DNA from: a virus
Length of the DNA stretch: 64,000 bases
Strand: one strand, 5' to 3'
Virus record (IMG/VR): IMGVR_UViG_3300030508_000018
Location: 1 to 64,000 of that record
Translations under genes and position numbers: made by a program
Shown: piece after piece, positions 1 to 64,000 of the stretch
Layout of the letters: each line of letters begins with the position of its first letter
How positions within the stretch are numbered: position 1 is the stretch's first letter
The notes under the pieces: model-generated
Database searches by the model: none
The model's input: only the letters and a program-made list of their open reading frames with translations
Told to the model about the DNA's origin: nothing

Positions 1-1735
1 TTCCGATCTGTTGGCCAGCTGCAATTTCTATTCCATCTGGGATATCGTACGATACATTTGTCCCGACACCGTTTGCGAACGTACCAGTCATATTAGGCAC
101 ATCGACATTCATAACAATGCCCGAAGTCACCGCAACGGTGGCCGCTGCTCGAACTCGAACTCTACCAGTTATAGCGGTAGTAGACGTTGCCTTTATAGTA
201 ACTGAAATTGATGACAAACGTAATACCTTACCAGCTGGAACAGTGTAAGATGTTCCCGTCGTCACTGTCCCGGCAGTGTTTATACTCATTGACGCCAGTG
301 CTTCAGCGGTAACGCCAGCAGCAACGTCCATGTAGAACGTCATATACGTTCTGCCTGTATCGCTAACATTTTGAACTGGCAAAAATAATGCAGCCTGTGC
401 TGATTTAGGCATACGTGGTGAAGAAGACCCTGCCGCCATACAAGACGTGCCAATTGTCTGAGCAGTTGTACCAAGACTATTGATCCAAATCGACATCGGT
501 AAATTCGGATTTTGTAAGGTAGGCGCTACAGCGATATTCGCGTTATAAATGACATGAAATACGACCCAAACGCTATCTGGTGAAAACACTTCGAATATAA
601 TCGATGCTGCACCCAACCATCCAAAACGAATTCTGAATATGTTCAAGTTAGCAAAATTAATCGCTACAGGAACCCCAGCCTGTGTAAATTTAGAATTAGA
701 CAGCCCAGTCAACAGGTCACCGTTCCAAGATGTTCTCGGAGTAGACGTTATTGCGCCGCCAGTCATTCTGGATAACGACATTACCCCTGCTTCGTATCCC
801 AGCCATAACCCATTCGCAGAACCGTCCATGTAACCGATACGGGAGAATGTGGCAGCTACTGAACTCGCCCCTGACCAATAGGCTGTAAAATAAGCAAATA
901 TTTCAAAACCAGCACGGTACGTATTTGTAGCAATGGATGACAATAACGCAACTGATGGATTAGTTGTTGTAGTCGCAACAGTCAGCTGACCTGCTGTCCA
1001 TGTTGCTGTCGCGCTACCTGACAACGTTGTTTGATTCATTAGCGTGGTAACTGTACCAGCGCCAATAAAACTCAGTTCGACTTGCGCAGTGCGTTCAGCC
1101 ACTACAACCTGATTGAAACCATCTACATTGTTCGTATTAAGTGCAACAGGCAAGCCGATGTTTGTTGTAGGTATCGCCACACCGTTGATTTCGTTAATCG
1201 ATACCGGACTATTACCAAGCTGAGTTACTGCGGCTTCAGTGCCATAGTACGTATTAATATTTAACGTTGTTGTGGTCGCTGTTCCCGTGTTTTGTACCAC
1301 CACGTTTAAATAGTTCCCATTGATTGGGATCGCCTGATTAAACCCTGTTCCAGCTTTAGCGTAATACACAAACGAACTACATTTTGTATTAGAAGAGGAC
1401 GTGATATACTGATTGACTGTTATCGTGACCGGCTGGTCAGACACAACAGTTAATGAAAGAGTAACTTGATTAAGAATTGATTCAATTGTCCCAGTGAACA
1501 CACTAGAAGCAGTAAGTTGCCCGGTTGATGAGTTCACTGTGGATGCGATAAAACTACTTGCTGTCGGCACCACCATTATACCATTTGCGCCAGTCCCGGC
1601 TGATAAACTATTAACTGCGTACCCTAAGCCATCATTAATAGCAACAGGGATTGATGATTGATCGCTTGCGAGAACAACAGGCGCCGAGTTAGCACTAGGT
1701 GCCTGACCATTTGCGTTATTTGGAGTATAAGACAT
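1..1735 (-). CDS. Virion fibre/adhesin-like protein, 3' end beyond window
   Basis: An uninterrupted minus-strand frame starts at the ATG at 1735 and runs off the left edge, giving 578 residues without a stop. It begins MSYTPNNANGQAPSAN. The text is rich in T, S, A, V and N, with a PVVLASDQSSIPVAIN segment that recurs in phage tail and neck appendage proteins. It lacks the GGTGATT repeats of the next two genes, so it is a different fibre class. The ATG follows an AAGG sequence. It is the last visible gene of a minus-strand adhesin cluster. Role in host binding or virion decoration is inferred from composition and position. Confidence 0.75.
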   Translation of the reverse strand, partial: MSYTPNNANGQAPSANSAPVVLASDQSSIPVAINDGLGYAVNSLSAGTGANGIMVVPTASSFIASTVNSSTGQLTASSVFTGTIESILNQVTLSLTVVSDQPVTITVNQYITSSSNTKCSSFVYYAKAGTGFNQAIPINGNYLNVVVQNTGTATTTTLNINTYYGTEAAVTQLGNSPVSINEINGVAIPTTNIGLPVALNTNNVDGFNQVVVAERTAQVELSFIGAGTVTTLMNQTTLSGSATATWTAGQLTVATTTTNPSVALLSSIATNTYRAGFEIFAYFTAYWSGASSVAATFSRIGYMDGSANGLWLGYEAGVMSLSRMTGGAITSTPRTSWNGDLLTGLSNSKFTQAGVPVAINFANLNIFRIRFGWLGAASIIFEVFSPDSVWVVFHVIYNANIAVAPTLQNPNLPMSIWINSLGTTAQTIGTSCMAAGSSSPRMPKSAQAALFLPVQNVSDTGRTYMTFYMDVAAGVTAEALASMSINTAGTVTTGTSYTVPAGKVLRLSSISVTIKATSTTAITGRVRVRAAATVAVTSGIVMNVDVPNMTGTFANGVGTNVSYDIPDGIEIAAGQQIG

Positions 1736-1746
1736 TATATTTTACC

Positions 1747-2565
1747 TTAGATGATGTACCAATTAGCGCCATCCGACACTATCGTTAAAGATGTGTACTG
1801 AACTATTAAACTGGCTGTTAAACTCCCGTCTATCGTCTGTGCCCCAGTTGTACTTATCACCACAGTGCCAGTTCCTATATTTTTAATAGTGTATACGTTT
1901 GTGTTTCCAACTGCTGTGGGAAGCGTAATTGGTGCGGCGCCAGATACGAGATAAACATACTTGATGTTTGCGGTGTTTGCAGCAGTTGTAGCTACAGCGA
2001 CGCTGTTAACCACAGTATCGTTAGCCACTAAACCAAGAGCCGCTAAGGCGCCTGCTACAGTGGTAGCTCCAGTTCCACCGTTTGCTACTGCTACAGTGCC
2101 GGACACATTACCAGCAGTGGTAGCTGTCGATGCGTTACCAGATAAAGCACCTGTGAAAGTCGTAGCAGACACAGATGCAAATGTCGGCGTACCTGTTGTA
2201 CCTAACCCTAAATTCGTAGCGGCTGCTGCTGCTGTAGTTGCACCAGTGCCACCGAGCGTCAGTGGCACTACTGCCGCCGCATTCGCAGTTACCTGCGCTT
2301 GCAGGTAACCAAACGCCTGTAATGCAGTCGACGATGCAGTTACAGCCGCATTCGTCGCACTAGAAAAACCAGTTAAAACTGATGATAAAATACTAGCACC
2401 AGTTACATATCCAGCTGGATTAGTAGCAGGATATGCTCCCAGTGCTGTTAATGCTGCGGAGGCAGAAGTAGCGCCAGTACCACCAGCTGCAATCGATATA
2501 TAATCACCAGATTGAATTTGTTGCCAATCTGAATTATTAAAAACTATTGGAGTACGTGCAGCCAT
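1747..2565 (-). CDS. Repeat-rich tail fibre-type protein
   Basis: This 272-residue protein is built of T/A/G-rich repeats such as GGTGATTxAGALAALG and ATTFTGALSGNASTATTAG, typical of phage fibre shafts and side fibres. Its N-terminal 50 residues (IQSGDYISIAAGGTGAT, then ALTALGAYPATNP) closely match the N-terminus of the next gene upstream, so the two share an attachment module. The C-terminus (VVISTTGAQTIDGS ... LTIVSDGANWYII) resembles the beta-structured ends of phage fibre or tailspike proteins. The TAA stop is 11 nt from the next gene. Function is inferred from repeat architecture. Confidence 0.75.
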   Translation of the reverse strand: MAARTPIVFNNSDWQQIQSGDYISIAAGGTGATSASAALTALGAYPATNPAGYVTGASILSSVLTGFSSATNAAVTASSTALQAFGYLQAQVTANAAAVVPLTLGGTGATTAAAAATNLGLGTTGTPTFASVSATTFTGALSGNASTATTAGNVSGTVAVANGGTGATTVAGALAALGLVANDTVVNSVAVATTAANTANIKYVYLVSGAAPITLPTAVGNTNVYTIKNIGTGTVVISTTGAQTIDGSLTASLIVQYTSLTIVSDGANWYII

Positions 2566-2580
2566 AATGCCTTCCTTTTA

Positions 2581-4947
2581 TTACAATTGAATTCTTGGCT
2601 GGATGCGAACAAGCATTCGTGTTGAACTCAAAGCTTGTCCCACATTACAAACATACTGCCCAGCTGTTGAAGGAGGAGTTGCTGTAAGATTACCAGCAGT
2701 TGTAGCGCTTAAGAAATACTTAACGCCAAATGTCAAACCACCTGATGTACCTGCAATAGCATCCCATTGCGCTGTTGACGCCACGCACTCACCATCGGTT
2801 GCAATCAAACCAGAAGCTCCAGAAGCAATTCCGCTATAAGCAAGACCAACAACAGAAGACGTTGTGCCAGAAGCAGCGTTTGCCAGCATGAAAGTGCCAG
2901 AAGAATCAGAGTACACAGGACTGCAAATTGGAACAGACGCACCAACGTCATTCGTCAAAGTTGAAACCATTGTCGTTGCGTTAGTTGCTGTACCATTCAA
3001 TATCGGTGCAGTAACAGCAGCAAACGTTGGTGAGTTAGTTGTACCTAAACCAAGGTTAGTAGCAGCCCCAGTGGCTGTTGTAGACCCAGTACCGCCGTTA
3101 ATTACCGCGACAGTTCCAGATACATTACTAGCTGTAGTTGCAGTTGTCGCGTTACCAGTTAAAGCACCTGTAAACGTGGTAGCAGTAACTGCTGAGAAGG
3201 TTACTGAATTACCAGTGCCTAAACCAAGATTAGTAGCTGCAGCAGCAGCGGTAGTCCCGCCAGTACCACCATTTGCAATAGCCACTGTACCCGTTACACT
3301 ACCAGCAGTTGTAGCTGTCGAAGCATTGCCGGTTAATGCACCTACGAAAGTCGTTGATGTTACAGATGTTAAACCAGCAATTGTTGTTTGCGAAGCACCT
3401 AACGCGATAGACGTAGTGCCAATTGTAACGCTACTGTTAGTCAACGCTGCATTGCCGATACCAGAAAAGTTAGTACCCGTTAATGTTGGTGTCGTGCTGT
3501 AGGATGGAGTCGATCCACCAACTAACACGCCTGCTGCAGTTGCCAGCATTGCTGTAGTACCAGAACCAGTTTGATACGCGATCGAACCAGCAGCACCACC
3601 AACAATATTTGTAGCTGTAGTGGCAGTAGTAGCAGTAGACGCGTTACCTACGAGAGCACCGGTAAACGTAGTAGCAGTAACTGACGCATGCGTAACTGCA
3701 CTAGCTGTACCTAAACCTAAGGCAGTAGCAGCAGCTGCTGCTGTAGTAGCACCTGTACCACCATTAGCGATAGCTACAATACCAGTGACATTACCGGCAT
3801 TAGTGGCAGTAGTAGCGTTACCAGTAAGAGCACCTGTAAACGTGGTCGCTGTGACACCTGCAAACGTAGGTGTGCTCGCAGTAGTTAATCCAACAACGTC
3901 AGCTTGAGCGAGAGTAACAACACCTTGACGACCAGCTACAGACAAGACGACCGCAGCATCGCCCGGAATCAAATCCCAGACCACGCCATCAAACACGATT
4001 ATGTCGCCAACACTCCAGTTACTATTGCCATCAATGGCTGTAGTACCTGCCGTGCTAACCTTATACTCCCAGCCCTTAGTACCAACACCAGACGCTAAAG
4101 CAGGAATGTTTGTTGATGCATTCCACGTACCTTGATAAACTGTACCGCCCTGTGTAACAACAGAAGGCAATTGAGCAAGTGTTAAAGTACCGCCAGCTGT
4201 CAGGGTGGCAACACCACTAGCAGCACCAAGTAATGCATTACTGATTGGAGTATAGCCTAAAGCGGTTGTAACTTGCCCAGATGATAATGTTAACGCGCTC
4301 TGTGCTACAAAAGTAGGAGCACCAGTACCGCCACTCAGCGCAACATAACCCGCTGTGCCAGCTGCACTAGTTGCAGTAGCACCTACAGCAGTTTGGTACA
4401 CTAAACCACCAGCTACACCGCCCGCTATGTTTGTAGCCGTAGTCGCGGTAGTAGCATTCCCAGCCAATGCACCTGTAAACGTTGTTGCTGTAACACCTGC
4501 AAACGTAGGTGTACTAGCTGTGCCAAGACCTAATGCAGTAGCAGCAGCTGCTGCTGTAGTGGCTCCAGTGCCGCCGTTACCGATACCTACAACACCCGAC
4601 ACACTCACGGCAGTAGTTGCTGTGGTGGCGTTCCCGGCTAAGGCGCCTGTAAACGTAGTAGCTGTAACGCCTGTAAATGTAGGTGAACTACTTGTTGTTA
4701 ACCCACTAATATCTGCCTGGGCTAGTACCACCGCTCCAGTTCGACCAGCTACAGTCTGAACTGGAGCACCTGCTGATGTAATGTACGAGTTGGGGTTCGT
4801 TGCAGGGTATGCGCCTAATGCTGTTAATGCACCAGAAGCCGAGGTGGCTCCAGTACCACCGTATGGAATATCAATAAAATTACCAGATTGAATATTCGAC
4901 GCTTCGCCAGTTACTGGATTTAATACTAATGGCTTCTGACCTGACAT
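2581..4947 (-). CDS. Long modular tail fibre protein with tandem repeats
   Basis: A 788-residue protein made largely of repeated units of about 50 residues: SPTFxGVTATTFTGAL, GNATTATTA, then NGGTGATTAAAAATxLGLG, at least six times. A non-repeat island near residues 260-330 (SVVTQGGTVYQGTWNAS, then NWSVGDIIVFDGVVWDLIPG) resembles inserted modules in phage fibres. The N-terminus matches the neighbouring 272-aa gene. The C-terminus (GQYVCNVGQALSSTRMLVRI) matches the C-terminus of the 273-aa gene upstream. It is probably a fibre with swapped end modules. Shadow frames on the other strand arise from the biased composition. Confidence 0.8.
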   Translation of the reverse strand: MSGQKPLVLNPVTGEASNIQSGNFIDIPYGGTGATSASGALTALGAYPATNPNSYITSAGAPVQTVAGRTGAVVLAQADISGLTTSSSPTFTGVTATTFTGALAGNATTATTAVSVSGVVGIGNGGTGATTAAAAATALGLGTASTPTFAGVTATTFTGALAGNATTATTATNIAGGVAGGLVYQTAVGATATSAAGTAGYVALSGGTGAPTFVAQSALTLSSGQVTTALGYTPISNALLGAASGVATLTAGGTLTLAQLPSVVTQGGTVYQGTWNASTNIPALASGVGTKGWEYKVSTAGTTAIDGNSNWSVGDIIVFDGVVWDLIPGDAAVVLSVAGRQGVVTLAQADVVGLTTASTPTFAGVTATTFTGALTGNATTATNAGNVTGIVAIANGGTGATTAAAAATALGLGTASAVTHASVTATTFTGALVGNASTATTATTATNIVGGAAGSIAYQTGSGTTAMLATAAGVLVGGSTPSYSTTPTLTGTNFSGIGNAALTNSSVTIGTTSIALGASQTTIAGLTSVTSTTFVGALTGNASTATTAGSVTGTVAIANGGTGGTTAAAAATNLGLGTGNSVTFSAVTATTFTGALTGNATTATTASNVSGTVAVINGGTGSTTATGAATNLGLGTTNSPTFAAVTAPILNGTATNATTMVSTLTNDVGASVPICSPVYSDSSGTFMLANAASGTTSSVVGLAYSGIASGASGLIATDGECVASTAQWDAIAGTSGGLTFGVKYFLSATTAGNLTATPPSTAGQYVCNVGQALSSTRMLVRIQPRIQL

Positions 4948-4957
4948 GATTTATCCT

Positions 4958-5779
4958 CTATAGTTGTATAGGAGTGTTGATACGAATAATAAAAACTGTT
5001 GTACTTACTGCGCGACCAATGGGACAAACATACTGCCCGTTCCCTGTTGGCGGCACTGGGGTTAATCCGCCATCAACGATATCGAGAAAATAGTTTGTAT
5101 TTGGAATTAAACCACTCGGGTTATTAACAACAATGCTCCATTGTTCCACAGTACCATTAATTTGGCCATCAGATAAAACCTGACCACTGCCACCTGGTGT
5201 GATTGAATCAGATAAAACTAAACCTAATACCGTTTTCATGTTTGGGTCGTTCGCTACAGCAAGATCAACTGTTAACGTGCCTGGACTATAAACAGGTTGT
5301 CCTAAAAATAAAGTTTGAGAACCAATATTACTGACAGTGATGATTTCAATAGTCGGGTTAGTAACTCCAGCGGTCGTGTCAATAAGTTGCTGAATTTCAG
5401 CAGCAACTGTACTTAATGTTGCTTGTTCAGAAGCAACTAATGTAGCAGTAGCAGCAGCAAGATTTGCGTTATTAGTAGCGATGAGTTGTTGAATCTGAAC
5501 TTGCAAAGCAGCTTGACTGGTTTGTATTAACTGTTGAATTTGTGCAGCTAATGCTGACTCATTCGACGTTACGACATTGGCAAATGTTGGGTATGTCCCA
5601 CTAGCTACAGTTACGGTTTCTGTAGAACCACCATTTACAAATTGATGTGCTAATAAAACATCATTTTCAAACGTACTAATTGCTGTTGCCAATGCTGTAT
5701 TAACCACCGCTGGAGTAGGGACCTCTTCACACTCTGGCCGAACAACTTCGCTTTCATGTTCGTCGTTATGTTTTGACAT
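4958..5779 (-). CDS. Virion appendage protein sharing a fibre C-terminal module
   Basis: A 273-residue protein with a long helical Q/A/L-rich middle (AQIQQLIQTSQAALQVQ, then IQQLIATNNANLAAATATL, roughly residues 80-140), likely a trimeric coiled coil. It is followed by a C-terminal domain ending GQYVCPIGRAVSTTVFIIRI, closely related to the end of the 788-aa fibre next door. This suggests a fibre or fibre-connector with a shared capping module. The stop is TAG, directly ahead of the next gene. Function is inferred from architecture. Confidence 0.7.
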   Translation of the reverse strand: MSKHNDEHESEVVRPECEEVPTPAVVNTALATAISTFENDVLLAHQFVNGGSTETVTVASGTYPTFANVVTSNESALAAQIQQLIQTSQAALQVQIQQLIATNNANLAAATATLVASEQATLSTVAAEIQQLIDTTAGVTNPTIEIITVSNIGSQTLFLGQPVYSPGTLTVDLAVANDPNMKTVLGLVLSDSITPGGSGQVLSDGQINGTVEQWSIVVNNPSGLIPNTNYFLDIVDGGLTPVPPTGNGQYVCPIGRAVSTTVFIIRINTPIQL

Positions 5780-5789
5780 AGGTTTTCTC

Positions 5790-6287
5790 TTAGCTAGTTA
5801 AATAGTTATTATTTGGTAGTGTATTATTCATTAATGTGTGAAGACTACCTATGTTACTAGGTAAGCCAAATAATAATGTTATTGTTAAACTCCCTTCCCA
5901 TCCTAGTGAATCATGTTTAGCTTTCAAAATAACTGTTCTAATATCGCCGACATTCATATTTGATATAACAAAATCTTGCATATCTGTATCAAGCAAGAAC
6001 GCGTTCCTTGTCTCACTTATTACAGACGCAATAGATTCAATTGTGAACGGGGATTCTGATATTAGAGATAAACCAGAACCCATGGCTGATAACTGAATAC
6101 GATTATAGAAAACCTCAACCTGACCGATATACCCAGACTTAGGAACAGCTGTGACTGTTACTTTTGTATCCCATGACGGACCTACGTCTGGAATAGGATT
6201 AGAAAAGACAATCTGTTCTGCTGTTAATTGAGCACGTCTGGAATTTGCTGAATTAATTAAAGCAACAAGCTGGTCGATGATAGCCAT
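5790..6287 (-). CDS. Small virion protein, paralogue of its neighbour
   Basis: A 165-residue protein (MAIIDQLVALINSANSRR...). It shares layout with the 174-aa protein encoded just upstream: a short N-terminal helix, then a beta-rich region with a V-x-YNRIxL segment, an INSAxxI/SETRNAFLL helix, and a final hydrophobic strand. This pattern suggests gene duplication. It sits between fibre genes and the tail-type genes, so a baseplate or fibre-attachment role is plausible, but I do not recognise a named family. Confidence 0.6.
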   Translation of the reverse strand: MAIIDQLVALINSANSRRAQLTAEQIVFSNPIPDVGPSWDTKVTVTAVPKSGYIGQVEVFYNRIQLSAMGSGLSLISESPFTIESIASVISETRNAFLLDTDMQDFVISNMNVGDIRTVILKAKHDSLGWEGSLTITLLFGLPSNIGSLHTLMNNTLPNNNYLTS

Positions 6288-6311
6288 AATCGTATCCTGT
6301 TTCTTATTGTC

Positions 6312-6836
6312 CTATGGGGTTGGTTGTGTATAGACTAATCCGCTCAATGCAGTTACAGTAATAACTGTTGACAATGGAATAGCACCGCGTACCAATTGCA
6401 AATGCATTCGACCAATGAACACTAATGAGCTATAATCAGCAACAACATCGAATGGTAAACTTTGATTAGCATTGCCAATAAAAACAGGTAGTGGAGCATT
6501 GATGTATTGGCCTGTTGTTAAATTTATTTCATATGCTGAATTAATAGCAGGTATGATATCCGAAATATTAACAGCATTACCAACATTAAAAGCAATAGAC
6601 CGTGTGCCAGGTATAGTGTTAAGATCAATTCTATTATAAATTAAAATAGTAGAACCGTAATATAAAACTTGTCCTGTTAAACTAACACTAACTACAACCT
6701 GAGTATTTTTAGAACCATTGATAGGGGTCGGATAACCAAACGACAACATGCCTACTGTAAAAGACGTGCCGTTGTCGTCGTTAATGAGATCGGTTAATAT
6801 CTGTTCTTGACTTTTAGTGAAATCTTGGATCGGCAT
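6312..6836 (-). CDS. Small virion protein, paralogue of its neighbour
   Basis: A 174-residue protein that begins MPIQDFTKSQEQILTDLIN. The central VSLTGQVLYYGSTILIYNRIDL segment (given here as a description; key residues YNRIDL) matches the YNRIQL region of the 165-aa neighbour, and both carry a helix with INSA or SETRNA followed by a beta-rich end. The stop is TAG. It is the first gene of the fibre transcription unit, preceded by about 110 nt that include the terminator of the upstream operon. Function unknown; a virion role is inferred from context. Confidence 0.6.
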   Translation of the reverse strand: MPIQDFTKSQEQILTDLINDDNGTSFTVGMLSFGYPTPINGSKNTQVVVSVSLTGQVLYYGSTILIYNRIDLNTIPGTRSIAFNVGNAVNISDIIPAINSAYEINLTTGQYINAPLPVFIGNANQSLPFDVVADYSSLVFIGRMHLQLVRGAIPLSTVITVTALSGLVYTQPTP

Positions 6837-6906
6837 ATGCGAACCTTTTTTAAAAATGATTCATGTATTTTTTTACTTCATAACATAAGATTAAGGTTTT
6901 ACATGG

Positions 6907-6942
6907 CATAAAACCCTACCATTTTAATAGTAGGGTTTTATG
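6907..6942 (-). terminator. Intrinsic terminator hairpin
   Basis: A perfect 13-bp stem, CATAAAACCCTAC paired with GTAGGGTTTTATG around a 10-nt loop, lies just downstream of the gene ending at 6949. In the minus direction the tail reads TTTTATGCC, the tail shared by many terminators here. It separates the tail operon from the fibre operon. Confidence 0.8.
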
Positions 6943-6948
6943 TTTTCA

Positions 6949-7338
6949 TTACGTCGGCGATGTCTTTTCAAACAACTTTATAAATAACCCATAACTCATT
7001 GCTTCAACGTGACCTACATCATCACCACAGTATGCGTTAAATATAACGCTTCCGTCTTGTTCATTCTGAACGAGCATTTCTATCCGAAGACCTAATTTCT
7101 TATTCTCATAGAAACCAGGTTCAATTATACCAAAGGATGGTACTGTTTTAAACTCAACTTCTGAATCAAATGAAATACCAATTGTTACACCAGCTCTTAA
7201 TGGTAATCCTAATTCCACTCGTGTGTCTTGCTCCCATTTATCAACAAATTCACATAGCTCAAATTTAGCTGAATTATCCATAGTAAACTGTTTATAAATA
7301 AATGCTTTTAGTTCATTTATCTTGTCTTGGAAAATCAC
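6949..7338 (-). CDS. Conserved hypothetical protein at end of tail operon
   Basis: A 129-residue protein (MIFQDKINELKAFIYKQF...) with no motif I recognise. It has an N-terminal amphipathic helix and then a mixed beta region (ELGLPLRAGVTIGISFDSE). Its start overlaps the TGA of the upstream gene by 4 nt, so the two are translationally coupled. It is followed by TAA-TGA and a strong terminator. A tail or baseplate accessory role is inferred only from operon position. Confidence 0.6.
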   Translation of the reverse strand: MIFQDKINELKAFIYKQFTMDNSAKFELCEFVDKWEQDTRVELGLPLRAGVTIGISFDSEVEFKTVPSFGIIEPGFYENKKLGLRIEMLVQNEQDGSVIFNAYCGDDVGHVEAMSYGLFIKLFEKTSPT

Positions 7339-8603
7339 GATGTCCCCACACGATTAATAAATATAGATAGAACGGAATGTGATATATAACGAGTAGTCTT
7401 TTGTCCCTGTCCTTTTGCCGCTGTGTAATGATGGGCTTTTAACATAACGCCGTAAATCTTTTTAATTTCCGTGTCATCAATATATAGAATTTTTACCATC
7501 ATGCCAGGAAAGATTAGAGTTTGGTTTGAGTTCTCCCATTCTAGATCAATCATGCTTCCTTGCCGAACAGCTAGTTTTGATGCTTCGTAAAATGAATTAG
7601 CGTTAATTGGATTACTGCTTACTGGCACATTATTGTTACCTGTTAAACGTTTAACAGAAACATATTCACTGTTGTTTAATGCTCTACTAGCCGTTGTTTT
7701 GTTATTAGCAGTAGTGGCGAATCCTGTTACGAAATTATTAGCATCAGCATAACGAACACCATTACCTTTGTTAAGCATTTCAACTTCAGAATTATCTTTA
7801 AATTTCACACTACCTGTCGCTAGAATAACCAGATTGTCTCCAGTTAAACGATAAGTGCGCTCAATGCCGGGTAGTTTATTCTTAGGTACGTTAATAATTG
7901 TAACAGTCTTTTTTGCACTGTTAAAACGAGTACAGTCGTAACAGGGGTAAACATACCAGTAATCGCCTTGTAAATAATAACCTAAACCAGAACTATACAC
8001 ACCGCCACATTTTTCATGAATGTATTGCGGCAATTGGACTAGTGGGATACCCTGTGGTATGACAATATGACTGCGAGGTGTGTTGTTAGATATAGGCTCT
8101 ATAACATCAACGCCTTTAATAGCACGTTTCCCATCAACAACGATAGTTTGCGATGCTTGTGTTAGTGATGATTTAATTACATCGCCAACAGTGCCATTTC
8201 TAAATATACTTCCAACACTAATCATCCGTAATTGTTCTAACGCTTTATTCACCAATTGAAACTTAACCGTAATTAAGTTTGCAATATCTAACTGTGTCAT
8301 TGTTGGCGAAAAAGAAGAATTAGCTTCGATAATTGGGTTACCTGTATCGATTAACGTAGCGCGATATCTCTCTGTCTGTGGTTTCTGAGTGGTATCAATA
8401 TTATCATCCACTTCATTGAGTGGTGTTTTAGCTAATATAATCTCAATGTCTTCTTTAAACGGATAAATGTTATTCGCGTAAGTACCAGCACCTAACGTAA
8501 TTTCTAATAGAATCTCATCAGAATAATTATCCTCAAAATCACTTAAGAAATCAATTGATAATATTTTATACGGTGCGTTATATATCTTATTTGCATAGAT
8601 CAA
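7335..8603 (-). CDS. Putative baseplate hub/tail protein
   Basis: At least 422 residues. The pattern is reminiscent of tail hub proteins: early beta strands, a middle domain with a CYDC pair (YVYPCYDCTRFN), then LTGNNNVPVSS and a C-terminal barrel-like domain (GMMVKILYIDDTEIKK, YGVMLKAHHY). The TTG at 8603 has a GGA 5 nt upstream. However, the frame stays open and protein-like back to about 8696, behind a good AAGGAG, with no ATG, GTG or TTG there. The true start is therefore uncertain. The hub assignment is inference. Confidence 0.6.
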   Translation of the reverse strand: MIYANKIYNAPYKILSIDFLSDFEDNYSDEILLEITLGAGTYANNIYPFKEDIEIILAKTPLNEVDDNIDTTQKPQTERYRATLIDTGNPIIEANSSFSPTMTQLDIANLITVKFQLVNKALEQLRMISVGSIFRNGTVGDVIKSSLTQASQTIVVDGKRAIKGVDVIEPISNNTPRSHIVIPQGIPLVQLPQYIHEKCGGVYSSGLGYYLQGDYWYVYPCYDCTRFNSAKKTVTIINVPKNKLPGIERTYRLTGDNLVILATGSVKFKDNSEVEMLNKGNGVRYADANNFVTGFATTANNKTTASRALNNSEYVSVKRLTGNNNVPVSSNPINANSFYEASKLAVRQGSMIDLEWENSNQTLIFPGMMVKILYIDDTEIKKIYGVMLKAHHYTAAKGQGQKTTRYISHSVLSIFINRVGTS

Positions 8604-8710
8604 CGCTGTCCATGTATAGTGAACAGGAAGTGACCCGTCGGTAGTTATTTTAGTTACTTCGCGCCATAATGAGCTGTCGGCAATTTCGATGATAATCTCC
8701 TTAGTACACT

Positions 8711-8739
8711 AGTGGAGATATCTAATAACTATCTCCACT
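8711..8739 (-). terminator. Hairpin overlapping a gene end
   Basis: AGTGGAGATA pairs with TATCTCCACT around a 9-nt loop. The stem overlaps the last codons and TAG stop of the gene ending at 8729. It has no long T-tract, so it may be a partial terminator or RNA-stabilising hairpin within the operon. Confidence 0.5.
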
Positions 8740-9376
8740 TTCTATCTGCTTTAGAAACTCTTGCGTTTACAAAAGTCTCTGCCATACTCGTACGCGTCGG
8801 TCTCTTTTCTTCAGGTTTCTCTTCCTCATCTTCGATCTTATTGAAAGTAACAATCTTCGGAACGTAAGGAGCTAAGACGTTACTTCTACTAACACGCATT
8901 ACACTGCCCATACGACGTGCTAATACAGAATCTACATAGTCATTTGTAAACTCATACTTAGCATGCTCGTACACGGCGTTAGCAAACTTATCCATTAAAA
9001 TAAGATCGTTAATAGGAGCATCGCGCATGTTCATGCCTGAACTTTCTAATTTATTTTTCCAAGCATTTAAATGATTAGAAATATAATCATAAATCAGTTT
9101 TGTGTCAGACGGTTTAATGACACGAACAATTACACCTTTCTCATAAAACTCAACCATCTTACTAATAGGGATGGCCGTATCAATTAATTCGTTAGCCATC
9201 TCCCTATCATATTCAGGGTCACCAATACCAGGCATACCAAAATACCTGATATGATCGGATGATCTACTTTGAATATTAGAAACCCGACACATGAAAAGCT
9301 CGTGAAAAACATACCATGCTGTATCACGTTTTTCGATAGGGACCCAAGTGCCAGGTCCAACATTAACATCAGCCAT
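8729..9376 (-). CDS. Virion-associated hypothetical protein
   Basis: A 215-residue protein (MADVNVGPGTWVPIEKRD...). The first half is mixed. The second half holds charged helices and a proline/acid-rich linker (EDEEEKPEEKRPTRTS) before a short basic C-terminus. No enzyme motif is visible. It lies 13 nt after the 456-aa gene and before the hub-like gene in a compact minus operon of probable tail genes, so a structural or connector role is inferred. Confidence 0.6.
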   Translation of the reverse strand: MADVNVGPGTWVPIEKRDTAWYVFHELFMCRVSNIQSRSSDHIRYFGMPGIGDPEYDREMANELIDTAIPISKMVEFYEKGVIVRVIKPSDTKLIYDYISNHLNAWKNKLESSGMNMRDAPINDLILMDKFANAVYEHAKYEFTNDYVDSVLARRMGSVMRVSRSNVLAPYVPKIVTFNKIEDEEEKPEEKRPTRTSMAETFVNARVSKADRKWR

Positions 9377-9389
9377 TTATAACTCCATA

Positions 9390-10760
9390 TCAAAATGCTA
9401 ATATGCTAACCTTGATTAACATTAATAGAATTGGCATATAGTAAAAACGCTCTAAACTATCCCATACGTGACATGCCTCACATAACGCATGAATTGTCCG
9501 TATATCGATGGCTTTCTTATCTAGATAATCATTTACGCATAACTCTAAACGAGACTGACCATTTGGTGAGCGGTCGTAAAATGCTTTAGAAAATATATAG
9601 TATTCATCGTATAAAATAGGATGAATAAGAGGGATTATACTCTCTGGTGAATTTCCTATAACCCTAACTGTTATCAGATCGCCTAAGTTCTGAATATGCG
9701 GTTTTGTATCTTCTAATACTACTTCTAATGTTTGTTTCGGGAAATACCATTGTTGATAGTTAGCATTAACATGCATGTCTTTAGGGTAAACCACATAAGT
9801 AACACCACTGTGAAAAATACCTTCTAGCATCGGATCAATAGAAAACGATCTAGAGAATACTAAACCAGCTTTTCTCATGATTGTTGTTTTCATTAAATGC
9901 TTATCACGTTTTGCTATTGCGTCCCAAACAGTAGTTACTTCCATTGCTGGATCGCCACTGACATTGAGATGTTTTACAGCACGTATCGTAGGATAATCAA
10001 ACGTGGTGAAAAAAGACATGACTGTTTTAACTAAGAACGGATCATAGACAGGTAAACGTTGTCCTGGCACTAAAAGAGTTTTATATTCATTACTGTTAAA
10101 CTCTTTAAAAAACATATCAGTTAATTGGTTATACCATTGCCCTAGTTCTTTAACCAACATGTAATCTTCTTCATATAGCAGTGGATTTTGACCATGCTCT
10201 AGGAAGTTACGTTCGTAATGAACTGTTTTTACAGTCTTGGATGCTAAATCATCTAAGCGAATACGGTTAACAGAAACGTTGTCAATTAACTGGTATTCAA
10301 TCACGTGACAAGTATCATTGAAAATTGTTTTACGTTCGGATAGATTTACTTGAAACAAACCTTCATTACCATCACCTATGTCGGCTATAAACATATCGCC
10401 TTCATTTGGTATTAGGAACGGATAGACAGTAGCAGCGCCAGTAATCGTTATTTGTTTAGACGTATCGTCCTGAGTGGTAGATAATGGAGTAGTTACCTTT
10501 AGCTCCATTTTCTTTATCAGTGTATATTGCTGATATGTCGGACTACGGTTAATATCTTGCCCTGTTAGCGGACTATCATCATTTAATACTTGAGAGTAAT
10601 AATTAACAGTCCAACTACTACCTTCTACATGCGAGAGTAATGAAGATTTTGGCGTATATCTAGTATCAACGGTTACTCCCCTGTATTTAGGTGCCGATAT
10701 ACGAACTGGTACAGGTTGTTCTCTTTTCGGTGGGTTTGGCCCATCTTCAATAAGTGGCAT
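9390..10760 (-). CDS. Virion structural protein, tail/baseplate region
   Basis: A 456-residue protein with an N-terminal P/K/R-rich segment (MPLIEDGPNPPKREQPVPVR) and an extended beta-rich body without enzyme motifs. It begins 2 nt after the TAA of the 550-aa gene and ends with TGA near the next start, so it belongs to the same transcript. Size and neighbours suggest a wedge, sheath-connector or neck protein of a contractile tail; this is inference. Confidence 0.65.
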   Translation of the reverse strand: MPLIEDGPNPPKREQPVPVRISAPKYRGVTVDTRYTPKSSLLSHVEGSSWTVNYYSQVLNDDSPLTGQDINRSPTYQQYTLIKKMELKVTTPLSTTQDDTSKQITITGAATVYPFLIPNEGDMFIADIGDGNEGLFQVNLSERKTIFNDTCHVIEYQLIDNVSVNRIRLDDLASKTVKTVHYERNFLEHGQNPLLYEEDYMLVKELGQWYNQLTDMFFKEFNSNEYKTLLVPGQRLPVYDPFLVKTVMSFFTTFDYPTIRAVKHLNVSGDPAMEVTTVWDAIAKRDKHLMKTTIMRKAGLVFSRSFSIDPMLEGIFHSGVTYVVYPKDMHVNANYQQWYFPKQTLEVVLEDTKPHIQNLGDLITVRVIGNSPESIIPLIHPILYDEYYIFSKAFYDRSPNGQSRLELCVNDYLDKKAIDIRTIHALCEACHVWDSLERFYYMPILLMLIKVSILAF

Positions 10761-10762
10761 AA

Positions 10763-12415
10763 TTAACTTTCATGTTCATGTACGCGAATAACAAGTGTCT
10801 CTAAGTTTGTATAAACACTAGGATTCACATATTGTTGATTTCCTTCAGATAACCTTATTCGATTAATATAGTTAACAGCGTCATTGTAAACGTTAATCGG
10901 AACTTCTGTTCCATTAGTTGTAACAGTTGTGTTGTTTACAACAGGCTTACTTGGATAGCGATAACTAGTTACTTTACCTAATTCGCTTAGTCTTGGCTGT
11001 GTAACAGTGCTACCGCATGAAGGTAGTAAACCAGACTTAACAATAGACGGATCTATATACTCCATTACCATTCTAAACAACTTACAGTTCGCTCGCAGTC
11101 TATCAGAAGCAACAGTAGCTAGTTTTGTAAGGTTTGTCATCACTCCTATTCTGACATGATGGTAATCTCTAAATGCTAACTGTGTTGTTGATGTAATGTT
11201 TAAATTACTATCTATAGAGACGCTATTAGCATCCATTAGTGTTTGTCCACGGTATAATGACAATGTAAAAACAGAAGCTCCAGGGATCGTCATATACTGA
11301 GCTTCTCCTGCTAAAAATTCAGCAAGAAGAGGATTCAGTTTATAAGATGTCATGTTGTTTAAAGACATGAGTTCTAAAGGACTGTTTACATCAATAGACA
11401 CAAGAGCGGTGAATAGTCTTTTTGTTTCGGGTAACACAAATTCCGGTATAAACTCATCGTAACTAGGAATAGCTACACCTGGTAATGTATCTAGTTTTGT
11501 TTTACCTTTTTCAAAACCATGAAAGTATTTTGCTGATAACGAATAAACTTTAAGTTGTTGATCTAGCTCATACGCTGGTTTATTAGGTCTGTACTTTGTA
11601 CTCAATACCTGATTATGTATCATGAGCGGATAAAACATAGTGCACGCAATAGCTTTGTCGTATTTAAACTTATACGCAAATGAAATTGTGTAAGTAACAC
11701 CACCTGTTTCTTCTCTTTCTTCAAGAGGAGGACCTCCTTCAAAATCATAATACCCAACAATACGAAGTTGTGTTTCAGGAATAGCCCATGTGCCTTGAGT
11801 ACCAGTAGTCGTTGTAATAACTGTTGCTTTTGGTGTTAAATTGTTTCTAAAATAATCATCAAACGAATCACCATATCCTGCTACGTTTTCTCGTAACCGA
11901 TGAATCTCTCTTAGTACATAAAGATATTCAGGGGGGATGATGTAATTGTACGTTATCTCGTGAAGATTTATTTCAGCACCGTGCATCATGGATATGCGAT
12001 TACGTAGATTATCTCTCCACCGTACTGCGCGCACTTTATCAGCTGTACGATAGATAAAATTTATTTTCGTGTCTGTAGAGCTATAGACAGGTTTAACATA
12101 TGTTTCTAATGGGTCGTCTCTGAATATAAAGAAATTTTCAGGACGGTAAATAGCGGTACTCAATAAGCGATCTGTTTCATAGTCTTCTTCCACTACAATT
12201 GAGACACGTTCTGAGAACGGATAAAGATTAATACCAGGACCAGGATCGCTAATAGAACTACCTGGTTGTTTTATTTTATCAATATCACCTGGATAAAATA
12301 TCTGCGTATTTTGATCAATTCCTGTAGCATCAAATATTTCTCTTGCAATATCAGTAACAATTGGTCGTGTGATACTCTGCACTGTTTCAGGAAGTGATAA
12401 CAATATGCGCGGCAT
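10763..12415 (-). CDS. Large virion structural protein, tail/baseplate region
   Basis: A 550-residue protein (MPRILLSLPETVQSITRPIV...), first gene of the 12.4-6.9 kb minus operon. It has an early beta-rich segment, FSERVSIVVEEDYETD, a long middle with many aromatics, and a C-terminal helical region. I do not recognise a family. Its TAA stop is immediately followed by the ATG of the next gene, indicating coupled translation. A structural virion role follows from length and context. Confidence 0.65.
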   Translation of the reverse strand: MPRILLSLPETVQSITRPIVTDIAREIFDATGIDQNTQIFYPGDIDKIKQPGSSISDPGPGINLYPFSERVSIVVEEDYETDRLLSTAIYRPENFFIFRDDPLETYVKPVYSSTDTKINFIYRTADKVRAVRWRDNLRNRISMMHGAEINLHEITYNYIIPPEYLYVLREIHRLRENVAGYGDSFDDYFRNNLTPKATVITTTTGTQGTWAIPETQLRIVGYYDFEGGPPLEEREETGGVTYTISFAYKFKYDKAIACTMFYPLMIHNQVLSTKYRPNKPAYELDQQLKVYSLSAKYFHGFEKGKTKLDTLPGVAIPSYDEFIPEFVLPETKRLFTALVSIDVNSPLELMSLNNMTSYKLNPLLAEFLAGEAQYMTIPGASVFTLSLYRGQTLMDANSVSIDSNLNITSTTQLAFRDYHHVRIGVMTNLTKLATVASDRLRANCKLFRMVMEYIDPSIVKSGLLPSCGSTVTQPRLSELGKVTSYRYPSKPVVNNTTVTTNGTEVPINVYNDAVNYINRIRLSEGNQQYVNPSVYTNLETLVIRVHEHES

Positions 12416-12485
12416 GGCTAGTCCTTTGTATAATCGATCATAAAATCATGCTTTTATATTTTATTTACATTTTCAAGTCATAAAA

Positions 12486-12504
12486 GCCATCCATGACAGA
12501 TGGC
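12486..12504 (-). terminator. Terminator hairpin
   Basis: GCCATC pairs with GATGGC around a 7-nt loop, 16 nt past the end of the 460-aa inner-head-type gene. The minus-strand tail reads TTTTATGACTTG, a variant of the terminator tail seen elsewhere in the window. Confidence 0.65.
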
Positions 12505-12519
12505 AGTTATAACTTGTGT

Positions 12520-13902
12520 TTATGCTGTTCCTGGTATTGCTGTAGGAGCGGTCATTTCAACAGGGTAACATTCAATTGATTTTTGAATTACCATGATAAA
12601 TGTATTTACAATACTTAATGATTGTTGCATAAGCGGTATACCGGGTGAACGAACCCAACCAGCATACGCTGTATTCAACTTCACTAACTCGTGATAACAT
12701 GCTTCTTCTTTACCAGTATCATCAGCTGGTTTATCAGTGGCTTTATGTGAAACACTAGCTTCTTTTGAAGCACGTGCCATTTCCTTCATTGTTTCTTCAA
12801 CACGGTTATACAGACCACCTTGATCAAAATCCTTAATATACTTCAAAATGGTTTCGCATTCATTTACAATGTACGCAATACCTTTTGGCGTTAAGGCTGG
12901 CATGGTAACCTTATGTTCAGGTGTAAACTCAATACCTTCGGTGTCTTCTAACCTTAGTTCTGAACCAGACACCGATGATAATAGGTTTAACTTTACTAGT
13001 GCTTTATGATCGTTTGACTGTTTCTGTATTTTACGAACTAGGGTCTTATTCCCCAACAGACCAACGCTACGCATCGTCCTAAACTTAGGACCACCTTTAC
13101 CGTCGTCAACTTCTTTATCAGGATCTTTAGCTATTCTAGATAATATTGGGTTATCTTCATTTGCATTAGTTATTCCTTGCCACGCATGTTCTATTGCGCC
13201 ATCAATATCACCTTTTGCAAATTTACTCAATGCCTCTATTACCGCATTACCTTTCTTTATTGTCGATTCCATGTACATGAAATAAATAAACTTAACAAGA
13301 AAAGCGTAGGCGTTTAATGCTCTTTTTAATTGATCTTCATTAGTAATTGTCTTACCATCAACGCTAAGAAATACTAATCCAGAAGTAAGCTCTATATCAT
13401 TTTCTGCTTTACTACCTTCGAGGCTCGCAGATTTCTCTTTAATTATATTTAAACGCGCTTCTGCACTCTCAAAAACTTTAGCGACAGAGCGATAAAAATG
13501 TCCCATCTTCGCCCAAATTGTTTTTAAGAATTTAACTATATTTTCCCATATAGCCTTAGCTGTCTCAACGAAGCCTTCAGTGGCGATAGATTCACCAGCA
13601 ATAGCTTCCTTAGCAATATCGTCGGGAGACACGTCAGTGCCTGCTACAGCCATGTCTGTGGCGTTGTTAATTAGATTTGCTTCTGTAATTGTTGGTGTCG
13701 TAATATCACCAGTAATTTCAGCAAGATCTTCTAAGCAGTGAATAAGATCTGTTAGATGATAAATCTGTTTTAGTCCAGAATCTACTTCTTCAGCAGCAAT
13801 GTAAGCGCTATCGCGGATTACTAACTCTTCCTCCAGTGACAACACATTACCTTGAAATACTTTAGTTTTAGATTCCAAAGCAATGAATGCTTGTTTACGC
13901 AT
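12520..13902 (-). CDS. Inner-head-type protein with processing site
   Basis: A 460-residue, mostly alpha-helical protein. The N-terminal ~110 residues look like a propeptide, with A-L-E at residues 8-10 (FIALESKTK) and further A/G-x-E tripeptides. Around residues 113-135 comes an amphipathic block, KAIWENIVKFLKTIWAKM, that closely resembles blocks in three neighbouring proteins. The family resembles the inner-body proteins of phiKZ-related phages, which are cut by a prohead protease after (S/A/G)-x-E. It is probably co-packaged or assembled in the capsid. Inner-body assignment is inferred; helical paralogy is visible. Confidence 0.6.
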   Translation of the reverse strand: MRKQAFIALESKTKVFQGNVLSLEEELVIRDSAYIAAEEVDSGLKQIYHLTDLIHCLEDLAEITGDITTPTITEANLINNATDMAVAGTDVSPDDIAKEAIAGESIATEGFVETAKAIWENIVKFLKTIWAKMGHFYRSVAKVFESAEARLNIIKEKSASLEGSKAENDIELTSGLVFLSVDGKTITNEDQLKRALNAYAFLVKFIYFMYMESTIKKGNAVIEALSKFAKGDIDGAIEHAWQGITNANEDNPILSRIAKDPDKEVDDGKGGPKFRTMRSVGLLGNKTLVRKIQKQSNDHKALVKLNLLSSVSGSELRLEDTEGIEFTPEHKVTMPALTPKGIAYIVNECETILKYIKDFDQGGLYNRVEETMKEMARASKEASVSHKATDKPADDTGKEEACYHELVKLNTAYAGWVRSPGIPLMQQSLSIVNTFIMVIQKSIECYPVEMTAPTAIPGTA

Positions 13903-13933
13903 GGTGATTCTCTTTCAAGGCAGTTAGTAATAT

Positions 13934-13968
13934 CACACCAACCACCATTAATAACAGTGGTCAGTGTG
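13934..13968 (-). terminator. Imperfect terminator hairpin
   Basis: CACAC and CCAC pair with GTGG and GTGTG across a 35-nt span between two inner-head-type genes. It has a mismatch bulge and no strong T-tract, so it could be a weak terminator or RNA-processing structure. Confidence 0.45.
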
Positions 13969-13979
13969 AGTGGAGTTTT

Positions 13980-15335
13980 TTATGCTGCCACCGGTTCAGG
14001 TGGATGTGACGCTGGTGCTTGAGCACTAGCTGGTGCAGCAGTATTGTTTTCTGGATTAACAGACGCTGCTTCAGATGGCTGTGTAAAACGTCTTAGACTT
14101 TCTTCGACATAATCTAAGGTAGCCTTACAGACACGAACTACGTAACCAGCCAACGATACAAACCATTTCGACAATAGAGCAACAAAGTCTTTCCCAACTT
14201 TCTTAATCTTTTCAAAACGAGATTTATCGCCTTCGCCAACAGTTTCTTCAGCCTTCTTTGCTTTTTCCATCACGCCAATAATTCTGTTATTGACGACTTC
14301 TTTCTTAGTGCCTTCAGAAGCAGCATGAATAATGAATTCTAACAAATCCGACACTTCTTTGATTGTATTGCCAATCATATTTGCAGCTAGAGTAGCTAGA
14401 TTTTCTTTTACTTCAGGAGCGCCTTCAGCTTTCTTAACGCTAGCGTGTGCCATTTGAGCAGCTGCTGCAATAGCCTCGTCGCCACTTACAGCGCTTTCTG
14501 GAGTCTGGTCATCAAATATCATATTGCCAAACATCGAAGTAGCATCAGACGCTTCGTCGCCTTCTGGGTTAATGTTGATGTCCATTGGTTGATCAGAAGT
14601 CAGAGAAGTTTCAGCAGCACCAGCCATTGCCTCAGCAATATCGGTTGTATACTTATCATGACGTTGGAATAGGCTTTTAATCTTACGACTCCAAGCACCA
14701 AGCTTCTCAGTAAAGTCATGTGGTACACTATCACCCATACCAAGAGTCTCAGCCAGTTGTTTATTAACAAAAAACAACTCGTTTGGTTCACCGGTTGGTT
14801 TACGAGTCAATAAGGTCTTTGCGCGTTCCAACTGTGCTCTTGCCATCTTCTCAACGTTCGTGAAGAAGTTCTTAATCCATTCCCAAAACTTCTTCATTGC
14901 TTCGATGATAGCGTTCCAGATCTTTGCCAAACCGCTGTTGATTTGGCCTATAGCTAAAGTTGTAGATTCAGTACGTGAACTAGTTCCGCCATAAGCTTCC
15001 ATAGCTGGCAATTCATGACTAGTAATACCAGCACGTGAAAATAGCGACTCCAGTGCAACGTTAACTGCTGCAGCACTATAGCGATCAACACCACCGTTCT
15101 CGGCAGCCACACTCATCACATCACGAATGTTTTCCAATGATTCTACACATTGGATAGCATCGTCAACACGCGCATCGTCAATCAAGCCATTGTCTTCACA
15201 GTCACGAAGTTGTAATTCAGCCTGACTGCACGCGACGACATTTTCTGGAGTATTAGTCTGGATTGGTTCACACACAACAATATCTGTTTCGCCTTCCATC
15301 GCGGCTACCAAGCCTTTGTTCTTTATACGTGCCAT
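13980..15335 (-). CDS. Inner-head-type protein with A-M-E processing motifs
   Basis: A 451-residue helical protein beginning MARIKNKGLVAAMEGE. A-M-E tripeptides at about residues 12-14 and 110-112 (LPAMEAYGG) fit the phiKZ-type head protease consensus. Next comes the amphipathic block IWNAIIEAMKKFWEWIKNFF, homologous to blocks in the genes at 12.5, 15.8 and 17.3 kb. The end is a low-complexity P/A-rich tail. The protein is probably matured during head assembly. Paralogy is seen in the sequence; the head location is inferred. Confidence 0.65.
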   Translation of the reverse strand: MARIKNKGLVAAMEGETDIVVCEPIQTNTPENVVACSQAELQLRDCEDNGLIDDARVDDAIQCVESLENIRDVMSVAAENGGVDRYSAAAVNVALESLFSRAGITSHELPAMEAYGGTSSRTESTTLAIGQINSGLAKIWNAIIEAMKKFWEWIKNFFTNVEKMARAQLERAKTLLTRKPTGEPNELFFVNKQLAETLGMGDSVPHDFTEKLGAWSRKIKSLFQRHDKYTTDIAEAMAGAAETSLTSDQPMDININPEGDEASDATSMFGNMIFDDQTPESAVSGDEAIAAAAQMAHASVKKAEGAPEVKENLATLAANMIGNTIKEVSDLLEFIIHAASEGTKKEVVNNRIIGVMEKAKKAEETVGEGDKSRFEKIKKVGKDFVALLSKWFVSLAGYVVRVCKATLDYVEESLRRFTQPSEAASVNPENNTAAPASAQAPASHPPEPVAA

Positions 15336-15414
15336 TTGCTACTCCTAATTAGGTAAAAAATAAGTTAATTCTAATTCGAATTATGACTTGGAAGCCATCA
15401 TATTAATTACATTT

Positions 15415-15819
15415 CTATTGTTTCAAAAGTTTTAATGCTTCGTCCAGTGTCGATATTGTTTCAGATGAAAATGTACGATCTATATTACTGGCAAAACTAA
15501 GTATACTTCTCTTAATTTTAGATGCATTGTGAATAGCAGTATAACATACAATCGGAGCAATTCTACCAACTCTATCAGGTTCTTCAGAATCAACCTCTAC
15601 ATAACAATATTTTTTGTTTTTCTGGCACTGAACATGATTTTTATTAAAAATCATCTTACCAGATTTTACAACATCGCTAACGGATGAATAAATATTTTGT
15701 CTAAGAGAAGTTTCTGTTCCAGATAATTCTGTTCCATTAATAAAAATATGATCGTCTGAAGTATTGTCTAAATGTTGCACCCAACAAACTATATCACCGT
15801 CTTCCAATTCATCATTCAC
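15415..15819 (-). CDS. Hypothetical protein coupled to inner-head-type gene
   Basis: A 134-residue protein (MNDELEDGDIVCWVQHLDN...). Its start overlaps the TGA of the 460-aa gene upstream by 8 nt. The N-terminal DGDIVCWVQH and later KYCYVEVDSEEPD suggest a small beta-sheet domain, followed by a helical end. No known family recognised. The stop is TAG. Tight coupling suggests a shared role with the inner-head-type proteins, but that is only context. Confidence 0.6.
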   Translation of the reverse strand: MNDELEDGDIVCWVQHLDNTSDDHIFINGTELSGTETSLRQNIYSSVSDVVKSGKMIFNKNHVQCQKNKKYCYVEVDSEEPDRVGRIAPIVCYTAIHNASKIKRSILSFASNIDRTFSSETISTLDEALKLLKQ

Positions 15820-17194
15820 TTTTTTTACCAGAAGGATCTAACGTTTTGTTATTACTTGTAGAACCATAAAGCTTTAATGTTTCTCTAACGAGTTTTAATA
15901 AGCTATTACATGTTCGTATTGTGTACGAGCCCACATCAACAGCCGGTTGGTCCATCAAACGAATTGCGCTTATTATAACTGTTCTGTTATCTCTAAGTGC
16001 GTCTTTAATAGCTTCACTATGGTTACCTTGGTGTATTTGATTTAATAGGCCCAGACTCATTATACGCATTTCGTTTTTTACATGAGTGAACTGAGAAAGT
16101 GAACTCTTGTATGTTATCACGTCAGAAAGAATAGCATCTATATCTGTCAGGATTGTTCCTAGATCACCAGTGCTCAGTATTGGTATTTCTTTATCGGTTG
16201 TTTCTGGAGTATTAGAATTGAAAGGACGAATTGCTGCACGTATTTTTGATAGCGTTTGAATTCCATCTTTTCCATTTAGATCAGTATTCCAAATATGATT
16301 ATAAATTGCTTTACCGCCAAAAAGTTCTTCTGAACGAACTACTTTTAATGGAGGGGTTGTTGAAAAATCATTAGGTATATTATTCTCAGCTACTATTGTT
16401 CTGTCGTTATCTTCGCTTTTTGGGATACGGAAACTACTATCAATGGGGTATGCCGTATCTCTCTTTTCGCCAAACAGGATATTAAGTAACTTACCCATTT
16501 TAACATTAGAACTTAACGAATTATTAAACGTATCGTGAACAGCATCTTTAAAATTATTTAACGATGTCTTAATGTTAACTGGAAAATGACCAGCGATATT
16601 TAACGATCTAACAAGATATTCATTTTCGAATTTATCTTCTTTTGGAGAAACAGAAGCTCCGGGAATTCTTCCTCGTAACTCTTTTACTTCTTCTTTTAAC
16701 TTATCAGCACTTAAGAAAATATTCAAGAAGAAATTCTTTACCATCTCAATTGATTTCTTAATCAATTCTATAATTTTTGCCCATACTTCTTTAGCTACTT
16801 CAGCAATGCCTTCTAACGACATTGTTGCTGTGGTGTTAATTGTTTCTAACGAAACAGATTTTCTTAATGCATTTACAGAATTATTTACAGTGGTATTTGT
16901 ATTCTTATTCTTTTTAGAATCACGAGCTATCACGTTAGCAATTGCTTCCAATGATTCCATAACACGCATCGATTGATCTATCTCTTGGTCAACAGCGGTA
17001 ATTGCTTGTTCATTTTCACCAATAGTACCTGTGGCTATTTCTAATTTTTCAGGATTACCATCTAGACCCATTCCTTCAGCTTCCATTTGTGAACGAATGA
17101 TTTCCTCTTGTGATCTTGTATCAGCAGTTGGTTCAAGTGTAATTACGTCTGGATTTACAACAGTATCAGGATTTACCTCAACAACATCACTCAT
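15812..17194 (-). CDS. Inner-head-type protein, S-L-E processing motifs
   Basis: A 460-residue helical protein. Its acidic N-terminal ~130 residues contain several S/A-x-E tripeptides (MESLEAIANV, SVSLETINT, MSLEGIAEV), as expected for a cleaved propeptide. Directly after comes the block KEVWAKIIELIKKSIEMVKN, which aligns with the amphipathic blocks of its neighbours. The rest is helical with no enzyme motif. It is a member of the same four-gene paralogous set. Cleavage and head location are inferred from phiKZ-type phages. Confidence 0.65.
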   Translation of the reverse strand: MSDVVEVNPDTVVNPDVITLEPTADTRSQEEIIRSQMEAEGMGLDGNPEKLEIATGTIGENEQAITAVDQEIDQSMRVMESLEAIANVIARDSKKNKNTNTTVNNSVNALRKSVSLETINTTATMSLEGIAEVAKEVWAKIIELIKKSIEMVKNFFLNIFLSADKLKEEVKELRGRIPGASVSPKEDKFENEYLVRSLNIAGHFPVNIKTSLNNFKDAVHDTFNNSLSSNVKMGKLLNILFGEKRDTAYPIDSSFRIPKSEDNDRTIVAENNIPNDFSTTPPLKVVRSEELFGGKAIYNHIWNTDLNGKDGIQTLSKIRAAIRPFNSNTPETTDKEIPILSTGDLGTILTDIDAILSDVITYKSSLSQFTHVKNEMRIMSLGLLNQIHQGNHSEAIKDALRDNRTVIISAIRLMDQPAVDVGSYTIRTCNSLLKLVRETLKLYGSTSNNKTLDPSGKKSE

Positions 17195-17220
17195 GTTCGC
17201 TCCAGATAAATAAAAAAAGA

Positions 17221-17261
17221 GTAATCCAGTTTAGTTAAACCTTCTAACTAAACTGGATTAC
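17221..17261 (-). terminator. Strong intrinsic terminator
   Basis: A perfect 17-bp stem (GTAATCCAGTTTAGTTA and its complement) with a 7-nt loop is followed in the minus direction by TCTTTTTTTATTT. It lies 15 nt beyond the 806-aa gene and would end that transcription unit. Confidence 0.85.
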
Positions 17262-17275
17262 GTTAACTACTAATG

Positions 17276-19696
17276 TTACTTATGCAGTCTCAATGACGAT
17301 TCCGCATAATCAAGCAATGCGTTAGATGTTGTCATACACGGTTCAAAGAAACTGTATGAAGTACCTGCGCTAAGCCATTCAGTAAATGTTAATAAGGAGC
17401 GCATTTCGCTGATGAAAGACGAAGTGCCCTTACCACCAAATGCCTTCGATAGTTTATTGCCGATAGCTTTACCAGCAGCAGCCCCTGCGGCAGTACCAGC
17501 GGCAACAGAATAAACCCCGGTATTAAAGCCAGTTTCTTCCTTAATACGATTACCAAGCGCCAACCCACCTACAGCGCCAGCTATAGTGCCAACAGTACCG
17601 CCAATTTGTTCACCATACGACACGTATTTCTGAAGTTCATTAATATTTGACTCAAGCAATGCTTCCAGACGATACCATTCTTTTTCTCCAAACGCTACAT
17701 ATGTGCAAATAGAGATTACGTCTTGAACCACTTCTTTGGCTTCTTGTAGATTCAATACTTTTAATTGCGTGATAGGATTACCTTCTGTTCGTACTTTTGA
17801 AACAGAAATCTCAACGCTATCTAAGTTATTGAAAATCTCAGCGCCAGGACAGTTATCTTCTGGCATCACCCCAACGATTGCCCTATTGCCAAACAATACG
17901 TGGCTTGACAATAAAGTAAAACCTTTTGGTGGAATCGAATCATAGTCAACTTTGTTCTTATCAGGCGTTTGCGTAAACACTTTACGATTGATTTTGAATT
18001 CAATTGCATTCAGGAATTCTTCTTTTGTTTCCTTAGCAATAATATTCTTGAAATTAGTAACGGTGGGACCAAAACCAGTTTCCAAGAAATTACTAAATAC
18101 TTCTTTCGTAACGGAAGCGAACTCTTTAGATTCGCCAGAGAAGTTTGTAGGAACGCCATCGCCAATTGCCAAAGCTTTTGCTAAACGCTTGTGCGAGAAC
18201 ACTGTTTCAGTTGCAGTTCCTTTTGCAGAATTGATAGTGGTCAGTAGCTTCTTAGCACGATTATCAATCTTCTTAAACGTCAAGTAACGACGACGGAAGT
18301 AACGTGAAATTGTTTCAAGCGTAGTGCGCAGTGCTTTGATAATTGAGTTCTTGATTTTACCAACGCTGGATTTGATATCTTCCATCGCGAGCTTGGTTAC
18401 TAATTCGGCATCTTTTGCATTCGTATTTTCAGTGATAGATTCTAAAGATACAAACGCGCTAGATTGACGAATACCAACACGCATGTACATATGTTCCAGT
18501 GATACAGCCAGGATATCGCTCGATATCTTACTAATGCCGCCCTTCGACAATGAATCTTCGAGTGTGTAATAAAGCGATTCCAAAGCTTCGGCTACTTCTT
18601 CAGCTTCTTGAATCTGGTTTTCACTGTTGTCATCAAAAGGTTCATCACCTTCTTGTTGAATCTCTACGAGATCATCAGCGATACCTTCGTCGTTTGACGA
18701 TAGATCGGTATCATCAATTTCGACAATCGCGTCTCCCGCATCAGGTGTCAGATCAGCAGCAGCTGGATCAGCTTGTGTTTGTCCTTCAGCTGGCTCGGTA
18801 GGAACCGGTGGAGGGGTTTCAGGCATAGCAGGTGCTACATCAGTCCCGGCTGTCGGTTCAGTCGAAGCTTCGGTTGGAGGAATTTCTCCATCTGGGTTAA
18901 CCGGTGCATCATCTGCTGGTGGAGGTGCTTCGCCAGTAACAGCCGCATCAGGTGCAGGAGCGCCGTCTTGCGGAGAAGGTGGTACATTATCAGCAGCAGG
19001 GGCAGGTGCAGCAGCATCAGGAACAGCAGGTGTAGCTGGTTCTGAAACAGGAGGAGTAGCGGTAGCTGTCGGAACAGGTGCGTTAGCTGGTGCACCATCT
19101 TCAGGAGAAGTCACTTTATCATCTTCTACATCTGGAGGAAGACCTGTTTGATCATCTTCCAGTGCTGGATTGGCTTTTGCTTTAGCAGCTGCTGGAACTG
19201 TTTTAGTGGTAGCTGCCACTGGTTGTGTGACAGTCATTGCTTTAGCTTTAGTAGGCCCGCCAGATACGCCGGTTGCTGTAGGAGTAATCTTACCATGTGG
19301 AATAGCATTACCTTTTACTTTCATGCTAACAAAAGCTTTAGTAAGAGCTTCAGCAACCATGTTTGCACAACCTTGCATATCTTCATCAGATAACCGAACA
19401 CCGTCATCGTCTGAATGCTGAGCAGCAACAGCAGCTGCTTCTTGTTCATCGGTCAATGGAGTAAGACCTTCTGTAGCTGTTGTTGCTTCTTCTTTAGCTG
19501 CTTTCTTTGCAGCTTCCTCATCTCGATGACCTTTAATAGCCCCACCAGCTGCCAACAAACCTTCTGCTAATTCTTCAGCACGTTTTACAGCTTCTGCATC
19601 ACCTACTGTCGCTACAGCAGCTCCTGCAATAGTACCAGCCACGTCTTCTAGTGCCGGTGTTGCGTAGTAATTCTCGAGTTTCTTAATGCGGCGCAT
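17276..19696 (-). CDS. Large inner-head-type protein with disordered P/A-rich region
   Basis: An 806-residue protein. The N-terminal ~370 residues are low complexity: A/E/K-rich at first, then strongly P/A/E/D-rich (about residues 190-330), followed by acidic helices. S/A-x-E sites (TPALEDVAG, VSLESITEN) flank this region. Next comes a basic amphipathic block, KIKNSIIKALRTTLETISRY, matching the shorter paralogues. Near the C-terminus a glycine-zipper-like segment (GTIAGAVGGLALGNRIKE, then AAGTAAGAAAGKAIGNKL) suggests membrane insertion or helix packing. It could be an ejected inner-body protein acting on the host envelope; that role is inference. Confidence 0.65.
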   Translation of the reverse strand: MRRIKKLENYYATPALEDVAGTIAGAAVATVGDAEAVKRAEELAEGLLAAGGAIKGHRDEEAAKKAAKEEATTATEGLTPLTDEQEAAAVAAQHSDDDGVRLSDEDMQGCANMVAEALTKAFVSMKVKGNAIPHGKITPTATGVSGGPTKAKAMTVTQPVAATTKTVPAAAKAKANPALEDDQTGLPPDVEDDKVTSPEDGAPANAPVPTATATPPVSEPATPAVPDAAAPAPAADNVPPSPQDGAPAPDAAVTGEAPPPADDAPVNPDGEIPPTEASTEPTAGTDVAPAMPETPPPVPTEPAEGQTQADPAAADLTPDAGDAIVEIDDTDLSSNDEGIADDLVEIQQEGDEPFDDNSENQIQEAEEVAEALESLYYTLEDSLSKGGISKISSDILAVSLEHMYMRVGIRQSSAFVSLESITENTNAKDAELVTKLAMEDIKSSVGKIKNSIIKALRTTLETISRYFRRRYLTFKKIDNRAKKLLTTINSAKGTATETVFSHKRLAKALAIGDGVPTNFSGESKEFASVTKEVFSNFLETGFGPTVTNFKNIIAKETKEEFLNAIEFKINRKVFTQTPDKNKVDYDSIPPKGFTLLSSHVLFGNRAIVGVMPEDNCPGAEIFNNLDSVEISVSKVRTEGNPITQLKVLNLQEAKEVVQDVISICTYVAFGEKEWYRLEALLESNINELQKYVSYGEQIGGTVGTIAGAVGGLALGNRIKEETGFNTGVYSVAAGTAAGAAAGKAIGNKLSKAFGGKGTSSFISEMRSLLTFTEWLSAGTSYSFFEPCMTTSNALLDYAESSLRLHK

Positions 19697-19724
19697 TTGT
19701 TTACTCCAATTTTAAAGTTAAAGA

Positions 19725-20321
19725 TTAAGCATTCCCAAATAGGATGTGCAGTGTGCCTAACATGTCTTCTAAACCACCATCGTGGCTAATCCATTTTTGG
19801 ATTACAGATGTCAAGCTGTTACCAAAGTCGTGTTTGAATAAGTTCTTTGCATATTCAGAAACAGGACCGACAGAATTACCTTCGTCAGTCATTGTTATCA
19901 AAGAACCCCACGTCATTAAGCCCATTTCCCGACGACCTTCATTAATATAACGAAGAGTGTCAGTAAGGAATCTATTATGCAAATCACCACATGCAGGACT
20001 CTGATGCTGTGACAAATACCAAGATCTGAAACTCCGTGTACCAAATGCTCCCAGTGCCGTCAGCAACGTTTCTTTACGAAAATCAAAAGAACCCCAAGAA
20101 GGATTCTTTTTAATATATTGAGCATACAGCGCCTCAACATGCGGATTCGCTGGAGGACCACCTTTCGATGATTTCTTATCATTCACAGTGTACTGAGTCA
20201 TTTTCAACACACCCGTAAAAGGCTTAGGAGTGCGTTCAGTTTGCGAATTGATGTTAGCACCCAGGAAACCACGCGGGTACAGCCTAAACTGTTGTGAGTC
20301 AGCTGATTGGTTACTAAGCAT
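19725..20321 (-). CDS. Virion-associated hypothetical protein
   Basis: A 198-residue protein beginning MLSNQSADSQQFRLYPRG. It is soluble and mixed alpha/beta, with the segments NPSWGSFDFRKETLLTALGAFG and a tryptophan-rich core. No motif recognised. It overlaps the end of the 299-aa gene by 8 nt, so the pair is co-translated. It sits between the inner-head-type genes and further virion genes. Confidence 0.6.
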   Translation of the reverse strand: MLSNQSADSQQFRLYPRGFLGANINSQTERTPKPFTGVLKMTQYTVNDKKSSKGGPPANPHVEALYAQYIKKNPSWGSFDFRKETLLTALGAFGTRSFRSWYLSQHQSPACGDLHNRFLTDTLRYINEGRREMGLMTWGSLITMTDEGNSVGPVSEYAKNLFKHDFGNSLTSVIQKWISHDGGLEDMLGTLHILFGNA

Positions 20322-21213
20322 AGTCTTTCTCCATCTTGATAATTTTATAATTCAAATCATCAATACGTTTTTCCATATATTGAATTTGTTTCTGTACAGC
20401 TGCGTCGGGCTTACCTTCTGACAGCTTTTCCATATTTAATTTACGTAACTGGCAAAGTGACATTTCTTCTTTAGCAGCTTTATAACGTTCAGCTTGGTGT
20501 TCTGCTACCATAAGACGAAGGTGATAAATCGGATTAACCCAAGTAGCAATCAAGCCCATGTTAAACGGATCAATACGACTACTACCAAGGGTAGCGCTTA
20601 GACTAGGGCCATTTTCTTCAGTGATACGAATATCAGGGATATCGTCTAGTTGTTTCTTCAGACTATCAGGACTACCGTTCAGAATACTCAGCGCTGTACA
20701 AAACGATAGGAAATTAGAATTAATCCATTCTAATTCATACGGTGTTATTGCATCGCGCGATTCTGAGCCTTCGTCTGGAAACTCAGCTGATTCAAGTACA
20801 TAAACGTAAATAAGAAACTTCCGCGAGTACTTGGAAACAAAACCTGACAGTTCTACTAATTGCAGAAGGTTGGCTTTTAGATAAGTAAAACCAGAACCAG
20901 AAACATCTTCCATGAAACATTTGTTTACGAGTTCTTCGATGATGTCGAGATTTGTGATTACTGCCTTCAGTGACTTTTCTATTGTTCCAATGATATTCCC
21001 ACCACCATCACTTTTTACAAGTCGGCCAAATTGAGCGTTCTTATCTTTCATCTCTTTCGATTTAAACTTCCAGCCCTTAAACAATGGTGTTGCTGACTCA
21101 AATGCAGGGAGGGTACATTCTCGAATCTCCCCACGAGTTATTCGAAGATCCTCTATGACACGATCACGCTTGAAATTAGGAAGCAAAGACTTTATATAAT
21201 CGATGATTTTCAT
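20314..21213 (-). CDS. Helical hypothetical protein
   Basis: A 299-residue protein, largely helical, starting MKIIDYIKSLLPNFKRDRVI and ending with a coiled coil of about 50 residues (MSLCQLRKLNMEKLSEG ... IQYMEKRIDDLNYKIIKMEK). The coiled coil suggests oligomerisation or a tether. No enzyme signature. Its ATG follows a long AT-rich leader shared with the next gene's end. Part of the head-gene run. Confidence 0.6.
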   Translation of the reverse strand: MKIIDYIKSLLPNFKRDRVIEDLRITRGEIRECTLPAFESATPLFKGWKFKSKEMKDKNAQFGRLVKSDGGGNIIGTIEKSLKAVITNLDIIEELVNKCFMEDVSGSGFTYLKANLLQLVELSGFVSKYSRKFLIYVYVLESAEFPDEGSESRDAITPYELEWINSNFLSFCTALSILNGSPDSLKKQLDDIPDIRITEENGPSLSATLGSSRIDPFNMGLIATWVNPIYHLRLMVAEHQAERYKAAKEEMSLCQLRKLNMEKLSEGKPDAAVQKQIQYMEKRIDDLNYKIIKMEKDYA

Positions 21214-21293
21214 TTTTAGTACTATCCTAGAATTTATTAGGTTAATAAAAGAGATGGCGTTGTTCTTGTTTAATAAGGATAATTATATCTTAT

Positions 21294-22574
21294 TTATAAC
21301 GAAGGGGCGTTACCTAATTGGTACGCTTTCAGCACGTCACTTACATCTGGACCTGCACCCTTATTGCTTGATTTCAAGTCACGCATAGAACACTCAGTAG
21401 GCAAGTGAATTCCTCTGTGATAGAAAGTAACTCTATCCATTTGTTTATCAATCACAGCTACAATCATGAGATATGTCTCTTTGAATAATTTTTCTCTTAT
21501 CTTAAAATTATCGAACTTGCCATCTAGATGTAGTTCTAATTTAGAAATAGCATCTGTCGTAGTAACTACCAAGTTAGAAGCATTAGCAAGTGACGGCGAC
21601 ATTGACGCTAACATGACATTGCTGTTGTTACGATTACGCTGTACGATGTTGGAGTAGATACCTTCTTTATCCTTCATCAAATTAGTACGATGCGCATCAA
21701 TAACGTCCTGACAGAATATAAGATCTCTCCAGAATTCTAAGCGACCAGACTTCCAACCATGATAGCGTTCTTTAGCTGTTTCAAGTTTATCTTGACCGTT
21801 AATAGATAGAATATGAATCAAGCTGTTAGTTGGTATTACGTTAGCTAACAAGCGAACTTGAATTGGGATAGATGCTTTATGGATACCATCTGTGATATCG
21901 ACACTAAATAATTTACCAACAGATAAGTTAGAGATTTCTTTTAATGTTGAAAGAGTATCCCTACCAATGCCAAATTCTGATGTTTCGTGGCGATCTTTAA
22001 ATTCTTGGATCTTAGAAACTTCATCGAACATGGATTTATCTTGTTTCATTTTAGTGTCGCGATTATCACGATATTTGTCCTCCATCCTTGCTGCTTCACG
22101 TTCTTTTAATGCGTCTGCTTCTTTTCTCTTTTCATACTCGAACCGTTCTTCTGCTAGTTCTTGTGGTGGCTTTGCTTCGAGAGCAAGTTCATAAGGAACA
22201 GGGAGACGATCTTGAAATGACTCAGCGCCATAAGCACCAATTAACGCTGTCTTCATATCACGAGTTGGGTTTATCTTATCGAGATGTTGCAATACATTTA
22301 CCTTACCAATTGTCATGGACAATGCAACAGCTTGTAGGTAATAGCCTGCAAAAATAGAAAGAAGAGATTGCTGTACTTCAGTTAGATTGTCGTAATACAA
22401 ACAATCTGCATCGATCAAAACAACAGGTTCGACGCGACTTACTCTTGTGTAGTCAATAAGATTGTCAGGAGCAATACCAGTATCAACTACTCTTGATCCC
22501 CAAATTGACGCTATTTTAGAAACAACGGTAAGACTAGCTTGGATACCCGCTGCAAGCACTGCTGACGTAATCAT
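21294..22574 (-). CDS. Virion structural protein with charged helical middle
   Basis: A 426-residue protein. The N-terminus (MITSAVLAAGIQASLTVVSKI) is hydrophobic. Around residues 130-190 there is a strongly charged helical stretch (EERFEYEKRKEADALKERE, then RMEDKYRDNRDTKMKQDKS). The rest is mixed. It starts 30 nt from the divergent plus-strand gene, too little for two full promoters, so this is a transcription switch point with shared leader sequence. Function not recognised. Confidence 0.6.
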   Translation of the reverse strand: MITSAVLAAGIQASLTVVSKIASIWGSRVVDTGIAPDNLIDYTRVSRVEPVVLIDADCLYYDNLTEVQQSLLSIFAGYYLQAVALSMTIGKVNVLQHLDKINPTRDMKTALIGAYGAESFQDRLPVPYELALEAKPPQELAEERFEYEKRKEADALKEREAARMEDKYRDNRDTKMKQDKSMFDEVSKIQEFKDRHETSEFGIGRDTLSTLKEISNLSVGKLFSVDITDGIHKASIPIQVRLLANVIPTNSLIHILSINGQDKLETAKERYHGWKSGRLEFWRDLIFCQDVIDAHRTNLMKDKEGIYSNIVQRNRNNSNVMLASMSPSLANASNLVVTTTDAISKLELHLDGKFDNFKIREKLFKETYLMIVAVIDKQMDRVTFYHRGIHLPTECSMRDLKSSNKGAGPDVSDVLKAYQLGNAPSL

Positions 22575-22604
22575 TATTCAATTCCTTTAATAGAGGTTTT
22601 TCAG

Positions 22605-23780
22605 ATGGCAATCAATAATACAAAACCTACAATACCGAATGAAGCTGCGGGGCCAACAGTATCAGCCATTATGTCGGCTGGTGGGTTAGGCACACCAAGA
22701 GACGCAATAGATAAAATATTTAGCACTTCTCCTATTGGTCCTATCACAACAACAATCGGTGATAATTTTTATGGTATTAATCATAGACAAACACCAGGTC
22801 CAGTTCAGATTAACAAAGATTATTTTGGCTTAACGTTTTTCACAAGACCTTTATTAAATTTATCTACAGTTAACATAAGAACAGTTCGGCAGCTAACTCC
22901 ATTATTAACAAATGATAGCAATAGCATACCGCGTATTATACGATGTCTGCTAGATCCTGATTTAGATGTAAATGAAGGAATTACTTGTTCACTAGTGGAT
23001 AGCCAACAAGCGTTTATTCCTGTGCTGACTAATTACTTACAATCGGTAACTGGATGGCAAGATATTATTGCGCCTACCTATACATCAAATCCTGGTGTTT
23101 ATCAAGAAACGTTTGGTTTTGTTGATGGCACAACACAAAACTACACGACATACGATATACAGGCCAGTTTCAGAAATTTACCTGGTGACCCAATTACAGC
23201 ACTGTTTACAACATGGATACGCTACGCATCGCTGGTGTATGAAGGTGTTCTTGTACCTTATCCACAGTATATTGTGGAAAATGAAATAGATTACAATACA
23301 CGTATATATCGTCTCGTTTTGGATAACACGAAAACAAAGGTACAGAAGATTGCTTGTTGTGGAGCATCGTTCCCAATTAGTGCTCCTACCTCCGCTGTTT
23401 TCAATTACGAACATGGTAAACCAATCAATGATTCTAACGATCAAATCACTATTCAATTTAGAGCAATGGGTATGTGTTACTCTGATGATATTGTGATTGA
23501 TGAATTTAATAAAACAGTTGCGTTCTTTAATGACGGAATGAGTGCTAAGAATTTTATAGCACCAACAGGCAATAATACAGCATGGACAAATTCGGCGTAT
23601 ACGCAAATACCAATGGCAGCTTTAACGATTTTTAATAATCGTGGTTACCCTAGAATAAATCCTTACAATTATAATTTAGAATGGTGGGTAGATAATGCGC
23701 TATATAGCTATATGCTACCTGACTATACTAACGCGATTAATCAAGGAACGGTAGCACAAAACGCAAGTGCGACGCCATAG
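22605..23780 (+). CDS. Virion structural protein
   Basis: A 391-residue, beta-rich, low-charge protein starting MAINNTKPTIPNEAAGPTVS, with the motif-like stretches GDNFYGINHRQTPGPVQI and TGWQDIIAPTYTSNPG. Composition and length fit a tail tube, neck or capsid-decorating protein. It stops with TAG and is followed after 65 nt by the 1017-aa gene on the same strand. No family recognised; structural role inferred. Confidence 0.65.
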   Translation: MAINNTKPTIPNEAAGPTVSAIMSAGGLGTPRDAIDKIFSTSPIGPITTTIGDNFYGINHRQTPGPVQINKDYFGLTFFTRPLLNLSTVNIRTVRQLTPLLTNDSNSIPRIIRCLLDPDLDVNEGITCSLVDSQQAFIPVLTNYLQSVTGWQDIIAPTYTSNPGVYQETFGFVDGTTQNYTTYDIQASFRNLPGDPITALFTTWIRYASLVYEGVLVPYPQYIVENEIDYNTRIYRLVLDNTKTKVQKIACCGASFPISAPTSAVFNYEHGKPINDSNDQITIQFRAMGMCYSDDIVIDEFNKTVAFFNDGMSAKNFIAPTGNNTAWTNSAYTQIPMAALTIFNNRGYPRINPYNYNLEWWVDNALYSYMLPDYTNAINQGTVAQNASATP

Positions 23781-23845
23781 CCGAATTCATTTGAACAAAC
23801 AGTTATAAATCCTGGTAACTCTTATTATTAGAATGATACTTAAAC

Positions 23846-26800
23846 ATGACAGCCTCTACGATTGTTATTCCTGCGTCAGCGCAGAGCATTACCGCGTCCA
23901 CTGCCGGTATACCAGAATCTACGGTAATCAACGCGTCTACTAACAACACCGCATCTGTTCCTGGTAGTGTTAATAATTCTGCAGCGACATCAGCCATTAC
24001 AAGTTCTGTTAGTACTCTACTCAGTAACGTAACTAGATATATGTACAACCCAGCCGGTATACAACAATCTGTACTAGCTGTGCTAGATCAAGTTACAAAC
24101 GGAACGATGAACATTGTTGATCCAACAAGCCCGTTCTTATATTCGTTAGAATCTTCTGCTGTTTTAACTGCCGGGTTTATGCAAGAGAATGCAGCGAATA
24201 CACGTAAGTTATATCCGATGGCTGCTCAGACACCGTCAGATCTATACACACATATGTCTGATTTAGATTATTTGAATCGTTTTGCTGTCCCTGCTACTGC
24301 TTCTTTCTTTATTATTCTTCCATTAGCTCAACTGTTATCTAAAATGGTAACCGACCCAGCGACTGGAATTAACATGGTTGTCATCCCACGTAATTCGTAT
24401 TTTACTGTGGCAGATACAACATTCAGCATACAGTATCCAATACAGATTAGACAGATGCAACATGGTGGTATTTCTGTTGTTTATGATACAACTATAACTT
24501 CACCAATGCAGCAGTTAGATACAAATGTTATTCCTTATGAGTTATTAACAAATAACGACGGCACAGAATGGATTCGACTTCAATTCGAAACATATCAATT
24601 TGACATCATTAGTCAAACAGGTTCGTTGGACGCATCAACTGATTTCTCTATCGATATTTCATTTACAGATCAGTATTATTTCTGTCGTGTATACACACAA
24701 AACTTAACAACTGGTTTATATACTGAAATTGTTACAACACATACAGATCAGATTTATGACCCAACAATACCAACTGCTGTTTTAACTGTTACTGCTAAAT
24801 CAATTAATGTAACTATACCACAAATTTATACAAGTACGTCTTTATTAAATTCTGGTATTCGTATTGATGTATACGAAACAAAAGGCATACTGAATATGAT
24901 CTTGTGGGAATATCCAATAGGGTCGTGTGTAGGCACATGGGAAGCGTATGATCCTAATGATCAAACTATATTCACAGCGCCATTACCAACACTGACCACA
25001 GTTGTTATTTATTCCGATGACGCAGTATCTGGTGGTAAGAACGCAATGACGTTCACGCAACTACGTCAGCAAGTAATTACAAACGCCATTGGTGCTCCAT
25101 CATTACCAATTACAAACACACAAATTGAAACAGCATTAGCAGTGGCAGGATATACAATCGTTAAAAATGTGGACTCGATTACAAACCGTATATATCTTGC
25201 AACACGACCTATGCCTACGCCAATTAACACAGCGTTGTTAACAGCGGCGTCTGCTAGCATTGAAACAGTGTCAATTGTAATTAGTGCTATTGCTACGAAT
25301 ACAGCTATAATTGATAACGGCACAAGCATTACGTTAACGCCGAATGTTATTTATCAAAATAACAACGGCATAGTAACCGTTGTCCCTAGTAGTCAAGTAG
25401 CTGCGTTGCAAGCTTTATCACCTTCGTCTTTAGCTGTTGCTGTAAGTAGCGGTAATTTCTTATATACGCCTTTCCACTATGTATTGGATATGGCGAATAA
25501 CGAATTTAATATGCGACCTTACTACCTAGATGATCCTGTTATTAATACGAAATTATTTGTAGCTGAAAACGATTCCACATTAATTCAAGTGGGAACTCAA
25601 GCTTACTCTATCAGTAGAACAAATACTGGTTTTAGTATTCAGATCGTTACACAGTCTACTTCAGTCTATCAGTCTTTACCCGATAATGAAGTATATGCTC
25701 AACTTTCTTTCACGCCAGAAGGCGAAACAGCTAACGCGTTTATTAACGGTGTACAAACAGGAACAACAAGCGCTGGTGAACGTATATACACATTTGATCT
25801 CAGTACGAATTTCTATTTAGATATAAACAATAATATTGGTTTAACAAAATTCTTCATGTTTACTGACCAGTCTATTGTTGTGTATGCTGGGTTGAATACT
25901 ATATTTAATGTGTTGTATGCTACTACTTCTGTAATGGGTTCTCAGTGGAGTTCTGATTCTGTTGATACGAATATTGGTAAGTTCTTATTGCCAAATAACG
26001 CAGTAGGCATTACACAGGAACAACTAAATGTAACATTTGGATATGCGCTTACGACATTGTGGGCAGAAGCTAGAAGTGTGGTTTCTTCGGAGCAATATGA
26101 AACATACACAGCTAATGTACCATGGACATATCAAGCAGATGTTTACACAACAGATAACAATGGTTCATCAATTAACATCGTAAATGGTCAAGTTGTTTAC
26201 AACATTCTGCATCATGCCGGTGATCCTGTTTTAGAAACAAACGGAACACCTTCATATCAGCATTTAGCAGGTGATACGGTTCTTGATTCAAATGGGAACC
26301 CTGTTATCACTAACGCACGTGGCATGATGCGTATGATTGATTTAATGATGATAGAGGGCGCATATTGGTTTGCTACGGATTCTGTATCTACTGGATATAG
26401 GACAGATCTAACACGAACTGTTGTAGGATGGTTGACAGAAGATCTAGTTGTATTGTCTACCGATCTACTGGAGAACACTGAACTTCTATTCTATCCAGCT
26501 ACTAGTCTTGGGCAGATCAATGTTAATGTTGGTAATAGTGTTATTGTTACTTTAGAAGCAGGTCAGGTATTTGTTGTTAATTTGTTTGTTCCAAATACGA
26601 CACTTAATAATTTAGCTTTACGTGCTAATATTGAAACAACAACTATCCAAGTCATTAGTGCTGCATTAACAGCGACCACAATATCCATTGATCAGATAGT
26701 TACTAGTTTACGTGCTCAGTACGGCACAGATGTAACCTCAGTTCAATTGTCCGGATTTGGCGGTAGTTTAAATTATCAAGCAGTTATTATTGAAGATGCT

Positions 26801-26899
26801 GGTGCTAATTTTAGTATCGCTAAACGGTTAGTAGCACAAGCTGACAATAGTCTTATTGTTGAAGAAGCGGTTACGATTAACTTCATACCGTTGAATTAA
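23846..26899 (+). CDS. Very large virion structural protein
   Basis: A 1017-residue protein. The T/S/A-rich N-terminus has short repeats (MTASTIVIPASAQSITAST), then a region with helices (LNRFAVPATASFFIILPLAQ), and a long beta-rich body with repeated small domains. No enzymatic motif seen. Size, composition and pairing with the 391-aa gene suggest a baseplate wedge or tail-spoke protein. Both plus-strand genes end at a bidirectional terminator. Confidence 0.65.
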   Translation: MTASTIVIPASAQSITASTAGIPESTVINASTNNTASVPGSVNNSAATSAITSSVSTLLSNVTRYMYNPAGIQQSVLAVLDQVTNGTMNIVDPTSPFLYSLESSAVLTAGFMQENAANTRKLYPMAAQTPSDLYTHMSDLDYLNRFAVPATASFFIILPLAQLLSKMVTDPATGINMVVIPRNSYFTVADTTFSIQYPIQIRQMQHGGISVVYDTTITSPMQQLDTNVIPYELLTNNDGTEWIRLQFETYQFDIISQTGSLDASTDFSIDISFTDQYYFCRVYTQNLTTGLYTEIVTTHTDQIYDPTIPTAVLTVTAKSINVTIPQIYTSTSLLNSGIRIDVYETKGILNMILWEYPIGSCVGTWEAYDPNDQTIFTAPLPTLTTVVIYSDDAVSGGKNAMTFTQLRQQVITNAIGAPSLPITNTQIETALAVAGYTIVKNVDSITNRIYLATRPMPTPINTALLTAASASIETVSIVISAIATNTAIIDNGTSITLTPNVIYQNNNGIVTVVPSSQVAALQALSPSSLAVAVSSGNFLYTPFHYVLDMANNEFNMRPYYLDDPVINTKLFVAENDSTLIQVGTQAYSISRTNTGFSIQIVTQSTSVYQSLPDNEVYAQLSFTPEGETANAFINGVQTGTTSAGERIYTFDLSTNFYLDINNNIGLTKFFMFTDQSIVVYAGLNTIFNVLYATTSVMGSQWSSDSVDTNIGKFLLPNNAVGITQEQLNVTFGYALTTLWAEARSVVSSEQYETYTANVPWTYQADVYTTDNNGSSINIVNGQVVYNILHHAGDPVLETNGTPSYQHLAGDTVLDSNGNPVITNARGMMRMIDLMMIEGAYWFATDSVSTGYRTDLTRTVVGWLTEDLVVLSTDLLENTELLFYPATSLGQINVNVGNSVIVTLEAGQVFVVNLFVPNTTLNNLALRANIETTTIQVISAALTATTISIDQIVTSLRAQYGTDVTSVQLSGFGGSLNYQAVIIEDAGANFSIAKRLVAQADNSLIVEEAVTINFIPLN

Positions 26900-26916
26900 C
26901 AAAAAAAATAGGTAGC

Positions 26917-26942
26917 TACCAGAGGGAGTAATCCCTCTGGTA
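26917..26942. terminator. Bidirectional terminator between convergent genes
   Basis: A perfect stem, TACCAGAGGG with CCCTCTGGTA and a 6-nt loop, lies between the plus gene ending at 26899 and the minus gene ending at 26950. The plus-direction tail reads TATATGCCGTTAAC; the minus-direction side leads into an A/T tract. Confidence 0.85.
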
Positions 26943-26949
26943 TATGCCG

Positions 26950-27198
26950 TTAACCCACGAACGGATGTTCGTTTAACAGCTTTACAATGTGCTCAGCTAT
27001 CAACTTCGCCTGAATCTTACGACCTGGTTCAGTCTTCGCCATTGTTTGTGCATTAATGACTTGAACATGAAACATGACGTCGTTTTGAAGCTCCGGCTTG
27101 TATTGCTTTGTTTCTGGGTCTCGCTTATAGCTACCGGTTTCTGCTAAACGATAAACCAGGTTGTCTTCTGTTTGCCACACACCTGTTTGCTCGATCAT
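26950..27198 (-). CDS. Small hypothetical protein
   Basis: An 82-residue protein beginning MIEQTGVWQTEDNLVYRL, with a small beta hairpin region and a C-terminal amphipathic helix (GRKIQAKLIAEHIVKLLNE). No motif recognised. It is the last gene of a two-gene minus unit that starts with the promoter-like element at 27.53 kb. Confidence 0.6.
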   Translation of the reverse strand: MIEQTGVWQTEDNLVYRLAETGSYKRDPETKQYKPELQNDVMFHVQVINAQTMAKTEPGRKIQAKLIAEHIVKLLNEHPFVG

Positions 27199-27236
27199 GG
27201 TAATTCTACTTTATTTCAATGAGTTGTGAATTTTTT

Positions 27237-27488
27237 CTAACCGGGTGTTAATGTTGCCAGTTGTTTTATAAATGCTCTACCTTTATCAGTGATAGAAACA
27301 AAACTGACGTCATGCGCAATCATATTGCCGCTAGGGATGTCCTTCTTATGGACTTCCATTAGACCGAGTTCATGCAGTTTGCGCACAGCGGTTTCTTCAG
27401 CCACGCCATAATGGCACGACTGCATTTCTTTACGACCTTTCAACCACATCTCATTTAAGAGAAGTGTTAGAATCAAATTCTTATCCAT
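27237..27488 (-). CDS. Small winged-helix-like protein
   Basis: An 83-residue protein with a pattern typical of winged helix domains: helix MDKNLILTLLLNEMW, a recognition-like helix (VAEETAVRKLHELGLMEVH), and a wing ending VSITDKGRAFIKQL. The ITDKGRAF ending is echoed by ITERGRVYI in the gene at 61.4 kb, suggesting a small family of phage regulators. It is the first gene after the promoter-like repeat at 27527-27560. DNA binding is inferred from fold pattern only. Confidence 0.6.
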   Translation of the reverse strand: MDKNLILTLLLNEMWLKGRKEMQSCHYGVAEETAVRKLHELGLMEVHKKDIPSGNMIAHDVSFVSITDKGRAFIKQLATLTPG

Positions 27489-27526
27489 GTTGTTTCTCCC
27501 AATAGTTACAAAGTATTACTGAATCT

Positions 27527-27560
27527 CACATACAGTATATATGTCTGAAATATTCTAGAA
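27527..27560 (-). promoter_or_regulatory. Conserved promoter-like element, copy 1
   Basis: Read on the minus strand, this contains TTCTAGAATATTTCAGAC, then ATATATACTGTATGTGA. Near-identical copies occur at 38.63 and 58.72 kb, and a shorter one at 48.18 kb, each just upstream of a minus-strand gene and mostly just after a terminator. A promoter for the phage RNA polymerase is the simplest reading. Confidence 0.7.
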
Positions 27561-27580
27561 TACAACTTTTTACGGCATAA

Positions 27581-27612
27581 ACCCTATAACCTCTACGATG
27601 AGATTATAGGGT
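27581..27612 (-). terminator. Terminator upstream of promoter element
   Basis: ACCCTATAA pairs with TTATAGGGT, with an inner CTC/GAG pairing. The minus-direction tail reads TTTATGCCGTAAAAAG. It follows the gene ending at 27620 and directly precedes the promoter-like element. Confidence 0.8.
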
Positions 27613-27619
27613 AAATGTT

Positions 27620-28450
27620 TTATCTCAAACCTTTTTTCTCTAACACTTTCATACTCTTATCAGGATCAATCTGAAACAAAGCATCGTATTTCTTGTAGAG
27701 CTTAATGACATCTTTCAATGCGGTGGTCACATATTTTTCATGTACTTTAGCAATAGATTTACAATAACCAAATGCTGCTGTAGAAATACCAGCCATCTGC
27801 ATACGGTATTGTTCATTATCCTGCAAATCAATATTATTTGCAGCTGTTGATTTCGCTTTTGCATCAGCTTTCTTTTCGGCTTCATCAGCTTTGTCAATCG
27901 CTTCACTCAGTAGGCAAATAACATTTTTTGTTATTTCTTCTAATGAAGCACTGTAACGAGTAGCTGACGGCACTTCACTATAAAAGCCTAATGGGACACC
28001 GCCAAATCCAGGAGCAATACGTTCTGCTTCCATTGCTAGTTTCTTACACATCCCACCAGTCTTAGCAATATCGTTTACAAGATAAGTAAAATCAACAATA
28101 CGGTTTTCTAACGAGGTGAAGTAACCGTTGTCATAAATAGCCTTATCGTCAACAGGTTTGAATAGAACAGTCTCAACGACTTCATCATCTAGTTCGTAAC
28201 CTTCATTCAGACCACCTAACCCAGATAACTTTTGCTGATCTTCTAACTCTAGTTCCATTGGCGTTGCTTCTGTTGCAATTGCTTGCGGCTTGCCATTCAC
28301 CATTTTGGTAAGTTCCGTTCCTGTATCTGCTGTTTCTTCTATACCCGCATCAGGTCCCGTTATCTTCGCACCAATGCTTTTATCAACAGAATTAAACTTA
28401 ATGTAAATTCCATTAACAAGTTTTACATCGCTATACATGACGTTAAGCAT
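27620..28450 (-). CDS. Virion-associated hypothetical protein
   Basis: A 276-residue protein beginning MLNVMYSDVKLVNGIYIKFN. Its acidic N-terminal half includes A-x-E/S-x-E tripeptides (EATPMELELE, TSLENRIVD, ASLEEITKN), followed by a helical C-terminus with lysine-rich coiled coil (EAEKKADAKAKST). This resembles the inner-head-type proteins in style. It begins 1 nt after the TAA of the 149-aa gene. Last gene of the unit that starts with the metallopeptidase. Role inferred only from context. Confidence 0.6.
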   Translation of the reverse strand: MLNVMYSDVKLVNGIYIKFNSVDKSIGAKITGPDAGIEETADTGTELTKMVNGKPQAIATEATPMELELEDQQKLSGLGGLNEGYELDDEVVETVLFKPVDDKAIYDNGYFTSLENRIVDFTYLVNDIAKTGGMCKKLAMEAERIAPGFGGVPLGFYSEVPSATRYSASLEEITKNVICLLSEAIDKADEAEKKADAKAKSTAANNIDLQDNEQYRMQMAGISTAAFGYCKSIAKVHEKYVTTALKDVIKLYKKYDALFQIDPDKSMKVLEKKGLR

Positions 28451-28451
28451 A

Positions 28452-28901
28452 TTAACCTCTTAATGCAATAATGGCGTCCATTGCGCTACTAGCCAGAATA
28501 AGTATTTCTTCTTTATTTTCATTCAAGAAGTTATATTGTTCTGGAGACACAAATACTTCCACACTAGACACACTGTCAAAGAAGCTATACGAGAGCGTAT
28601 AACATGGACGGCTAGTAGGATGTGCGGCTGTATACCGAATCATCCAAAACGCTCTAGCAAACTCTACAGCAGCCTTACAATCGAATACAGTGTTCTCGTT
28701 AAATAGAGAAATAGTCGTACGTACTTCAGGAAGAATAATTGAATTAAAATGATTAGCGGGGCTTTCTACTTCTGTTGAAGGGATCGCAGATAAATACGAA
28801 GCACCTTGACCAATAGCAGCAGCAAGTATTTTTGAACGTAGTGAGGAATCTCGAATCGTACTGTCGACTGTACGGGAAAACTCAGTAAATATAATATTCA
28901 T
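28452..28901 (-). CDS. Hypothetical protein in metallopeptidase operon
   Basis: A 149-residue helical protein (MNIIFTEFSRTVDSTIRD...). No motif recognised. Its TAA overlaps the leader of the following ATG (2-nt spacing), indicating coupled translation with the 276-aa gene. It is placed between that gene and the metallopeptidase gene. Confidence 0.6.
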   Translation of the reverse strand: MNIIFTEFSRTVDSTIRDSSLRSKILAAAIGQGASYLSAIPSTEVESPANHFNSIILPEVRTTISLFNENTVFDCKAAVEFARAFWMIRYTAAHPTSRPCYTLSYSFFDSVSSVEVFVSPEQYNFLNENKEEILILASSAMDAIIALRG

Positions 28902-28934
28902 TTTTTATCCTGATAAATTTAAAGTGTGTTCGTG

Positions 28935-30221
28935 TTATTTACTTAGTTGACGGAGTTCAGCCGCTTTAACGTAAAGATCGCTAACAGCTATTGCTTCTAA
29001 TTCATTTTGTAACATGACTGTGTTTCTATAGTTACGAGAAGTTGGATTGACAAAATCACTTAATACACCAAACCACTGACGTTTACTATTCACTGTTTTA
29101 AGAACAGCATCGATAGCGTCTAAATCAGCTAACATACGTTCACTGTCACCAGGTAATAGTGATTTATCTTTCAATCCATATACAATCTGATTACGTATTT
29201 TCTTGAAACGTATATCGACTGTGTCGTAGATATAACCAGTTGTCACGGCTAATGAATCCGCTCCAATCATTGACATAGCAATAATTAAAGTAAGGCCAAG
29301 TGTAAAGGGAGCAGCTGCAATCAATGCTACTTTTAAAGCTTCCATCCACAGATACGCTGGCGTAGAACGGAAAGATATATGACCGGAGCCTTCATAAAGT
29401 TTACTTAATCCAGTAACCGCATAACGCCCAGCACCATTACGTGCGGCGTATTGATCCGCTAGCATTTCACATGTAGTCATGTCGTAAACATTACTACCTA
29501 GTTCAGAAACAGTTTCTTTAACTACGTTTGTAATAACAACAATTTCTGCTATTTTAGTATTATTTTTAACAGCTAGTTCTTTTTCATCAAGATCAGATAA
29601 ATGTAATGCTTTCTTTACTGATAGTAAAACAGCTTCACGTTGATCGCTGCCAACAGAACCATCTAGAGCCTTACTCATTTCAGCTAAGACTTGGTTTGTT
29701 GTAACACTTCGTGTCATGAATTCAAAATAAGTAAATACATGACCAAGTTCATGTAAAAGAATAGCAGCGCTTTCCTCTGGGTCGTATTTCTTTGAACGAA
29801 GTAATTCTAAAGGGTAATAGACATCTGAAACATAGTCTGTCCATACGCCAGTAACTTTACCAGTCTTAATATTTACTGTTCCTTTTACAATACCACCAGC
29901 ATCCTCAATACGGCGTTTTCCATCTGCACTGGAAAGATAGTCTTTGTAGAAAGATGTAATTAGAATATTGTTTTTATCTGTATCCGGAACATTAACACAT
30001 GGTCCGATCATGCCAATGACTAAGTTTATTGTTAAGCCTGTGTAATGTTTAACAATCTTACTAATTAGCGTATCTGCTTCTTGAGTTTCAAGTTCCTTAT
30101 CGCTCATATCGCGAAGATGCTTAAAACATGCTGTGAGTTCTTCAAAGAAACGAGTGCTCTGAAAATTAATAGATTCTGTTGCAATTTCTTCATTAACTAA
30201 TTTAACTTGTGCGCGACGCAT
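28935..30221 (-). CDS. Zinc metallopeptidase with HELGH motif
   Basis: A 428-residue protein with a clear zinc-peptidase motif, ILLHELGHVFTYFE (HExxH at about residues 157-161). Around residues 250-260 it has TCEMLADQYAARNG, a second helix that could supply the third zinc ligand as in M48-like or gluzincin families. Between residues 290 and 330 a hydrophobic stretch (LKVALIAAAPFTLGLTLIIA) may be membrane-associated. The N-terminus (ATESINFQS) carries a possible S/A-x-E processing context. It may mature virion proteins or act on host envelope proteins; substrate unknown. Confidence 0.75.
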   Translation of the reverse strand: MRRAQVKLVNEEIATESINFQSTRFFEELTACFKHLRDMSDKELETQEADTLISKIVKHYTGLTINLVIGMIGPCVNVPDTDKNNILITSFYKDYLSSADGKRRIEDAGGIVKGTVNIKTGKVTGVWTDYVSDVYYPLELLRSKKYDPEESAAILLHELGHVFTYFEFMTRSVTTNQVLAEMSKALDGSVGSDQREAVLLSVKKALHLSDLDEKELAVKNNTKIAEIVVITNVVKETVSELGSNVYDMTTCEMLADQYAARNGAGRYAVTGLSKLYEGSGHISFRSTPAYLWMEALKVALIAAAPFTLGLTLIIAMSMIGADSLAVTTGYIYDTVDIRFKKIRNQIVYGLKDKSLLPGDSERMLADLDAIDAVLKTVNSKRQWFGVLSDFVNPTSRNYRNTVMLQNELEAIAVSDLYVKAAELRQLSK

Positions 30222-30344
30222 AATGAAATCCTTTTTTTATCTACTGCGTTAATTTTTTGATGAACACCACAATAAGAAGATAAAATATAGCGTGTTTAAT
30301 CATAAAGATTATGCTTGATTCTAAATTACAACAATGGACACTTT

Positions 30345-31799
30345 ATGGCTGATAAGAAGGTGATAGGTAGGGAATGTAAGTTCGTAGTATATATCCCGCC
30401 TCCAAATGATAGAAGTGTAGATAAACACTGTATTAAAGAAGTGGTTCATTATGATGACGGAACAACAGAACCCACCATTCGTATTATTGACAATTACAAA
30501 CGTGATTTTTACATAACTAAAAAAGGATTTCAAAAACACAACGATAAGAAGGAATGGGATGAACTTGATCGGATGAATAAATATCAATCAAGAGAATGTG
30601 ATTTAATGAAAAATGTTTGTAGAGCAATTGACTTTCCAAACTTTAAAGGTAACATGAAAAAACTGTGTCGTAATCCTTATATTTACGGCACTGATATTCT
30701 CTCTACAGCGATTATCAAACATTCGTATATGGAGAAGTATCCAGAATGCATAACGCCTTACACTGAATGCACGTACGACATTGAAACAGACATGATAGAA
30801 GGTCATAAACACATCATCATGGCCACGGTTTCATTTGGGAAGAGAGTATTCACAGCTGTTCATAAAGAGTTCATTGGCGACCGTATGGACGTCATTAAAC
30901 GACTACATGAAAAGCTACATAAATATCTTGGTAGGTTCATAGAAGAACGCCAAATTGAATGGGAAGTAAAACTTGTTGATACAGAAGGTGAAGTGGTAAC
31001 TGAGTGTTTTAAGAAAATACATGAATGGAGACCAGACTTCCTTGCTATCTGGAACATGAACTTTGACATACCACAAACACTAGAAGCATTAAAGAGAGCT
31101 AACATACGCCCTGAAGATGTATTCTCCGACCCTAGTATACCTTTCGCCTATCGTTTCTTTAATTATAAAGAAGGTGATGATGTTAAGCATAACTCTGACG
31201 GCACTACTAAACCATTAGGTTTTGCTGAGCGTTGGCATAGTGTGTTTTGCCCTAGTAGCTTCTATGTCATTGACCCGATGTGTGTGTATCGTCAATTACG
31301 TAACGGTAGCCAAGAAGAATCTTCTTATGCACTAGATGCTATCTTAGATAAAGAATTTGCAGACAAACCAGATATTCGTAAACTGAAATTCAAAGAAGCA
31401 GAAGGTTTTGAAAAAGGTGAATGGCATTCATTAATGCAAGCAAATTATAAATTGGAATATGTTATCTATAACGTATTTGACTGTGTGTCAATGGAAATCT
31501 TAGATGAAAAGATTAACGACATACGCAGTGGTTTCCCGATGCAATGTGAATGGTCTGATTTTAAAACATTCAAGTCTCAACCTAAACGTTTAGCTGATCT
31601 ATTACACTTCTTTGCTTTGAAAAGAGGTAAAGTAATGGCTTCTGTTTCTGATCAAATGACAAATGAATTAGATCTAGAAACGACAAGTATACGCGGGTGG
31701 ATAACGACATTACCTGCACATTTAGTAGTAGAGAATGGTTTACGTTGTATTATTGAGAACCAATGGGTAAACACAAATATTAGGGTTCATGTAGCTGAT
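30345..31799 (+). CDS. Family B DNA polymerase, exon 1 (exonuclease part)
   Basis: 485 residues from the ATG at 30345 (a GGA lies upstream; an in-frame TTG at 30315 is less likely). The 3'-5' exonuclease motifs are visible: Exo I YDIETD (D145, E147), Exo II IWNMNFDIP (D241), and Exo III YVIYNVFD (Y375/D379). The exon ends at ...IRVHVAD, and the next codon in the DNA is TAA. Joining to the segment at 33518 gives VAD-LDVSASYPNG, polymerase motif A. So this is the N-terminal part of a replicative polymerase interrupted by an intron. Confidence 0.85.
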
Positions 31800-33517
31800 T
31801 AACAAAGATTAATAAAGTACCACCATTATATGTAGTTAACAACATATTTGGAGGTTCTGTGTTTAAAGAAGAACAATATTTACCATACAGCAATGCTAGG
31901 TATACAGTAAATCAATATGGGAATGTGTTTGAAAGTTACGGAACACAACTTCAAACATATGAAATAGATAATCGAGTTTATGTAGATATTGACTGGATAG
32001 AAGGAAAGAAAGCATATCCAGTGGCATTATTAGTTTTAGCTAGTTTCGACATGTTGTATATGTTTCCATCTCATCTTTATTCAAAAGTAGAATTAATGTT
32101 TAAAGATGGAATAGAAAAGAATCTTAGTCCTTCTAATTTAGTCTATCGTTTTAAAGATGGACCTATTGAAGTTGAAGGATATCCTGGATTTTATTACATA
32201 CCGTTTTATACCGGTTACGCTATTAATATCAATGGTGATTTAATTAATATTAATAGAGGTAAAATTTTAACTTGGTATAGCCAAAAAAGTAATGGTATTA
32301 ATAATCGAAAAGGTGGATACTTATACCACACTAAAGTTAAAAATGGAAAAACTAGTATTTTACTTAAACATCGCGCTATGTGTTTTGTTTTTAAAATATA
32401 TAACAGTAATGTAAAAGAAATTACAGTTAATCATAGGGATTGCGATCCTACTAATAACAAACTCGATAATCTAGAATGGTCTACCTATAGTGAGAATAAC
32501 ATTCACGCTATAGAAAATGGTCTTAGGGCTAGTAGATCTCGTGCTGTATTAATGCGTAATCTAAAAACAGGTGAGATAAAAAGATACCCTACAATCACAC
32601 AATGTTCACGTGATATAGGGCAACCACATACTGGTCTAGTCAGACATAGATTAGACAGTGAACATTCTATTAATAGAGTGTACCCTGACTTCTTACAGTT
32701 TAAATACGACGACGGTGTAGCTTGGCCAGAGATCGATTTAAATAAAGTAAAGATTACGTATAGTACTGATAGTACTGATATCATTGCTAGAAATGTTTTC
32801 ACTGGCGAATGTATTATTTTTACCGGAGCACAAAATGGTAAAAAATCCACCGGTGTAGAACCTTCACAAATTTCCCGACATTTACGTGATAATTGTCAAA
32901 TACCTATAATCGGCTGGAATTTTCAATATTTAAAATGTTTAGGTCCATGGCCAAACCATACCCATAGGCATTTACAAATATATGAAAAACATCCATTACA
33001 TCCAAGAAATGGTCTTATATTAACCAAAATCGATACAGGTGAAGAAATGTTCTTTACTAGTGTAAGAGAAGGTTCTGAAGCTCTTGGAATTGATATGCGT
33101 AATTTACAAGTAGCGGCTTCCAAGGGTGGGAAATATGGTAAGTACATTCTTAAAACTTTTAAACTTGAAGAAAATCTAGGTCAGCCTATAGAGTAATCTA
33201 TAGAAAAATAATCATCTAATTGCTGGAACCTCTCGTAAGACTAATCAACTAAAGCGGATAGTGAAAACTAATACGTCAATGTTTGAAAATGATTAGGTAG
33301 AGACAATCAGCAGCTAAGACTCTAAACTCGAAAGAGCATGAGTAAAGTTCAACGACTATCGCGTAAGCGAGTAGGAATCAAGTGATTCCGAAACGGTGAT
33401 CCCCAGACAATAAGAAGTTATTGTCTGGGTGAAGATATAGTCTGCTCTATATGGCGACATATAGCTGTATTACTTTAATACAGATAACATAATTACGATA
33501 TGTTATGAACAGAAGTG
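31800..33517 (+). ncRNA. Group I intron in the DNA polymerase gene
   Basis: The 1718-nt insertion begins after a T (exon ...GCTGAT) and ends with G before TTAGATGTC, as group I introns do. The 3' part (33.2-33.5 kb) holds a recognisable core: AATTGCTGGAACCTC, then GACAATCAGCAGCTAAG (P4/P6 type), then P7 strands ACGACTAT and ATAGTCTG around a P8/P3 region with AAGATATAGTC. Several peripheral hairpins follow. Removing it joins the two polymerase halves in frame. The 5' guide sequence pairing (P1) was not resolved. Confidence 0.85.
31859..33196 (+). CDS. Intron-encoded HNH homing endonuclease
   Basis: 445 residues from the GTG at 31859, behind GGAGG. An N-terminal NUMOD4-like repeat region (YPGFYYIPFYTGYAININGD) leads to an HNH core: HRAMCFVF, then VNHRDCDPTNNKLDNLEW with SENNIHAIENG. 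After this come NUMOD1-like helix-turn-helix repeats (RYPTITQCSRDIG; FTSVREGSEALGID). It would cut intronless polymerase alleles and spread the intron. The layout is like the HNH gene at 47.1 kb, so the two are related. Confidence 0.85.
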   Translation: MFKEEQYLPYSNARYTVNQYGNVFESYGTQLQTYEIDNRVYVDIDWIEGKKAYPVALLVLASFDMLYMFPSHLYSKVELMFKDGIEKNLSPSNLVYRFKDGPIEVEGYPGFYYIPFYTGYAININGDLININRGKILTWYSQKSNGINNRKGGYLYHTKVKNGKTSILLKHRAMCFVFKIYNSNVKEITVNHRDCDPTNNKLDNLEWSTYSENNIHAIENGLRASRSRAVLMRNLKTGEIKRYPTITQCSRDIGQPHTGLVRHRLDSEHSINRVYPDFLQFKYDDGVAWPEIDLNKVKITYSTDSTDIIARNVFTGECIIFTGAQNGKKSTGVEPSQISRHLRDNCQIPIIGWNFQYLKCLGPWPNHTHRHLQIYEKHPLHPRNGLILTKIDTGEEMFFTSVREGSEALGIDMRNLQVAASKGGKYGKYILKTFKLEENLGQPIE

Positions 33518-33766
33518 TTAGATGTCAGTGCAAGTTACCCAAATGGCGGAGCAGCCTTCAATATTTCGAAAGAAACAACGCATAAAGAACTAACTAGTAT
33601 TGTTGGTGTACCTGTACGGGCACAGAGAATGAGCACTATAAATTTATCTTCAGGTCACACTAATGCTGTTGAAATTTGTAATAAACTATACGGCATGCCT
33701 GCAATGGAAACATTGCTACAAGCATTTATACGTAGTGAGAAAGAAAAGACGGTAGAACATGCCTAA
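33518..33766 (+). CDS. DNA polymerase exon 2 (motif A onward)
   Basis: In frame with exon 1, this gives LDVSASYPNGG (family B motif A with the catalytic Asp), then about 70 residues ending in EKTVEHA and TAA. No recognisable motif C (Y-x-D-T-D) follows in the window. NKLYGMP could be a degenerate motif B. Either the rest of the palm is encoded elsewhere (split gene or another intron) or the family is highly divergent. The stop overlaps the next small gene. Confidence 0.75.
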   Translation, partial: LDVSASYPNGGAAFNISKETTHKELTSIVGVPVRAQRMSTINLSSGHTNAVEICNKLYGMPAMETLLQAFIRSEKEKTVEHA

Positions 33767-33908
33767 ACCTGACTCTTATTTTTATCTACGACTGCGATAC
33801 AAAGCAGCGATGATGGTAGCGAAGAATTGGAGATTGAGAAAACGTTTACCTAGGTTAACTGTGTACGCTCGTAAAGTAGGGTTGATTGGTAAAAATGATT
33901 TAATGTAA
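33759..33908 (+). CDS. Small basic protein overlapping polymerase exon 2
   Basis: 49 residues, MPKPDSYFYLRLRYKAAMMV..., very basic (many R/K). It overlaps the end of exon 2 by 8 nt (ATGCCTAA), a common arrangement for translational coupling. No family recognised. It ends before a terminator. Confidence 0.5.
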   Translation: MPKPDSYFYLRLRYKAAMMVAKNWRLRKRLPRLTVYARKVGLIGKNDLM

Positions 33909-33926
33909 CAAAAAAATAGTCACATT

Positions 33927-33948
33927 GCCCAGAGGAAATCCTCTGGGC
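33927..33948 (+). terminator. Terminator of the polymerase operon
   Basis: GCCCAGAGGA pairs with TCCTCTGGGC around a 2-nt AA loop; the tail reads TTTATGATGTTA. It ends the plus-strand polymerase transcript and abuts the convergent minus gene module. Confidence 0.8.
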
Positions 33949-33957
33949 TTTATGATG

Positions 33958-34161
33958 TTAGCCCCGTTCTTTTTCTTTTTCTTTTAATACTTTTTCAAGA
34001 CATTCGAAACAAATACCCGATACCTCACCGGTTTATGTTGGCATATTTACAATTGCGTCCTTACCACGAGTTTGATCCATAATCCAATCAAACCAGTGCA
34101 CATTTGGAGGACAATCTTTTACATTTGCTTTCTTTCCACAATAGTCGCAGGTAATGCTCAT
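33958..34161 (-). pseudogene. Zinc-ribbon protein split by in-frame TAA
   Basis: From the ATG at 34161 (behind AAGGAG) the frame reads MSITCDYCGKKANVKDCPPN through VNMPT. It then hits TAA at 34033-34035, and continues in the same frame as TGEVSGICFECLEKVLKEKE to a second TAA. The two CxxC pairs, CDYC and CFEC, lie on opposite sides of the stop; together they form a typical zinc ribbon. So this is one gene with an internal stop (mutation, readthrough or sequence error), not two genes. Confidence 0.65.
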
Positions 34162-34162
34162 T

Positions 34163-34337
34163 TCATTTCTCCTTATTTATAGCTTTAGAAAACTCACCGT
34201 CTTTATCTTCTATCAGACGATCGAGTTCAGTTTTTTCAATCGATAACATGTCTTGTGTCACAACGAACCATAACAAAACCCTTATCGATAATTTCTTGTA
34301 TCTGTTGTGGTGAAAGTTGAACAAATTGTTGTGTCAT
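34163..34337 (-). pseudogene. Small gene with apparent +1 frameshift
   Basis: The ATG at 34337 follows a good AGGAGA and encodes MTQQFVQLSPQQIQEIIDKG..., ending at TGA (34236-34238) after 34 codons. In the +1 frame the text continues as EKTELDRLIEDKDGEFSKAI and stops at 34163, next to the ribosome site of the following gene. A single ~57-residue protein with a frameshift is more likely than two tiny genes, but both remain possible. Confidence 0.4.
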
Positions 34338-34346
34338 GTTGTTCTC

Positions 34347-34811
34347 CTATAAAGTATATACAGTTGGTGTATGTTCCCAAACACGTGCGATGGAGCCACG
34401 AGGTTCACCTGTAAGGTTTGTCAGACTAATATGGAAGACACGTGCTGGGTCAAATACACAACGTTCGCCATCAAAGCAGGTATTCTCGATATCGGTTATG
34501 TATTTCAACAAATCGTTTTTGCAAGCATCAGTCACTTCGATGTACGAAGATGATTTGTCTTCACGCGTAACTACTTTTATTTCACGGCATAACTCAATCA
34601 TGCCGTGGAACGACGGCACAGGGTTAGTGTGGTTACGATTTGGCGAAACACCCAGAGTTATGTGAAGGTCATTTAGCGTAACGTGGCCAGGATGATTTTC
34701 CACTATCCATTTCTGCAATAGAAAGAGATAAACATTGTTCTGTATTACTAAGGAGAGATACTCTCCGTTATCTATGCAAGTATCTACACAAGCGATGATG
34801 CCCATTTTCAT
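34347..34811 (-). CDS. 2H phosphoesterase-like protein
   Basis: A 154-residue protein with the two H-x-T/S motifs of the 2H superfamily: LNDLHITLGVS (H50-I-T52) and RVFHISLTNL (H127-I-S129). The spacing (77 residues) and small size match single-domain 2H enzymes. Members include 2'-5' RNA ligase-like proteins, cyclic phosphodiesterases, and the phage anti-CBASS enzyme Acb1 (about 150 aa). It is in an accessory module, so a role in degrading host cyclic nucleotide signals or repairing RNA ends is plausible. Substrate is unknown. Confidence 0.7.
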   Translation of the reverse strand: MKMGIIACVDTCIDNGEYLSLVIQNNVYLFLLQKWIVENHPGHVTLNDLHITLGVSPNRNHTNPVPSFHGMIELCREIKVVTREDKSSSYIEVTDACKNDLLKYITDIENTCFDGERCVFDPARVFHISLTNLTGEPRGSIARVWEHTPTVYTL

Positions 34812-34847
34812 GGTAATCTCCTATTAAGTTAATTTATAAAAAGCACA

Positions 34848-34881
34848 TTCACAAACAGTAACTCCTATACTAGTTTGTGAA
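34848..34881 (-). terminator. Hairpin element with ACTCCTATAC loop
   Basis: TTCACAAAC pairs with GTTTGTGAA around a loop holding ACTCCTATAC (plus-strand text). In the minus direction the stem is followed by TGTGCTTTTTAT. A second copy with the same loop and flanks but a different stem occurs at 55.67 kb, so the loop sequence is conserved beyond terminator needs. Confidence 0.6.
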
Positions 34882-34901
34882 TTACTCTTTGAGTTAAGTC
34901 G

Positions 34902-35102
34902 CTAAGTTTTTATTAATAAAATAGCTACATAAACAAGATAACCAACACCGGCAATTACGCCAAGCACAGCGGCAGCACTGCCAACCAAATTAACTTTTGT
35001 GTATTTATAAGGATTCCCACTTCTTGCCATCATTGTGAAAATACCCATGTAAATGGCATACAAAATGAATAAGCCAGTTATATGCTTTATTGTCGGTTCC
35101 AT
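34902..35102 (-). CDS. Small two-helix membrane protein
   Basis: 66 residues with two hydrophobic segments: GLFILYAIYMGIFTMMA (about 10-26) and SAAAVLGVIAGVGYLVYVAI (about 42-61). Between them is a short polar loop (RSGNPYKYTK). It is likely an inner-membrane protein. The ATG is behind AAAGGAAAAAAG. TAG stop. Possible roles such as superinfection exclusion cannot be read from sequence. Confidence 0.65.
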   Translation of the reverse strand: MEPTIKHITGLFILYAIYMGIFTMMARSGNPYKYTKVNLVGSAAAVLGVIAGVGYLVYVAILLIKT

Positions 35103-35201
35103 TTCTTTTTTCCTTTATTTGACTTTATCAAAGCTAACAACGGCGTTACGTGGCATGTTGTAAAAATTACTTTTGAACCGATGCGAGCTTGTGATTTACT
35201 T

Positions 35202-35531
35202 TTAACCGATCATCATGAACAGAGCTTTAATCCAAACAGAGTTTTTGAGGCGGAGTTTAATAATTAAAGCATCACCGCGCCATAGATGTTCTTTGTTTTC
35301 ACAACGTAAATCTATGGCGACTTCATCCTGAAGATCAGTACTTGCCAAACGTTCGACATGCCAACCAGCACGAAGATTCGCCCACAGATCACTATTTGTT
35401 ACAACAGCGGCTGCGATCTGAATCAAATCTTCTTTAACACTGGGTGGTATAATATTTTCTACATCGTTATTTCCAAACCTTTTATCGCCGAGATAGTATT
35501 CGGCAGCAGGCCAGTTCATTGTAATCGACAT
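35202..35531 (-). CDS. Hypothetical protein, paralogue of next gene
   Basis: A 109-residue protein (MSITMNWPAAEYYLGDKR...). The second half (LIQIAAAVVTNSDLW ... ALIIKLRLKNSVWIKALF) is similar in layout to the 116-aa neighbour (EIAAATAVSNGCW ... IVITIEAWHAALVKAL), suggesting duplication. After the TAA at 35202 the same frame contains another TAA and then protein-like text (ITSSHRFKSNFYNMP). The native C-terminus is therefore uncertain. Confidence 0.55.
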   Translation of the reverse strand: MSITMNWPAAEYYLGDKRFGNNDVENIIPPSVKEDLIQIAAAVVTNSDLWANLRAGWHVERLASTDLQDEVAIDLRCENKEHLWRGDALIIKLRLKNSVWIKALFMMIG

Positions 35532-35560
35532 GTTAATTCTCCTATTGACTAAGTTGGATG

Positions 35561-35911
35561 TTATGTTTTACAAGCTAACGCTTTAACCAAAGCGGCATGC
35601 CAAGCTTCTATCGTTATTACGATAGTTGTTTTTATTGGATCTTCCAGTCCAAAGAAAATAGAATTTTTCTTATCGACAATTTCTATTTCAATGAATCGTT
35701 GAGATTCTTCCGTAGGAGATTCTTCTATCTTAGCGATGCTCCACTCAGACCAACACCCGTTGCTAACAGCAGTAGCCGCAGCTATCTCTGTCATATTCTT
35801 TTCTGCGTATATCAGTTTCTTTTCTTTTTCGAGATCTGACATTTGGTCAAACAGATCAAGATAACCAACACAGTATCGCCTTGAATAGTCATTACCGAAT
35901 TTAATAGACAT
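35561..35911 (-). CDS. Hypothetical protein, paralogue of previous gene
   Basis: A 116-residue protein (MSIKFGNDYSRRYCVGYL...). The C-terminal domain, with acidic and beta-rich stretches (RFIEIEIVDKKNS, TTIVITIEAWHAALVKAL), aligns by eye with the preceding 109-aa protein. Start codon behind AAGGAG. No functional motif. Confidence 0.6.
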   Translation of the reverse strand: MSIKFGNDYSRRYCVGYLDLFDQMSDLEKEKKLIYAEKNMTEIAAATAVSNGCWSEWSIAKIEESPTEESQRFIEIEIVDKKNSIFFGLEDPIKTTIVITIEAWHAALVKALACKT

Positions 35912-35940
35912 TTTATTCTCCTTTATTTAAAATAAAAAAA

Positions 35941-35960
35941 GAGAGGAAATTAATCCTCTC
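35941..35960 (-). terminator. Terminator with T-tract
   Basis: GAGAGGA pairs with TCCTCTC; the minus-direction tail is a run of seven Ts. It follows the end of the reading frame at 35970. Confidence 0.8.
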
Positions 35961-35969
35961 CTTCTTAAA

Positions 35970-36158
35970 TTAAAGTTGTTTTATTTCTTCACTAAAACCA
36001 GCTAGCGTTTTAGCACGAACGCGTTCACCCAAATCCCGATCATCAAAACGTTTTGTCTTATTACTAGGTCCGGCACCGAACATGTCGTTAGATACAACAA
36101 ACCCATCGATAATTCCGGCTTTTGCAGCCAGCAATATTTCATTCAATGACCAGCTATA
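35970..36158 (-). pseudogene. C-terminal segment beyond an in-frame TAA
   Basis: Directly after the TAA at 36159-36161, in the same frame, the DNA encodes 62 residues (YSWSLNEILLAAKAGIIDGF ... KTLAGFSEEIKQL) and then TAA just before a terminator. There is no start codon or ribosome site at its beginning. It is best read as the C-terminal part of the gene ending at 36159, now separated by a stop. Confidence 0.55.
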
Positions 36159-36587
36159 TTACCCATTGACAGGGTTCCGAACTTCATGCACTTTGCCGAG
36201 TTGCGCTGCAAGTTTGATTTCATCTTCAATGTTATTGAAAACGATTGGTTCATTGTGATAATGCTTCCAAATATTACCACGCTTAACCAGCGTCAGTTCG
36301 CTCTCGCAAATTGCTTGTGAGTAACACTGACCTTCGTTCGAAGTGATTTGATAAAATGGGTAAGGGGAACCGTCGCTGCGTGTTGACGCAATATTGTGAT
36401 AGCTAATATCGCGAATAATGCTAAGAAGACCTTCTCCTTCCCAAATAGGGATATGCTCGGGAATGTGCATCGTTTCTTTGAAAACAGCTTTGACGATATC
36501 CCCTTCCCAAAATTTAAGTTTTGGTAGATCGCTAAATAGAATAGAGTCAGCAGACGAGTCTAGCCCACTATCTCGATATTCTTGCAT
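36159..36587 (-). CDS. Hypothetical protein, middle part of an interrupted frame
   Basis: 142 residues from the ATG at 36587, but this ATG has no ribosome-binding site. The frame is open and protein-like for 23 codons further upstream (DGTDDYFDGHELVFVDPTIK), back to a TAA at 36657. Downstream it also continues past TAA. So it is probably the central section of a protein of about 300 residues running from 36878 to 35970 with two internal TAA codons. No family recognised; it contains MQEYRD, shared with the gene at 56.8-57.3 kb. Confidence 0.5.
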   Translation of the reverse strand: MQEYRDSGLDSSADSILFSDLPKLKFWEGDIVKAVFKETMHIPEHIPIWEGEGLLSIIRDISYHNIASTRSDGSPYPFYQITSNEGQCYSQAICESELTLVKRGNIWKHYHNEPIVFNNIEDEIKLAAQLGKVHEVRNPVNG

Positions 36588-36656
36588 CCGAATATCTTTT
36601 ATAGTAGGATCGACAAAAACGAGTTCATGTCCATCGAAATAATCGTCAGTGCCATC

Positions 36657-36878
36657 TTAAAACTTAACACGCGGCATACCGTTGCTATGGTATACTCCTG
36701 GTTTTCTGAAACCGTTTACACGGCTTTTATATGAAATCACTTCACGAAAACCGACGATCTTACCGCGTGTACCGTTTGGTAGCTTAGTGCAATTGCCGTA
36801 TGCCCGGCGTTCATCATCGATTTGAATTTCGACTTCATCGCCAATGCGCATAAACGTATTGGATATAATCTTTTCCAC
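36657..36878 (-). CDS. Small SH3-like protein or N-terminus of interrupted gene
   Basis: 73 residues, starting with GTG after AAAAGGAAATAAAA. The text (MRIGDEVEIQIDDERR, LPNGTRGKIVGFREV) fits a small SH3-like beta barrel, as in KOW-type or DUF domains controlling binding. It could be a complete protein ending with TAA. But the same frame reads on into coding-like text and the 36159 segment, with no new start signal. Confidence 0.55.
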   Translation of the reverse strand: MEKIISNTFMRIGDEVEIQIDDERRAYGNCTKLPNGTRGKIVGFREVISYKSRVNGFRKPGVYHSNGMPRVKF

Positions 36879-36899
36879 TTTTATTTCCTTTTAGAGTTA

Positions 36900-37130
36900 T
36901 TACATCAATGTTACCATCTTTTGCTTGGTAAATAAAGTAACACGAAAAATTGGGTAATCAATCAGTTCATCTGGATCAGTGATCTTGAACCCATTGATGG
37001 AAAGTACGCTATTTTTAATCCAGCGTTTTAACTCACCATTCGATGCTGTTCCAGTCTTTAAACCTTCACGAGTTTGAAACATACACGTCTCGTGCAGATT
37101 CTTCAGATATTCATAGGCATTCATCGCCAT
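36900..37130 (-). CDS. Small hypothetical protein
   Basis: 76 residues (MAMNAYEYLKNLHETCMF...), with an N-terminal helix and a C-terminal beta pair (PIFRVTLFTKQKMVTLM). Start behind AGGAGA, 12 nt from the previous stop. It ends in TAATAA. No family recognised. Confidence 0.6.
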   Translation of the reverse strand: MAMNAYEYLKNLHETCMFQTREGLKTGTASNGELKRWIKNSVLSINGFKITDPDELIDYPIFRVTLFTKQKMVTLM

Positions 37131-37142
37131 GATAGCTCTCCT

Positions 37143-37397
37143 TTACTCTGGTGTATTGGTTATAATGACAGCATCAATATACCAATCGTGGCCATTAAGT
37201 TTAGCGGCTACTTTAGTATGTTTGATTCGCGTTTCGATGATTCGGCGATACTGCATTTTGACTAACCTCAAACATAAAGCATCGCTTGTGCAACCATCTT
37301 TCCAAATTTTACACTTGAATTCTTCAGTCGGAAGTAAGGATTTTTTCGTATATCGTTCCATTACTTCCGCCAAAGCTACTACGTTATGAAACGACAT
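37143..37397 (-). CDS. Small hypothetical protein
   Basis: 84 residues from the ATG at 37397, chosen because AGAGG lies just upstream (a longer frame to 37445 overlaps the previous gene). Sequence MSFHNVVALAEVMERYTKKS, then a CKIWKDGC pair and a beta strand end DWYIDAVIIT. Function not recognised. Confidence 0.55.
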   Translation of the reverse strand: MSFHNVVALAEVMERYTKKSLLPTEEFKCKIWKDGCTSDALCLRLVKMQYRRIIETRIKHTKVAAKLNGHDWYIDAVIITNTPE

Positions 37398-37404
37398 ATT
37401 GCCT

Positions 37405-37998
37405 CTAAAAAGTAAATTCACCACAGAGTGTTTTGATAGCATCATTGTGCCACTTCACATGGTGCTCCCAGTCTTTCTTTACATCATCCAACAAAAGACC
37501 AGGACCGCCACCAACGGCTACTTGCATTGCCCAATACTGACGCTGTGTCATTGGTTGTTTGCAGATCGATTTGAACGGAACACCAAATGGCATTTGAGGT
37601 ACAGTAACGTCATCTGCACAACGATCCCAGTCAATATATGGCAAATGATTGCCATGTAGTAATGAAAAAACAATGATCTCAGGTATCTGATTGTTTATCA
37701 TCCCAAATATTTCAGGAGGCAAAGTCCCGACGATTTCTGTGTCTTTATAGATGTCTCTGGAAGTTACTTTAATACTGACGTTCTTAACTTTACCCCAAGT
37801 GAGTTCGTCGGTATAGTTCGCTGGTGTTAACAACAACTCTACTGATTTTACCCAAGTAGGGATACTATGTTCTTTTGCTAAAGCAGCAGTTCCGTTCGAT
37901 TGATGATACAAGACACGATACCAGCTACCTTGTGTGTAAGCGCCAGCATTGTATTTATGGATAAGGGCGTTGTTGTTATTAGAGCGAATCTCATTCAT
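37405..37998 (-). CDS. Hypothetical protein
   Basis: A 197-residue protein beginning MNEIRSNNNNALIHKYNAG, start behind AGGAGAAACGAC. Mixed alpha/beta; segments PEIIVFSLLHGNHLPYIDWD and MTQRQYWAMQVAVGGGPG. TAG stop. First gene after a strong terminator at 38.02 kb. No family recognised. Confidence 0.6.
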   Translation of the reverse strand: MNEIRSNNNNALIHKYNAGAYTQGSWYRVLYHQSNGTAALAKEHSIPTWVKSVELLLTPANYTDELTWGKVKNVSIKVTSRDIYKDTEIVGTLPPEIFGMINNQIPEIIVFSLLHGNHLPYIDWDRCADDVTVPQMPFGVPFKSICKQPMTQRQYWAMQVAVGGGPGLLLDDVKKDWEHHVKWHNDAIKTLCGEFTF

Positions 37999-38021
37999 GT
38001 CGTTTCTCCTAGTTAATTTGT

Positions 38022-38070
38022 AGAATAAATATTAATGGGATCTCATAAATCCCGTTAATGTATTTATTCT
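38022..38070 (-). terminator. Long AT-rich hairpin
   Basis: AGAATAAATATTAATGGGAT pairs with ATCCCGTTAATGTATTTATT plus CT (one bulge) around CTCATAA. It lies just past the TAG that ends the alpha-CTD-like segment, consistent with termination of that gene. Confidence 0.75.
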
Positions 38071-38077
38071 GTTATTT

Positions 38078-38287
38078 CTAATATTCACTGATCGGTGTCC
38101 AATCACCAACATCTGTACCAAGTGTTAGATTAACCTCAGTTAAGAAATCAGTAATTTCTTTAAGGCACACCTTCCCAAAGTTATCCCTGCTTAGTAAATC
38201 ATTTTCGGTATGTTGGATAAGCTTTCCAACTTCTTCAATGCGAGCACTTCTTAATGCATTTTTTACACGGCTAGTAAAATTACAATC
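38078..38287 (-). pseudogene. RNA polymerase alpha-CTD-like domain after an in-frame TAA
   Basis: Directly after the TAA at 38288-38290, the same frame reads DCNFTSRVKNALRSARIEEV, GKLIQHTENDLLSRDNFGKV, CLKEITDFLTEVNLTLG and stops at TAG. This aligns with the C-terminal domain of bacterial RNAP alpha (E. coli [20 protein letters not shown]..., then TPNLGKKSLTEI). The DNA-contacting R, N, G and K positions (R265, N268, G296, K298 in E. coli) are kept. No start codon or ribosome site precedes it. It is probably the C-terminal half of the gene at 38288-38590. Confidence 0.7.
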
Positions 38288-38590
38288 TTAAATTAACATA
38301 TCAAAGACTGGATTATAGTCATGCTTTTCTAAGCGCTGTTTTCGACGCGCTTCTTCTTCCATTCTGCGCGCCTTCATCATTTTACCTACATCTTCCAATG
38401 ACATAACGGGTTGAAATAAGCAAGCTTCTGCTTTTTGAAGCAGTTCTTTTATTTCTTCTTCGCGTTCCGTACATTCCGCGTACGTTACACCAGGGACTGA
38501 CGCATAAGCTGTCATTACATTGCTTAACGCAATCGCTTTGTCTTGATAAAATTTAGCTTTTGCAATTAACATTTCTTGTGTGTTGGACAT
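38288..38590 (-). CDS. Helical protein fused in frame to alpha-CTD-like segment
   Basis: 100 residues, MSNTQEMLIAKAKFYQDKAI..., mostly charged helix (EREEEIKELLQKAEACLF; KARRMEEEARRKQRLEKHD), likely a coiled coil or linker. It ends NPVFDMLI before TAA. The same frame then gives an alpha-CTD-like domain, and FDMLI-x-DCNFTSRV parallels the alpha linker/CTD junction. It is first after the promoter-like element at 38.63 kb, so it is probably early. Host or phage RNA polymerase is a likely partner if the CTD is made. Confidence 0.6.
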   Translation of the reverse strand: MSNTQEMLIAKAKFYQDKAIALSNVMTAYASVPGVTYAECTEREEEIKELLQKAEACLFQPVMSLEDVGKMMKARRMEEEARRKQRLEKHDYNPVFDMLI

Positions 38591-38633
38591 GTGAATCTCC
38601 TTAACAATGGTTTAAGTTAGATTTGCTTCTATT

Positions 38634-38665
38634 CACATACAGTATATGTCTGAAATATTCTAGAA
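38634..38665 (-). promoter_or_regulatory. Conserved promoter-like element, copy 2
   Basis: On the minus strand, TTCTAGAATATTTCAGAC is followed by ATATACTGTATGTGAATAG. It is 2 nt shorter in the spacer than the copies at 27.53 and 58.72 kb. It lies about 45 nt upstream of the start of the 100-aa/alpha-CTD gene. Confidence 0.7.
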
Positions 38666-38777
38666 TCCAGTATATAACCACGGAAATACTGTGGCTAGTA
38701 ATTTAAAAAAACCATCTAGATATATACTGTGAACCAATAAGGAAGAGTAACCCAGCTTTAGTAAAAAAGAGAAACCC

Positions 38778-38811
38778 ATAAATCCAGAGTCTTATTTGAC
38801 TCTGGATTTAT
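38778..38811 (-). terminator. Terminator of the 38.8-39.4 kb gene
   Basis: A perfect 14-bp stem, ATAAATCCAGAGTC with GACTCTGGATTTAT, loop TTATTT. The minus tail reads GGGTTTCTCTTTTTT. The stretch 38666-38777 between this and the promoter element holds no gene that I can see. Confidence 0.8.
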
Positions 38812-38835
38812 GCTGTCTTTATTTTTTAATGTGGC

Positions 38836-39423
38836 TCATCCGCACTCTGCCAAAATCCTATTTTCAGTTCTGTTAATTTCATTGTCATTCTCCTTATATT
38901 CGATACGCGCCTTCAATACACGAGGGCTAATGTTTAAAATATTTGCTGCTTCTTTTACGTTTTTATATACAACACCGTCAATAGTAACTGGTTCGTTATA
39001 TTGAATCATGTTAGGATAGTTACCGGCCAATAAGAAGTTAGTAATCAATAATGGTATATTAGGATCAGTTTCTCCCCAGAATTCATATTTCATACTAATC
39101 TTATCATCATTGTTATTAGACTGCGATATGTTACGATTTAAAATAACCATCAATCTATCACGACGTTCTTGCAGAATATACGCTGTGCGTTCAAACACGT
39201 ATTTCTTCTTAATACTTAACCCACTTAAAATTCTGATACTGCCATCACCTACGACGTATTTACCTATCGTCGATATTTCCCAATCTGATAAGATTCTTTT
39301 TTCTTCGATGAACGTGTTACAGTCTACTTCGTTATTACTTAACTCATCGAATAATTCTAAGAAAATTTCTTCTATCTTATCGATGATTGGTAGAAGATTA
39401 CTATAGCGTCGAGTAATACACAC
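38836..39423 (-). CDS. Hypothetical protein
   Basis: A 195-residue protein (MCITRRYSNLLPIIDKIEEI...). Acidic N-terminal helix, a beta-rich middle with KKYVFERTAYILQERRDRL, and a C-terminal section with a helix-turn-helix-like segment (NVKEAANILNISPRVLKARI) that resembles NUMOD1-type DNA-binding helices. Function not recognised. Separate transcription unit with its own terminator, downstream of the AAA+ gene. Confidence 0.6.
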   Translation of the reverse strand: MCITRRYSNLLPIIDKIEEIFLELFDELSNNEVDCNTFIEEKRILSDWEISTIGKYVVGDGSIRILSGLSIKKKYVFERTAYILQERRDRLMVILNRNISQSNNNDDKISMKYEFWGETDPNIPLLITNFLLAGNYPNMIQYNEPVTIDGVVYKNVKEAANILNISPRVLKARIEYKENDNEINRTENRILAECG

Positions 39424-39438
39424 GTCACTTCTCCTTTT

Positions 39439-40104
39439 TTAGAAACCTAGTTTTTTTGTATAACGATTTATTGTTTGTTGAAATGGATTTGGTTTATTCA
39501 ATACTTCAGAAAGAGTCCATTTATCTTTAGCTGTAAAATCTCTTTCTGGTAAGTTCATTACTTTAAGAATATCATTGGCTTCTGATACAGTAAGTAGCTC
39601 AAACTTAATAATGTCGAAACAACGTCCACTACGCAGTAGAGCAGGGTCAATTTTATCAAGGCTGTTAAGATTAGTAGAGAATACAATTTTCTTACCTCGT
39701 TCTTGAATAACGCCATCTGCGCTATTAAGAAAAGTAGACATTAGTGAATTGCCACCTTCACGCGAACCGAGCCAAGCATCGCAATCTTCATATGCTAAAA
39801 TACTAGCATCTGACCTATAAAACTGTCTTACTGTTTCTTTGTCTTCTACTGCCTCTTTGCTATAAGCCAAATATGCAGTGGAGTTACGATGTGTGATAAG
39901 TGATCTTAAGAAAGTACTTTTTCCTGTCCCAGGTTCTCCAAATAGAATAAGAATATTTTCCGAAGATGACATAAACGCATCAAAGTAATCGCTCAACGGA
40001 GCGTTAATATACGGATAAAACACAGGTAATGCCTTCTGCATTTTACTTGATTCTAAGAATGAGAGATCTGTATCTAGATGGCCATAGCTATCTACACCGG
40101 TCAC
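39439..40104 (-). CDS. AAA+ ATPase (C-terminal, catalytic part)
   Basis: 221 residues from a GTG at 40104. Walker A is GEPGTGKST, Walker B-like ILAYEDCDAW, sensor 1 KIVFSTN, and an arginine-finger region ALLRSGRCFD, as in BCS1/Rix7-type AAA+ proteins. The frame is open and protein-like further upstream to 40194 (RTYDEDEISCIKEWVNDELK), with no start codon. There it meets the 40155-40511 gene in another frame. The true protein is probably a fusion of the two through a frameshift. It may act in remodelling virion or replication complexes. Confidence 0.75.
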   Translation of the reverse strand: MTGVDSYGHLDTDLSFLESSKMQKALPVFYPYINAPLSDYFDAFMSSSENILILFGEPGTGKSTFLRSLITHRNSTAYLAYSKEAVEDKETVRQFYRSDASILAYEDCDAWLGSREGGNSLMSTFLNSADGVIQERGKKIVFSTNLNSLDKIDPALLRSGRCFDIIKFELLTVSEANDILKVMNLPERDFTAKDKWTLSEVLNKPNPFQQTINRYTKKLGF

Positions 40105-40154
40105 AGTGTTAATGAACGAACCGTTAATTTTTAACTCATCATTAACCCATTCTT

Positions 40155-40511
40155 TTATACAACTAATTTCATCTTCATCGTAAGTACGTTTTCGTTAATA
40201 TTAATAATAACGCACGCATCGGCTATTGCCTCATCATTTTTTCGCAAAACTAGGAGCCAATTTACACTAGCTTCTATGGCGGTGAATGTGTAATTATTAC
40301 GGCGAAAATAATTTAGTATTTTTGTTAAATCTTTTTCTGCATCTCTTGTTACTAGTTTATGTCTAAATTCATCTGATGATAGTCCTGAATTAACACGCTT
40401 TAACATAATAAAATAAAACGTAGCAGCATCGATATTAGAAAGTCCGGTACTAAGCAATTCAGGCAAAGTATCTTCTGTGAACATAGGTATTGCTTTTTCT
40501 TCTTTTGACAT
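40155..40511 (-). CDS. N-terminal part of the AAA+ protein (frameshifted)
   Basis: 118 residues from the ATG at 40511 (MSKEEKAIPMFTEDTLPELL); a longer frame exists but lacks a better start. Helical content, ending NINENVLTMKMKLVV at TAA. The last 13 codons overlap the AAA+ frame. Shifting -1 near 40190 (CGAAAAC) would join it to the ATPase. Alone it has no recognised function. Confidence 0.6.
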   Translation of the reverse strand: MSKEEKAIPMFTEDTLPELLSTGLSNIDAATFYFIMLKRVNSGLSSDEFRHKLVTRDAEKDLTKILNYFRRNNYTFTAIEASVNWLLVLRKNDEAIADACVIININENVLTMKMKLVV

Positions 40512-40640
40512 ATTCGCCTTTATTTGTAAAAGTATAAAACTATTTCGAAAATAATAAAAATTAAAAATGTAATAAACCATTCGCGTTTACTATCTACAAA
40601 TTTAATTTTTATCATTGGTTTGCCGTTATATTTTCTTTTG

Positions 40641-40919
40641 TTAGACAATTGCAATTCGGCCAGTTACGCTATGTTTCACTGTCCGGTATTCTTCGCCGGT
40701 CCAGTCATTATACACAACGGCACTCCAACTAACATATTTATTTTCGAGCATGTGTTTTACAACATTACTAACAGCACTGGTAACGTACATGCTCCATGTG
40801 CGCTTAATAACTGTTTTTCCATCTGCAGCAAAATAGTCTGTGATAATTGCACGTTCATGTTGGTGCTTAACACGACGTGCGTATTGGTGTTTTACTATAC
40901 GCATTTTCTTACTTGCCAT
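40641..40919 (-). CDS. Small basic hypothetical protein
   Basis: 92 residues from the ATG at 40919 (MASKKMRIVKHQYARRVKHQ); another ATG lies 12 nt upstream. Very basic N-terminus, then a beta-rich domain (VVYNDWTGEEYRTVKHSV). It could bind nucleic acid, but no known family is recognised. Confidence 0.55.
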   Translation of the reverse strand: MASKKMRIVKHQYARRVKHQHERAIITDYFAADGKTVIKRTWSMYVTSAVSNVVKHMLENKYVSWSAVVYNDWTGEEYRTVKHSVTGRIAIV

Positions 40920-40989
40920 TTTACTTCTCATCTATATTCAATGGTCGTATCTTGTTTGGATATAAGAAACATATGCTATCCTTTATCTG

Positions 40990-41178
40990 TTACAACCAAA
41001 CATTAATAACAACAAACAAAGTAATACCAACTACCGCTATAATGACAACAGATATCTTCATCTGTTTAGATGTCTTTGTTTCACCATATCCTTGCCACAC
41101 CATCCATATAGCAAGAACAAGAAGCATAAGTCCTTGCCACATAGCTGGGCCTGGATTGCTGTGTGCGTCTATTAACAT
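40990..41178 (-). CDS. Small membrane protein with two helices
   Basis: 62 residues: GLMLLVLAIWMVWQGYG (about 16-32) and ISVVIIAVVGITLFVVINVW (about 43-62), joined by a K/T-rich loop. Start behind GGAGAAATAG, with the previous stop adjacent. Probably an inner-membrane protein of the accessory module. Confidence 0.65.
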   Translation of the reverse strand: MLIDAHSNPGPAMWQGLMLLVLAIWMVWQGYGETKTSKQMKISVVIIAVVGITLFVVINVWL

Positions 41179-41604
41179 CTATTTCTCCTTAACGTCGTAA
41201 CCATTTTCTTGAAGGAAACGAATAGCTTCTTGAATTTGTTTTTCTTTCTCAGTAGTCGAAAAGAACAATAACATTTTCTCAAAAGGTTCAGAACTATAAT
41301 CATGCCGCTTCTTATAAGCCTCGTATTCCTTTTTCCATTCATCAGCAATTATTTTTAGTTCTGATTCTTCCACAAACTTAAAACTACCCCATATCGTGTT
41401 TGTTGATTTGTAACCATATTTAAAATAATTATGATAATCATCACCATCTCCTAAGCTGTTTAAATATTTTCTTTTAGCTTCTGGTAATTCTTGAATCACA
41501 TAAAAAAATACACGTTTCTGAATTGTTTCAATGGATTTTTTACTACGATCAAACCAAGCTGGAATAGTAATTTTTTCTTTATAATTACCAAGTAAAATTT
41601 CCAT
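41179..41604 (-). CDS. Main part of a frameshifted helical protein
   Basis: 141 residues from the ATG at 41604, but the same frame is open and protein-like to about 41790 (VVFLTEEEERTQTEKDYWDG, then SLLKEDKERWIKVCNELITQ). There it meets the HTH gene that starts at 41986 in another frame. So the ATG at 41604 is internal, and the full protein spans 41179-41986. Helical, charged C-terminus (STTEKEKQIQEAIRFLQENG). Function unknown. Confidence 0.6.
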   Translation of the reverse strand: MEILLGNYKEKITIPAWFDRSKKSIETIQKRVFFYVIQELPEAKRKYLNSLGDGDDYHNYFKYGYKSTNTIWGSFKFVEESELKIIADEWKKEYEAYKKRHDYSSEPFEKMLLFFSTTEKEKQIQEAIRFLQENGYDVKEK

Positions 41605-41707
41605 GAGATCGATACCACGAAGAATCTCATTACGGTCTTTATCGTCAGGAATATCAATAGCAGATATTTGTGTAATTAATTCATTACAAACTTTAATCCA
41701 TCTTTCT

Positions 41708-41986
41708 TTATCTTCTTTTAAAAGAGATAAAGAGCCATCCCAATAATCTTTTTCTGTTTGTGTTCGTTCTTCTTCTTCTGTTAAAAAAACAACACCATAA
41801 ACGACGTGCTGCTGTATCAGCTCGTGCTCTTAATGTATTCCTATTAAGATTAAGCTCTGTAGCAATTTCTTTCGTACTCGCGTTATTCAAAAACGCGAGT
41901 AGTACTTTCACGTTACGAAAAAAAGTTGGAAGTTCATAGATTCCAGTTTTACGAATTAACTCAGAAGGTGTGTATTGAATACTCAT
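41708..41986 (-). CDS. HTH-containing N-terminus of the frameshifted protein
   Basis: From the ATG at 41986 (behind GGAATTATC) the text MSIQYTPSELIRKTGIYELP leads to a helix-turn-helix-like segment (STKEIATELNLNRNTLRARA). After TAARR it becomes unlike protein (WCCFFNRRRRTNTNRKR). The +1 frame continues properly from a run of seven Ts (41783-41789). So a one-base length difference in the T-run separates this from the 41179-41604 part. Confidence 0.6.
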   Translation of the reverse strand: MSIQYTPSELIRKTGIYELPTFFRNVKVLLAFLNNASTKEIATELNLNRNTLRARADTAARRLWCCFFNRRRRTNTNRKRLLGWLFISFKRR

Positions 41987-42022
41987 GATAATTCCTTTTT
42001 TGTATTTAAAAACACAGAAAAT

Positions 42023-42052
42023 ACTCACTAACTCATCAGTAAGTTAGTGAGT
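42023..42052 (-). terminator. Terminator of the Tas-type gene
   Basis: ACTCACTAACT pairs with AGTTAGTGAGT around an 8-nt loop, 14 nt past the end of the 452-aa gene; the minus tail reads ATTTTCTGTGTTTTT. Confidence 0.8.
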
Positions 42053-42065
42053 CTAGTTTAGCTAT

Positions 42066-43424
42066 TTACGCTGCTTTCTTCGTGTGAATAATACCGAGCT
42101 TGCCTTCACTATATTCCGGCATTACTGGCAACCCAGCCGCTGTCTTTGCTGCGACGTAATAGTCCACCAAGAACCGTTTGATCATGTACCGTATTGCCAT
42201 GTTGTGACGATGACCATCTGTCTTATCTGCATGAGCTGGCATGTTTTCAATACGATTCTTGTAATCATAATAAAACCGACCATACACACTAGGCTCCGCA
42301 GAAACAACATGCCCTTTACTTTGCAAGAACGTCATTACCTGATCACCTTGCTTCTCGACACCTTTGCCCTTCGCTTGCACAAATCCTTCCTCCAACGCAA
42401 GCTTAAGCCGTAACGCAGCACCCAATTTCTTTCCGTCCACCAACGTCTTACCAGCACGCAAGAATGACGAACCAAGCACACCAATCAGTTTCGTTTTCAA
42501 AAACGGATTGAATGTGATGCTATCGCGCTCAGCTACATTACCTTCTTTATTTATGTATTCCTTTTTCACAAGACAGAATCCATGTCGACTACGACCGACG
42601 TTCTTTAGCACTAGCTGTTGGCCACTCGGTGCTTTCATTTGATATACTTCATTCGGATTGTTCATGCTTGTAACTGCACTACGTTCATCCCCAAGTTCTT
42701 CTTCAATCATCCGTGCTGGTACGGTATGTTCTTTTTTGTCTTCATCGACATACTGACCGATAGTAACAACATCGAGACCAGCATACTTGTGAATTGAAGA
42801 CGCATACTTCGGAATAGCGATGTCAATTTCGGATATCAATACACCAGACATAGCAGTACCTACACCATCTACATCTCTCAAGAAGTTGTCATAAAGTGGA
42901 ATGCCGGTCAAAGCACCTTCCAAATCACGGAATTGCTTTTCTTCTTGGGAAAGCATGCTGATATAAGCATGCACAAGAGTAAGTTCGCTATAGGTGCTAA
43001 TGATTTCACCAGGAACAAACTTATTCTTAGAAGGAAGCTTACCGTCAACAATAAGACTTTCTTCGACTTCGAGAGAAACGACATCTTTCTTAATGTCGCT
43101 TAACTCTTCTTCTTTGGTCACGCTTTTAGTTTTTTTGCCTTTCTGATTCTTTGCTTTAACGATTGCGGCAATTGGATCAGTAATACGTTTATAATCAGCA
43201 CGTAATTCGTCTAGCATTTTCTTGTCTTGTGCAGCTAAATCCTTTTCGGACATACCGTCTTGTTTCAAACCGAGCTTGGCTTTGAAGTTACCGGTGATTC
43301 TGTTACCCATTTGAATACGAACCTTTTGAAGGTCGTATGTTCCGCGCACAATTGTACGAATGGTATCGCGAATGGTGTATTCTTTTTGTGGCTTTGCTGA
43401 CGGCGTGATTACTGTGGTTTCCAT
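42066..43424 (-). CDS. tas: IS110/Nop-like Tas protein (TasA-type) of a TIGR system
   Basis: 452 residues, ATG behind AAAAGGAAATAAA. An N-terminal YDLQKVRIQMGNRI block (30-43) precedes a charged coiled coil. Residues 185-217 (DVDGVGTAMSGVLISEI, then KYASSIHKYAGL) match the Transposase_20/Nop-like core of IS110 proteins. The C-terminal part (TFNPFLKTKLIGVLGSSFLR, 304-323; FYYDYKNRI, 384-392; GHRHNMAIRYMIKRFL, 404-419) completes the pattern. There is no IS110 DEDD domain and no RuvC or HNH domain. Together with the adjacent 36-nt-period array, this fits a nuclease-less Tas protein of TIGR-Tas RNA-guided systems. It could alternatively be a domesticated IS110 transposase. Confidence 0.75.
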   Translation of the reverse strand: METTVITPSAKPQKEYTIRDTIRTIVRGTYDLQKVRIQMGNRITGNFKAKLGLKQDGMSEKDLAAQDKKMLDELRADYKRITDPIAAIVKAKNQKGKKTKSVTKEEELSDIKKDVVSLEVEESLIVDGKLPSKNKFVPGEIISTYSELTLVHAYISMLSQEEKQFRDLEGALTGIPLYDNFLRDVDGVGTAMSGVLISEIDIAIPKYASSIHKYAGLDVVTIGQYVDEDKKEHTVPARMIEEELGDERSAVTSMNNPNEVYQMKAPSGQQLVLKNVGRSRHGFCLVKKEYINKEGNVAERDSITFNPFLKTKLIGVLGSSFLRAGKTLVDGKKLGAALRLKLALEEGFVQAKGKGVEKQGDQVMTFLQSKGHVVSAEPSVYGRFYYDYKNRIENMPAHADKTDGHRHNMAIRYMIKRFLVDYYVAAKTAAGLPVMPEYSEGKLGIIHTKKAA

Positions 43425-43440
43425 TTTATTTCCTTTTAGA

Positions 43441-43485
43441 ATTATTAAAAATACTACGTTAAAAATTTTGGAGTTATCTCCAAAA
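43441..43485. promoter_or_regulatory. Leader between array and Tas-type gene
   Basis: 45 nt of AT-rich sequence between the array and the ribosome site of the 452-aa gene. It contains a short inverted repeat, AATTTTGGAG ... CTCCAAAA (about 43464-43484), which could be the end structure of the array RNA or a leader hairpin. No protein frame. Confidence 0.4.
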
Positions 43486-43665
43486 CTGATTCACTATTAC
43501 TCTACGGGTTACTAAATTTCACTGATACACTTCAACAAGTTGGTTTACTAGTGGTCGTTGATACACTTCACTCCCTTGGTTTACTTTCTTGTTGTGGTCC
43601 ACTATCTTTACTTGGTTTACTTTATGCGAGTGATTCAAATTACCATACTACACAACTGTGATATA
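43486..43665. repeat. TIGR-like array, five 36-nt units
   Basis: Plus-strand units start at 43486, 43522, 43558, 43594 and 43630, exactly 36 nt apart. Each is block A (9 nt), variable 9 nt, block B (9 nt), variable 9 nt. Block A: CTGATTCAC, CTGATACAC, TTGATACAC, GTGGTCCAC, GTGATTCAA. Block B: ACGGGTTAC, TTGGTTTAC three times, CTACACAAC. The variable 9-mers all differ: TATTACTCT/TAAATTTCA, TTCAACAAG/TAGTGGTCG, TTCACTCCC/TTTCTTGTT, TATCTTTAC/TTTATGCGA, ATTACCATA/TGTGATATA. The outer units are degenerate. Two alternating spacers per 36-nt unit is the TIGR layout, not CRISPR. The transcribed strand is not certain. Confidence 0.8.
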
Positions 43666-43696
43666 TGGCTATATTTATTTAGAATACGGCATAAAA

Positions 43697-43718
43697 CCAG
43701 ATGTGAATTCACATCTGG
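43697..43718 (-). terminator. Palindromic terminator
   Basis: CCAGATGTGA pairs with its complement TCACATCTGG around AT (22-nt palindrome), just after the TAG of the gene ending at 43721. The minus tail reads TTTTATGCCGTAT. It separates the upstream operon from the array. Confidence 0.8.
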
Positions 43719-43720
43719 CT

Positions 43721-44323
43721 CTAAGGCATTGAAGTTCTTACTTTATATTGTCTTTCCAATAACGAGACAGCGTTTTCTTTCACTACATTACTTCTGCTAT
43801 ACACTTCAATAAAATCATTCCAATCTAGATAGTCTAGCGCAGAACACAATAGCACATTACTCTTAATATAGTAACCTAAAATAGCTAATTGTTTCTTTCT
43901 TGACTGTCTCATGTCGTTCACAAATGAAACAGGATCAATATAGCCACATTGTCTATAATTCGATCCTAGCAACTGAAACATTCCCCATCTAGTAGACATT
44001 AACGCACATTCTTCATTAATGCTTTTAGCAATCGCTAAACTCCGATAATCATCTTCTACTGTACTATACTCACTAGGTCTTTCAGTGATTATATTTGGAA
44101 AACTATATTTCAATGTTTTCATTTCTGATTCTGTTTTATTACTAGATAAACAATAGTAAAACATATTACGTTCGAATTTAATAACACATGAATCATTACT
44201 TAGAAACCCATCATTCAGCGATAATACATCTACCAATGCTTTTGTGGCAGCCTGTGGAATAAACACTAAACGTGTTTTAAGTTCATCCGATAGAGCAAGA
44301 TAATCTTGACTAGTAAGTTCCAT
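43721..44323 (-). CDS. Hypothetical protein
   Basis: 200 residues from the ATG at 44323 (MELTSQDYLALSDELKTRLV), preferred because AAGGATAA lies just upstream; a longer frame to 44386 overlaps a terminator. Helical; no motif recognised. TAG stop, then the palindromic terminator. It is the gene next to the array on the far side, but nothing links it to the Tas-type gene functionally. Confidence 0.6.
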   Translation of the reverse strand: MELTSQDYLALSDELKTRLVFIPQAATKALVDVLSLNDGFLSNDSCVIKFERNMFYYCLSSNKTESEMKTLKYSFPNIITERPSEYSTVEDDYRSLAIAKSINEECALMSTRWGMFQLLGSNYRQCGYIDPVSFVNDMRQSRKKQLAILGYYIKSNVLLCSALDYLDWNDFIEVYSRSNVVKENAVSLLERQYKVRTSMP

Positions 44324-44343
44324 GTTTATCCTTAGGACATAAA

Positions 44344-44392
44344 TACGTAATGATGAACAATACCCTCTACAGAATATGTTCATCATTACGTA
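44344..44392 (-). terminator. Long-stem terminator
   Basis: A 16-bp stem, TACGTAATGATGAACA with its complement, lies just past the 325-aa gene (stop at 44397); the minus tail reads TTTATGTCC, a variant of the common tail. Confidence 0.8.
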
Positions 44393-44396
44393 ATAA

Positions 44397-45374
44397 TTAC
44401 AGAATATTAAAGAAAGCTAATACACGCTGACGTGCACGTTCGTTAAAGCCGCCATTCGATACCGTAGCGTTAATATCAACTTGCCTTGTTGCCAAAACGC
44501 GACCCTTTGGATCTGCTGTAGTTTTCAACAAATTCAAAATACGTTGAAACAATTGACGATCAGCAGAGGACAGATGCACGTTATCAAAGAACCGAAACAC
44601 ATGCGTATCCGCAAACACTGAATCTTTTTCTTCATGAAATACTTTCAATATTGTTGAAAATACTTCATTAAAGTCTTCATCCAAAACATTAATAGCACGC
44701 ATCAATGTTTTATAAAAACTAGCTTGATTTCTAGAACCTTCTTCTATGCTCAATACACGTTTCGGATGCATGTTGTTCATGTAGTCGTTAATTTGACTCA
44801 GAACAATTTGACCAGCCGGGCCTACCTTAGTTAAAGAAGAAGCAATTGTTTCATTTACAGTACTTCCTACTGACGGCACTGGTACTAATGCTGGTGCTGC
44901 CGAAGTAATCGGAGTTGGTACAGCAGTAGGAGCTACAGGATCGGGAACTGTTGCGCTTGCATCAACAATACCAGTGGCAATTACCGTAGGAGCGTCAGTA
45001 ACTGGCGTAATCGTCGTGGGTTCCGAAACAGGAGTCACGGAAAGCGTCGAAGGATCTGCTGCTCCAGATGTTGATGTAGTCGCGGCTGGTTGATCCACAG
45101 CCGCTACCACGTTTTGGTCAGTTACCGGAGTCGTGTCTTCAGACGCAGTATCAGTAACCGCTGTGTCAATGGTGGTAGGATTTTCAGTAACATCTGGAAC
45201 ATTACTCGCTGTGGTATCTGTAGGAGCTGGTGTAGAGGTTTGGGCATTCGCACTTGGGGTAATCGTAGTTGTAGTTGTAACCGAGACAGTGTCAATAACA
45301 GTAGTTGTGTTTTGACCATCGTCACTTGTAGTTACGTTGCTTGATGCTGGGGCGGTAGTTGTGGAACTTGACAT
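44397..45374 (-). CDS. Protein with disordered T/P-rich N-terminus and folded C-terminus
   Basis: 325 residues. The first ~170 are low complexity T/V/P/D/S (TTTAPASSNVTTSDDG ...). The last ~150 are a folded domain: GPAGQIVLSQINDYMNNMHP, VFRFFDNVHLSSADRQLFQR, ADPKGRVLATRQVDINATVS. The folded part looks like a conserved phage domain, but I cannot name it. The N-terminal composition matches the 514-aa neighbour and the 224-aa gene at 60 kb. It may be a secreted, surface or virion-linked protein with an extended linker. Confidence 0.65.
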   Translation of the reverse strand: MSSSTTTAPASSNVTTSDDGQNTTTVIDTVSVTTTTTITPSANAQTSTPAPTDTTASNVPDVTENPTTIDTAVTDTASEDTTPVTDQNVVAAVDQPAATTSTSGAADPSTLSVTPVSEPTTITPVTDAPTVIATGIVDASATVPDPVAPTAVPTPITSAAPALVPVPSVGSTVNETIASSLTKVGPAGQIVLSQINDYMNNMHPKRVLSIEEGSRNQASFYKTLMRAINVLDEDFNEVFSTILKVFHEEKDSVFADTHVFRFFDNVHLSSADRQLFQRILNLLKTTADPKGRVLATRQVDINATVSNGGFNERARQRVLAFFNIL

Positions 45375-45398
45375 TTTTTATTCCTTATGGGTGGTTAA

Positions 45399-45438
45399 AA
45401 AGCTACTGCTACCACTATTATGCGATAGCAGTAGCTTT
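45399..45438 (-). terminator. Terminator hairpin
   Basis: AAAGCTACTGCTA pairs with TAGCAGTAGCTTT around a 14-nt loop; the minus tail reads TTTTTAACC. It lies 16 nt past the 514-aa gene. Confidence 0.8.
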
Positions 45439-45453
45439 GTTTTCACTTAGCGA

Positions 45454-46998
45454 TTATTGACCAGTAACCACATCAGGAGTAACTTGTGTCGTAGTTTCGG
45501 TAGACACAGATGTGGTTGTTGTTGTGGTATCTGTTCCGTTGTCAACTACAGCAGTAGTAACAACAGGAGGAGGCAATGTCGCGACAGCTGCGGTAATAGA
45601 AGCAGCCACAGCATTAACAGACAAAGTAGGAGCAGCAGCAATAACAGCGTTCGTAATAACAGTCGAAGCTGCTACAGATGCGGACGGATCAGTGATAACT
45701 GGTGAAGCCGCTACGGCAGTAGTAACAGCATTTAACAGTACACTAGGATCAGCCACTACATCCGGTGCAGCGTTTACAATGGCCGATACACCAGCCGTTA
45801 CAGCAGCAACAGCGTTAGGATCTGTAATTGCCGGAGCACTGACAACAGTAACAGCTGCGGCTGTAACAGCACCGACTGTTGCTGCTGACGCATCAGGTGC
45901 AGTCGCAGCACTTGAAGTATCGACGATAGCAGCGACAGCAACACCTGGATCCGTAGGAGCTGAAGATGTTACAGCCGAAACAATTGCGTCTGTAGAAGCA
46001 GTGACTGGGGTAACAACAGGCACCACAGCGTCAGGAGTTGCAGGAGTAGTAACTGCTACAGGATCAGAAGCAGGCACCGCAGGAGCAGTACTTGCCACAG
46101 GAGCGCTAGCCGGGGCATCCACAGTAGCAGCTGGTTCTGTAGTGTCGACCACAACAGGAACGACAGCTGGAGTTGGATCAGCTACCACCGAAACGCTATC
46201 AGGTGCCGTAACTGCCACGGGTGCTGCTGACACTACGCTAGCATCGGGTGCGACTGCCACAGTAGGGTCTACTACAACTGGTGTAGCCGTAGCAGTGCTG
46301 TCAGTAGCTGATGGGTCAACAGTAGTAGTAACTGGTGCAGGCACCGACGAATCACTTGCAGGGGCTACAGGAGCCGTAGATGCTGGAGTAGATGCAGGTA
46401 CTGCCGGTGTCGTTGCTACTACTGGTGTGGCTGGTGCATCAGTAGTAGTGGTAGTCACAGGGTCGACAGCTGTGGTATCTGGAGCACTTGCGACCACATC
46501 TGCTACAACAGGAGCTACAGTGGTGTCAACTGTTGCAGCTGTGGTGTCAGTTACTGCTGGAGTAACAGCTGTTGTGGTATCGACCGGAGCAGTAGTGTCG
46601 GCAATGACTGCTGGCGCACTCGTGTCTACAGGAGCAGCTACAGTTGGATCTGGGGATACTACGGCAGGTGTAGTAACTGCGGCAGGTGTGGCCGGAGCAG
46701 CTGGGGCTGTAATCACAGCATCCGTAGCAGGAGACTGTGAATCACCGCTATCGAGAACAACAGGAGCCGTTACATCAGCTGGTGCTGCCGCAGGTGCAAC
46801 TGGTGCGGTATCGGTAACGACTACGGGTGCAGTTACTGGTGCTACATCAGCAGCCACAATCGTTTGAATTGTTTCACTAGTGACGGTAGTGGTGGTTGTG
46901 GTGTTTACGCCATCGTCGATTACTTTAGTATCGGTTGTTTGGATTGTTTCAGTTACAGTGCTTGCGCCGCTCAGTGGTGTTTGTGTAGAACCTGACAT
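45454..46998 (-). CDS. Entirely low-complexity A/V/T/P/D/S protein
   Basis: 514 residues made almost only of Ala, Val, Thr, Pro, Asp, Ser and Ile, with almost no basic or aromatic residues. Repeats such as VVADTTAPVDTTTAVTPAV run through the whole protein. The N-terminus (STVTETIQTTDTKVIDDGVN) and C-terminus (VVDNGTDTTTTTTSVSTETT) are related to each other. Start behind GGAGAAGC, TAA stop. It is clearly expressed-looking (one long frame) but has no fold signature. It may be a disordered matrix, linker or decoy protein. Opposite-strand open frames here are composition artefacts. Confidence 0.7.
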   Translation of the reverse strand: MSGSTQTPLSGASTVTETIQTTDTKVIDDGVNTTTTTTVTSETIQTIVAADVAPVTAPVVVTDTAPVAPAAAPADVTAPVVLDSGDSQSPATDAVITAPAAPATPAAVTTPAVVSPDPTVAAPVDTSAPAVIADTTAPVDTTTAVTPAVTDTTAATVDTTVAPVVADVVASAPDTTAVDPVTTTTTDAPATPVVATTPAVPASTPASTAPVAPASDSSVPAPVTTTVDPSATDSTATATPVVVDPTVAVAPDASVVSAAPVAVTAPDSVSVVADPTPAVVPVVVDTTEPAATVDAPASAPVASTAPAVPASDPVAVTTPATPDAVVPVVTPVTASTDAIVSAVTSSAPTDPGVAVAAIVDTSSAATAPDASAATVGAVTAAAVTVVSAPAITDPNAVAAVTAGVSAIVNAAPDVVADPSVLLNAVTTAVAASPVITDPSASVAASTVITNAVIAAAPTLSVNAVAASITAAVATLPPPVVTTAVVDNGTDTTTTTTSVSTETTTQVTPDVVTGQ

Positions 46999-47142
46999 TT
47001 TGCTTCTCCATTAATATTGACAGTAATTGTAAAACAGAAATTGGTGACGTTACAGCAAATTACCTGTAGTCAAATCATACGCTAATACAGTTTTTAATTC
47101 CTTTTTTCATTAAGATGTTACCCCTAATAAAAATCATCCTCG

Positions 47143-48153
47143 TTATTGAGAGATAATATCTTTCTCAATTTTATAATCTTTAAATACCCCATTTTGTTTA
47201 TTCAACGCATAAAGAAGTCTCGGTGAATAAACATTAAAATACTTTGCTGCTTTAGTAATACTATCAAATCTTAAAATTTCATCTGATGTAGTTGATCTAA
47301 AAATAAGAGGCATTGATTCTCTTACTTTATCTGGTAAACTTCTTCTAGGTAAACTTCCTACCACATCTAACAATGGTTTGTCGTCGTATTTAAATATCCA
47401 ATCTTTAAATGGCGTTCCTTTTTCAGATCTCACATAATGAGTTTGTACTGATGAAAAAAATAAACCAAGTTCAGCGGCTAATCTTTCTAATGTATTACCA
47501 ATTACAATTCTTCCATCTTTTACATTAGTGGCATACCAAGCACCATACATTACATCCCATTTATTTTCTTCATGATCATTTGAATCTAAAAAAGGCCATG
47601 GGCTTCCATCGTCAAATTTAAAAACAAACCATTTTTTAGTAAGTGTCCCGGCAGACTTAGATCTTAAATGTCGAGTAAAACGCTTCACGCTTAAGTTAAA
47701 TTGTTTTGCACATTCAGTAATACTTGGAAATAACATAACACTATCATTAAGAATGTGTCTAGCCATTACTACTTTCTTATTCCATAGAAAATTTAAAATA
47801 GCGTGTTTACTATTTTCAGAAGGAGTGAGCCATTCGAAGTTAGTTAATGTGTTATTACTTTTATCGCCATCAATGTGAATAACTTCTAAATCTTCAAATT
47901 TTTTATCTAAATGTCGGTTTGGTCTACCTATAAATGTTAGAGCCATTAAACGATGAATATAATAGTTTAATGTAGATCCTTGAAAATTAATGCTTATTTT
48001 CCAATACGCATCATTTATAGGCCCTGGTTTTATAAACTTACCTGTTCGTAAGTTTATAAATTTACCATCCGGGCTAACAACAACTATATCGTTCCCAGGA
48101 ACATGATAAAAACCAGGATGTTCTTTACATTCTTTTGGTATTAATATTTCCAT
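47143..48153 (-). CDS. Free-standing HNH homing endonuclease
   Basis: 336 residues. An N-terminal NUMOD4-like part (HPGFYHVPGNDIVVVSPDGK) precedes the HNH core HRLMALTF, then EVIHIDGDKSNNTLTNFEWL and SENSKHAIL. Next come HTH-like repeats (LFPSITECAKQFNLSVKRF; RFDSITKAAKYFNVYSPRL). It is organised like the intron-encoded enzyme at 31.9 kb. It starts 75 nt after the RNAP-subunit gene stop, with its own promoter-like element at 48.18 kb. I see no group I core around it. Confidence 0.8.
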   Translation of the reverse strand: MEILIPKECKEHPGFYHVPGNDIVVVSPDGKFINLRTGKFIKPGPINDAYWKISINFQGSTLNYYIHRLMALTFIGRPNRHLDKKFEDLEVIHIDGDKSNNTLTNFEWLTPSENSKHAILNFLWNKKVVMARHILNDSVMLFPSITECAKQFNLSVKRFTRHLRSKSAGTLTKKWFVFKFDDGSPWPFLDSNDHEENKWDVMYGAWYATNVKDGRIVIGNTLERLAAELGLFFSSVQTHYVRSEKGTPFKDWIFKYDDKPLLDVVGSLPRRSLPDKVRESMPLIFRSTTSDEILRFDSITKAAKYFNVYSPRLLYALNKQNGVFKDYKIEKDIISQ

Positions 48154-48180
48154 ATTTTTCCTTATATAATTTGTATTTGA

Positions 48181-48200
48181 CTCACATACTATATAAGGTT
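48181..48200 (-). promoter_or_regulatory. Promoter-like element, shorter copy
   Basis: The minus strand reads CTTATATAGTATGTGAGTC, matching the core of the three longer elements (ATATA, then GTATGTGA). It lies about 30 nt upstream of the HNH gene start. Confidence 0.55.
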
Positions 48201-48227
48201 ATAACGAGTAAAAAATTACTTTATTTT

Positions 48228-49556
48228 TTAAAATATAGCAGTTTTAATATCCATTTCAGCTAACATTAGCCCTTTACTGTGCCCCGCGGACATAAATATA
48301 TTTAAGAAGATTGATCCGTACTCAGTGATAGCAGAAGATATACCTTTTGGACTAGCTGCAAGTCTATCCCCTACACAACATGAGCAGTAATCTGTTTTAT
48401 CTAGTTTACAATACATCGGACTACGTAACATTATCTTTTTACCAATATATGTTTTTGCTGTTTCTGCATCAGGCACACGAATACTACCAGATTCTGTCAC
48501 TACACTAAAACCAATTAACTTCTTGTATGTTTTATCTGTAGGTTTAATAACGTTTCCTAAACGACTACCGCAATCTTGGATCTTATCGGATACGACAATA
48601 TTAGATGATGCACGCATTAACCATTTTACCAATTCACCACCTAACATCGTGTTAGCGCCTCGGTTAAATGACCCTGCACGTAATGAATTATTCATAGCTG
48701 GGAAAGCACTGACGTCCCAACCTTCTTCTAGTGAGTTCTTAATAAGATCAACATTCACTTTTTCTTCTAGACCTACTTCAGCACCAAGCATGCCAAAGAG
48801 TTTCTTACGAACGATATTAAAGGCTTTATCCTTAATTAAGAAACCTTCGCCTTCATCACCTTTCAAATAAGCACGATCAAACTTTACTAGTTCTGCATCT
48901 ATTTTAGCAATAGTCGCGGGGTCATGTAAACGATCTTTATATTCTTCTATTAACTGCGCTTTAAAAGCAGCTATACCAGGTGCAGCGGTCATTGTTTTGC
49001 GCGTAGCAGCAGGTACGCACAATTGAGAAAATCCAGCTAAATAAAATAACGCATTTGTAAACTTCAAATACTCATCTACGTAAATTGCTGAACTAGGACC
49101 AGGTTGTTCACGATCGGTGTCATTTTCTGGAGTATCTCTAAGTCTATCGATAATAAGACTTTCTAACATTCCGGGTTTCCATTTTTGATAATTAATATAT
49201 GGAATTTTATTACCAAATGGATATACTAATACCGCGTAGTTAGCTAATAGGCGTCCATATGTCGTGTCAATTTCAACATCCAGATTAGGTACATCACCAG
49301 CACTAATAAGAAGATGTTCCTTTATGCCGTACAGAGGTTGTCCGGGGATGGCGTCTTCTACAATAGTCAATTGGTTATTATTGTTTGGGTCAACAAAGAA
49401 GTATCCGGTAGGCGTTGCTACTAAACGATACGCGTATGGTAGTTTAGTCCACGCTTCTTTATCTTCTTGTGTTAAACTAAACGCAGTGAATACCCAAGCC
49501 CTACGACGAAATTCTTCTTGTTTCATCGCAAGAAGAAACAATGTTCTCTTATCCAT
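48228..49556 (-). CDS. RNA polymerase beta'-like subunit (C-terminal part)
   Basis: 442 residues from the ATG at 49556 (GGAACACTC upstream). The C-terminal half carries beta'-type features: RGANTMLGGELVKWLMRASS, VVSDKIQDCGS (like the ...VVTEDDCGT region), RSPMYCKLDKTDYCSCCVGD with zinc-type cysteines, then ITEYGSIFLNIFMSAG, which corresponds to the AVGVIAAQSIGEPGTQ trigger-loop region. This matches the split beta' C-terminal subunits of phiKZ-type phage RNA polymerases. Virion or non-virion polymerase cannot be decided. The protein ends soon after the trigger-loop region. Confidence 0.7.
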   Translation of the reverse strand: MDKRTLFLLAMKQEEFRRRAWVFTAFSLTQEDKEAWTKLPYAYRLVATPTGYFFVDPNNNNQLTIVEDAIPGQPLYGIKEHLLISAGDVPNLDVEIDTTYGRLLANYAVLVYPFGNKIPYINYQKWKPGMLESLIIDRLRDTPENDTDREQPGPSSAIYVDEYLKFTNALFYLAGFSQLCVPAATRKTMTAAPGIAAFKAQLIEEYKDRLHDPATIAKIDAELVKFDRAYLKGDEGEGFLIKDKAFNIVRKKLFGMLGAEVGLEEKVNVDLIKNSLEEGWDVSAFPAMNNSLRAGSFNRGANTMLGGELVKWLMRASSNIVVSDKIQDCGSRLGNVIKPTDKTYKKLIGFSVVTESGSIRVPDAETAKTYIGKKIMLRSPMYCKLDKTDYCSCCVGDRLAASPKGISSAITEYGSIFLNIFMSAGHSKGLMLAEMDIKTAIF

Positions 49557-50394
49557 TTTGAGTGTTCCTTTGTAATTGAATCTGATAAGCAGAAACAATA
49601 TTCATAATTTTAGTAGTGTGCTCAATGCCGCTAATAAAGTTTTCTAAATTATCAATAATAATAGCTTGCGGATTATCACAACCGTCTTGACTAGCTAAGG
49701 CCATTGCATATAATTCTTGCGCAGCGTACTCAGGTGTCATTTCTTCTAACTTTCTACCGATCGTATTAGCGTATAGTAAGAAAGGATAACCAACGGTTAG
49801 GCCGTTATGGATTAAACCAACAATAGTTAATGCGGGGTTATTTGTTAGACTAATAAATTCTTTTAACGCATCAGTATGTTTCTTATTTATTGCACGTACT
49901 TCGTCAGATATATCACCACCACATTCGGCTTCGATTAGATCTTTAATAAGCCCAATAACGCGATGTGTTACTGAGTGAATATATGGTAATATTTCATCTG
50001 CTGTCTTTGAAGTAACTAATGCAACAATCTCAGCAAATACTTCTTCAGGACTTTCATCTATTTGGATGGTACGTAAAAGCGCATCTTTATCATCATACAT
50101 CTGAACAATTGATAAAGCATTAATAAACATTGTACGAATTTGCATCGTAGCATCGTCGTTAATAAACACACCGTGTTCTTCTAATATTTGATGCTGGATA
50201 TTGTTTGTTAATAGGACGATTGATTGTACTGTAATACCAGCATCGACTAAATCATCTACCATTAGAATAGATTCAAAACCATCTTGGTAGTCGTCTTTAC
50301 CTATTTTATAAAAGGCTTTATGTGCATCTTCAATTGTTGTTTTTAATTCTGGTGTTACCGCACTAGCTAAGTAGTTAGACAATACATCAAACAT
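49549..50394 (-). CDS. Helical protein upstream of RNAP subunit
   Basis: 281 residues (MFDVLSNYLASAVTPELKTT...), all-helical, with acidic N-terminal half and no motif I recognise. Its TAA overlaps the start of the RNAP subunit gene by 8 nt, so the two are co-translated and may act together (for example as a polymerase-associated factor). That link is inferred from coupling only. Confidence 0.6.
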   Translation of the reverse strand: MFDVLSNYLASAVTPELKTTIEDAHKAFYKIGKDDYQDGFESILMVDDLVDAGITVQSIVLLTNNIQHQILEEHGVFINDDATMQIRTMFINALSIVQMYDDKDALLRTIQIDESPEEVFAEIVALVTSKTADEILPYIHSVTHRVIGLIKDLIEAECGGDISDEVRAINKKHTDALKEFISLTNNPALTIVGLIHNGLTVGYPFLLYANTIGRKLEEMTPEYAAQELYAMALASQDGCDNPQAIIIDNLENFISGIEHTTKIMNIVSAYQIQLQRNTQNG

Positions 50395-50536
50395 AATGAC
50401 CTCGAAAATAGGTTAAAAAAATACAGTAGTGCTAAATCGTTTAGTAACATGTATGGTTTATACACATTGCATATAGTAAAGGTAGTCAAATCATGAGGCT
50501 AACCACTACTTTTTTAATATTTATAGGTGAGACAAG
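50395..50536. promoter_or_regulatory. Divergent promoter region
   Basis: 142 nt between the minus gene starting at 50394 and the plus gene starting at 50537. It is AT-rich with ACATGTATGGTTTATACAC and TGCATATAGTAAAGG. No exact copy of the GTATGTGA element. It should hold promoters for both directions. Confidence 0.45.
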
Positions 50537-51166
50537 ATGACGAAGAAAAGTAACGCGCGAGTAGCCCGTGACACCCATGAAAAGGCTATGAAAGATCAAT
50601 TAAAAGATAATACGTGCTGGGATGATTTAAATGATATTTATAATCAATGCACTAACTTGTTAGCACAACATGCACACATTGCTATATTTTCACGTAACAC
50701 TACATTGGTAGAAAAGGTAGCTGATAAGAAAAGTTTGATTGGTCTTATTAATCTATTATCACATGATCTCAGTGTTTTGAACGATGAATTAAATTCTATC
50801 CACAAATCACATGCTGATAAACGAGGCGGTAGTCATGATCCTGATGAAGTCATGCACAGCATTACGATCTATGAGCACTATAATTTGTTTATGGAGCGTC
50901 ATCAAGCAGTAGTGATGCCTACGGCTCTTCAAATCACAGAACACTTCGATCAAGCAGAACGTGAGCTAGTGCGTGCAGGACAAGCAGAACGCGAACGCAT
51001 TGCACAAACTGAAGAAGGTCGTGAAGCTCTTGCTGAACAAGATGAAATTACCCAGCAGATTAACGACGCTGAAAAAGCAACTGGGGAAGATATCGAACGT
51101 CGTATCGAAGCAAACAAAGTAGTCGATGTCGAGTTTACCGAAGTAAAAGAAACAACATCTCTGTAA
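50537..51166 (+). CDS. Helical virion/assembly hypothetical protein
   Basis: 209 residues (MTKKSNARVARDTHEKAMKD...), strongly helical and charged, with a repeated EREL/ERERIAQTEEGREAL region near residues 145-185 that should form a coiled coil. Start behind GGTGAGAC. First of a plus-strand cluster of virion-type genes. No family recognised. Confidence 0.6.
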   Translation: MTKKSNARVARDTHEKAMKDQLKDNTCWDDLNDIYNQCTNLLAQHAHIAIFSRNTTLVEKVADKKSLIGLINLLSHDLSVLNDELNSIHKSHADKRGGSHDPDEVMHSITIYEHYNLFMERHQAVVMPTALQITEHFDQAERELVRAGQAERERIAQTEEGREALAEQDEITQQINDAEKATGEDIERRIEANKVVDVEFTEVKETTSL

Positions 51167-51202
51167 TGTACCGAATTAAATAGTCGAATAATTGGAAACA
51201 AA

Positions 51203-52777
51203 ATGACCACAGAAAATAATGATAGTCCGATCGTCCATAATTTACATTCAGAACACCTTCATGTAAAGACAGGCGTCGTCGTTAATCAAGAGCAACCTCT
51301 AATCGCTCCTGACATTCAAACTACATATCCTGTTACTGAGAATGCTTCCGTGACTGAACCTATTCCTACAGATGAAAAACAAGAAGTCGCAGGGGAAAAT
51401 AAACCTAACACAATTCAAGAATACGAAACTTCTTTTCCTTTAACTGAAAAAGATAAGAATGAAGATGCTCTTTTAGCACTTCCTTCCGATACGCAAGATA
51501 AAATAAACGAAGCAATTAATAATCTTCCAAACGTTTCTATTGAGGGAACTAAAACAGGAGATCGTTGGATTGAAACAATCGACGCTGCTCGTTTCGCTGT
51601 ACCGTACAATGACTGGTTTGCTAATACTGTAAATCGCTCAGAAAGCTACTTCCGACAAGTTGTTGAATCTGAAAAAACAAAGCTTAATGCTGCGTCGCCT
51701 AAGTTCAATGATAAAAGCACTGTACTCACTGGAGAAGCAGCTGTCCACCGTGTACGCGCGTTACTTGGCATTGGCAGCGTTATTCAAATACCGTTATGGC
51801 ATTCTGGTTTTTGGATTACACTAAAAGCACCAACTGAAGGAATGTTGCTAGAACTTAGCCGTCGTTTATCTGAAGAAAAGATTACGTTAGGTCGTCAAAC
51901 TTATGGTTTGGCGTTTGCTAATACTTCTTCATTCTTTACCGGTTGGTTAATGGATTTTGCTATTGCAAACATTTACGACAAGACACTCAAGTCGGATATC
52001 AGTGAAGCAGAAATGAGAACGTTTATTTCATGTCTTGATATTCCTACTATCGCATGGGGCATAGCTTGTGTTATATGGCCTCAAGGGTTTTTGTATGCGC
52101 GTTCTGTGATGGATCAGGAAAGCGAACCAAACAAAGTTATTAAAGAACGTTTAAACCTCACTAAACTACTATGGACAGATACAAGCGCGTTATCACCATG
52201 GCAGGTTGCACACATGGCACAGCGTCACGGTAACACAATGACAAGAGAAGCGCTTACTCGTTATCGCGATGAATTCACTCGTGGTAAAGGACGAAATATT
52301 AAACTGACTGAAGAATTAGAGATGACGTTACGTGTGCCAAACATGGACCAATATTTACAATCCGGTCAAAAATGGATTAATAACATTGTTACAATGGTTG
52401 ATAACGCATTTGCTTTACCGCCTAATGAAGGTGTTAGAGATCAGTACATTTTAAATCAAGGTAAAGCAACAAACATGCGGCAGTTTGCGCATTTCGTTGA
52501 ATCTATATCGCCTGGTAATGGCATTATTCAGGATGCTGAAACAATTGATATCACAATCGATGCTCTGACATCCAGCGATGAAGTTCGTGATAATTATTTT
52601 AAAGGCATTCGTTCTTTTACTGAAGATTCTACTATATCTGTTGTTGCTATTCCAGCTACAGAAAAGACAGATAAATCAAATCTTCCACGTTTCCCACATC
52701 TGTTGCCGTTAGATGTGTTATCCGTGTTTTTTATCCTGCTCGTGCAGAAAGTACAACAGATAGAGAGTCGGGCATAA
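51203..52777 (+). CDS. Baseplate/assembly-type protein, possible frameshift into next gene
   Basis: 524 residues. The first ~110 are extended and acidic. Then come helical and mixed domains (AAVHRVRALLGIGSVIQIPL; LLELSRRLSEEKITLGRQTY; RHGNTMTREALTRYRDEFTR). The end is PRFPHLLPLDVLSVF. At the run of six Ts (52727-52732) a -1 shift would continue as YPARAESTTDRESGITHDPE into the next gene, which makes a better-looking end than FILLVQKVQQIESRA. Role in tail or baseplate assembly is inference from neighbours. Confidence 0.6.
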   Translation: MTTENNDSPIVHNLHSEHLHVKTGVVVNQEQPLIAPDIQTTYPVTENASVTEPIPTDEKQEVAGENKPNTIQEYETSFPLTEKDKNEDALLALPSDTQDKINEAINNLPNVSIEGTKTGDRWIETIDAARFAVPYNDWFANTVNRSESYFRQVVESEKTKLNAASPKFNDKSTVLTGEAAVHRVRALLGIGSVIQIPLWHSGFWITLKAPTEGMLLELSRRLSEEKITLGRQTYGLAFANTSSFFTGWLMDFAIANIYDKTLKSDISEAEMRTFISCLDIPTIAWGIACVIWPQGFLYARSVMDQESEPNKVIKERLNLTKLLWTDTSALSPWQVAHMAQRHGNTMTREALTRYRDEFTRGKGRNIKLTEELEMTLRVPNMDQYLQSGQKWINNIVTMVDNAFALPPNEGVRDQYILNQGKATNMRQFAHFVESISPGNGIIQDAETIDITIDALTSSDEVRDNYFKGIRSFTEDSTISVVAIPATEKTDKSNLPRFPHLLPLDVLSVFFILLVQKVQQIESRA

Positions 52778-52797
52778 CGCACGACCCTGAGATTCAT

Positions 52798-53205
52798 GTG
52801 GCATACCCAGCGTTTGGTGAAAAGTTTACTATAACAGAAGTATTAACTGATCTGTTAAAAACAGCGCCTATTTTATGTCCATCAGATGTAGCGATTTTAT
52901 TAAGAGATCGTTACGAAACGACGTATGGAATCTTCAATCATGAACAATTGATTGAAGAAAAACCATTAGCGTTGGTGGCTATGCAATGGAGTGAAAACTC
53001 CACGCTGGGTTGTACACTGTACGAGCGAATAGAGCAATTTAAAGAATTTGATGTTGGTAAACATTTCAACATTAGTATTAAAGATTTTTTTGATTTACCA
53101 AGTGATGTTTGTAGAAAACTAATTGAGGTAAGTAAAAAGAGTCAAGGCGCAACAGAAACAGCTGCCCAAGAAGTTTTAAAAGACTTAGAGAACAGTATAA
53201 AATAA
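52798..53205 (+). CDS. Assembly-type protein; may be the C-terminus of a frameshift product
   Basis: 135 residues from a GTG at 52798 (VAYPAFGEKFTITEVLTDLL). The same frame is open back to about 52677 and reads FYPARAESTTDRESGITHDP just upstream, without a good start. It may be expressed alone from GTG (GAG upstream) or as a -1 frameshift extension of the 524-aa protein. Helical; no motif recognised. Confidence 0.55.
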   Translation: MAYPAFGEKFTITEVLTDLLKTAPILCPSDVAILLRDRYETTYGIFNHEQLIEEKPLALVAMQWSENSTLGCTLYERIEQFKEFDVGKHFNISIKDFFDLPSDVCRKLIEVSKKSQGATETAAQEVLKDLENSIK

Positions 53206-53243
53206 ATGTATTTGTTTATCCACCATAGCTCGAAAGGAATATC

Positions 53244-53456
53244 ATGTTTGGATTCATTGGTTTAATTGTTGTTTTAGTAATTGCTTATTTTGCTTATCGT
53301 ATTTATACCGGCAAATCAACAGCTGCGGAAGTAGCCGCTGAAGTAACAGCAGATGTAACTAAAACCGTTGACGCTACAGCTGATGCTGTAAGTGATGTAA
53401 AAGCCGTAGTGTCGGTAGCAGAAGCTGTAAGTCCGTCTACGACATCTAATAATTAA
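53244..53456 (+). CDS. Small N-anchored membrane protein
   Basis: 70 residues. One transmembrane helix at about 4-20 (FIGLIVVLVIAYFAYRIY), then an A/V/T/D-rich helical tail (AEVAAEVTADVTKTVDATAD). Start behind AAAGGAATATC. Similar in plan to the 127-aa protein at 53.9 kb, which also pairs an N-terminal helix with a low-complexity tail. Confidence 0.65.
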   Translation: MFGFIGLIVVLVIAYFAYRIYTGKSTAAEVAAEVTADVTKTVDATADAVSDVKAVVSVAEAVSPSTTSNN

Positions 53457-53460
53457 CATC

Positions 53461-53844
53461 ATGGTTAAGCATGGTGTGGCTCCATTTCTAGAATGCAGTT
53501 CTCGTGGAGACAAACGTTTCTCTGCTTTCTATGCGCGATTACGCCCTTATGGCGGTAAATGCATAGAAGAGATTTACCAAGCTGCAAAAGTATTTGACGA
53601 TGGAGAAACTGGGTTAACTCCTAAACTTGCTAAAGAGAAACAAAAAACGTGTAAAGTCGTTAATCTGTCAGAGGTTCGTGTCTTGTATTCAAAACTATGG
53701 GGTATGTATATTGATAGAGATCCTATCTTGTTAGAAGTGTTGGTTAATGCTAGTGGATTATCTGATATGTTTGGTCAGGAAGGGCATGTTTGTCAAGCGA
53801 CAGAACTTTTTAGAATAAGAAATGCTAGTATGTCTTATAGTTGA
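53461..53844 (+). CDS. Conserved phage/mobile-element protein
   Basis: 127 residues with the pattern RGDKRFSAFYARLRPYGGKC, IEEIYQAAKVFDDGETGL, LLEVLVNASGLSDMFGQEGH, CQATELFRIRN. I recognise this as a recurring phage and plasmid protein pattern with no function I can name. The ATG has no clear ribosome site and is 4 nt after the previous stop, so translation is probably coupled. Confidence 0.65.
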   Translation: MVKHGVAPFLECSSRGDKRFSAFYARLRPYGGKCIEEIYQAAKVFDDGETGLTPKLAKEKQKTCKVVNLSEVRVLYSKLWGMYIDRDPILLEVLVNASGLSDMFGQEGHVCQATELFRIRNASMSYS

Positions 53845-53893
53845 TATTTTATGAAGTACCCTGTAGTTAATTGATTTTGAAAAGGAAACAAAA

Positions 53894-54277
53894 ATGTTCA
53901 CTCCGTTAGATATTGCTTTGTTTATTGTTATTGCTGTACTGGTTATCTACATTCTATTGCAACATGTGACGGCATTCAAGACCGCTGTTACTACTGTTCT
54001 AGCAGATGCAAAAACAGACATTGCTGTTTTGCAAAAAGATTTGGAAGCTGTTAAAACTTCTACTCTCAATGAGCTTACTAGTATCAAAGGTAAGTTGAGT
54101 TCTTCTGCGCCTCAAGCAGCACCGGTCGCTGCCCCGGTAGTGCCTGCTACACCGGTCCCTGTAGCTGCTCCAGTATCTGCTGGTGATACTGTAGCTCCTA
54201 TCGCTCAAGCAGCTCCTGTGACCCCGCCTGCACCTACTGCTGTCGTTCCTGCTGCAGTTGTACCGGCTGCGCAATAA
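53894..54277 (+). CDS. Membrane-anchored protein with P/A-rich tail
   Basis: 127 residues. A strong transmembrane helix at about 6-24 (DIALFIVIAVLVIYILLQHV), a helical coiled-coil-like section (KTDIAVLQKDLEAVKTSTLN), then about 55 residues of P/A/V repeats (APVAAPVVPATPVPVAAP). Start behind AAAAGGAAACAAAA. It would sit in the host membrane with an extended tail, similar in style to spanin-like or envelope proteins, but no lipobox is seen. Confidence 0.65.
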   Translation: MFTPLDIALFIVIAVLVIYILLQHVTAFKTAVTTVLADAKTDIAVLQKDLEAVKTSTLNELTSIKGKLSSSAPQAAPVAAPVVPATPVPVAAPVSAGDTVAPIAQAAPVTPPAPTAVVPAAVVPAAQ

Positions 54278-54291
54278 AGTGTAAGAACTAC

Positions 54292-54325
54292 AAATGCCAA
54301 ATGGGATAAAACCTGTTTGGCATTT
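54292..54325 (+). terminator. Terminator of the plus cluster
   Basis: AAATGCCAAA pairs with TTTGGCATTT (plus an inner GGG..ACC contact); the tail reads ATGCCGTTATAAT. It ends the 50.5-54.3 kb plus-strand unit. Confidence 0.75.
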
Positions 54326-54361
54326 ATGCCGTTATAATAAACAAAAAAAATAAGGCATAAA

Positions 54362-54387
54362 GCCAGAGGAGTTTTATCTCCTCTGGC
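54362..54387 (-). terminator. Terminator of the minus accessory module
   Basis: GCCAGAGGA pairs with TCCTCTGGC around an 8-nt loop; the minus tail reads TTTATGCCTTATTTTTTTT. It follows the gene ending at 54410. Confidence 0.8.
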
Positions 54388-54409
54388 AATACATCTCACC
54401 GATATCGCA

Positions 54410-54748
54410 TTACTTCACGGTATCAAATCCAACCCTGGTCAACGCAAGGTGGATGTCGTCCATGTCACTAGGAGTCATGTCTATTCCATTAAAAACCGTT
54501 GACAACTTAAGCTTCAGACTGTCTGGACATTCAGGAAGAGCAGCGAACGTGCACATAAACATGTACATCCATTCAAGTGACGCCAGATCAAATTCCTTTC
54601 CTTTGATCTTAGCAGACAATTTAATGGTTGACACCTTACGCGCCGTATCCACTACCTTACCAATGCCTAACATTTCTTCCGCTTCACCAAGTGTCAGAGA
54701 AGCACCCTTTATCGATATGCAGATTTCAAGCAAAAGGCACGTCAACAA
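54410..54748 (-). CDS. C-terminal part of a possibly frameshifted gene
   Basis: 112 residues from a TTG at 54748 with no ribosome site. Text ISIKGASLTLGEAEEMLGIG, then KLKLSTVFNGIDMTPSDMDD. It overlaps the end of the 249-aa gene in the +1 frame: there PFA-TGA reads on here as EICISIKGASL. So it is either coupled by the overlap or part of one protein made through a +1 shift. Function unknown. Confidence 0.5.
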   Translation of the reverse strand: MLTCLLLEICISIKGASLTLGEAEEMLGIGKVVDTARKVSTIKLSAKIKGKEFDLASLEWMYMFMCTFAALPECPDSLKLKLSTVFNGIDMTPSDMDDIHLALTRVGFDTVK

Positions 54749-55475
54749 CAGCTTCAGCTTCAGTTGCGCGCGGTGGCTGATTCGTATTACCAGATATAAA
54801 CATTGGTGAAATGGGCATCACTTTACCATTGTCCACAACATTTGAAGCTATACCTGTTGACGGTGTTGGTACTATCACTGGTACTAAAGGAGACGATACC
54901 GGTACAACGTGGTTAACCGTGCGACGTGTCGTTTGTTTTGGCATTGGTGGATTACCCTTTAACGAATACATCAACACATGTTTACCATTTCTTCCTTTCT
55001 CACCAGGAACACGGGTTAGCCAACCTTTGCCACCGTCGTATAATGCGGACATCGCTGACCTCACAGCATCTGCGCTAAGACCAACGTCAGCGGTTAGTAT
55101 TCCGATCTCGTCAGCGCTCAATGGTGAAAGCGCTTTCAATATCTTCCAAACGGCCACGTTAGTGCAGTCGAACTTCGACAAAGGTAATTCGGCTTCGTTG
55201 GTGACGAATGACTCTGTCGCTGCGGTAATGAACTTTGCATTGTGATCGTCAAATTCATTCACTGCGTCAACAGTAATGCTAGCAGGCATCAGGTCAAGAT
55301 AGAGTGAAGATGGAATAGTGGTGGTTCCATCTTCACTCACCGTCATTGCTGATTTAATTCTATCGCGCATTAGCAAAATCGTTGACGGTGCTGGTGCTGG
55401 TTCAACAATTGCAACAGGAGGGTTATTTTCCTTACCTGGTTTCGCCGGAACCTTCTTCGGCCAAGGGCTGTTCAA
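54726..55475 (-). CDS. Winged-helix-like protein, middle of an interrupted gene
   Basis: 249 residues from a TTG at 55475 lacking a ribosome site. P/A/V-rich start (PVAIVEPAPAPSTILLMRDR), then a helical domain at about 95-175 (ILKALSPLSADEIGILTADV, LSADAVRSAMSALYDGGKGW, LTRVPGEKGRNGKHVLMYSL) with a winged-helix pattern. The P/K-rich start continues that of the 55629 gene in the next frame. Probably one protein with frameshifts at both ends. Confidence 0.55.
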   Translation of the reverse strand: MNSPWPKKVPAKPGKENNPPVAIVEPAPAPSTILLMRDRIKSAMTVSEDGTTTIPSSLYLDLMPASITVDAVNEFDDHNAKFITAATESFVTNEAELPLSKFDCTNVAVWKILKALSPLSADEIGILTADVGLSADAVRSAMSALYDGGKGWLTRVPGEKGRNGKHVLMYSLKGNPPMPKQTTRRTVNHVVPVSSPLVPVIVPTPSTGIASNVVDNGKVMPISPMFISGNTNQPPRATEAEAVVDVPFA

Positions 55476-55629
55476 CCCTAGTGAGCGTAAATCTAGGCTT
55501 AGCTGGAACGACAGACGATGACAATGAGTTCATACTTTCTCCATTTTCTTCAGTTGTGACAACACTACCTAGTAACAAACTACCCAGTGCAGAAAATTCT
55601 GTGACTTTCCTTTTCTTATGTAAAGACAT
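55432..55629 (-). CDS. N-terminal part of the interrupted winged-helix gene
   Basis: 65 residues from the ATG at 55629 behind GGAGAAGTAGAA. MSLHKKRKVTEFSALGSLLL, then SSSVVPAKPRFTLTRVEQP and stop. The +1 frame gives PWPKKVPAKPGKENNPP, continuing the P/K-rich linker into the 249-aa frame. The ribosome site here and its absence at 55475 support a single interrupted gene. Confidence 0.55.
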   Translation of the reverse strand: MSLHKKRKVTEFSALGSLLLGSVVTTEENGESMNSLSSSVVPAKPRFTLTRVEQPLAEEGSGETR

Positions 55630-55670
55630 TTCTACTTCTCCTTTTTTATACACGGTATAAAAGCACACTC

Positions 55671-55699
55671 ACTGACCCGCTACTCCTATACGGATCAGT
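55671..55699 (-). terminator. Hairpin element with ACTCCTATAC loop, second copy
   Basis: ACTGACCCG faces CGGATCAGT; the one mismatch becomes a U-G pair only in minus-strand RNA, so it is transcribed from that strand. The loop holds ACTCCTATAC, and the flanks GCACACTCA and AATTACTCTT match the element at 34.85 kb. Confidence 0.6.
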
Positions 55700-55708
55700 A
55701 AATTACTC

Positions 55709-56104
55709 TTAAAATAAACCATCGACATAGTTGTGGTCACATTCGACCATGTATGAATGATGACAATCAGAACACAACATCCCGTTCCCACGATTAGGCA
55801 TTGTCGGTGCATGACATTGAGGGCAGACAGGTGAATCTTTCTCATCCCCAGGAATTCTTGAATCCCCACGCTGATACATTTGTGGAAATCCATATTCATT
55901 GGCGTCCTCGTAAAATTCATATTCGCCACCAAAACGCGCAGTTTCTCTTTCAGCATCCATTTCAGCATCGAGATCGGCACAATGAATGTCGTCCATACGT
56001 TTTTCTTCTGGGGTCACTGTGTCAGTCGAACCTATGAGTTCTGCTTTTAGTTCAACATCTTCGTCTAGCGCGTAACGTATTTCGTCACGATTTAACTTAC
56101 CCAT
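55709..56104 (-). CDS. Zinc-ribbon hypothetical protein
   Basis: 131 residues from the ATG at 56104 (MGKLNRDEIRYALDEDVELK; AAGGAG upstream; an ATG 3 nt earlier is also possible). Acidic first two thirds, then PVCPQCHAPTMPNRGNGMLC and SDCHHS: two C-x2-C pairs forming a zinc ribbon. It may bind nucleic acid or protein. Confidence 0.6.
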   Translation of the reverse strand: MGKLNRDEIRYALDEDVELKAELIGSTDTVTPEEKRMDDIHCADLDAEMDAERETARFGGEYEFYEDANEYGFPQMYQRGDSRIPGDEKDSPVCPQCHAPTMPNRGNGMLCSDCHHSYMVECDHNYVDGLF

Positions 56105-56333
56105 CATTTCTCCTTTCGATAGTATCTGGAATATAAGAAGTAATTGCAATAAAATTCAAAACAGGACGAAATAATCCTTTACCGTTATACTGCTCAATTC
56201 TTTCGACCTTATCGAGATCGTGTAGAACCAAATAATTCTTTTGGTCTTGAACCACAATTGTTACAGTTTCATTTTTTTGCAGACTGTCAGAATAAGCTAA
56301 GTCCACAATCGCTTTCAGTTCCGTTAAAGTCAT
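56097..56333 (-). CDS. Small hypothetical protein
   Basis: 78 residues (MTLTELKAIVDLAYSDSLQK...) with an N-terminal helix and a beta core (NETVTIVVQDQKNYLVLHDL). Overlaps the zinc-ribbon gene start by a few nt. Start behind AAAGGAAAATATA. No motif recognised. Confidence 0.6.
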   Translation of the reverse strand: MTLTELKAIVDLAYSDSLQKNETVTIVVQDQKNYLVLHDLDKVERIEQYNGKGLFRPVLNFIAITSYIPDTIERRNDG

Positions 56334-56357
56334 TATATTTTCCTTTCATTAAAAACA

Positions 56358-56570
56358 TTATCGAAACAGGGTGCGATATCCAGAATCAACAGGCAGTGAA
56401 AGATATGAGCTAGCGAGTTTACTATCTGGTTTAGCGTGAATTATATTTCTAACAAATCCACCAGCTTCTTTTAAAGACCAACTTGTCTCGCCACGAACAA
56501 ATTTAACAGCCTCGTGGCATTGCATTTCTGAAGCAAGTTCCTTCAACGTCTGAATATCTTCGTCAGTCAT
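56358..56570 (-). CDS. Small protein like the ribosomal L7/L12 C-terminal domain
   Basis: 70 residues. The stretch CHEAVKFVRGETSWSLKEAG, then GFVRNI, resembles the IKxVRExTGxGLKEAKxFV pattern of the L7/L12 C-terminal fold. Phage proteins with this pattern are common and unassigned. Start behind GGAGAGGGTAGC. It follows the interrupted gene at 56.6-57.3 kb. Confidence 0.6.
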   Translation of the reverse strand: MTDEDIQTLKELASEMQCHEAVKFVRGETSWSLKEAGGFVRNIIHAKPDSKLASSYLSLPVDSGYRTLFR

Positions 56571-56585
56571 AAAGCTACCCTCTCC

Positions 56586-56790
56586 TTAATAGTCTTCTGG
56601 TTTTGATGAAAGAAATGCTGTTTGTTCTTCAGAGCTACTAAGCGTAAGAGATTCTACGCCTGGTTTATTTTTGCTCTCAACAAATCATCGAGCGACGAAG
56701 CGATGCTGAGCTTCGTTAATTGCTTCGGCCCGCATTGCTTCATCGCATATTTGTTTGTTCCTTTGATATTCTTCACGCTGCTGCGACGTC
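56586..56790 (-). pseudogene. C-terminal end of the 57.3 kb gene, out of frame and with TGA
   Basis: In the +1 frame relative to the gene above, the text continues: SQQREEYQRNKQICDEAMRA, EAINEAQHRFVAR, then TGA (56685-56687). It goes on in that same frame as FVESKNKPGVESLTLSSSEE, QTAFLSSKPEDY, to TAA right at the next ribosome site. So one frameshift and one in-frame TGA interrupt the 3' end of the gene. Confidence 0.5.
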
Positions 56791-57306
56791 TCGATATTCC
56801 TGCATCTTAATATCTTCTTTAGCAAACTTATCCCGAAGTAGATCGCCAAGCGACATTGGTTTGGCATCAGACATCTCATCAATGACTTGTTTATCCCCTG
56901 GTAAAGGTTCTTCTGCGCCTTGTTCCTGTTCCAAGTCAAATGCATCGAGAATCTCTTCAGACATCGGAATATAATCTGCCATCCGATCAGCGTAACGCTG
57001 CGCTGCGCGTTGAGTCTTAAAAAGCCCATCACGCGAACACACAGGCATTACATTCCCTGGTGATTTTATCCCATACTGTTCCAGCCATGGAAAATAGAGG
57101 CCGTTCCGTTCCCCGTCAATTACTTGACTGCAACCAAACATCCATGGATCTCCTGGTAAATCTGGAAACGGACGTGTAAGAATAACCAATCGAGACGGTT
57201 CTTTTACAAATACTTCACCATCACCGTTGATATAAACTGGCACTTCCCAGAATATCTTTCCATTCTTGATATCCTTTATTTTTACTGCACCTGATTTTGA
57301 TGACAT
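56773..57306 (-). CDS. Hypothetical protein, 3' end interrupted
   Basis: 177 residues from the ATG at 57306 behind GGGAGGAATAAA (a longer frame has no ribosome site). Beta-rich N-terminus (KNGKIFWEVPVYINGDGEVF), then a helical part (RAAQRYADRMADYIPMSEEI). It ends MQEYRDVAAA at TGA, but the +1 frame continues (see the next segment). MQEYRD is shared with the interrupted gene at 36.2-36.9 kb, a possible distant duplicate. Confidence 0.6.
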   Translation of the reverse strand: MSSKSGAVKIKDIKNGKIFWEVPVYINGDGEVFVKEPSRLVILTRPFPDLPGDPWMFGCSQVIDGERNGLYFPWLEQYGIKSPGNVMPVCSRDGLFKTQRAAQRYADRMADYIPMSEEILDAFDLEQEQGAEEPLPGDKQVIDEMSDAKPMSLGDLLRDKFAKEDIKMQEYRDVAAA

Positions 57307-57307
57307 T

Positions 57308-57524
57308 TTATTCCTCCCTATTAGAAAGTTTCGGAGTTGGAGTTTCCATTTCCAAAGCATCCTTATCTTTTTGACGACTTTCACGATGTTTCATCATTTC
57401 ACCAAACGTCATCGACTCCTTTTTCTGTTCAGCATAAAGTTCTTGAGTGCGGTAAAGCACCAGTTGAGGTTAATACCTGACCTGGGTATTTACATCCTGT
57501 CACTAACACATACTTCTTTGTCAT
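57308..57524 (-). pseudogene. Small gene with apparent +1 frameshift
   Basis: The ATG at 57524 (behind AGGAGAATACC) gives MTKKYVLVTGCKYPGQVLTS, TGALPHSRTLC, then TGA (57429-57431). The +1 frame gives VLYRTQELYAEQKKESMTFG, EMMKHRESRQKDKDALEM to TAA at 57308, next to the following ribosome site. A single ~70-residue protein with one extra base is the likely native form. Confidence 0.5.
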
Positions 57525-57533
57525 GGTATTCTC

Positions 57534-58031
57534 CTATCTGATTAATCCGTGTTTTGTTAACCACTCAACAAACTCCGGGTGTTTAGTAATAAGGTCAATA
57601 TTAGTTTTAATGCTCAAGCTTGCAAGACGTATATCCCCACTGCTGATGAATGCGTATAGTTCATCCAAACACAATCGAACGTTTTTGTCTGTCTTTACGT
57701 CCTTTATCAGTTGAGAAAACTGCGTACCCTTTATGGCATAAACACGCGCCAGTTTATTATGGTACTCTTTTCTCATTTCATCCGACGCAGTATAAAGATT
57801 AATATCGTCGTCAGTGTTATAGCCTGTATTGAGATCAGATCCACAACCAAGAAGAACGTCTGCGCTATTAAGACTGTCTAACTCAATGACTGGTGAAGAT
57901 AGACTATTAGCTCCACCTACCCAGACTTCTGATGGTTCGCCTTTAACTGTAGTCTCAGGCCAATCTTTGAGTATTTCTTTCAGCTTAGTTATGGTTAAAC
58001 AACCGCCGAACTCTGAAGTAGTTAAATGCAT
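57534..58031 (-). CDS. Hypothetical phage protein
   Basis: 165 residues (MHLTTSEFGGCLTITKLKEI...). The N-terminal part (KLKEILKDWPETTVKGEPSE, VWVGGANSLSSPVIELDSLN) resembles small phage proteins of unknown function. Helical C-terminus with KHPEFVEWLTKHGL. TAG-free frame, TAA/TGA region follows. No role assigned. Confidence 0.6.
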   Translation of the reverse strand: MHLTTSEFGGCLTITKLKEILKDWPETTVKGEPSEVWVGGANSLSSPVIELDSLNSADVLLGCGSDLNTGYNTDDDINLYTASDEMRKEYHNKLARVYAIKGTQFSQLIKDVKTDKNVRLCLDELYAFISSGDIRLASLSIKTNIDLITKHPEFVEWLTKHGLIR

Positions 58032-58059
58032 GTCATTTTCCTATGCGCGTAAACGTATA

Positions 58060-58263
58060 TTACAATTTATCATCAGCGTTTGATAACCAGTGTTCGTAGC
58101 CGCCGAAACCAAAATGTTCCTGCGATAAAACTCCTGCACTATTACTTACTTTAAACTTGATTTTATTTTTCTCAAGTAAGTTTGCAATTTCTGAAACTGT
58201 AGGCCCGTCACAGGCGGTTTCGGCGACATTGTCTGTTCCTTTAAATCGAATGATGTACAGCAT
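58060..58263 (-). CDS. Small hypothetical protein
   Basis: 67 residues (MLYIIRFKGTDNVAETACDG...), alpha/beta pattern (VSEIANLLEKNKIKFKVSNS). Start behind AGGAGATCAAC. No family recognised. Confidence 0.6.
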   Translation of the reverse strand: MLYIIRFKGTDNVAETACDGPTVSEIANLLEKNKIKFKVSNSAGVLSQEHFGFGGYEHWLSNADDKL

Positions 58264-58272
58264 GTTGATCTC

Positions 58273-58671
58273 CTAATCGTCGTATTCGTAATTGTCGTAT
58301 TTGCGGTAAGATTCAAGCTCTTCATCCGCACGTTGATTTTGTTTCTGGCGACACGCAGGGCACACATCGTAAACTGGACCGTCCGTTCCTTCATACAAGT
58401 CTCTAACCGGAGCGCAACTTACAGATTGTTTCTTGCACCAATCGCATGTTTTCGGAACAAGACGATAAGCTTCTTCTTCCGCTTTCATCTTGGCCAGACA
58501 AGACTGACAATAGTCGTTGTATTCCGCCGAGAATGAATCTGTTTCACCCTGTATACGGGACACTGCTAGCTTTTCGCATTCGCAGTTATATCCATCACAC
58601 ATCGTTCCGACCGGCAACGGATGATGACTACCGGGCAAAGTTGATACAGGGCCTTTTGAACAATCACACAT
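58273..58671 (-). CDS. Multi-cysteine zinc-binding protein
   Basis: 132 residues with several C-x2-C pairs: MCDCSKG, CDGYNCEC, YCQSCLAK, KTCDWCKKQSVSC and DVCPACRQK. This is enough for two or three zinc sites, typical of phage DNA- or protein-binding factors. First gene after the promoter-like element at 58.72 kb, so probably early. Confidence 0.65.
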   Translation of the reverse strand: MCDCSKGPVSTLPGSHHPLPVGTMCDGYNCECEKLAVSRIQGETDSFSAEYNDYCQSCLAKMKAEEEAYRLVPKTCDWCKKQSVSCAPVRDLYEGTDGPVYDVCPACRQKQNQRADEELESYRKYDNYEYDD

Positions 58672-58716
58672 TGTATTCTCCTAAAGTTAAATAACAAAAA
58701 TTTATTTAATACATTT

Positions 58717-58749
58717 CACATACGTTATATATGTCTGAAATATTCTACA
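58717..58749 (-). promoter_or_regulatory. Conserved promoter-like element, copy 3
   Basis: The minus strand reads TGTAGAATATTTCAGAC, then ATATATAACGTATGTGAAATG. It matches the elements at 27.53 and 38.63 kb. It lies about 45 nt upstream of the multi-cysteine gene and directly after a terminator. Confidence 0.7.
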
Positions 58750-58756
58750 TTCAGGG

Positions 58757-58786
58757 CATATAGCTGGGAATGTACCCAGCTATATG
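58757..58786 (-). terminator. Terminator of the sulfotransferase gene
   Basis: CATATAGCTGGG pairs with CCCAGCTATATG, loop AATGTA; the minus tail reads CCTGAATG. It forms a terminator-promoter tandem with the element at 58.72 kb. Confidence 0.75.
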
Positions 58787-58787
58787 T

Positions 58788-59984
58788 TTATCGATAATCT
58801 TTTACCGTTTCATAAAGAACATCTAATTCGTTTTCAAAATTCACCCATCTAGCTAAAGATGTTTTATAGATTGGTTGACGTACTTGTGAGAAACTACTAG
58901 TCTTTACAATTCGATCGTTATTATAAAATTCCAAACATTTTTTATCCCACGGCACACCAATATATTCTAATAAACGACGTGCTTCTTTTTCTGTATCAAT
59001 CACTATGTTTTCGTAACTTACTTCATGTACAGTACCGGGTGGTAATATAGATTCCCAATGTTTCATGTGTTTACGATAACGAACATAGAAACGACCTAAC
59101 TCACCTTGATCGTAAGAAAAAGGTACATTGCGATCTTTAAACAATCTCGTATAGCAAGAGAAGCATGAATCCATTGGATCTCTTGTAGCGTGAATAAATT
59201 TCGCATTTGGAAACATCAAATACATAATGCCTAAATAGAAACTATTAGCTGGCATTTTATCGACAAGGTATTTTGTATTTGGAGCTACTTCCCACGCTTC
59301 GTTAATATAGTTTTCACCGATTAATCTAAATGTCTCTGGAGTGAAATCTAATACACTTTGTGGAAAGTATTTTGCAAATGATTTTTCTGGTAATTGATCA
59401 ATTATTGTTTTACTCACAAGCGCTAATTCACCTGCTCCATGAATGCTTGGAACAGTATCTAAAATTTGTTCAATTAACGTAGTACCTGAACGTGGCATTC
59501 CCATAATAAAAATTGGTACTCGCTCTTCATTACTTATTGGTCTACTACGTTTACTCATCCATTCTTTAGTGAATCCTTTTATTGTTCTTTTCAACAATAA
59601 ATCTTCTGAGAAATCACTCCAGTTAACTTTTGTACGCGTTATGTTATTGCCGTTTGTATACGCTTCAAATGCGCCTGTGTAATTACCTGTGTCTTCTCGC
59701 ATCTTACCAAGTGTAAACCAAAATTTTTCATGCAGTGGTGCTGGTAAACCGGATATCTTTGATACTCGATCTTCCAACATCTGTACATGCGGATCATCTT
59801 TTTTATAAGAACGAAGTAATGAGATGCCGTAGTGCGCTTGAACGAAACCAGGTTCTCTAGCTACGACATCGCTGTATGCAGAAATAGCCTCATCTAATTT
59901 TCCTTGATCTAATAACATATTACCGTAGTTAAATAGATCGTCAAGTGTTTCCCCAACAAACGATGGGCACGCAACATCACTCAT
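58788..59984 (-). CDS. TPR-sulfotransferase fusion
   Basis: 398 residues. The N-terminal ~120 contain TPR-like repeats (GNMLLDQGKLDEAISAYSDV; LGKMREDTGNYTGAFEAYTN). The C-terminal part is a PAPS-dependent sulfotransferase: 5'-phosphosulfate loop IFIMGMPRSGTTLIEQIL (PRSGTT 164-169), and 3'-phosphate motif HATRDPMDSCFSCY (RDPMDS 268-273). It could sulfate a host or phage glycan or tyrosine, changing receptors or virion surface. Length is typical of TPR-sulfotransferases. Start behind AAGGAAATTA. Confidence 0.8.
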   Translation of the reverse strand: MSDVACPSFVGETLDDLFNYGNMLLDQGKLDEAISAYSDVVAREPGFVQAHYGISLLRSYKKDDPHVQMLEDRVSKISGLPAPLHEKFWFTLGKMREDTGNYTGAFEAYTNGNNITRTKVNWSDFSEDLLLKRTIKGFTKEWMSKRSRPISNEERVPIFIMGMPRSGTTLIEQILDTVPSIHGAGELALVSKTIIDQLPEKSFAKYFPQSVLDFTPETFRLIGENYINEAWEVAPNTKYLVDKMPANSFYLGIMYLMFPNAKFIHATRDPMDSCFSCYTRLFKDRNVPFSYDQGELGRFYVRYRKHMKHWESILPPGTVHEVSYENIVIDTEKEARRLLEYIGVPWDKKCLEFYNNDRIVKTSSFSQVRQPIYKTSLARWVNFENELDVLYETVKDYR

Positions 59985-60010
59985 TTAATTTCCTTAAAAA
60001 AAAAAATAAC

Positions 60011-60043
60011 TGTTAGCTTACGAAAAAAAAATGTAAGCTAACA
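60011..60043 (-). terminator. Terminator hairpin
   Basis: TGTTAGCTTAC pairs with GTAAGCTAACA; the minus tail reads GTTATTTTTTTTTT. It lies 12 nt past the 224-aa gene. Confidence 0.85.
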
Positions 60044-60054
60044 TAAAACTATTA

Positions 60055-60729
60055 TTAACTAGCGGCAACAGGAGCCTGCGGTGTAAAAGTACTCTGCATA
60101 TTTAATTCTGGAACACCAATCAATTTGCCATCCTGATCAAGATGATGCACGATAGCACCAGTATGGTGAATTACAACAATGGCTTTTGGACCAAAACCTG
60201 GGCCAAACATAACTGGTTGTTTTAGAGTGCCGTTTGAGTCCATTCCAGCAAACACATTCAGTGGTAACGTACCCGCAGCCCAACCACTTAACACATTAAG
60301 TGTGTCGATTGCATTAGCTGTAATAAAATAACGAAGATCTTTTTTGACTTCGTTTTTATTTTTATTATCAGTAGGTGGATTTAAAATATCTTTTAGTTTA
60401 TTCTCATCATCTTGAATAACGATCGACATTTCCGTAAAAGGAATGACGTTATGTCGAGCAGCGACTGGTGTTGGAGCCGGAGCAATGGCTGATACAATTT
60501 GAGATGGGACTGGCGTGTCTAGAACTGCCACAGGAGCTTCTACAATAGGAGTCACTGGTGTTGTATCAACTGTATCTTGCGTGGCTGTAGACACGTTTCC
60601 TTCATTAGTATCAACAACTGTTCCTACTGCCGGGTCGGTTGTATTTGTTGTAGACACTTCAGGCAGAACTGGGTTATCTGCTGCTGTAGTAGTTTGACCA
60701 GACGGGAAAACTGTATTAGTAATAGACAT
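60055..60729 (-). CDS. Protein with disordered T/P-rich N-terminus and folded end
   Basis: 224 residues. The first ~95 are T/P/V/D-rich, like the proteins at 44.4 and 45.5 kb. The folded C-terminal part (PFTEMSIVIQDDENKLKDIL, then GPGFGPKAIVVIHHTGAIVH and HLDQDGKLIG) has no recognised family. The shared N-terminal style suggests common processing or targeting of the three proteins. Confidence 0.6.
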   Translation of the reverse strand: MSITNTVFPSGQTTTAADNPVLPEVSTTNTTDPAVGTVVDTNEGNVSTATQDTVDTTPVTPIVEAPVAVLDTPVPSQIVSAIAPAPTPVAARHNVIPFTEMSIVIQDDENKLKDILNPPTDNKNKNEVKKDLRYFITANAIDTLNVLSGWAAGTLPLNVFAGMDSNGTLKQPVMFGPGFGPKAIVVIHHTGAIVHHLDQDGKLIGVPELNMQSTFTPQAPVAAS

Positions 60730-60751
60730 TTCTTTTTCCTTTATATTGAAT

Positions 60752-60809
60752 AATTTACACGGTTAAATTTTAGTGAGTTACTTCATAAACAAAGTTAACC
60801 GTGTAAATT
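60752..60809 (-). terminator. Terminator hairpin with long loop
   Basis: A 15-bp stem, AATTTACACGGTTAA with its complement TTAACCGTGTAAATT, spans 58 nt with a 28-nt loop. It directly follows the 66-aa gene in the minus direction. Confidence 0.7.
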
Positions 60810-61010
60810 TTATTTCATTTCGATAATTTCTAACACAGTAGTGATTGCTTTCCAGCGATGATTGGCAAAGTTCCAAATAGCTGAACCTTTTTTTAAATCT
60901 TTATTTTCGACATCGGATTTAGCTGTCTTAACGAAAGCACGGATAGCTTGTTCGACGGCGATTACTTCATCATTACTTAATTTTTTACCATTAACAACTA
61001 TTGTCGTCAT
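60810..61010 (-). CDS. Small helical hypothetical protein
   Basis: 66 residues (MTTIVVNGKKLSNDEVIAVE...), with a beta hairpin followed by helices (QAIRAFVKTAKSDVENKDLK). Start behind AGGAAACAGCGA. No motif recognised. Confidence 0.55.
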   Translation of the reverse strand: MTTIVVNGKKLSNDEVIAVEQAIRAFVKTAKSDVENKDLKKGSAIWNFANHRWKAITTVLEIIEMK

Positions 61011-61023
61011 TCGCTGTTTCCTC

Positions 61024-61374
61024 TTATTTTGTTTCTGATTTCAGAGCAGGATTATTTACAAACTCATAAAAACAATTACGAAGGCCGTTTGTTATTAGTT
61101 TAATACTACTAATTTTATCTTCGGCTTCTTCTGTTATATCTCGTATTTGTTTATTAGAAATCTCTTCTACTTCAATAATGAATTTTTCTGCTCTATCAGA
61201 AGAACATGGTAAATCTAACTGATCGTTATAAATAGCTTCGATTCTTATTAGATTACCAACTAAATAAATACAAGTTACAGCAGGACGAAGCTTGTCTTCA
61301 TGCTCAAAAGGTTTACCATTTGCATATACAACAGTGCCGTTTGGACAAATAAAAAAGCCTTTTGGAAAATTCAT
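61024..61374 (-). CDS. Hypothetical protein
   Basis: 116 residues (MNFPKGFFICPNGTVVYANG...). Beta-rich N-terminus, helical C-terminus (AEKFIIEVEEISNKQIRDIT). It overlaps the preceding winged-helix-like gene by 4 nt (ATGA-type coupling). Function unknown. Confidence 0.6.
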   Translation of the reverse strand: MNFPKGFFICPNGTVVYANGKPFEHEDKLRPAVTCIYLVGNLIRIEAIYNDQLDLPCSSDRAEKFIIEVEEISNKQIRDITEEAEDKISSIKLITNGLRNCFYEFVNNPALKSETK

Positions 61375-61703
61375 TGTTTTTTATCCCCAGAATAAACAGA
61401 ACCATTAATTACCCACTGGGTCCGTTTTACTGGAAGCGGGATATGAAGAAGATGATTTATATACACACGCCCTCGTTCTGTTATTTCATATCTTGGTCTG
61501 TCTTGACCTATCGCGGCTTGAGAATAATCTTTAGGTTGTAGTAAGTTTGCTTTATGAACAAACTTACTTATAATGGATTCTTCTTGGCTGTCATTAAATA
61601 ACGCGGGTGGGTAATCTGTTGTATCGTTATAATAACGCAACAGAATAGTAATCTCGATTGAATTCAATATTCCATCTAGTGGTTTATCTGAACTAGTAGG
61701 CAT
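61371..61703 (-). CDS. Winged-helix-like protein
   Basis: 110 residues. N-terminal helices and a strand-rich end RYEITERGRVYINHLLHI, matching the wing of the 83-aa protein at 27.2 kb (VSITDKGRAFIKQL). Likely a small phage regulator family. Start behind AAAGGAAAATT. Role inferred from fold pattern. Confidence 0.6.
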   Translation of the reverse strand: MPTSSDKPLDGILNSIEITILLRYYNDTTDYPPALFNDSQEESIISKFVHKANLLQPKDYSQAAIGQDRPRYEITERGRVYINHLLHIPLPVKRTQWVINGSVYSGDKKQ

Positions 61704-61745
61704 AATTTTCCTTTGTTATTTAGAGGGCATTTCCCGTTCATGAAT

Positions 61746-61767
61746 GGAGAGAATTTTCATTCTCTCC
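61746..61767 (-). terminator. Terminator of the helicase gene
   Basis: GGAGAGAA pairs with TTCTCTCC around TTTTCA. It lies just past the helicase stop at 61775. No long T-tract, so efficiency is uncertain. Confidence 0.6.
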
Positions 61768-61774
61768 ACTATCA

Positions 61775-63319
61775 TTATAAAACATTACTTATAAATACAC
61801 TTTTATACGTCAATGCTCTATCTTCCAATAATACGCGTTTACGTTCATGATACTCTATATGTTTAGCTATGTCTTCACAAACAAAATAAGCAAATGTTGG
61901 AGTTCGACCATCTTTCAATTCTCTTAAACGACCAAACCCTTGTATATTAGCTTGACTACTAGTTACAGCTGTTGTCAATATAACAGTTGTCAATTGATCT
62001 ATATCGACAGCAGTCCCAGCAGATTCTAATGTGGTGACTGAAATATCTGCCTGAAGAAGGTTTTCAAATACGTCTTCTTCTACATATCGTCTAATGTCTA
62101 AATGTTTATATTTATCCTTAAGAAAATTAGTTAATAAGGTACACATGTCTATAGATTTACAGTAGACGATAGCCTTATCGCCTTTCTTATAATTCTGTTT
62201 ATACGTGCCTTCTAATGTTTGATATACTAATTCAAAATAATGTTTTGTTAAATCAAAATTCTTTAGAATACTTTGCTCAAACTGATGATGGGTATAGCTA
62301 TGTGAATTGTATTCCTTTGTTCTTATTTTATCCGGATTCTTCACTTTGTAAATAACTGCCATACTAGCAATATATTTTTTATATGCCGGGCCTCTACAAC
62401 GATACGCTGCGGGATAAGCAATTTCGTACATGTTATTCAAAAACGCATCGTCTGACACTAGCGTGGCTGATAACGATATAGAATGCGGCACATTGGTATA
62501 AAGGTCTATCTTAAAATTCAAATGAAAATCTTGATGTACTTCGTCAATTAAACGAATACCTACACCTAAGTGCTGGCAATAATTTTCAGGGAGACAAGCA
62601 TACCCCATATCGAGAGTTTCTTCTCTGAATTTTTCATACAACTTAATCCAATTCTGAAACGTCTTATTACTAATGATAATAACCTTTGTTTCAAGTTCAC
62701 CAGTTTCAGCTTCTAATAATAATTCTTGTAGTTGATCTGAACCTCTAATTACTAATATATCTTCAAATGCGATATCGTAGGTTCTTCGCATATCTAGAAC
62801 CCATTTTTCAATATACATTGGCTTTACTATAATGCAAGTACGTTCGCCAAGTATTTGCATCGCTCTCATTGAACAGAACGATTTACCTAATCCTGTAGCT
62901 AAATTTACAAATTTTAAAACAGGAGGATTATGGCTTACCAAATATTCAATTACTGGGATTTGATAATCCCTATCTTTCCATTCAGACTTAACATCAAACG
63001 TCACTTTTATAGGAACAGGTACAGGCTTTTGTACCTCTGCAACTAAATCCCCAGTAAGATAATGATATTCTAAATGGCGTTTAAATTCTTCTAGTTGATT
63101 AATGTGAAAACGAAATTCACATCTATCCGCTGTAGACGCGGCAAACACTTTTAACGCGACACGTGAAAATGGACTGTTGTATGATGTTTTAACAATCCCG
63201 TATAAAACATATTTTCTTGCAAACGTTTCTATTGCTGCTCTAGCACGAGGGGTAATGTTAGTCACGACAAAATTATGACTAGACATTACAATTGTTAATT
63301 CAGCCATACTGTAATCCAT
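61775..63319 (-). CDS. SF2 helicase (UvsW-like)
   Basis: 514 residues (a second ATG 12 nt in has a better-placed GGA). N-terminal ~105 residues are a separate domain. Then come motif Q-like RDYQIPVIEYL (117-127), Walker A NLATGLGKSFCS (139-150), motif II DEVH (259-262), motif III SLSATL (282-287), and motif VI QANIQGFGRLRELKDGR near 455. This is a DExH-type SF2 helicase like T4 UvsW, used in replication, recombination or repair. It lies downstream of the gene cut by the window end. Confidence 0.8.
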   Translation of the reverse strand: MDYSMAELTIVMSSHNFVVTNITPRARAAIETFARKYVLYGIVKTSYNSPFSRVALKVFAASTADRCEFRFHINQLEEFKRHLEYHYLTGDLVAEVQKPVPVPIKVTFDVKSEWKDRDYQIPVIEYLVSHNPPVLKFVNLATGLGKSFCSMRAMQILGERTCIIVKPMYIEKWVLDMRRTYDIAFEDILVIRGSDQLQELLLEAETGELETKVIIISNKTFQNWIKLYEKFREETLDMGYACLPENYCQHLGVGIRLIDEVHQDFHLNFKIDLYTNVPHSISLSATLVSDDAFLNNMYEIAYPAAYRCRGPAYKKYIASMAVIYKVKNPDKIRTKEYNSHSYTHHQFEQSILKNFDLTKHYFELVYQTLEGTYKQNYKKGDKAIVYCKSIDMCTLLTNFLKDKYKHLDIRRYVEEDVFENLLQADISVTTLESAGTAVDIDQLTTVILTTAVTSSQANIQGFGRLRELKDGRTPTFAYFVCEDIAKHIEYHERKRVLLEDRALTYKSVFISNVL

Positions 63320-63330
63320 TTAATTAAGAT

Positions 63331-63357
63331 GGTCAGGTAGGCCAATCCTACCTGACC
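63331..63357 (-). terminator. Strong hairpin between genes
   Basis: GGTCAGGTAGG pairs with CCTACCTGACC around CCAAT. It lies between the gene ending at 63372 and the helicase start; the minus tail reads ATCTTAATTAA. It may attenuate helicase expression. Confidence 0.75.
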
Positions 63358-63371
63358 ATTATCGTTACTTA

Positions 63372-64000
63372 CTAGCTTATGTCTCCTAATACTTCATATG
63401 GTAATAACAATGCGTCAAAAATGTGATTTGGTCTATTTGTATTAATAAAACTCATCGGTTTAATAAGCACGTCCCGATGTCCTTCATAGGCCATTGCTGT
63501 TGATAGACTGCGCTGTTGCATCGACATCTTAGTTACTCCAAGCGCTGATCTTGTCCAAGGCTTTGGTAAACTATAATCATTATTATCAGCAGAAACAATC
63601 ATAATCCCGTACAACACTACTTCAAGTACTGCTAGATTAACTACCAGTTTTTCATTAACTAAATCGTACAATTCTTGAAGTACATATGCCGGTGATACAT
63701 TCTTATCTCGTTCCTGCATTTTATCAACAGAAGATTCCAACATAGCAGCTATGGCGCCACTATGGTCAGACATGTTGATATGTTTTAATGGCAGTGTTAA
63801 AAACGGTTTAGTCCAATCCCAATTTGACATATCAAAATAGTAATCACCACCAGCATCGATTGTCCATCGGTTTTCTCGTATTAGTTTAAGCATATCTAAA
63901 GTCATGCTAGCTAAACGTCTACCTACTGAAACGTCAATTCCAATTGGATCGGCATCATCTATTTTAATACTAATTTTAGATAACTCAGATACTCGACCGA
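63372..64000 (-). CDS. Unidentified protein, 5' end beyond window
   Basis: The minus frame is open from 63372 to the right edge: before the ATG at 63905 it reads SELSKISIKIDDADPIGIDV, SVGRRLAS without a stop. So the start is outside the window. Visible text includes MTLDMLKLIRENRWTIDAGG, WDWTKPFLTLPLKHINMSDH, and SFINTNRPNHIFDALLLPYE. I do not recognise it. It precedes the helicase gene and could be a replication or transcription component. Confidence 0.65.
   Translation of the reverse strand, partial: GRVSELSKISIKIDDADPIGIDVSVGRRLASMTLDMLKLIRENRWTIDAGGDYYFDMSNWDWTKPFLTLPLKHINMSDHSGAIAAMLESSVDKMQERDKNVSPAYVLQELYDLVNEKLVVNLAVLEVVLYGIMIVSADNNDYSLPKPWTRSALGVTKMSMQQRSLSTAMAYEGHRDVLIKPMSFINTNRPNHIFDALLLPYEVLGDIS

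What the first reader, a model, noticed from the sequence alone, without database searches (positions are those of the whole stretch)
42066..43665. TIGR-Tas-like dual-spacer RNA-guided system in a jumbo phage
Seen: a 452-aa protein with an IS110 Transposase_20/Nop-like core lies beside a non-coding array of five units, each exactly 36 nt. Every unit alternates two conserved 9-nt blocks (near CTGATACAC and TTGGTTTAC) with two different 9-nt variable segments. Known: TIGR-Tas systems use tandem interspaced guide RNAs with two spacers per ~36-nt unit, and Tas proteins related to IS110 transposases and box C/D Nop proteins. Inference: this is a TIGR-Tas locus with a Tas protein lacking RuvC or HNH (TasA type). 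It may bind DNA for silencing, replicon competition or defence rather than cut it.
Basis: partly seen in the sequence, partly recalled or inferred. Interest (0 to 1): 0.95.

Follow-up and report, generated by a model that had tools for sequence, protein, structure and literature searches.

The report
RNA-guided TIGR-TasA locus in nucleus-forming phage
A giant phage of the kind that builds a nucleus-like shell carries a small RNA-guided DNA-binding system, a nuclease-free TIGR-Tas protein with four ready-made dual guides, and related phages carry longer guide lists whose entries are either kept nearly unchanged or replaced whole.

Summary
The 452-aa protein is a TIGR-associated (Tas) protein. 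NCBIfam TIGR_Tas_endo matches it at 3e-23, below its curated cut-off; a family profile finds solved TasR (4e-23) and TasH (1.5e-14); the top ten Foldseek hits are all TasH/TasR chains. It starts directly with the Nop coiled coil and has no RuvC or HNH, so it is TasA.

The array is a real dual-repeat TIGR array, but it lies on the minus strand, co-directional with and upstream of tas, and has four complete 36-nt units rather than five. The edge repeat is AGUGUAUCA, the loop repeat AGUAAACCA and the spacers are 9+9 nt. A terminator-like hairpin follows. A model trained only on relatives scores it 53.5 bits, against a best of -1.4 in 20 simulated genomes. Of 33 relatives tested, 29 keep such an array.

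The host genome is a chimallin-encoding phage fragment. Relatives of 243-315 kb carry homologous tas genes with up to 58 units. Among three of them about half of the units are replaced whole, while retained spacers diverge 5-6%, against 10-11% for repeats and 21-27% for tas third codon positions.

No target was found. Function (cleavage-free DNA binding) is inferred. New member of a known kind.

The parts
42066..43424 (-). tasA: 452-aa Nop-domain Tas protein without nuclease domain; carries inserts at about residues 86-130 (in this phage only), 219-276 and 325-379 (the last two shared by the jumbo-phage clade)
43487..43639 (-). dual-repeat TIGR array: 5'-truncated edge, four edge-A-loop-B units of 36 nt, terminal edge
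43604..43639 (-). unit 1: edge (truncated) TTTGAATCA, spacer A CTCGCATAA, loop AGTAAACCA, spacer B AGTAAAGAT
43568..43603 (-). unit 2: edge AGTGGACCA, A CAACAAGAA, loop AGTAAACCA, B AGGGAGTGA
43532..43567 (-). unit 3: edge AGTGTATCA, A ACGACCACT, loop AGTAAACCA, B ACTTGTTGA
43496..43531 (-). unit 4: edge AGTGTATCA, A GTGAAATTT, loop AGTAACCCG (degenerate), B TAGAGTAAT
43487..43495 (-). terminal edge repeat AGTGAATCA
43461..43486 (-). terminator-like hairpin GUUUUGGAG-AUAA-CUCCAAAAU + U run directly after the array (-9.1 kcal/mol, z -3.2); not picked by the mechanical terminator scan
43430..43435 (-). Shine-Dalgarno-like AGGA upstream of the tasA ATG
   Evidence: read from sequence
43688..43727 (-). 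strong hairpin followed by TTTTA (-21.6 kcal/mol, z -7): likely terminator of the upstream muramidase gene, so the array probably has its own promoter in 43640-43687
   Evidence: promoter inferred

Best explanation
This is a TIGR-TasA locus of a chimallin-encoding (nucleus-forming, phiKZ-like) jumbo phage. The minus-strand array is transcribed toward tasA, at least partly stopped by the hairpin between array and gene, and cut into four 36-nt tigRNAs, each holding two 9-nt spacers between box D/box C-like repeats. A TasA dimer binds each tigRNA as box C/D Nop proteins bind theirs. It then seeks an 18-bp DNA site in which spacer A pairs with one strand and spacer B with the other. Having no nuclease, it most likely acts as a programmable roadblock or DNA bender, silencing transcription or replication of a competing replicon or of host genes rather than cutting. 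Shown here: protein family and fold, array anatomy, strand, conservation, absence of nuclease, phage type. Inferred from the published relatives: processing, RNA binding, DNA pairing. Inferred only: roadblock function and the nature of the target. I put about 0.97 on TIGR-TasA membership and about 0.6 on cleavage-free DNA binding and silencing as the main function.
For: Protein: NCBIfam TIGR_Tas_endo 3.3e-23 (82.8 bits, cut-off 100), matched by all 30 family members, best 1.3e-38. Family profile against PDB finds only TasR 9mty (3.9e-23) and TasH 21kl (1.5e-14). AlphaFold2 with 30 relatives gives pLDDT 82.9, and Foldseek ranks 1-10 are all TasH/TasR with probability 1.00, followed at lower confidence by a box C/D RNP entry (3pla, 0.80) and an IS110-type ISCro4 complex (9t56, 0.28). 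No nuclease domain: helix 18-50 starts the protein and Pfam finds none. Array. Conservation: 29 of 33 relatives carry 36-nt dual-repeat arrays in the tas direction within a few kb. Selection: retained spacers 21/416 substitutions against repeats 48/432 (Fisher p 0.0015) for L006 vs L007; tas third positions 87/419, first and second 8 and 2. Unit ATCTGCTCC/TTGTGATAG is identical in five phages although the L001 tas gene is only ~75% identical to the others. Phage: chimallin at G000 79843-81705, PDB 2e-33 and PHROG nuclear shell protein 2.5e-90.
Against: No target found for any of 527 distinct guide pairs in 1.66 Mb of held phage DNA beyond paired controls. Exact 18-mer scans of viral and genome collections gave only scattered hits. 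The window array has only four units, one with a degenerate loop repeat. The NCBIfam score is below the curated cut-off. No expression data. Three insertions in the Nop core could change the function.
Confidence: 0.85

Rival explanations
1. TIGR-TasA used against RNA: the Nop dimer and dual guides pair with host or phage RNA, as box C/D snoRNPs do, blocking it or recruiting a modifier, rather than binding DNA.
For: Fold similarity to box C/D Nop5; no nuclease; short 9-nt guides like snoRNA guides. Published TasR cleaves no RNA, but whether TasA binds RNA targets was not reported in the text read (PMC12045711).
Against: Spacers show no clustered match to E. coli 16S/23S/5S rRNA. Antisense exact matches (24 against 11.9 in shuffles over all arrays) are scattered over sites, not reproduced at one mismatch, and not seen in the jumbo set. 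No fibrillarin-like partner was looked for.
Confidence: 0.12
2. An integration or recombination aid: RNA-guided DNA bending by TasA helps a phage recombinase, or the locus is a domesticated IS110-like element.
For: IS110 kinship (21 of 30 members match transpos_IS110); DNA bending suggested by the authors of TasR; tas sits in a different genomic neighbourhood in this phage than in G001, G002, G003 and G006.
Against: No DEDD transposase domain. The array has many different guides rather than one bridge RNA. Chimallin-encoding phages are expected to be lytic (established knowledge).
Confidence: 0.06
3. A decaying remnant: only four units are left, one with a degenerate loop repeat, so the locus no longer acts.
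For: Jumbo-phage relatives have 25-58 units; the last loop repeat here is AGTAACCCG.
Against: The tas frame is intact and keeps the 49 columns that are invariant over 30 sequences. Edge and loop boxes are intact in most units. A terminal edge and a hairpin are present.
Confidence: 0.1
4. Chance repeat beside an IS110-like protein, no guide system.
For: Period 36 alone is not outstanding in this window.
Against: Independent-model score 53.5 bits against a best of -1.4 in simulations; same motifs and strand in relatives.
Confidence: 0.01

Closest known systems
TIGR-TasA (dual-repeat arrays; FpTasA and relatives, Faure et al. 2025, PMC12045711)
   Same: Solo Nop-domain effector without nuclease; 36-nt units edge-A-loop-B with 9-nt spacers; array next to the gene, 5'-truncated first edge, terminal edge followed by a terminator-like hairpin; phage-borne.
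   Different: Protein is 452 aa because of inserts in the Nop core (other jumbo-phage members about 414-419 aa, most other relatives about 290 aa); only four units; sits in a chimallin-encoding jumbo phage, a setting not mentioned in the text of the founding paper.
TIGR-TasR (9mty) and TasH (21kl, 9vzx, 9w04)
   Same: Nop fold and profile match; box D 'UG' and box C 'CCA'-like ends of the repeats.
   Different: They carry N-terminal RuvC or HNH nucleases; this protein has none.
IS110 bridge-RNA recombinases
   Same: Transposase_20/Nop-type RNA-binding core.
   Different: No DEDD domain; many short dual guides instead of one two-loop bridge RNA.
Box C/D snoRNP Nop5/Nop56
   Same: Nop fold; dual guides bounded by C and D boxes.
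   Different: No K-turn guide RNA; no L7Ae or fibrillarin seen; tigRNAs in a tight array.

Membership tests
TIGR-Tas | Nop-domain Tas protein related to TasR/TasH/IS110 | tested here: met
   (single-protein NCBIfam score 82.8 is under the curated cut-off of 100)
TIGR-Tas | Array of alternating 8-12-nt edge and loop repeats with ~9-nt spacers, 36-nt unit, beside the gene | tested here: met
   strand fixed by relatives
TIGR-Tas | First edge 5'-truncated; terminal edge followed by a terminator | tested here: met
   the hairpin is weak and was not picked by the mechanical scan
TIGR-Tas | Box D/box C motifs (UG...CCA type) matching between edge and loop | tested here: met
   AGUGUAUCA / AGUAAACCA share AGU..A.CA; same pattern in the arrays of 29 related loci. 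The loop has UA rather than UG at box D.
TIGR-Tas | Array processed to 36-nt tigRNAs bound by Tas | not testable with these tools
   needs small-RNA sequencing
TIGR-Tas | Tandem-spacer targeting of both strands of DNA | tested here: inconclusive
   no target site found above paired controls
TasA subtype | No RuvC or HNH domain | tested here: met
IS110 transposase | N-terminal DEDD domain, bridge RNA, mobile element ends | tested here: not met
   no N-terminal catalytic domain; guide array instead of a bridge RNA; element ends not searched for
Chimalliviridae-type (nucleus-forming) jumbo phage | Chimallin shell protein and phage multisubunit RNA polymerase | tested here: met
   chimallin PDB 2e-33 and PHROG 2.5e-90; vRNAP beta subunits; the record is a 114-kb fragment, relatives 243-315 kb

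The most novel reading that the evidence does not exclude
In nucleus-forming jumbo phages TIGR-TasA carries a slowly evolving, selected repertoire of dual guides: whole units are gained and lost, but retained spacers are held nearly fixed, as if aimed at conserved host or competitor DNA. It would be a phage-borne programmable repressor rather than an adaptive memory.
Probability: 0.4. Interest if true: 0.78.

Novelty: new member of a known kind. Interest (0 to 1): 0.58.

Why it matters
The founding paper names TasA function, spacer origin and array turnover as open. A clade of chimallin-encoding phages with arrays of 4 to 58 units, some sharing about half of their guides, makes these questions testable: which units come and go, which are held by selection, and what they hit. 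These phages shield their own DNA in a protein nucleus, so a DNA-binding guide system that they encode raises the question of whether it works on host or rival DNA outside the nucleus or on phage DNA inside it.

Tried and rejected
Targets: A + N0-2 + reverse-complement(B), the geometry I derived from the published opposite-strand pairing and 3' overhangs, plus three other geometries. Jumbo guides against G000, G001, G002, G003, G006 and part of G005: 54 hits at two or fewer mismatches against 40 in re-paired controls, not convincing. Any offset within 120 bp in the own genome: nothing above control. All 527 distinct pairs against 1.66 Mb: 0/8/121 hits at 0/1/2 mismatches against 0/7/125 and 0/3/124 in controls. 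Exact scans of viral contigs with all four window guides (unit 3 with the last base of rc(B) dropped) and two conserved guides: 0-9 hits each, scattered or several copies of one virus; for example window unit 2 hits a terminase-like gene of one virus, which I treat as chance. Genome-contig scan of the most conserved guide: 18 hits in unrelated taxa, about what chance gives. rRNA as target: no clustering. Single-sequence structure prediction was useless (pLDDT 35.7). Pfam gave only a spurious Bud13 match. Plasmids: no relative.

Full report
What is there. A 452-aa gene lies at 42066-43424 on the minus strand. Upstream of it on the same strand, 43639 to 43487, is an array read 5'-3' as: truncated edge TTTGAATCA; CTCGCATAA; AGTAAACCA; AGTAAAGAT; AGTGGACCA; CAACAAGAA; AGTAAACCA; AGGGAGTGA; AGTGTATCA; ACGACCACT; AGTAAACCA; ACTTGTTGA; AGTGTATCA; GTGAAATTT; AGTAACCCG; TAGAGTAAT; AGTGAATCA. 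That is four complete 36-nt units with a closing edge repeat. A hairpin with a short U run follows at once (-9.1 kcal/mol, z -3.2), then an AGGA ribosome-binding site and the tas start. A strong hairpin (-21.6 kcal/mol) ends the upstream muramidase gene, so the array probably has its own promoter (inference).

Is it more than chance? Period alone is not enough in this window, because low-complexity coding regions reach higher period-36 scores. I therefore trained an edge/loop model on the arrays of five relatives, without the window, and scanned the 114-kb record. The only places above 10 bits are the array starts on the minus strand (42-53 bits). The best of 20 Markov simulations reaches -1.4. 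No second array was found in the record.

The protein. NCBIfam TIGR_Tas_endo matches at 3.3e-23, 82.8 bits, below its cut-off of 100, and all 30 aligned relatives match it. A profile of the family finds in the PDB only TasR (9mty, 3.9e-23) and TasH (21kl, 1.5e-14). The AlphaFold2 model built on 30 relatives has mean pLDDT 82.9. Its Foldseek ranks 1-10 are TasH and TasR chains; box C/D Nop and an IS110-type complex follow at much lower confidence. The chain begins with the Nop coiled coil and there is no RuvC or HNH, which makes it TasA. Inserts at about residues 219-276 and 325-379 are shared by the jumbo-phage relatives and absent from most other relatives, and 86-130 is special to this phage. 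The six jumbo-phage proteins form one group in the tree (SH-aLRT 95).

Relatives. A scan of viral contigs gave 35 loci. Of 33 tested, 29 carry a 36-nt dual-repeat array in the direction of tas, upstream or downstream, with edge AGYGNRYCA-like and loop AGNMANCCA-like repeats. The jumbo-phage relatives L001 and L006-L010 (contigs of 172-315 kb) hold 25 to 58 units.

The phage. Many genes of the record match G001, G002, G003 and G006 (243-315 kb), mostly at 30-65% identity. It encodes phage RNA polymerase subunits and a chimallin at G000 79843-81705, and chimallin is present in all four relatives. The nearest named phage for two core proteins is Burkholderia phage FLC9. No named phage except Salicola phage CGphi29, the published TasH source, has a tas match. 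The tas locus is not syntenic: the muramidase-side genes that flank it here lie about 74-129 kb from tas in the four relatives.

How the arrays evolve. Between L006, L007 and L008, whose flanks are alignable, 22-24 units are shared and 10-21 are present on one side only. New units differ as a rule in both spacers. In shared units, spacers differ at 5.0-5.9% of sites. Repeats differ at 9.7-11.4%, although they contain near-invariant box positions, and tas third codon positions at 21-27%. The contrast is significant in each pair, though the three pairs are not independent (Fisher p 0.0015, 0.029, 0.007). Matching used a tolerance of seven mismatches in 18, so the selection bias should be small. 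One unit, ATCTGCTCC/TTGTGATAG, is identical in L001 and L006-L009 although the L001 tas gene is only ~75% identical to the others. This points to purifying selection on retained guides together with whole-unit turnover. It is an inference from few genomes.

Targets. None found, by the tests listed under tried and rejected. Hosts are unknown and the likely targets may not be in the collections.

Mechanism. [quoted passage not shown] This protein lacks a nuclease, so binding and blocking is the most likely outcome. That step is inferred, and the authors themselves leave TasA function open.

Novelty. A new member of a known kind. The setting (chimallin-encoding phages) did not appear with TIGR-Tas in the papers searched, but the founding paper's supplement could not be read, so prior listing is possible.

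Noticed in passing
L001:3869-5958: A 58-unit TIGR array upstream of tasA in a 285-kb jumbo phage, longer than the 5-15 units the founding paper calls most frequent; repeats here are quite variable and unit length drifts by 1-2 nt.
   Followed up: yes
L006, L007, L008 (about 4300-5990): Related arrays share about half of their units in the same order; retained spacers are more conserved than repeats; turnover looks denser toward the tas-proximal end.
   Followed up: partly
G000 79843-81705 (L042:15843-17705): Chimallin (phage nuclear shell) gene in the same record as the TIGR-TasA locus.
   Followed up: yes
window 47143-48153: HNH/NUMOD homing-endonuclease-like gene directly beside an RNA polymerase beta-subunit gene (48228-49598); possible mobile intron or freestanding homing endonuclease. 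A homologue sits at the same place in G006.
   Followed up: no
window 45454-46998: 514-aa protein made almost wholly of Ala, Val, Thr, Pro, Asp and Ser; low complexity, function unclear; it sits two genes from the muramidase.
   Followed up: no
window 43532-43594: Spacer B of unit 3 (ACTTGTTGA) is complementary over 7 nt to spacer A of unit 2 (CAACAAGAA); the two guides could touch overlapping sites, or it is chance.
   Followed up: partly
window 41708-42028: Small ORF after tasA with a weak sigma-70 region 4 / HTH match (E about 1e-3).
   Followed up: no
L011, L026, L032, L036: Relatives in which no array was found near tas; L011's tas match is broken by a stop or frameshift and L036 is truncated at the contig end.
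   Followed up: no
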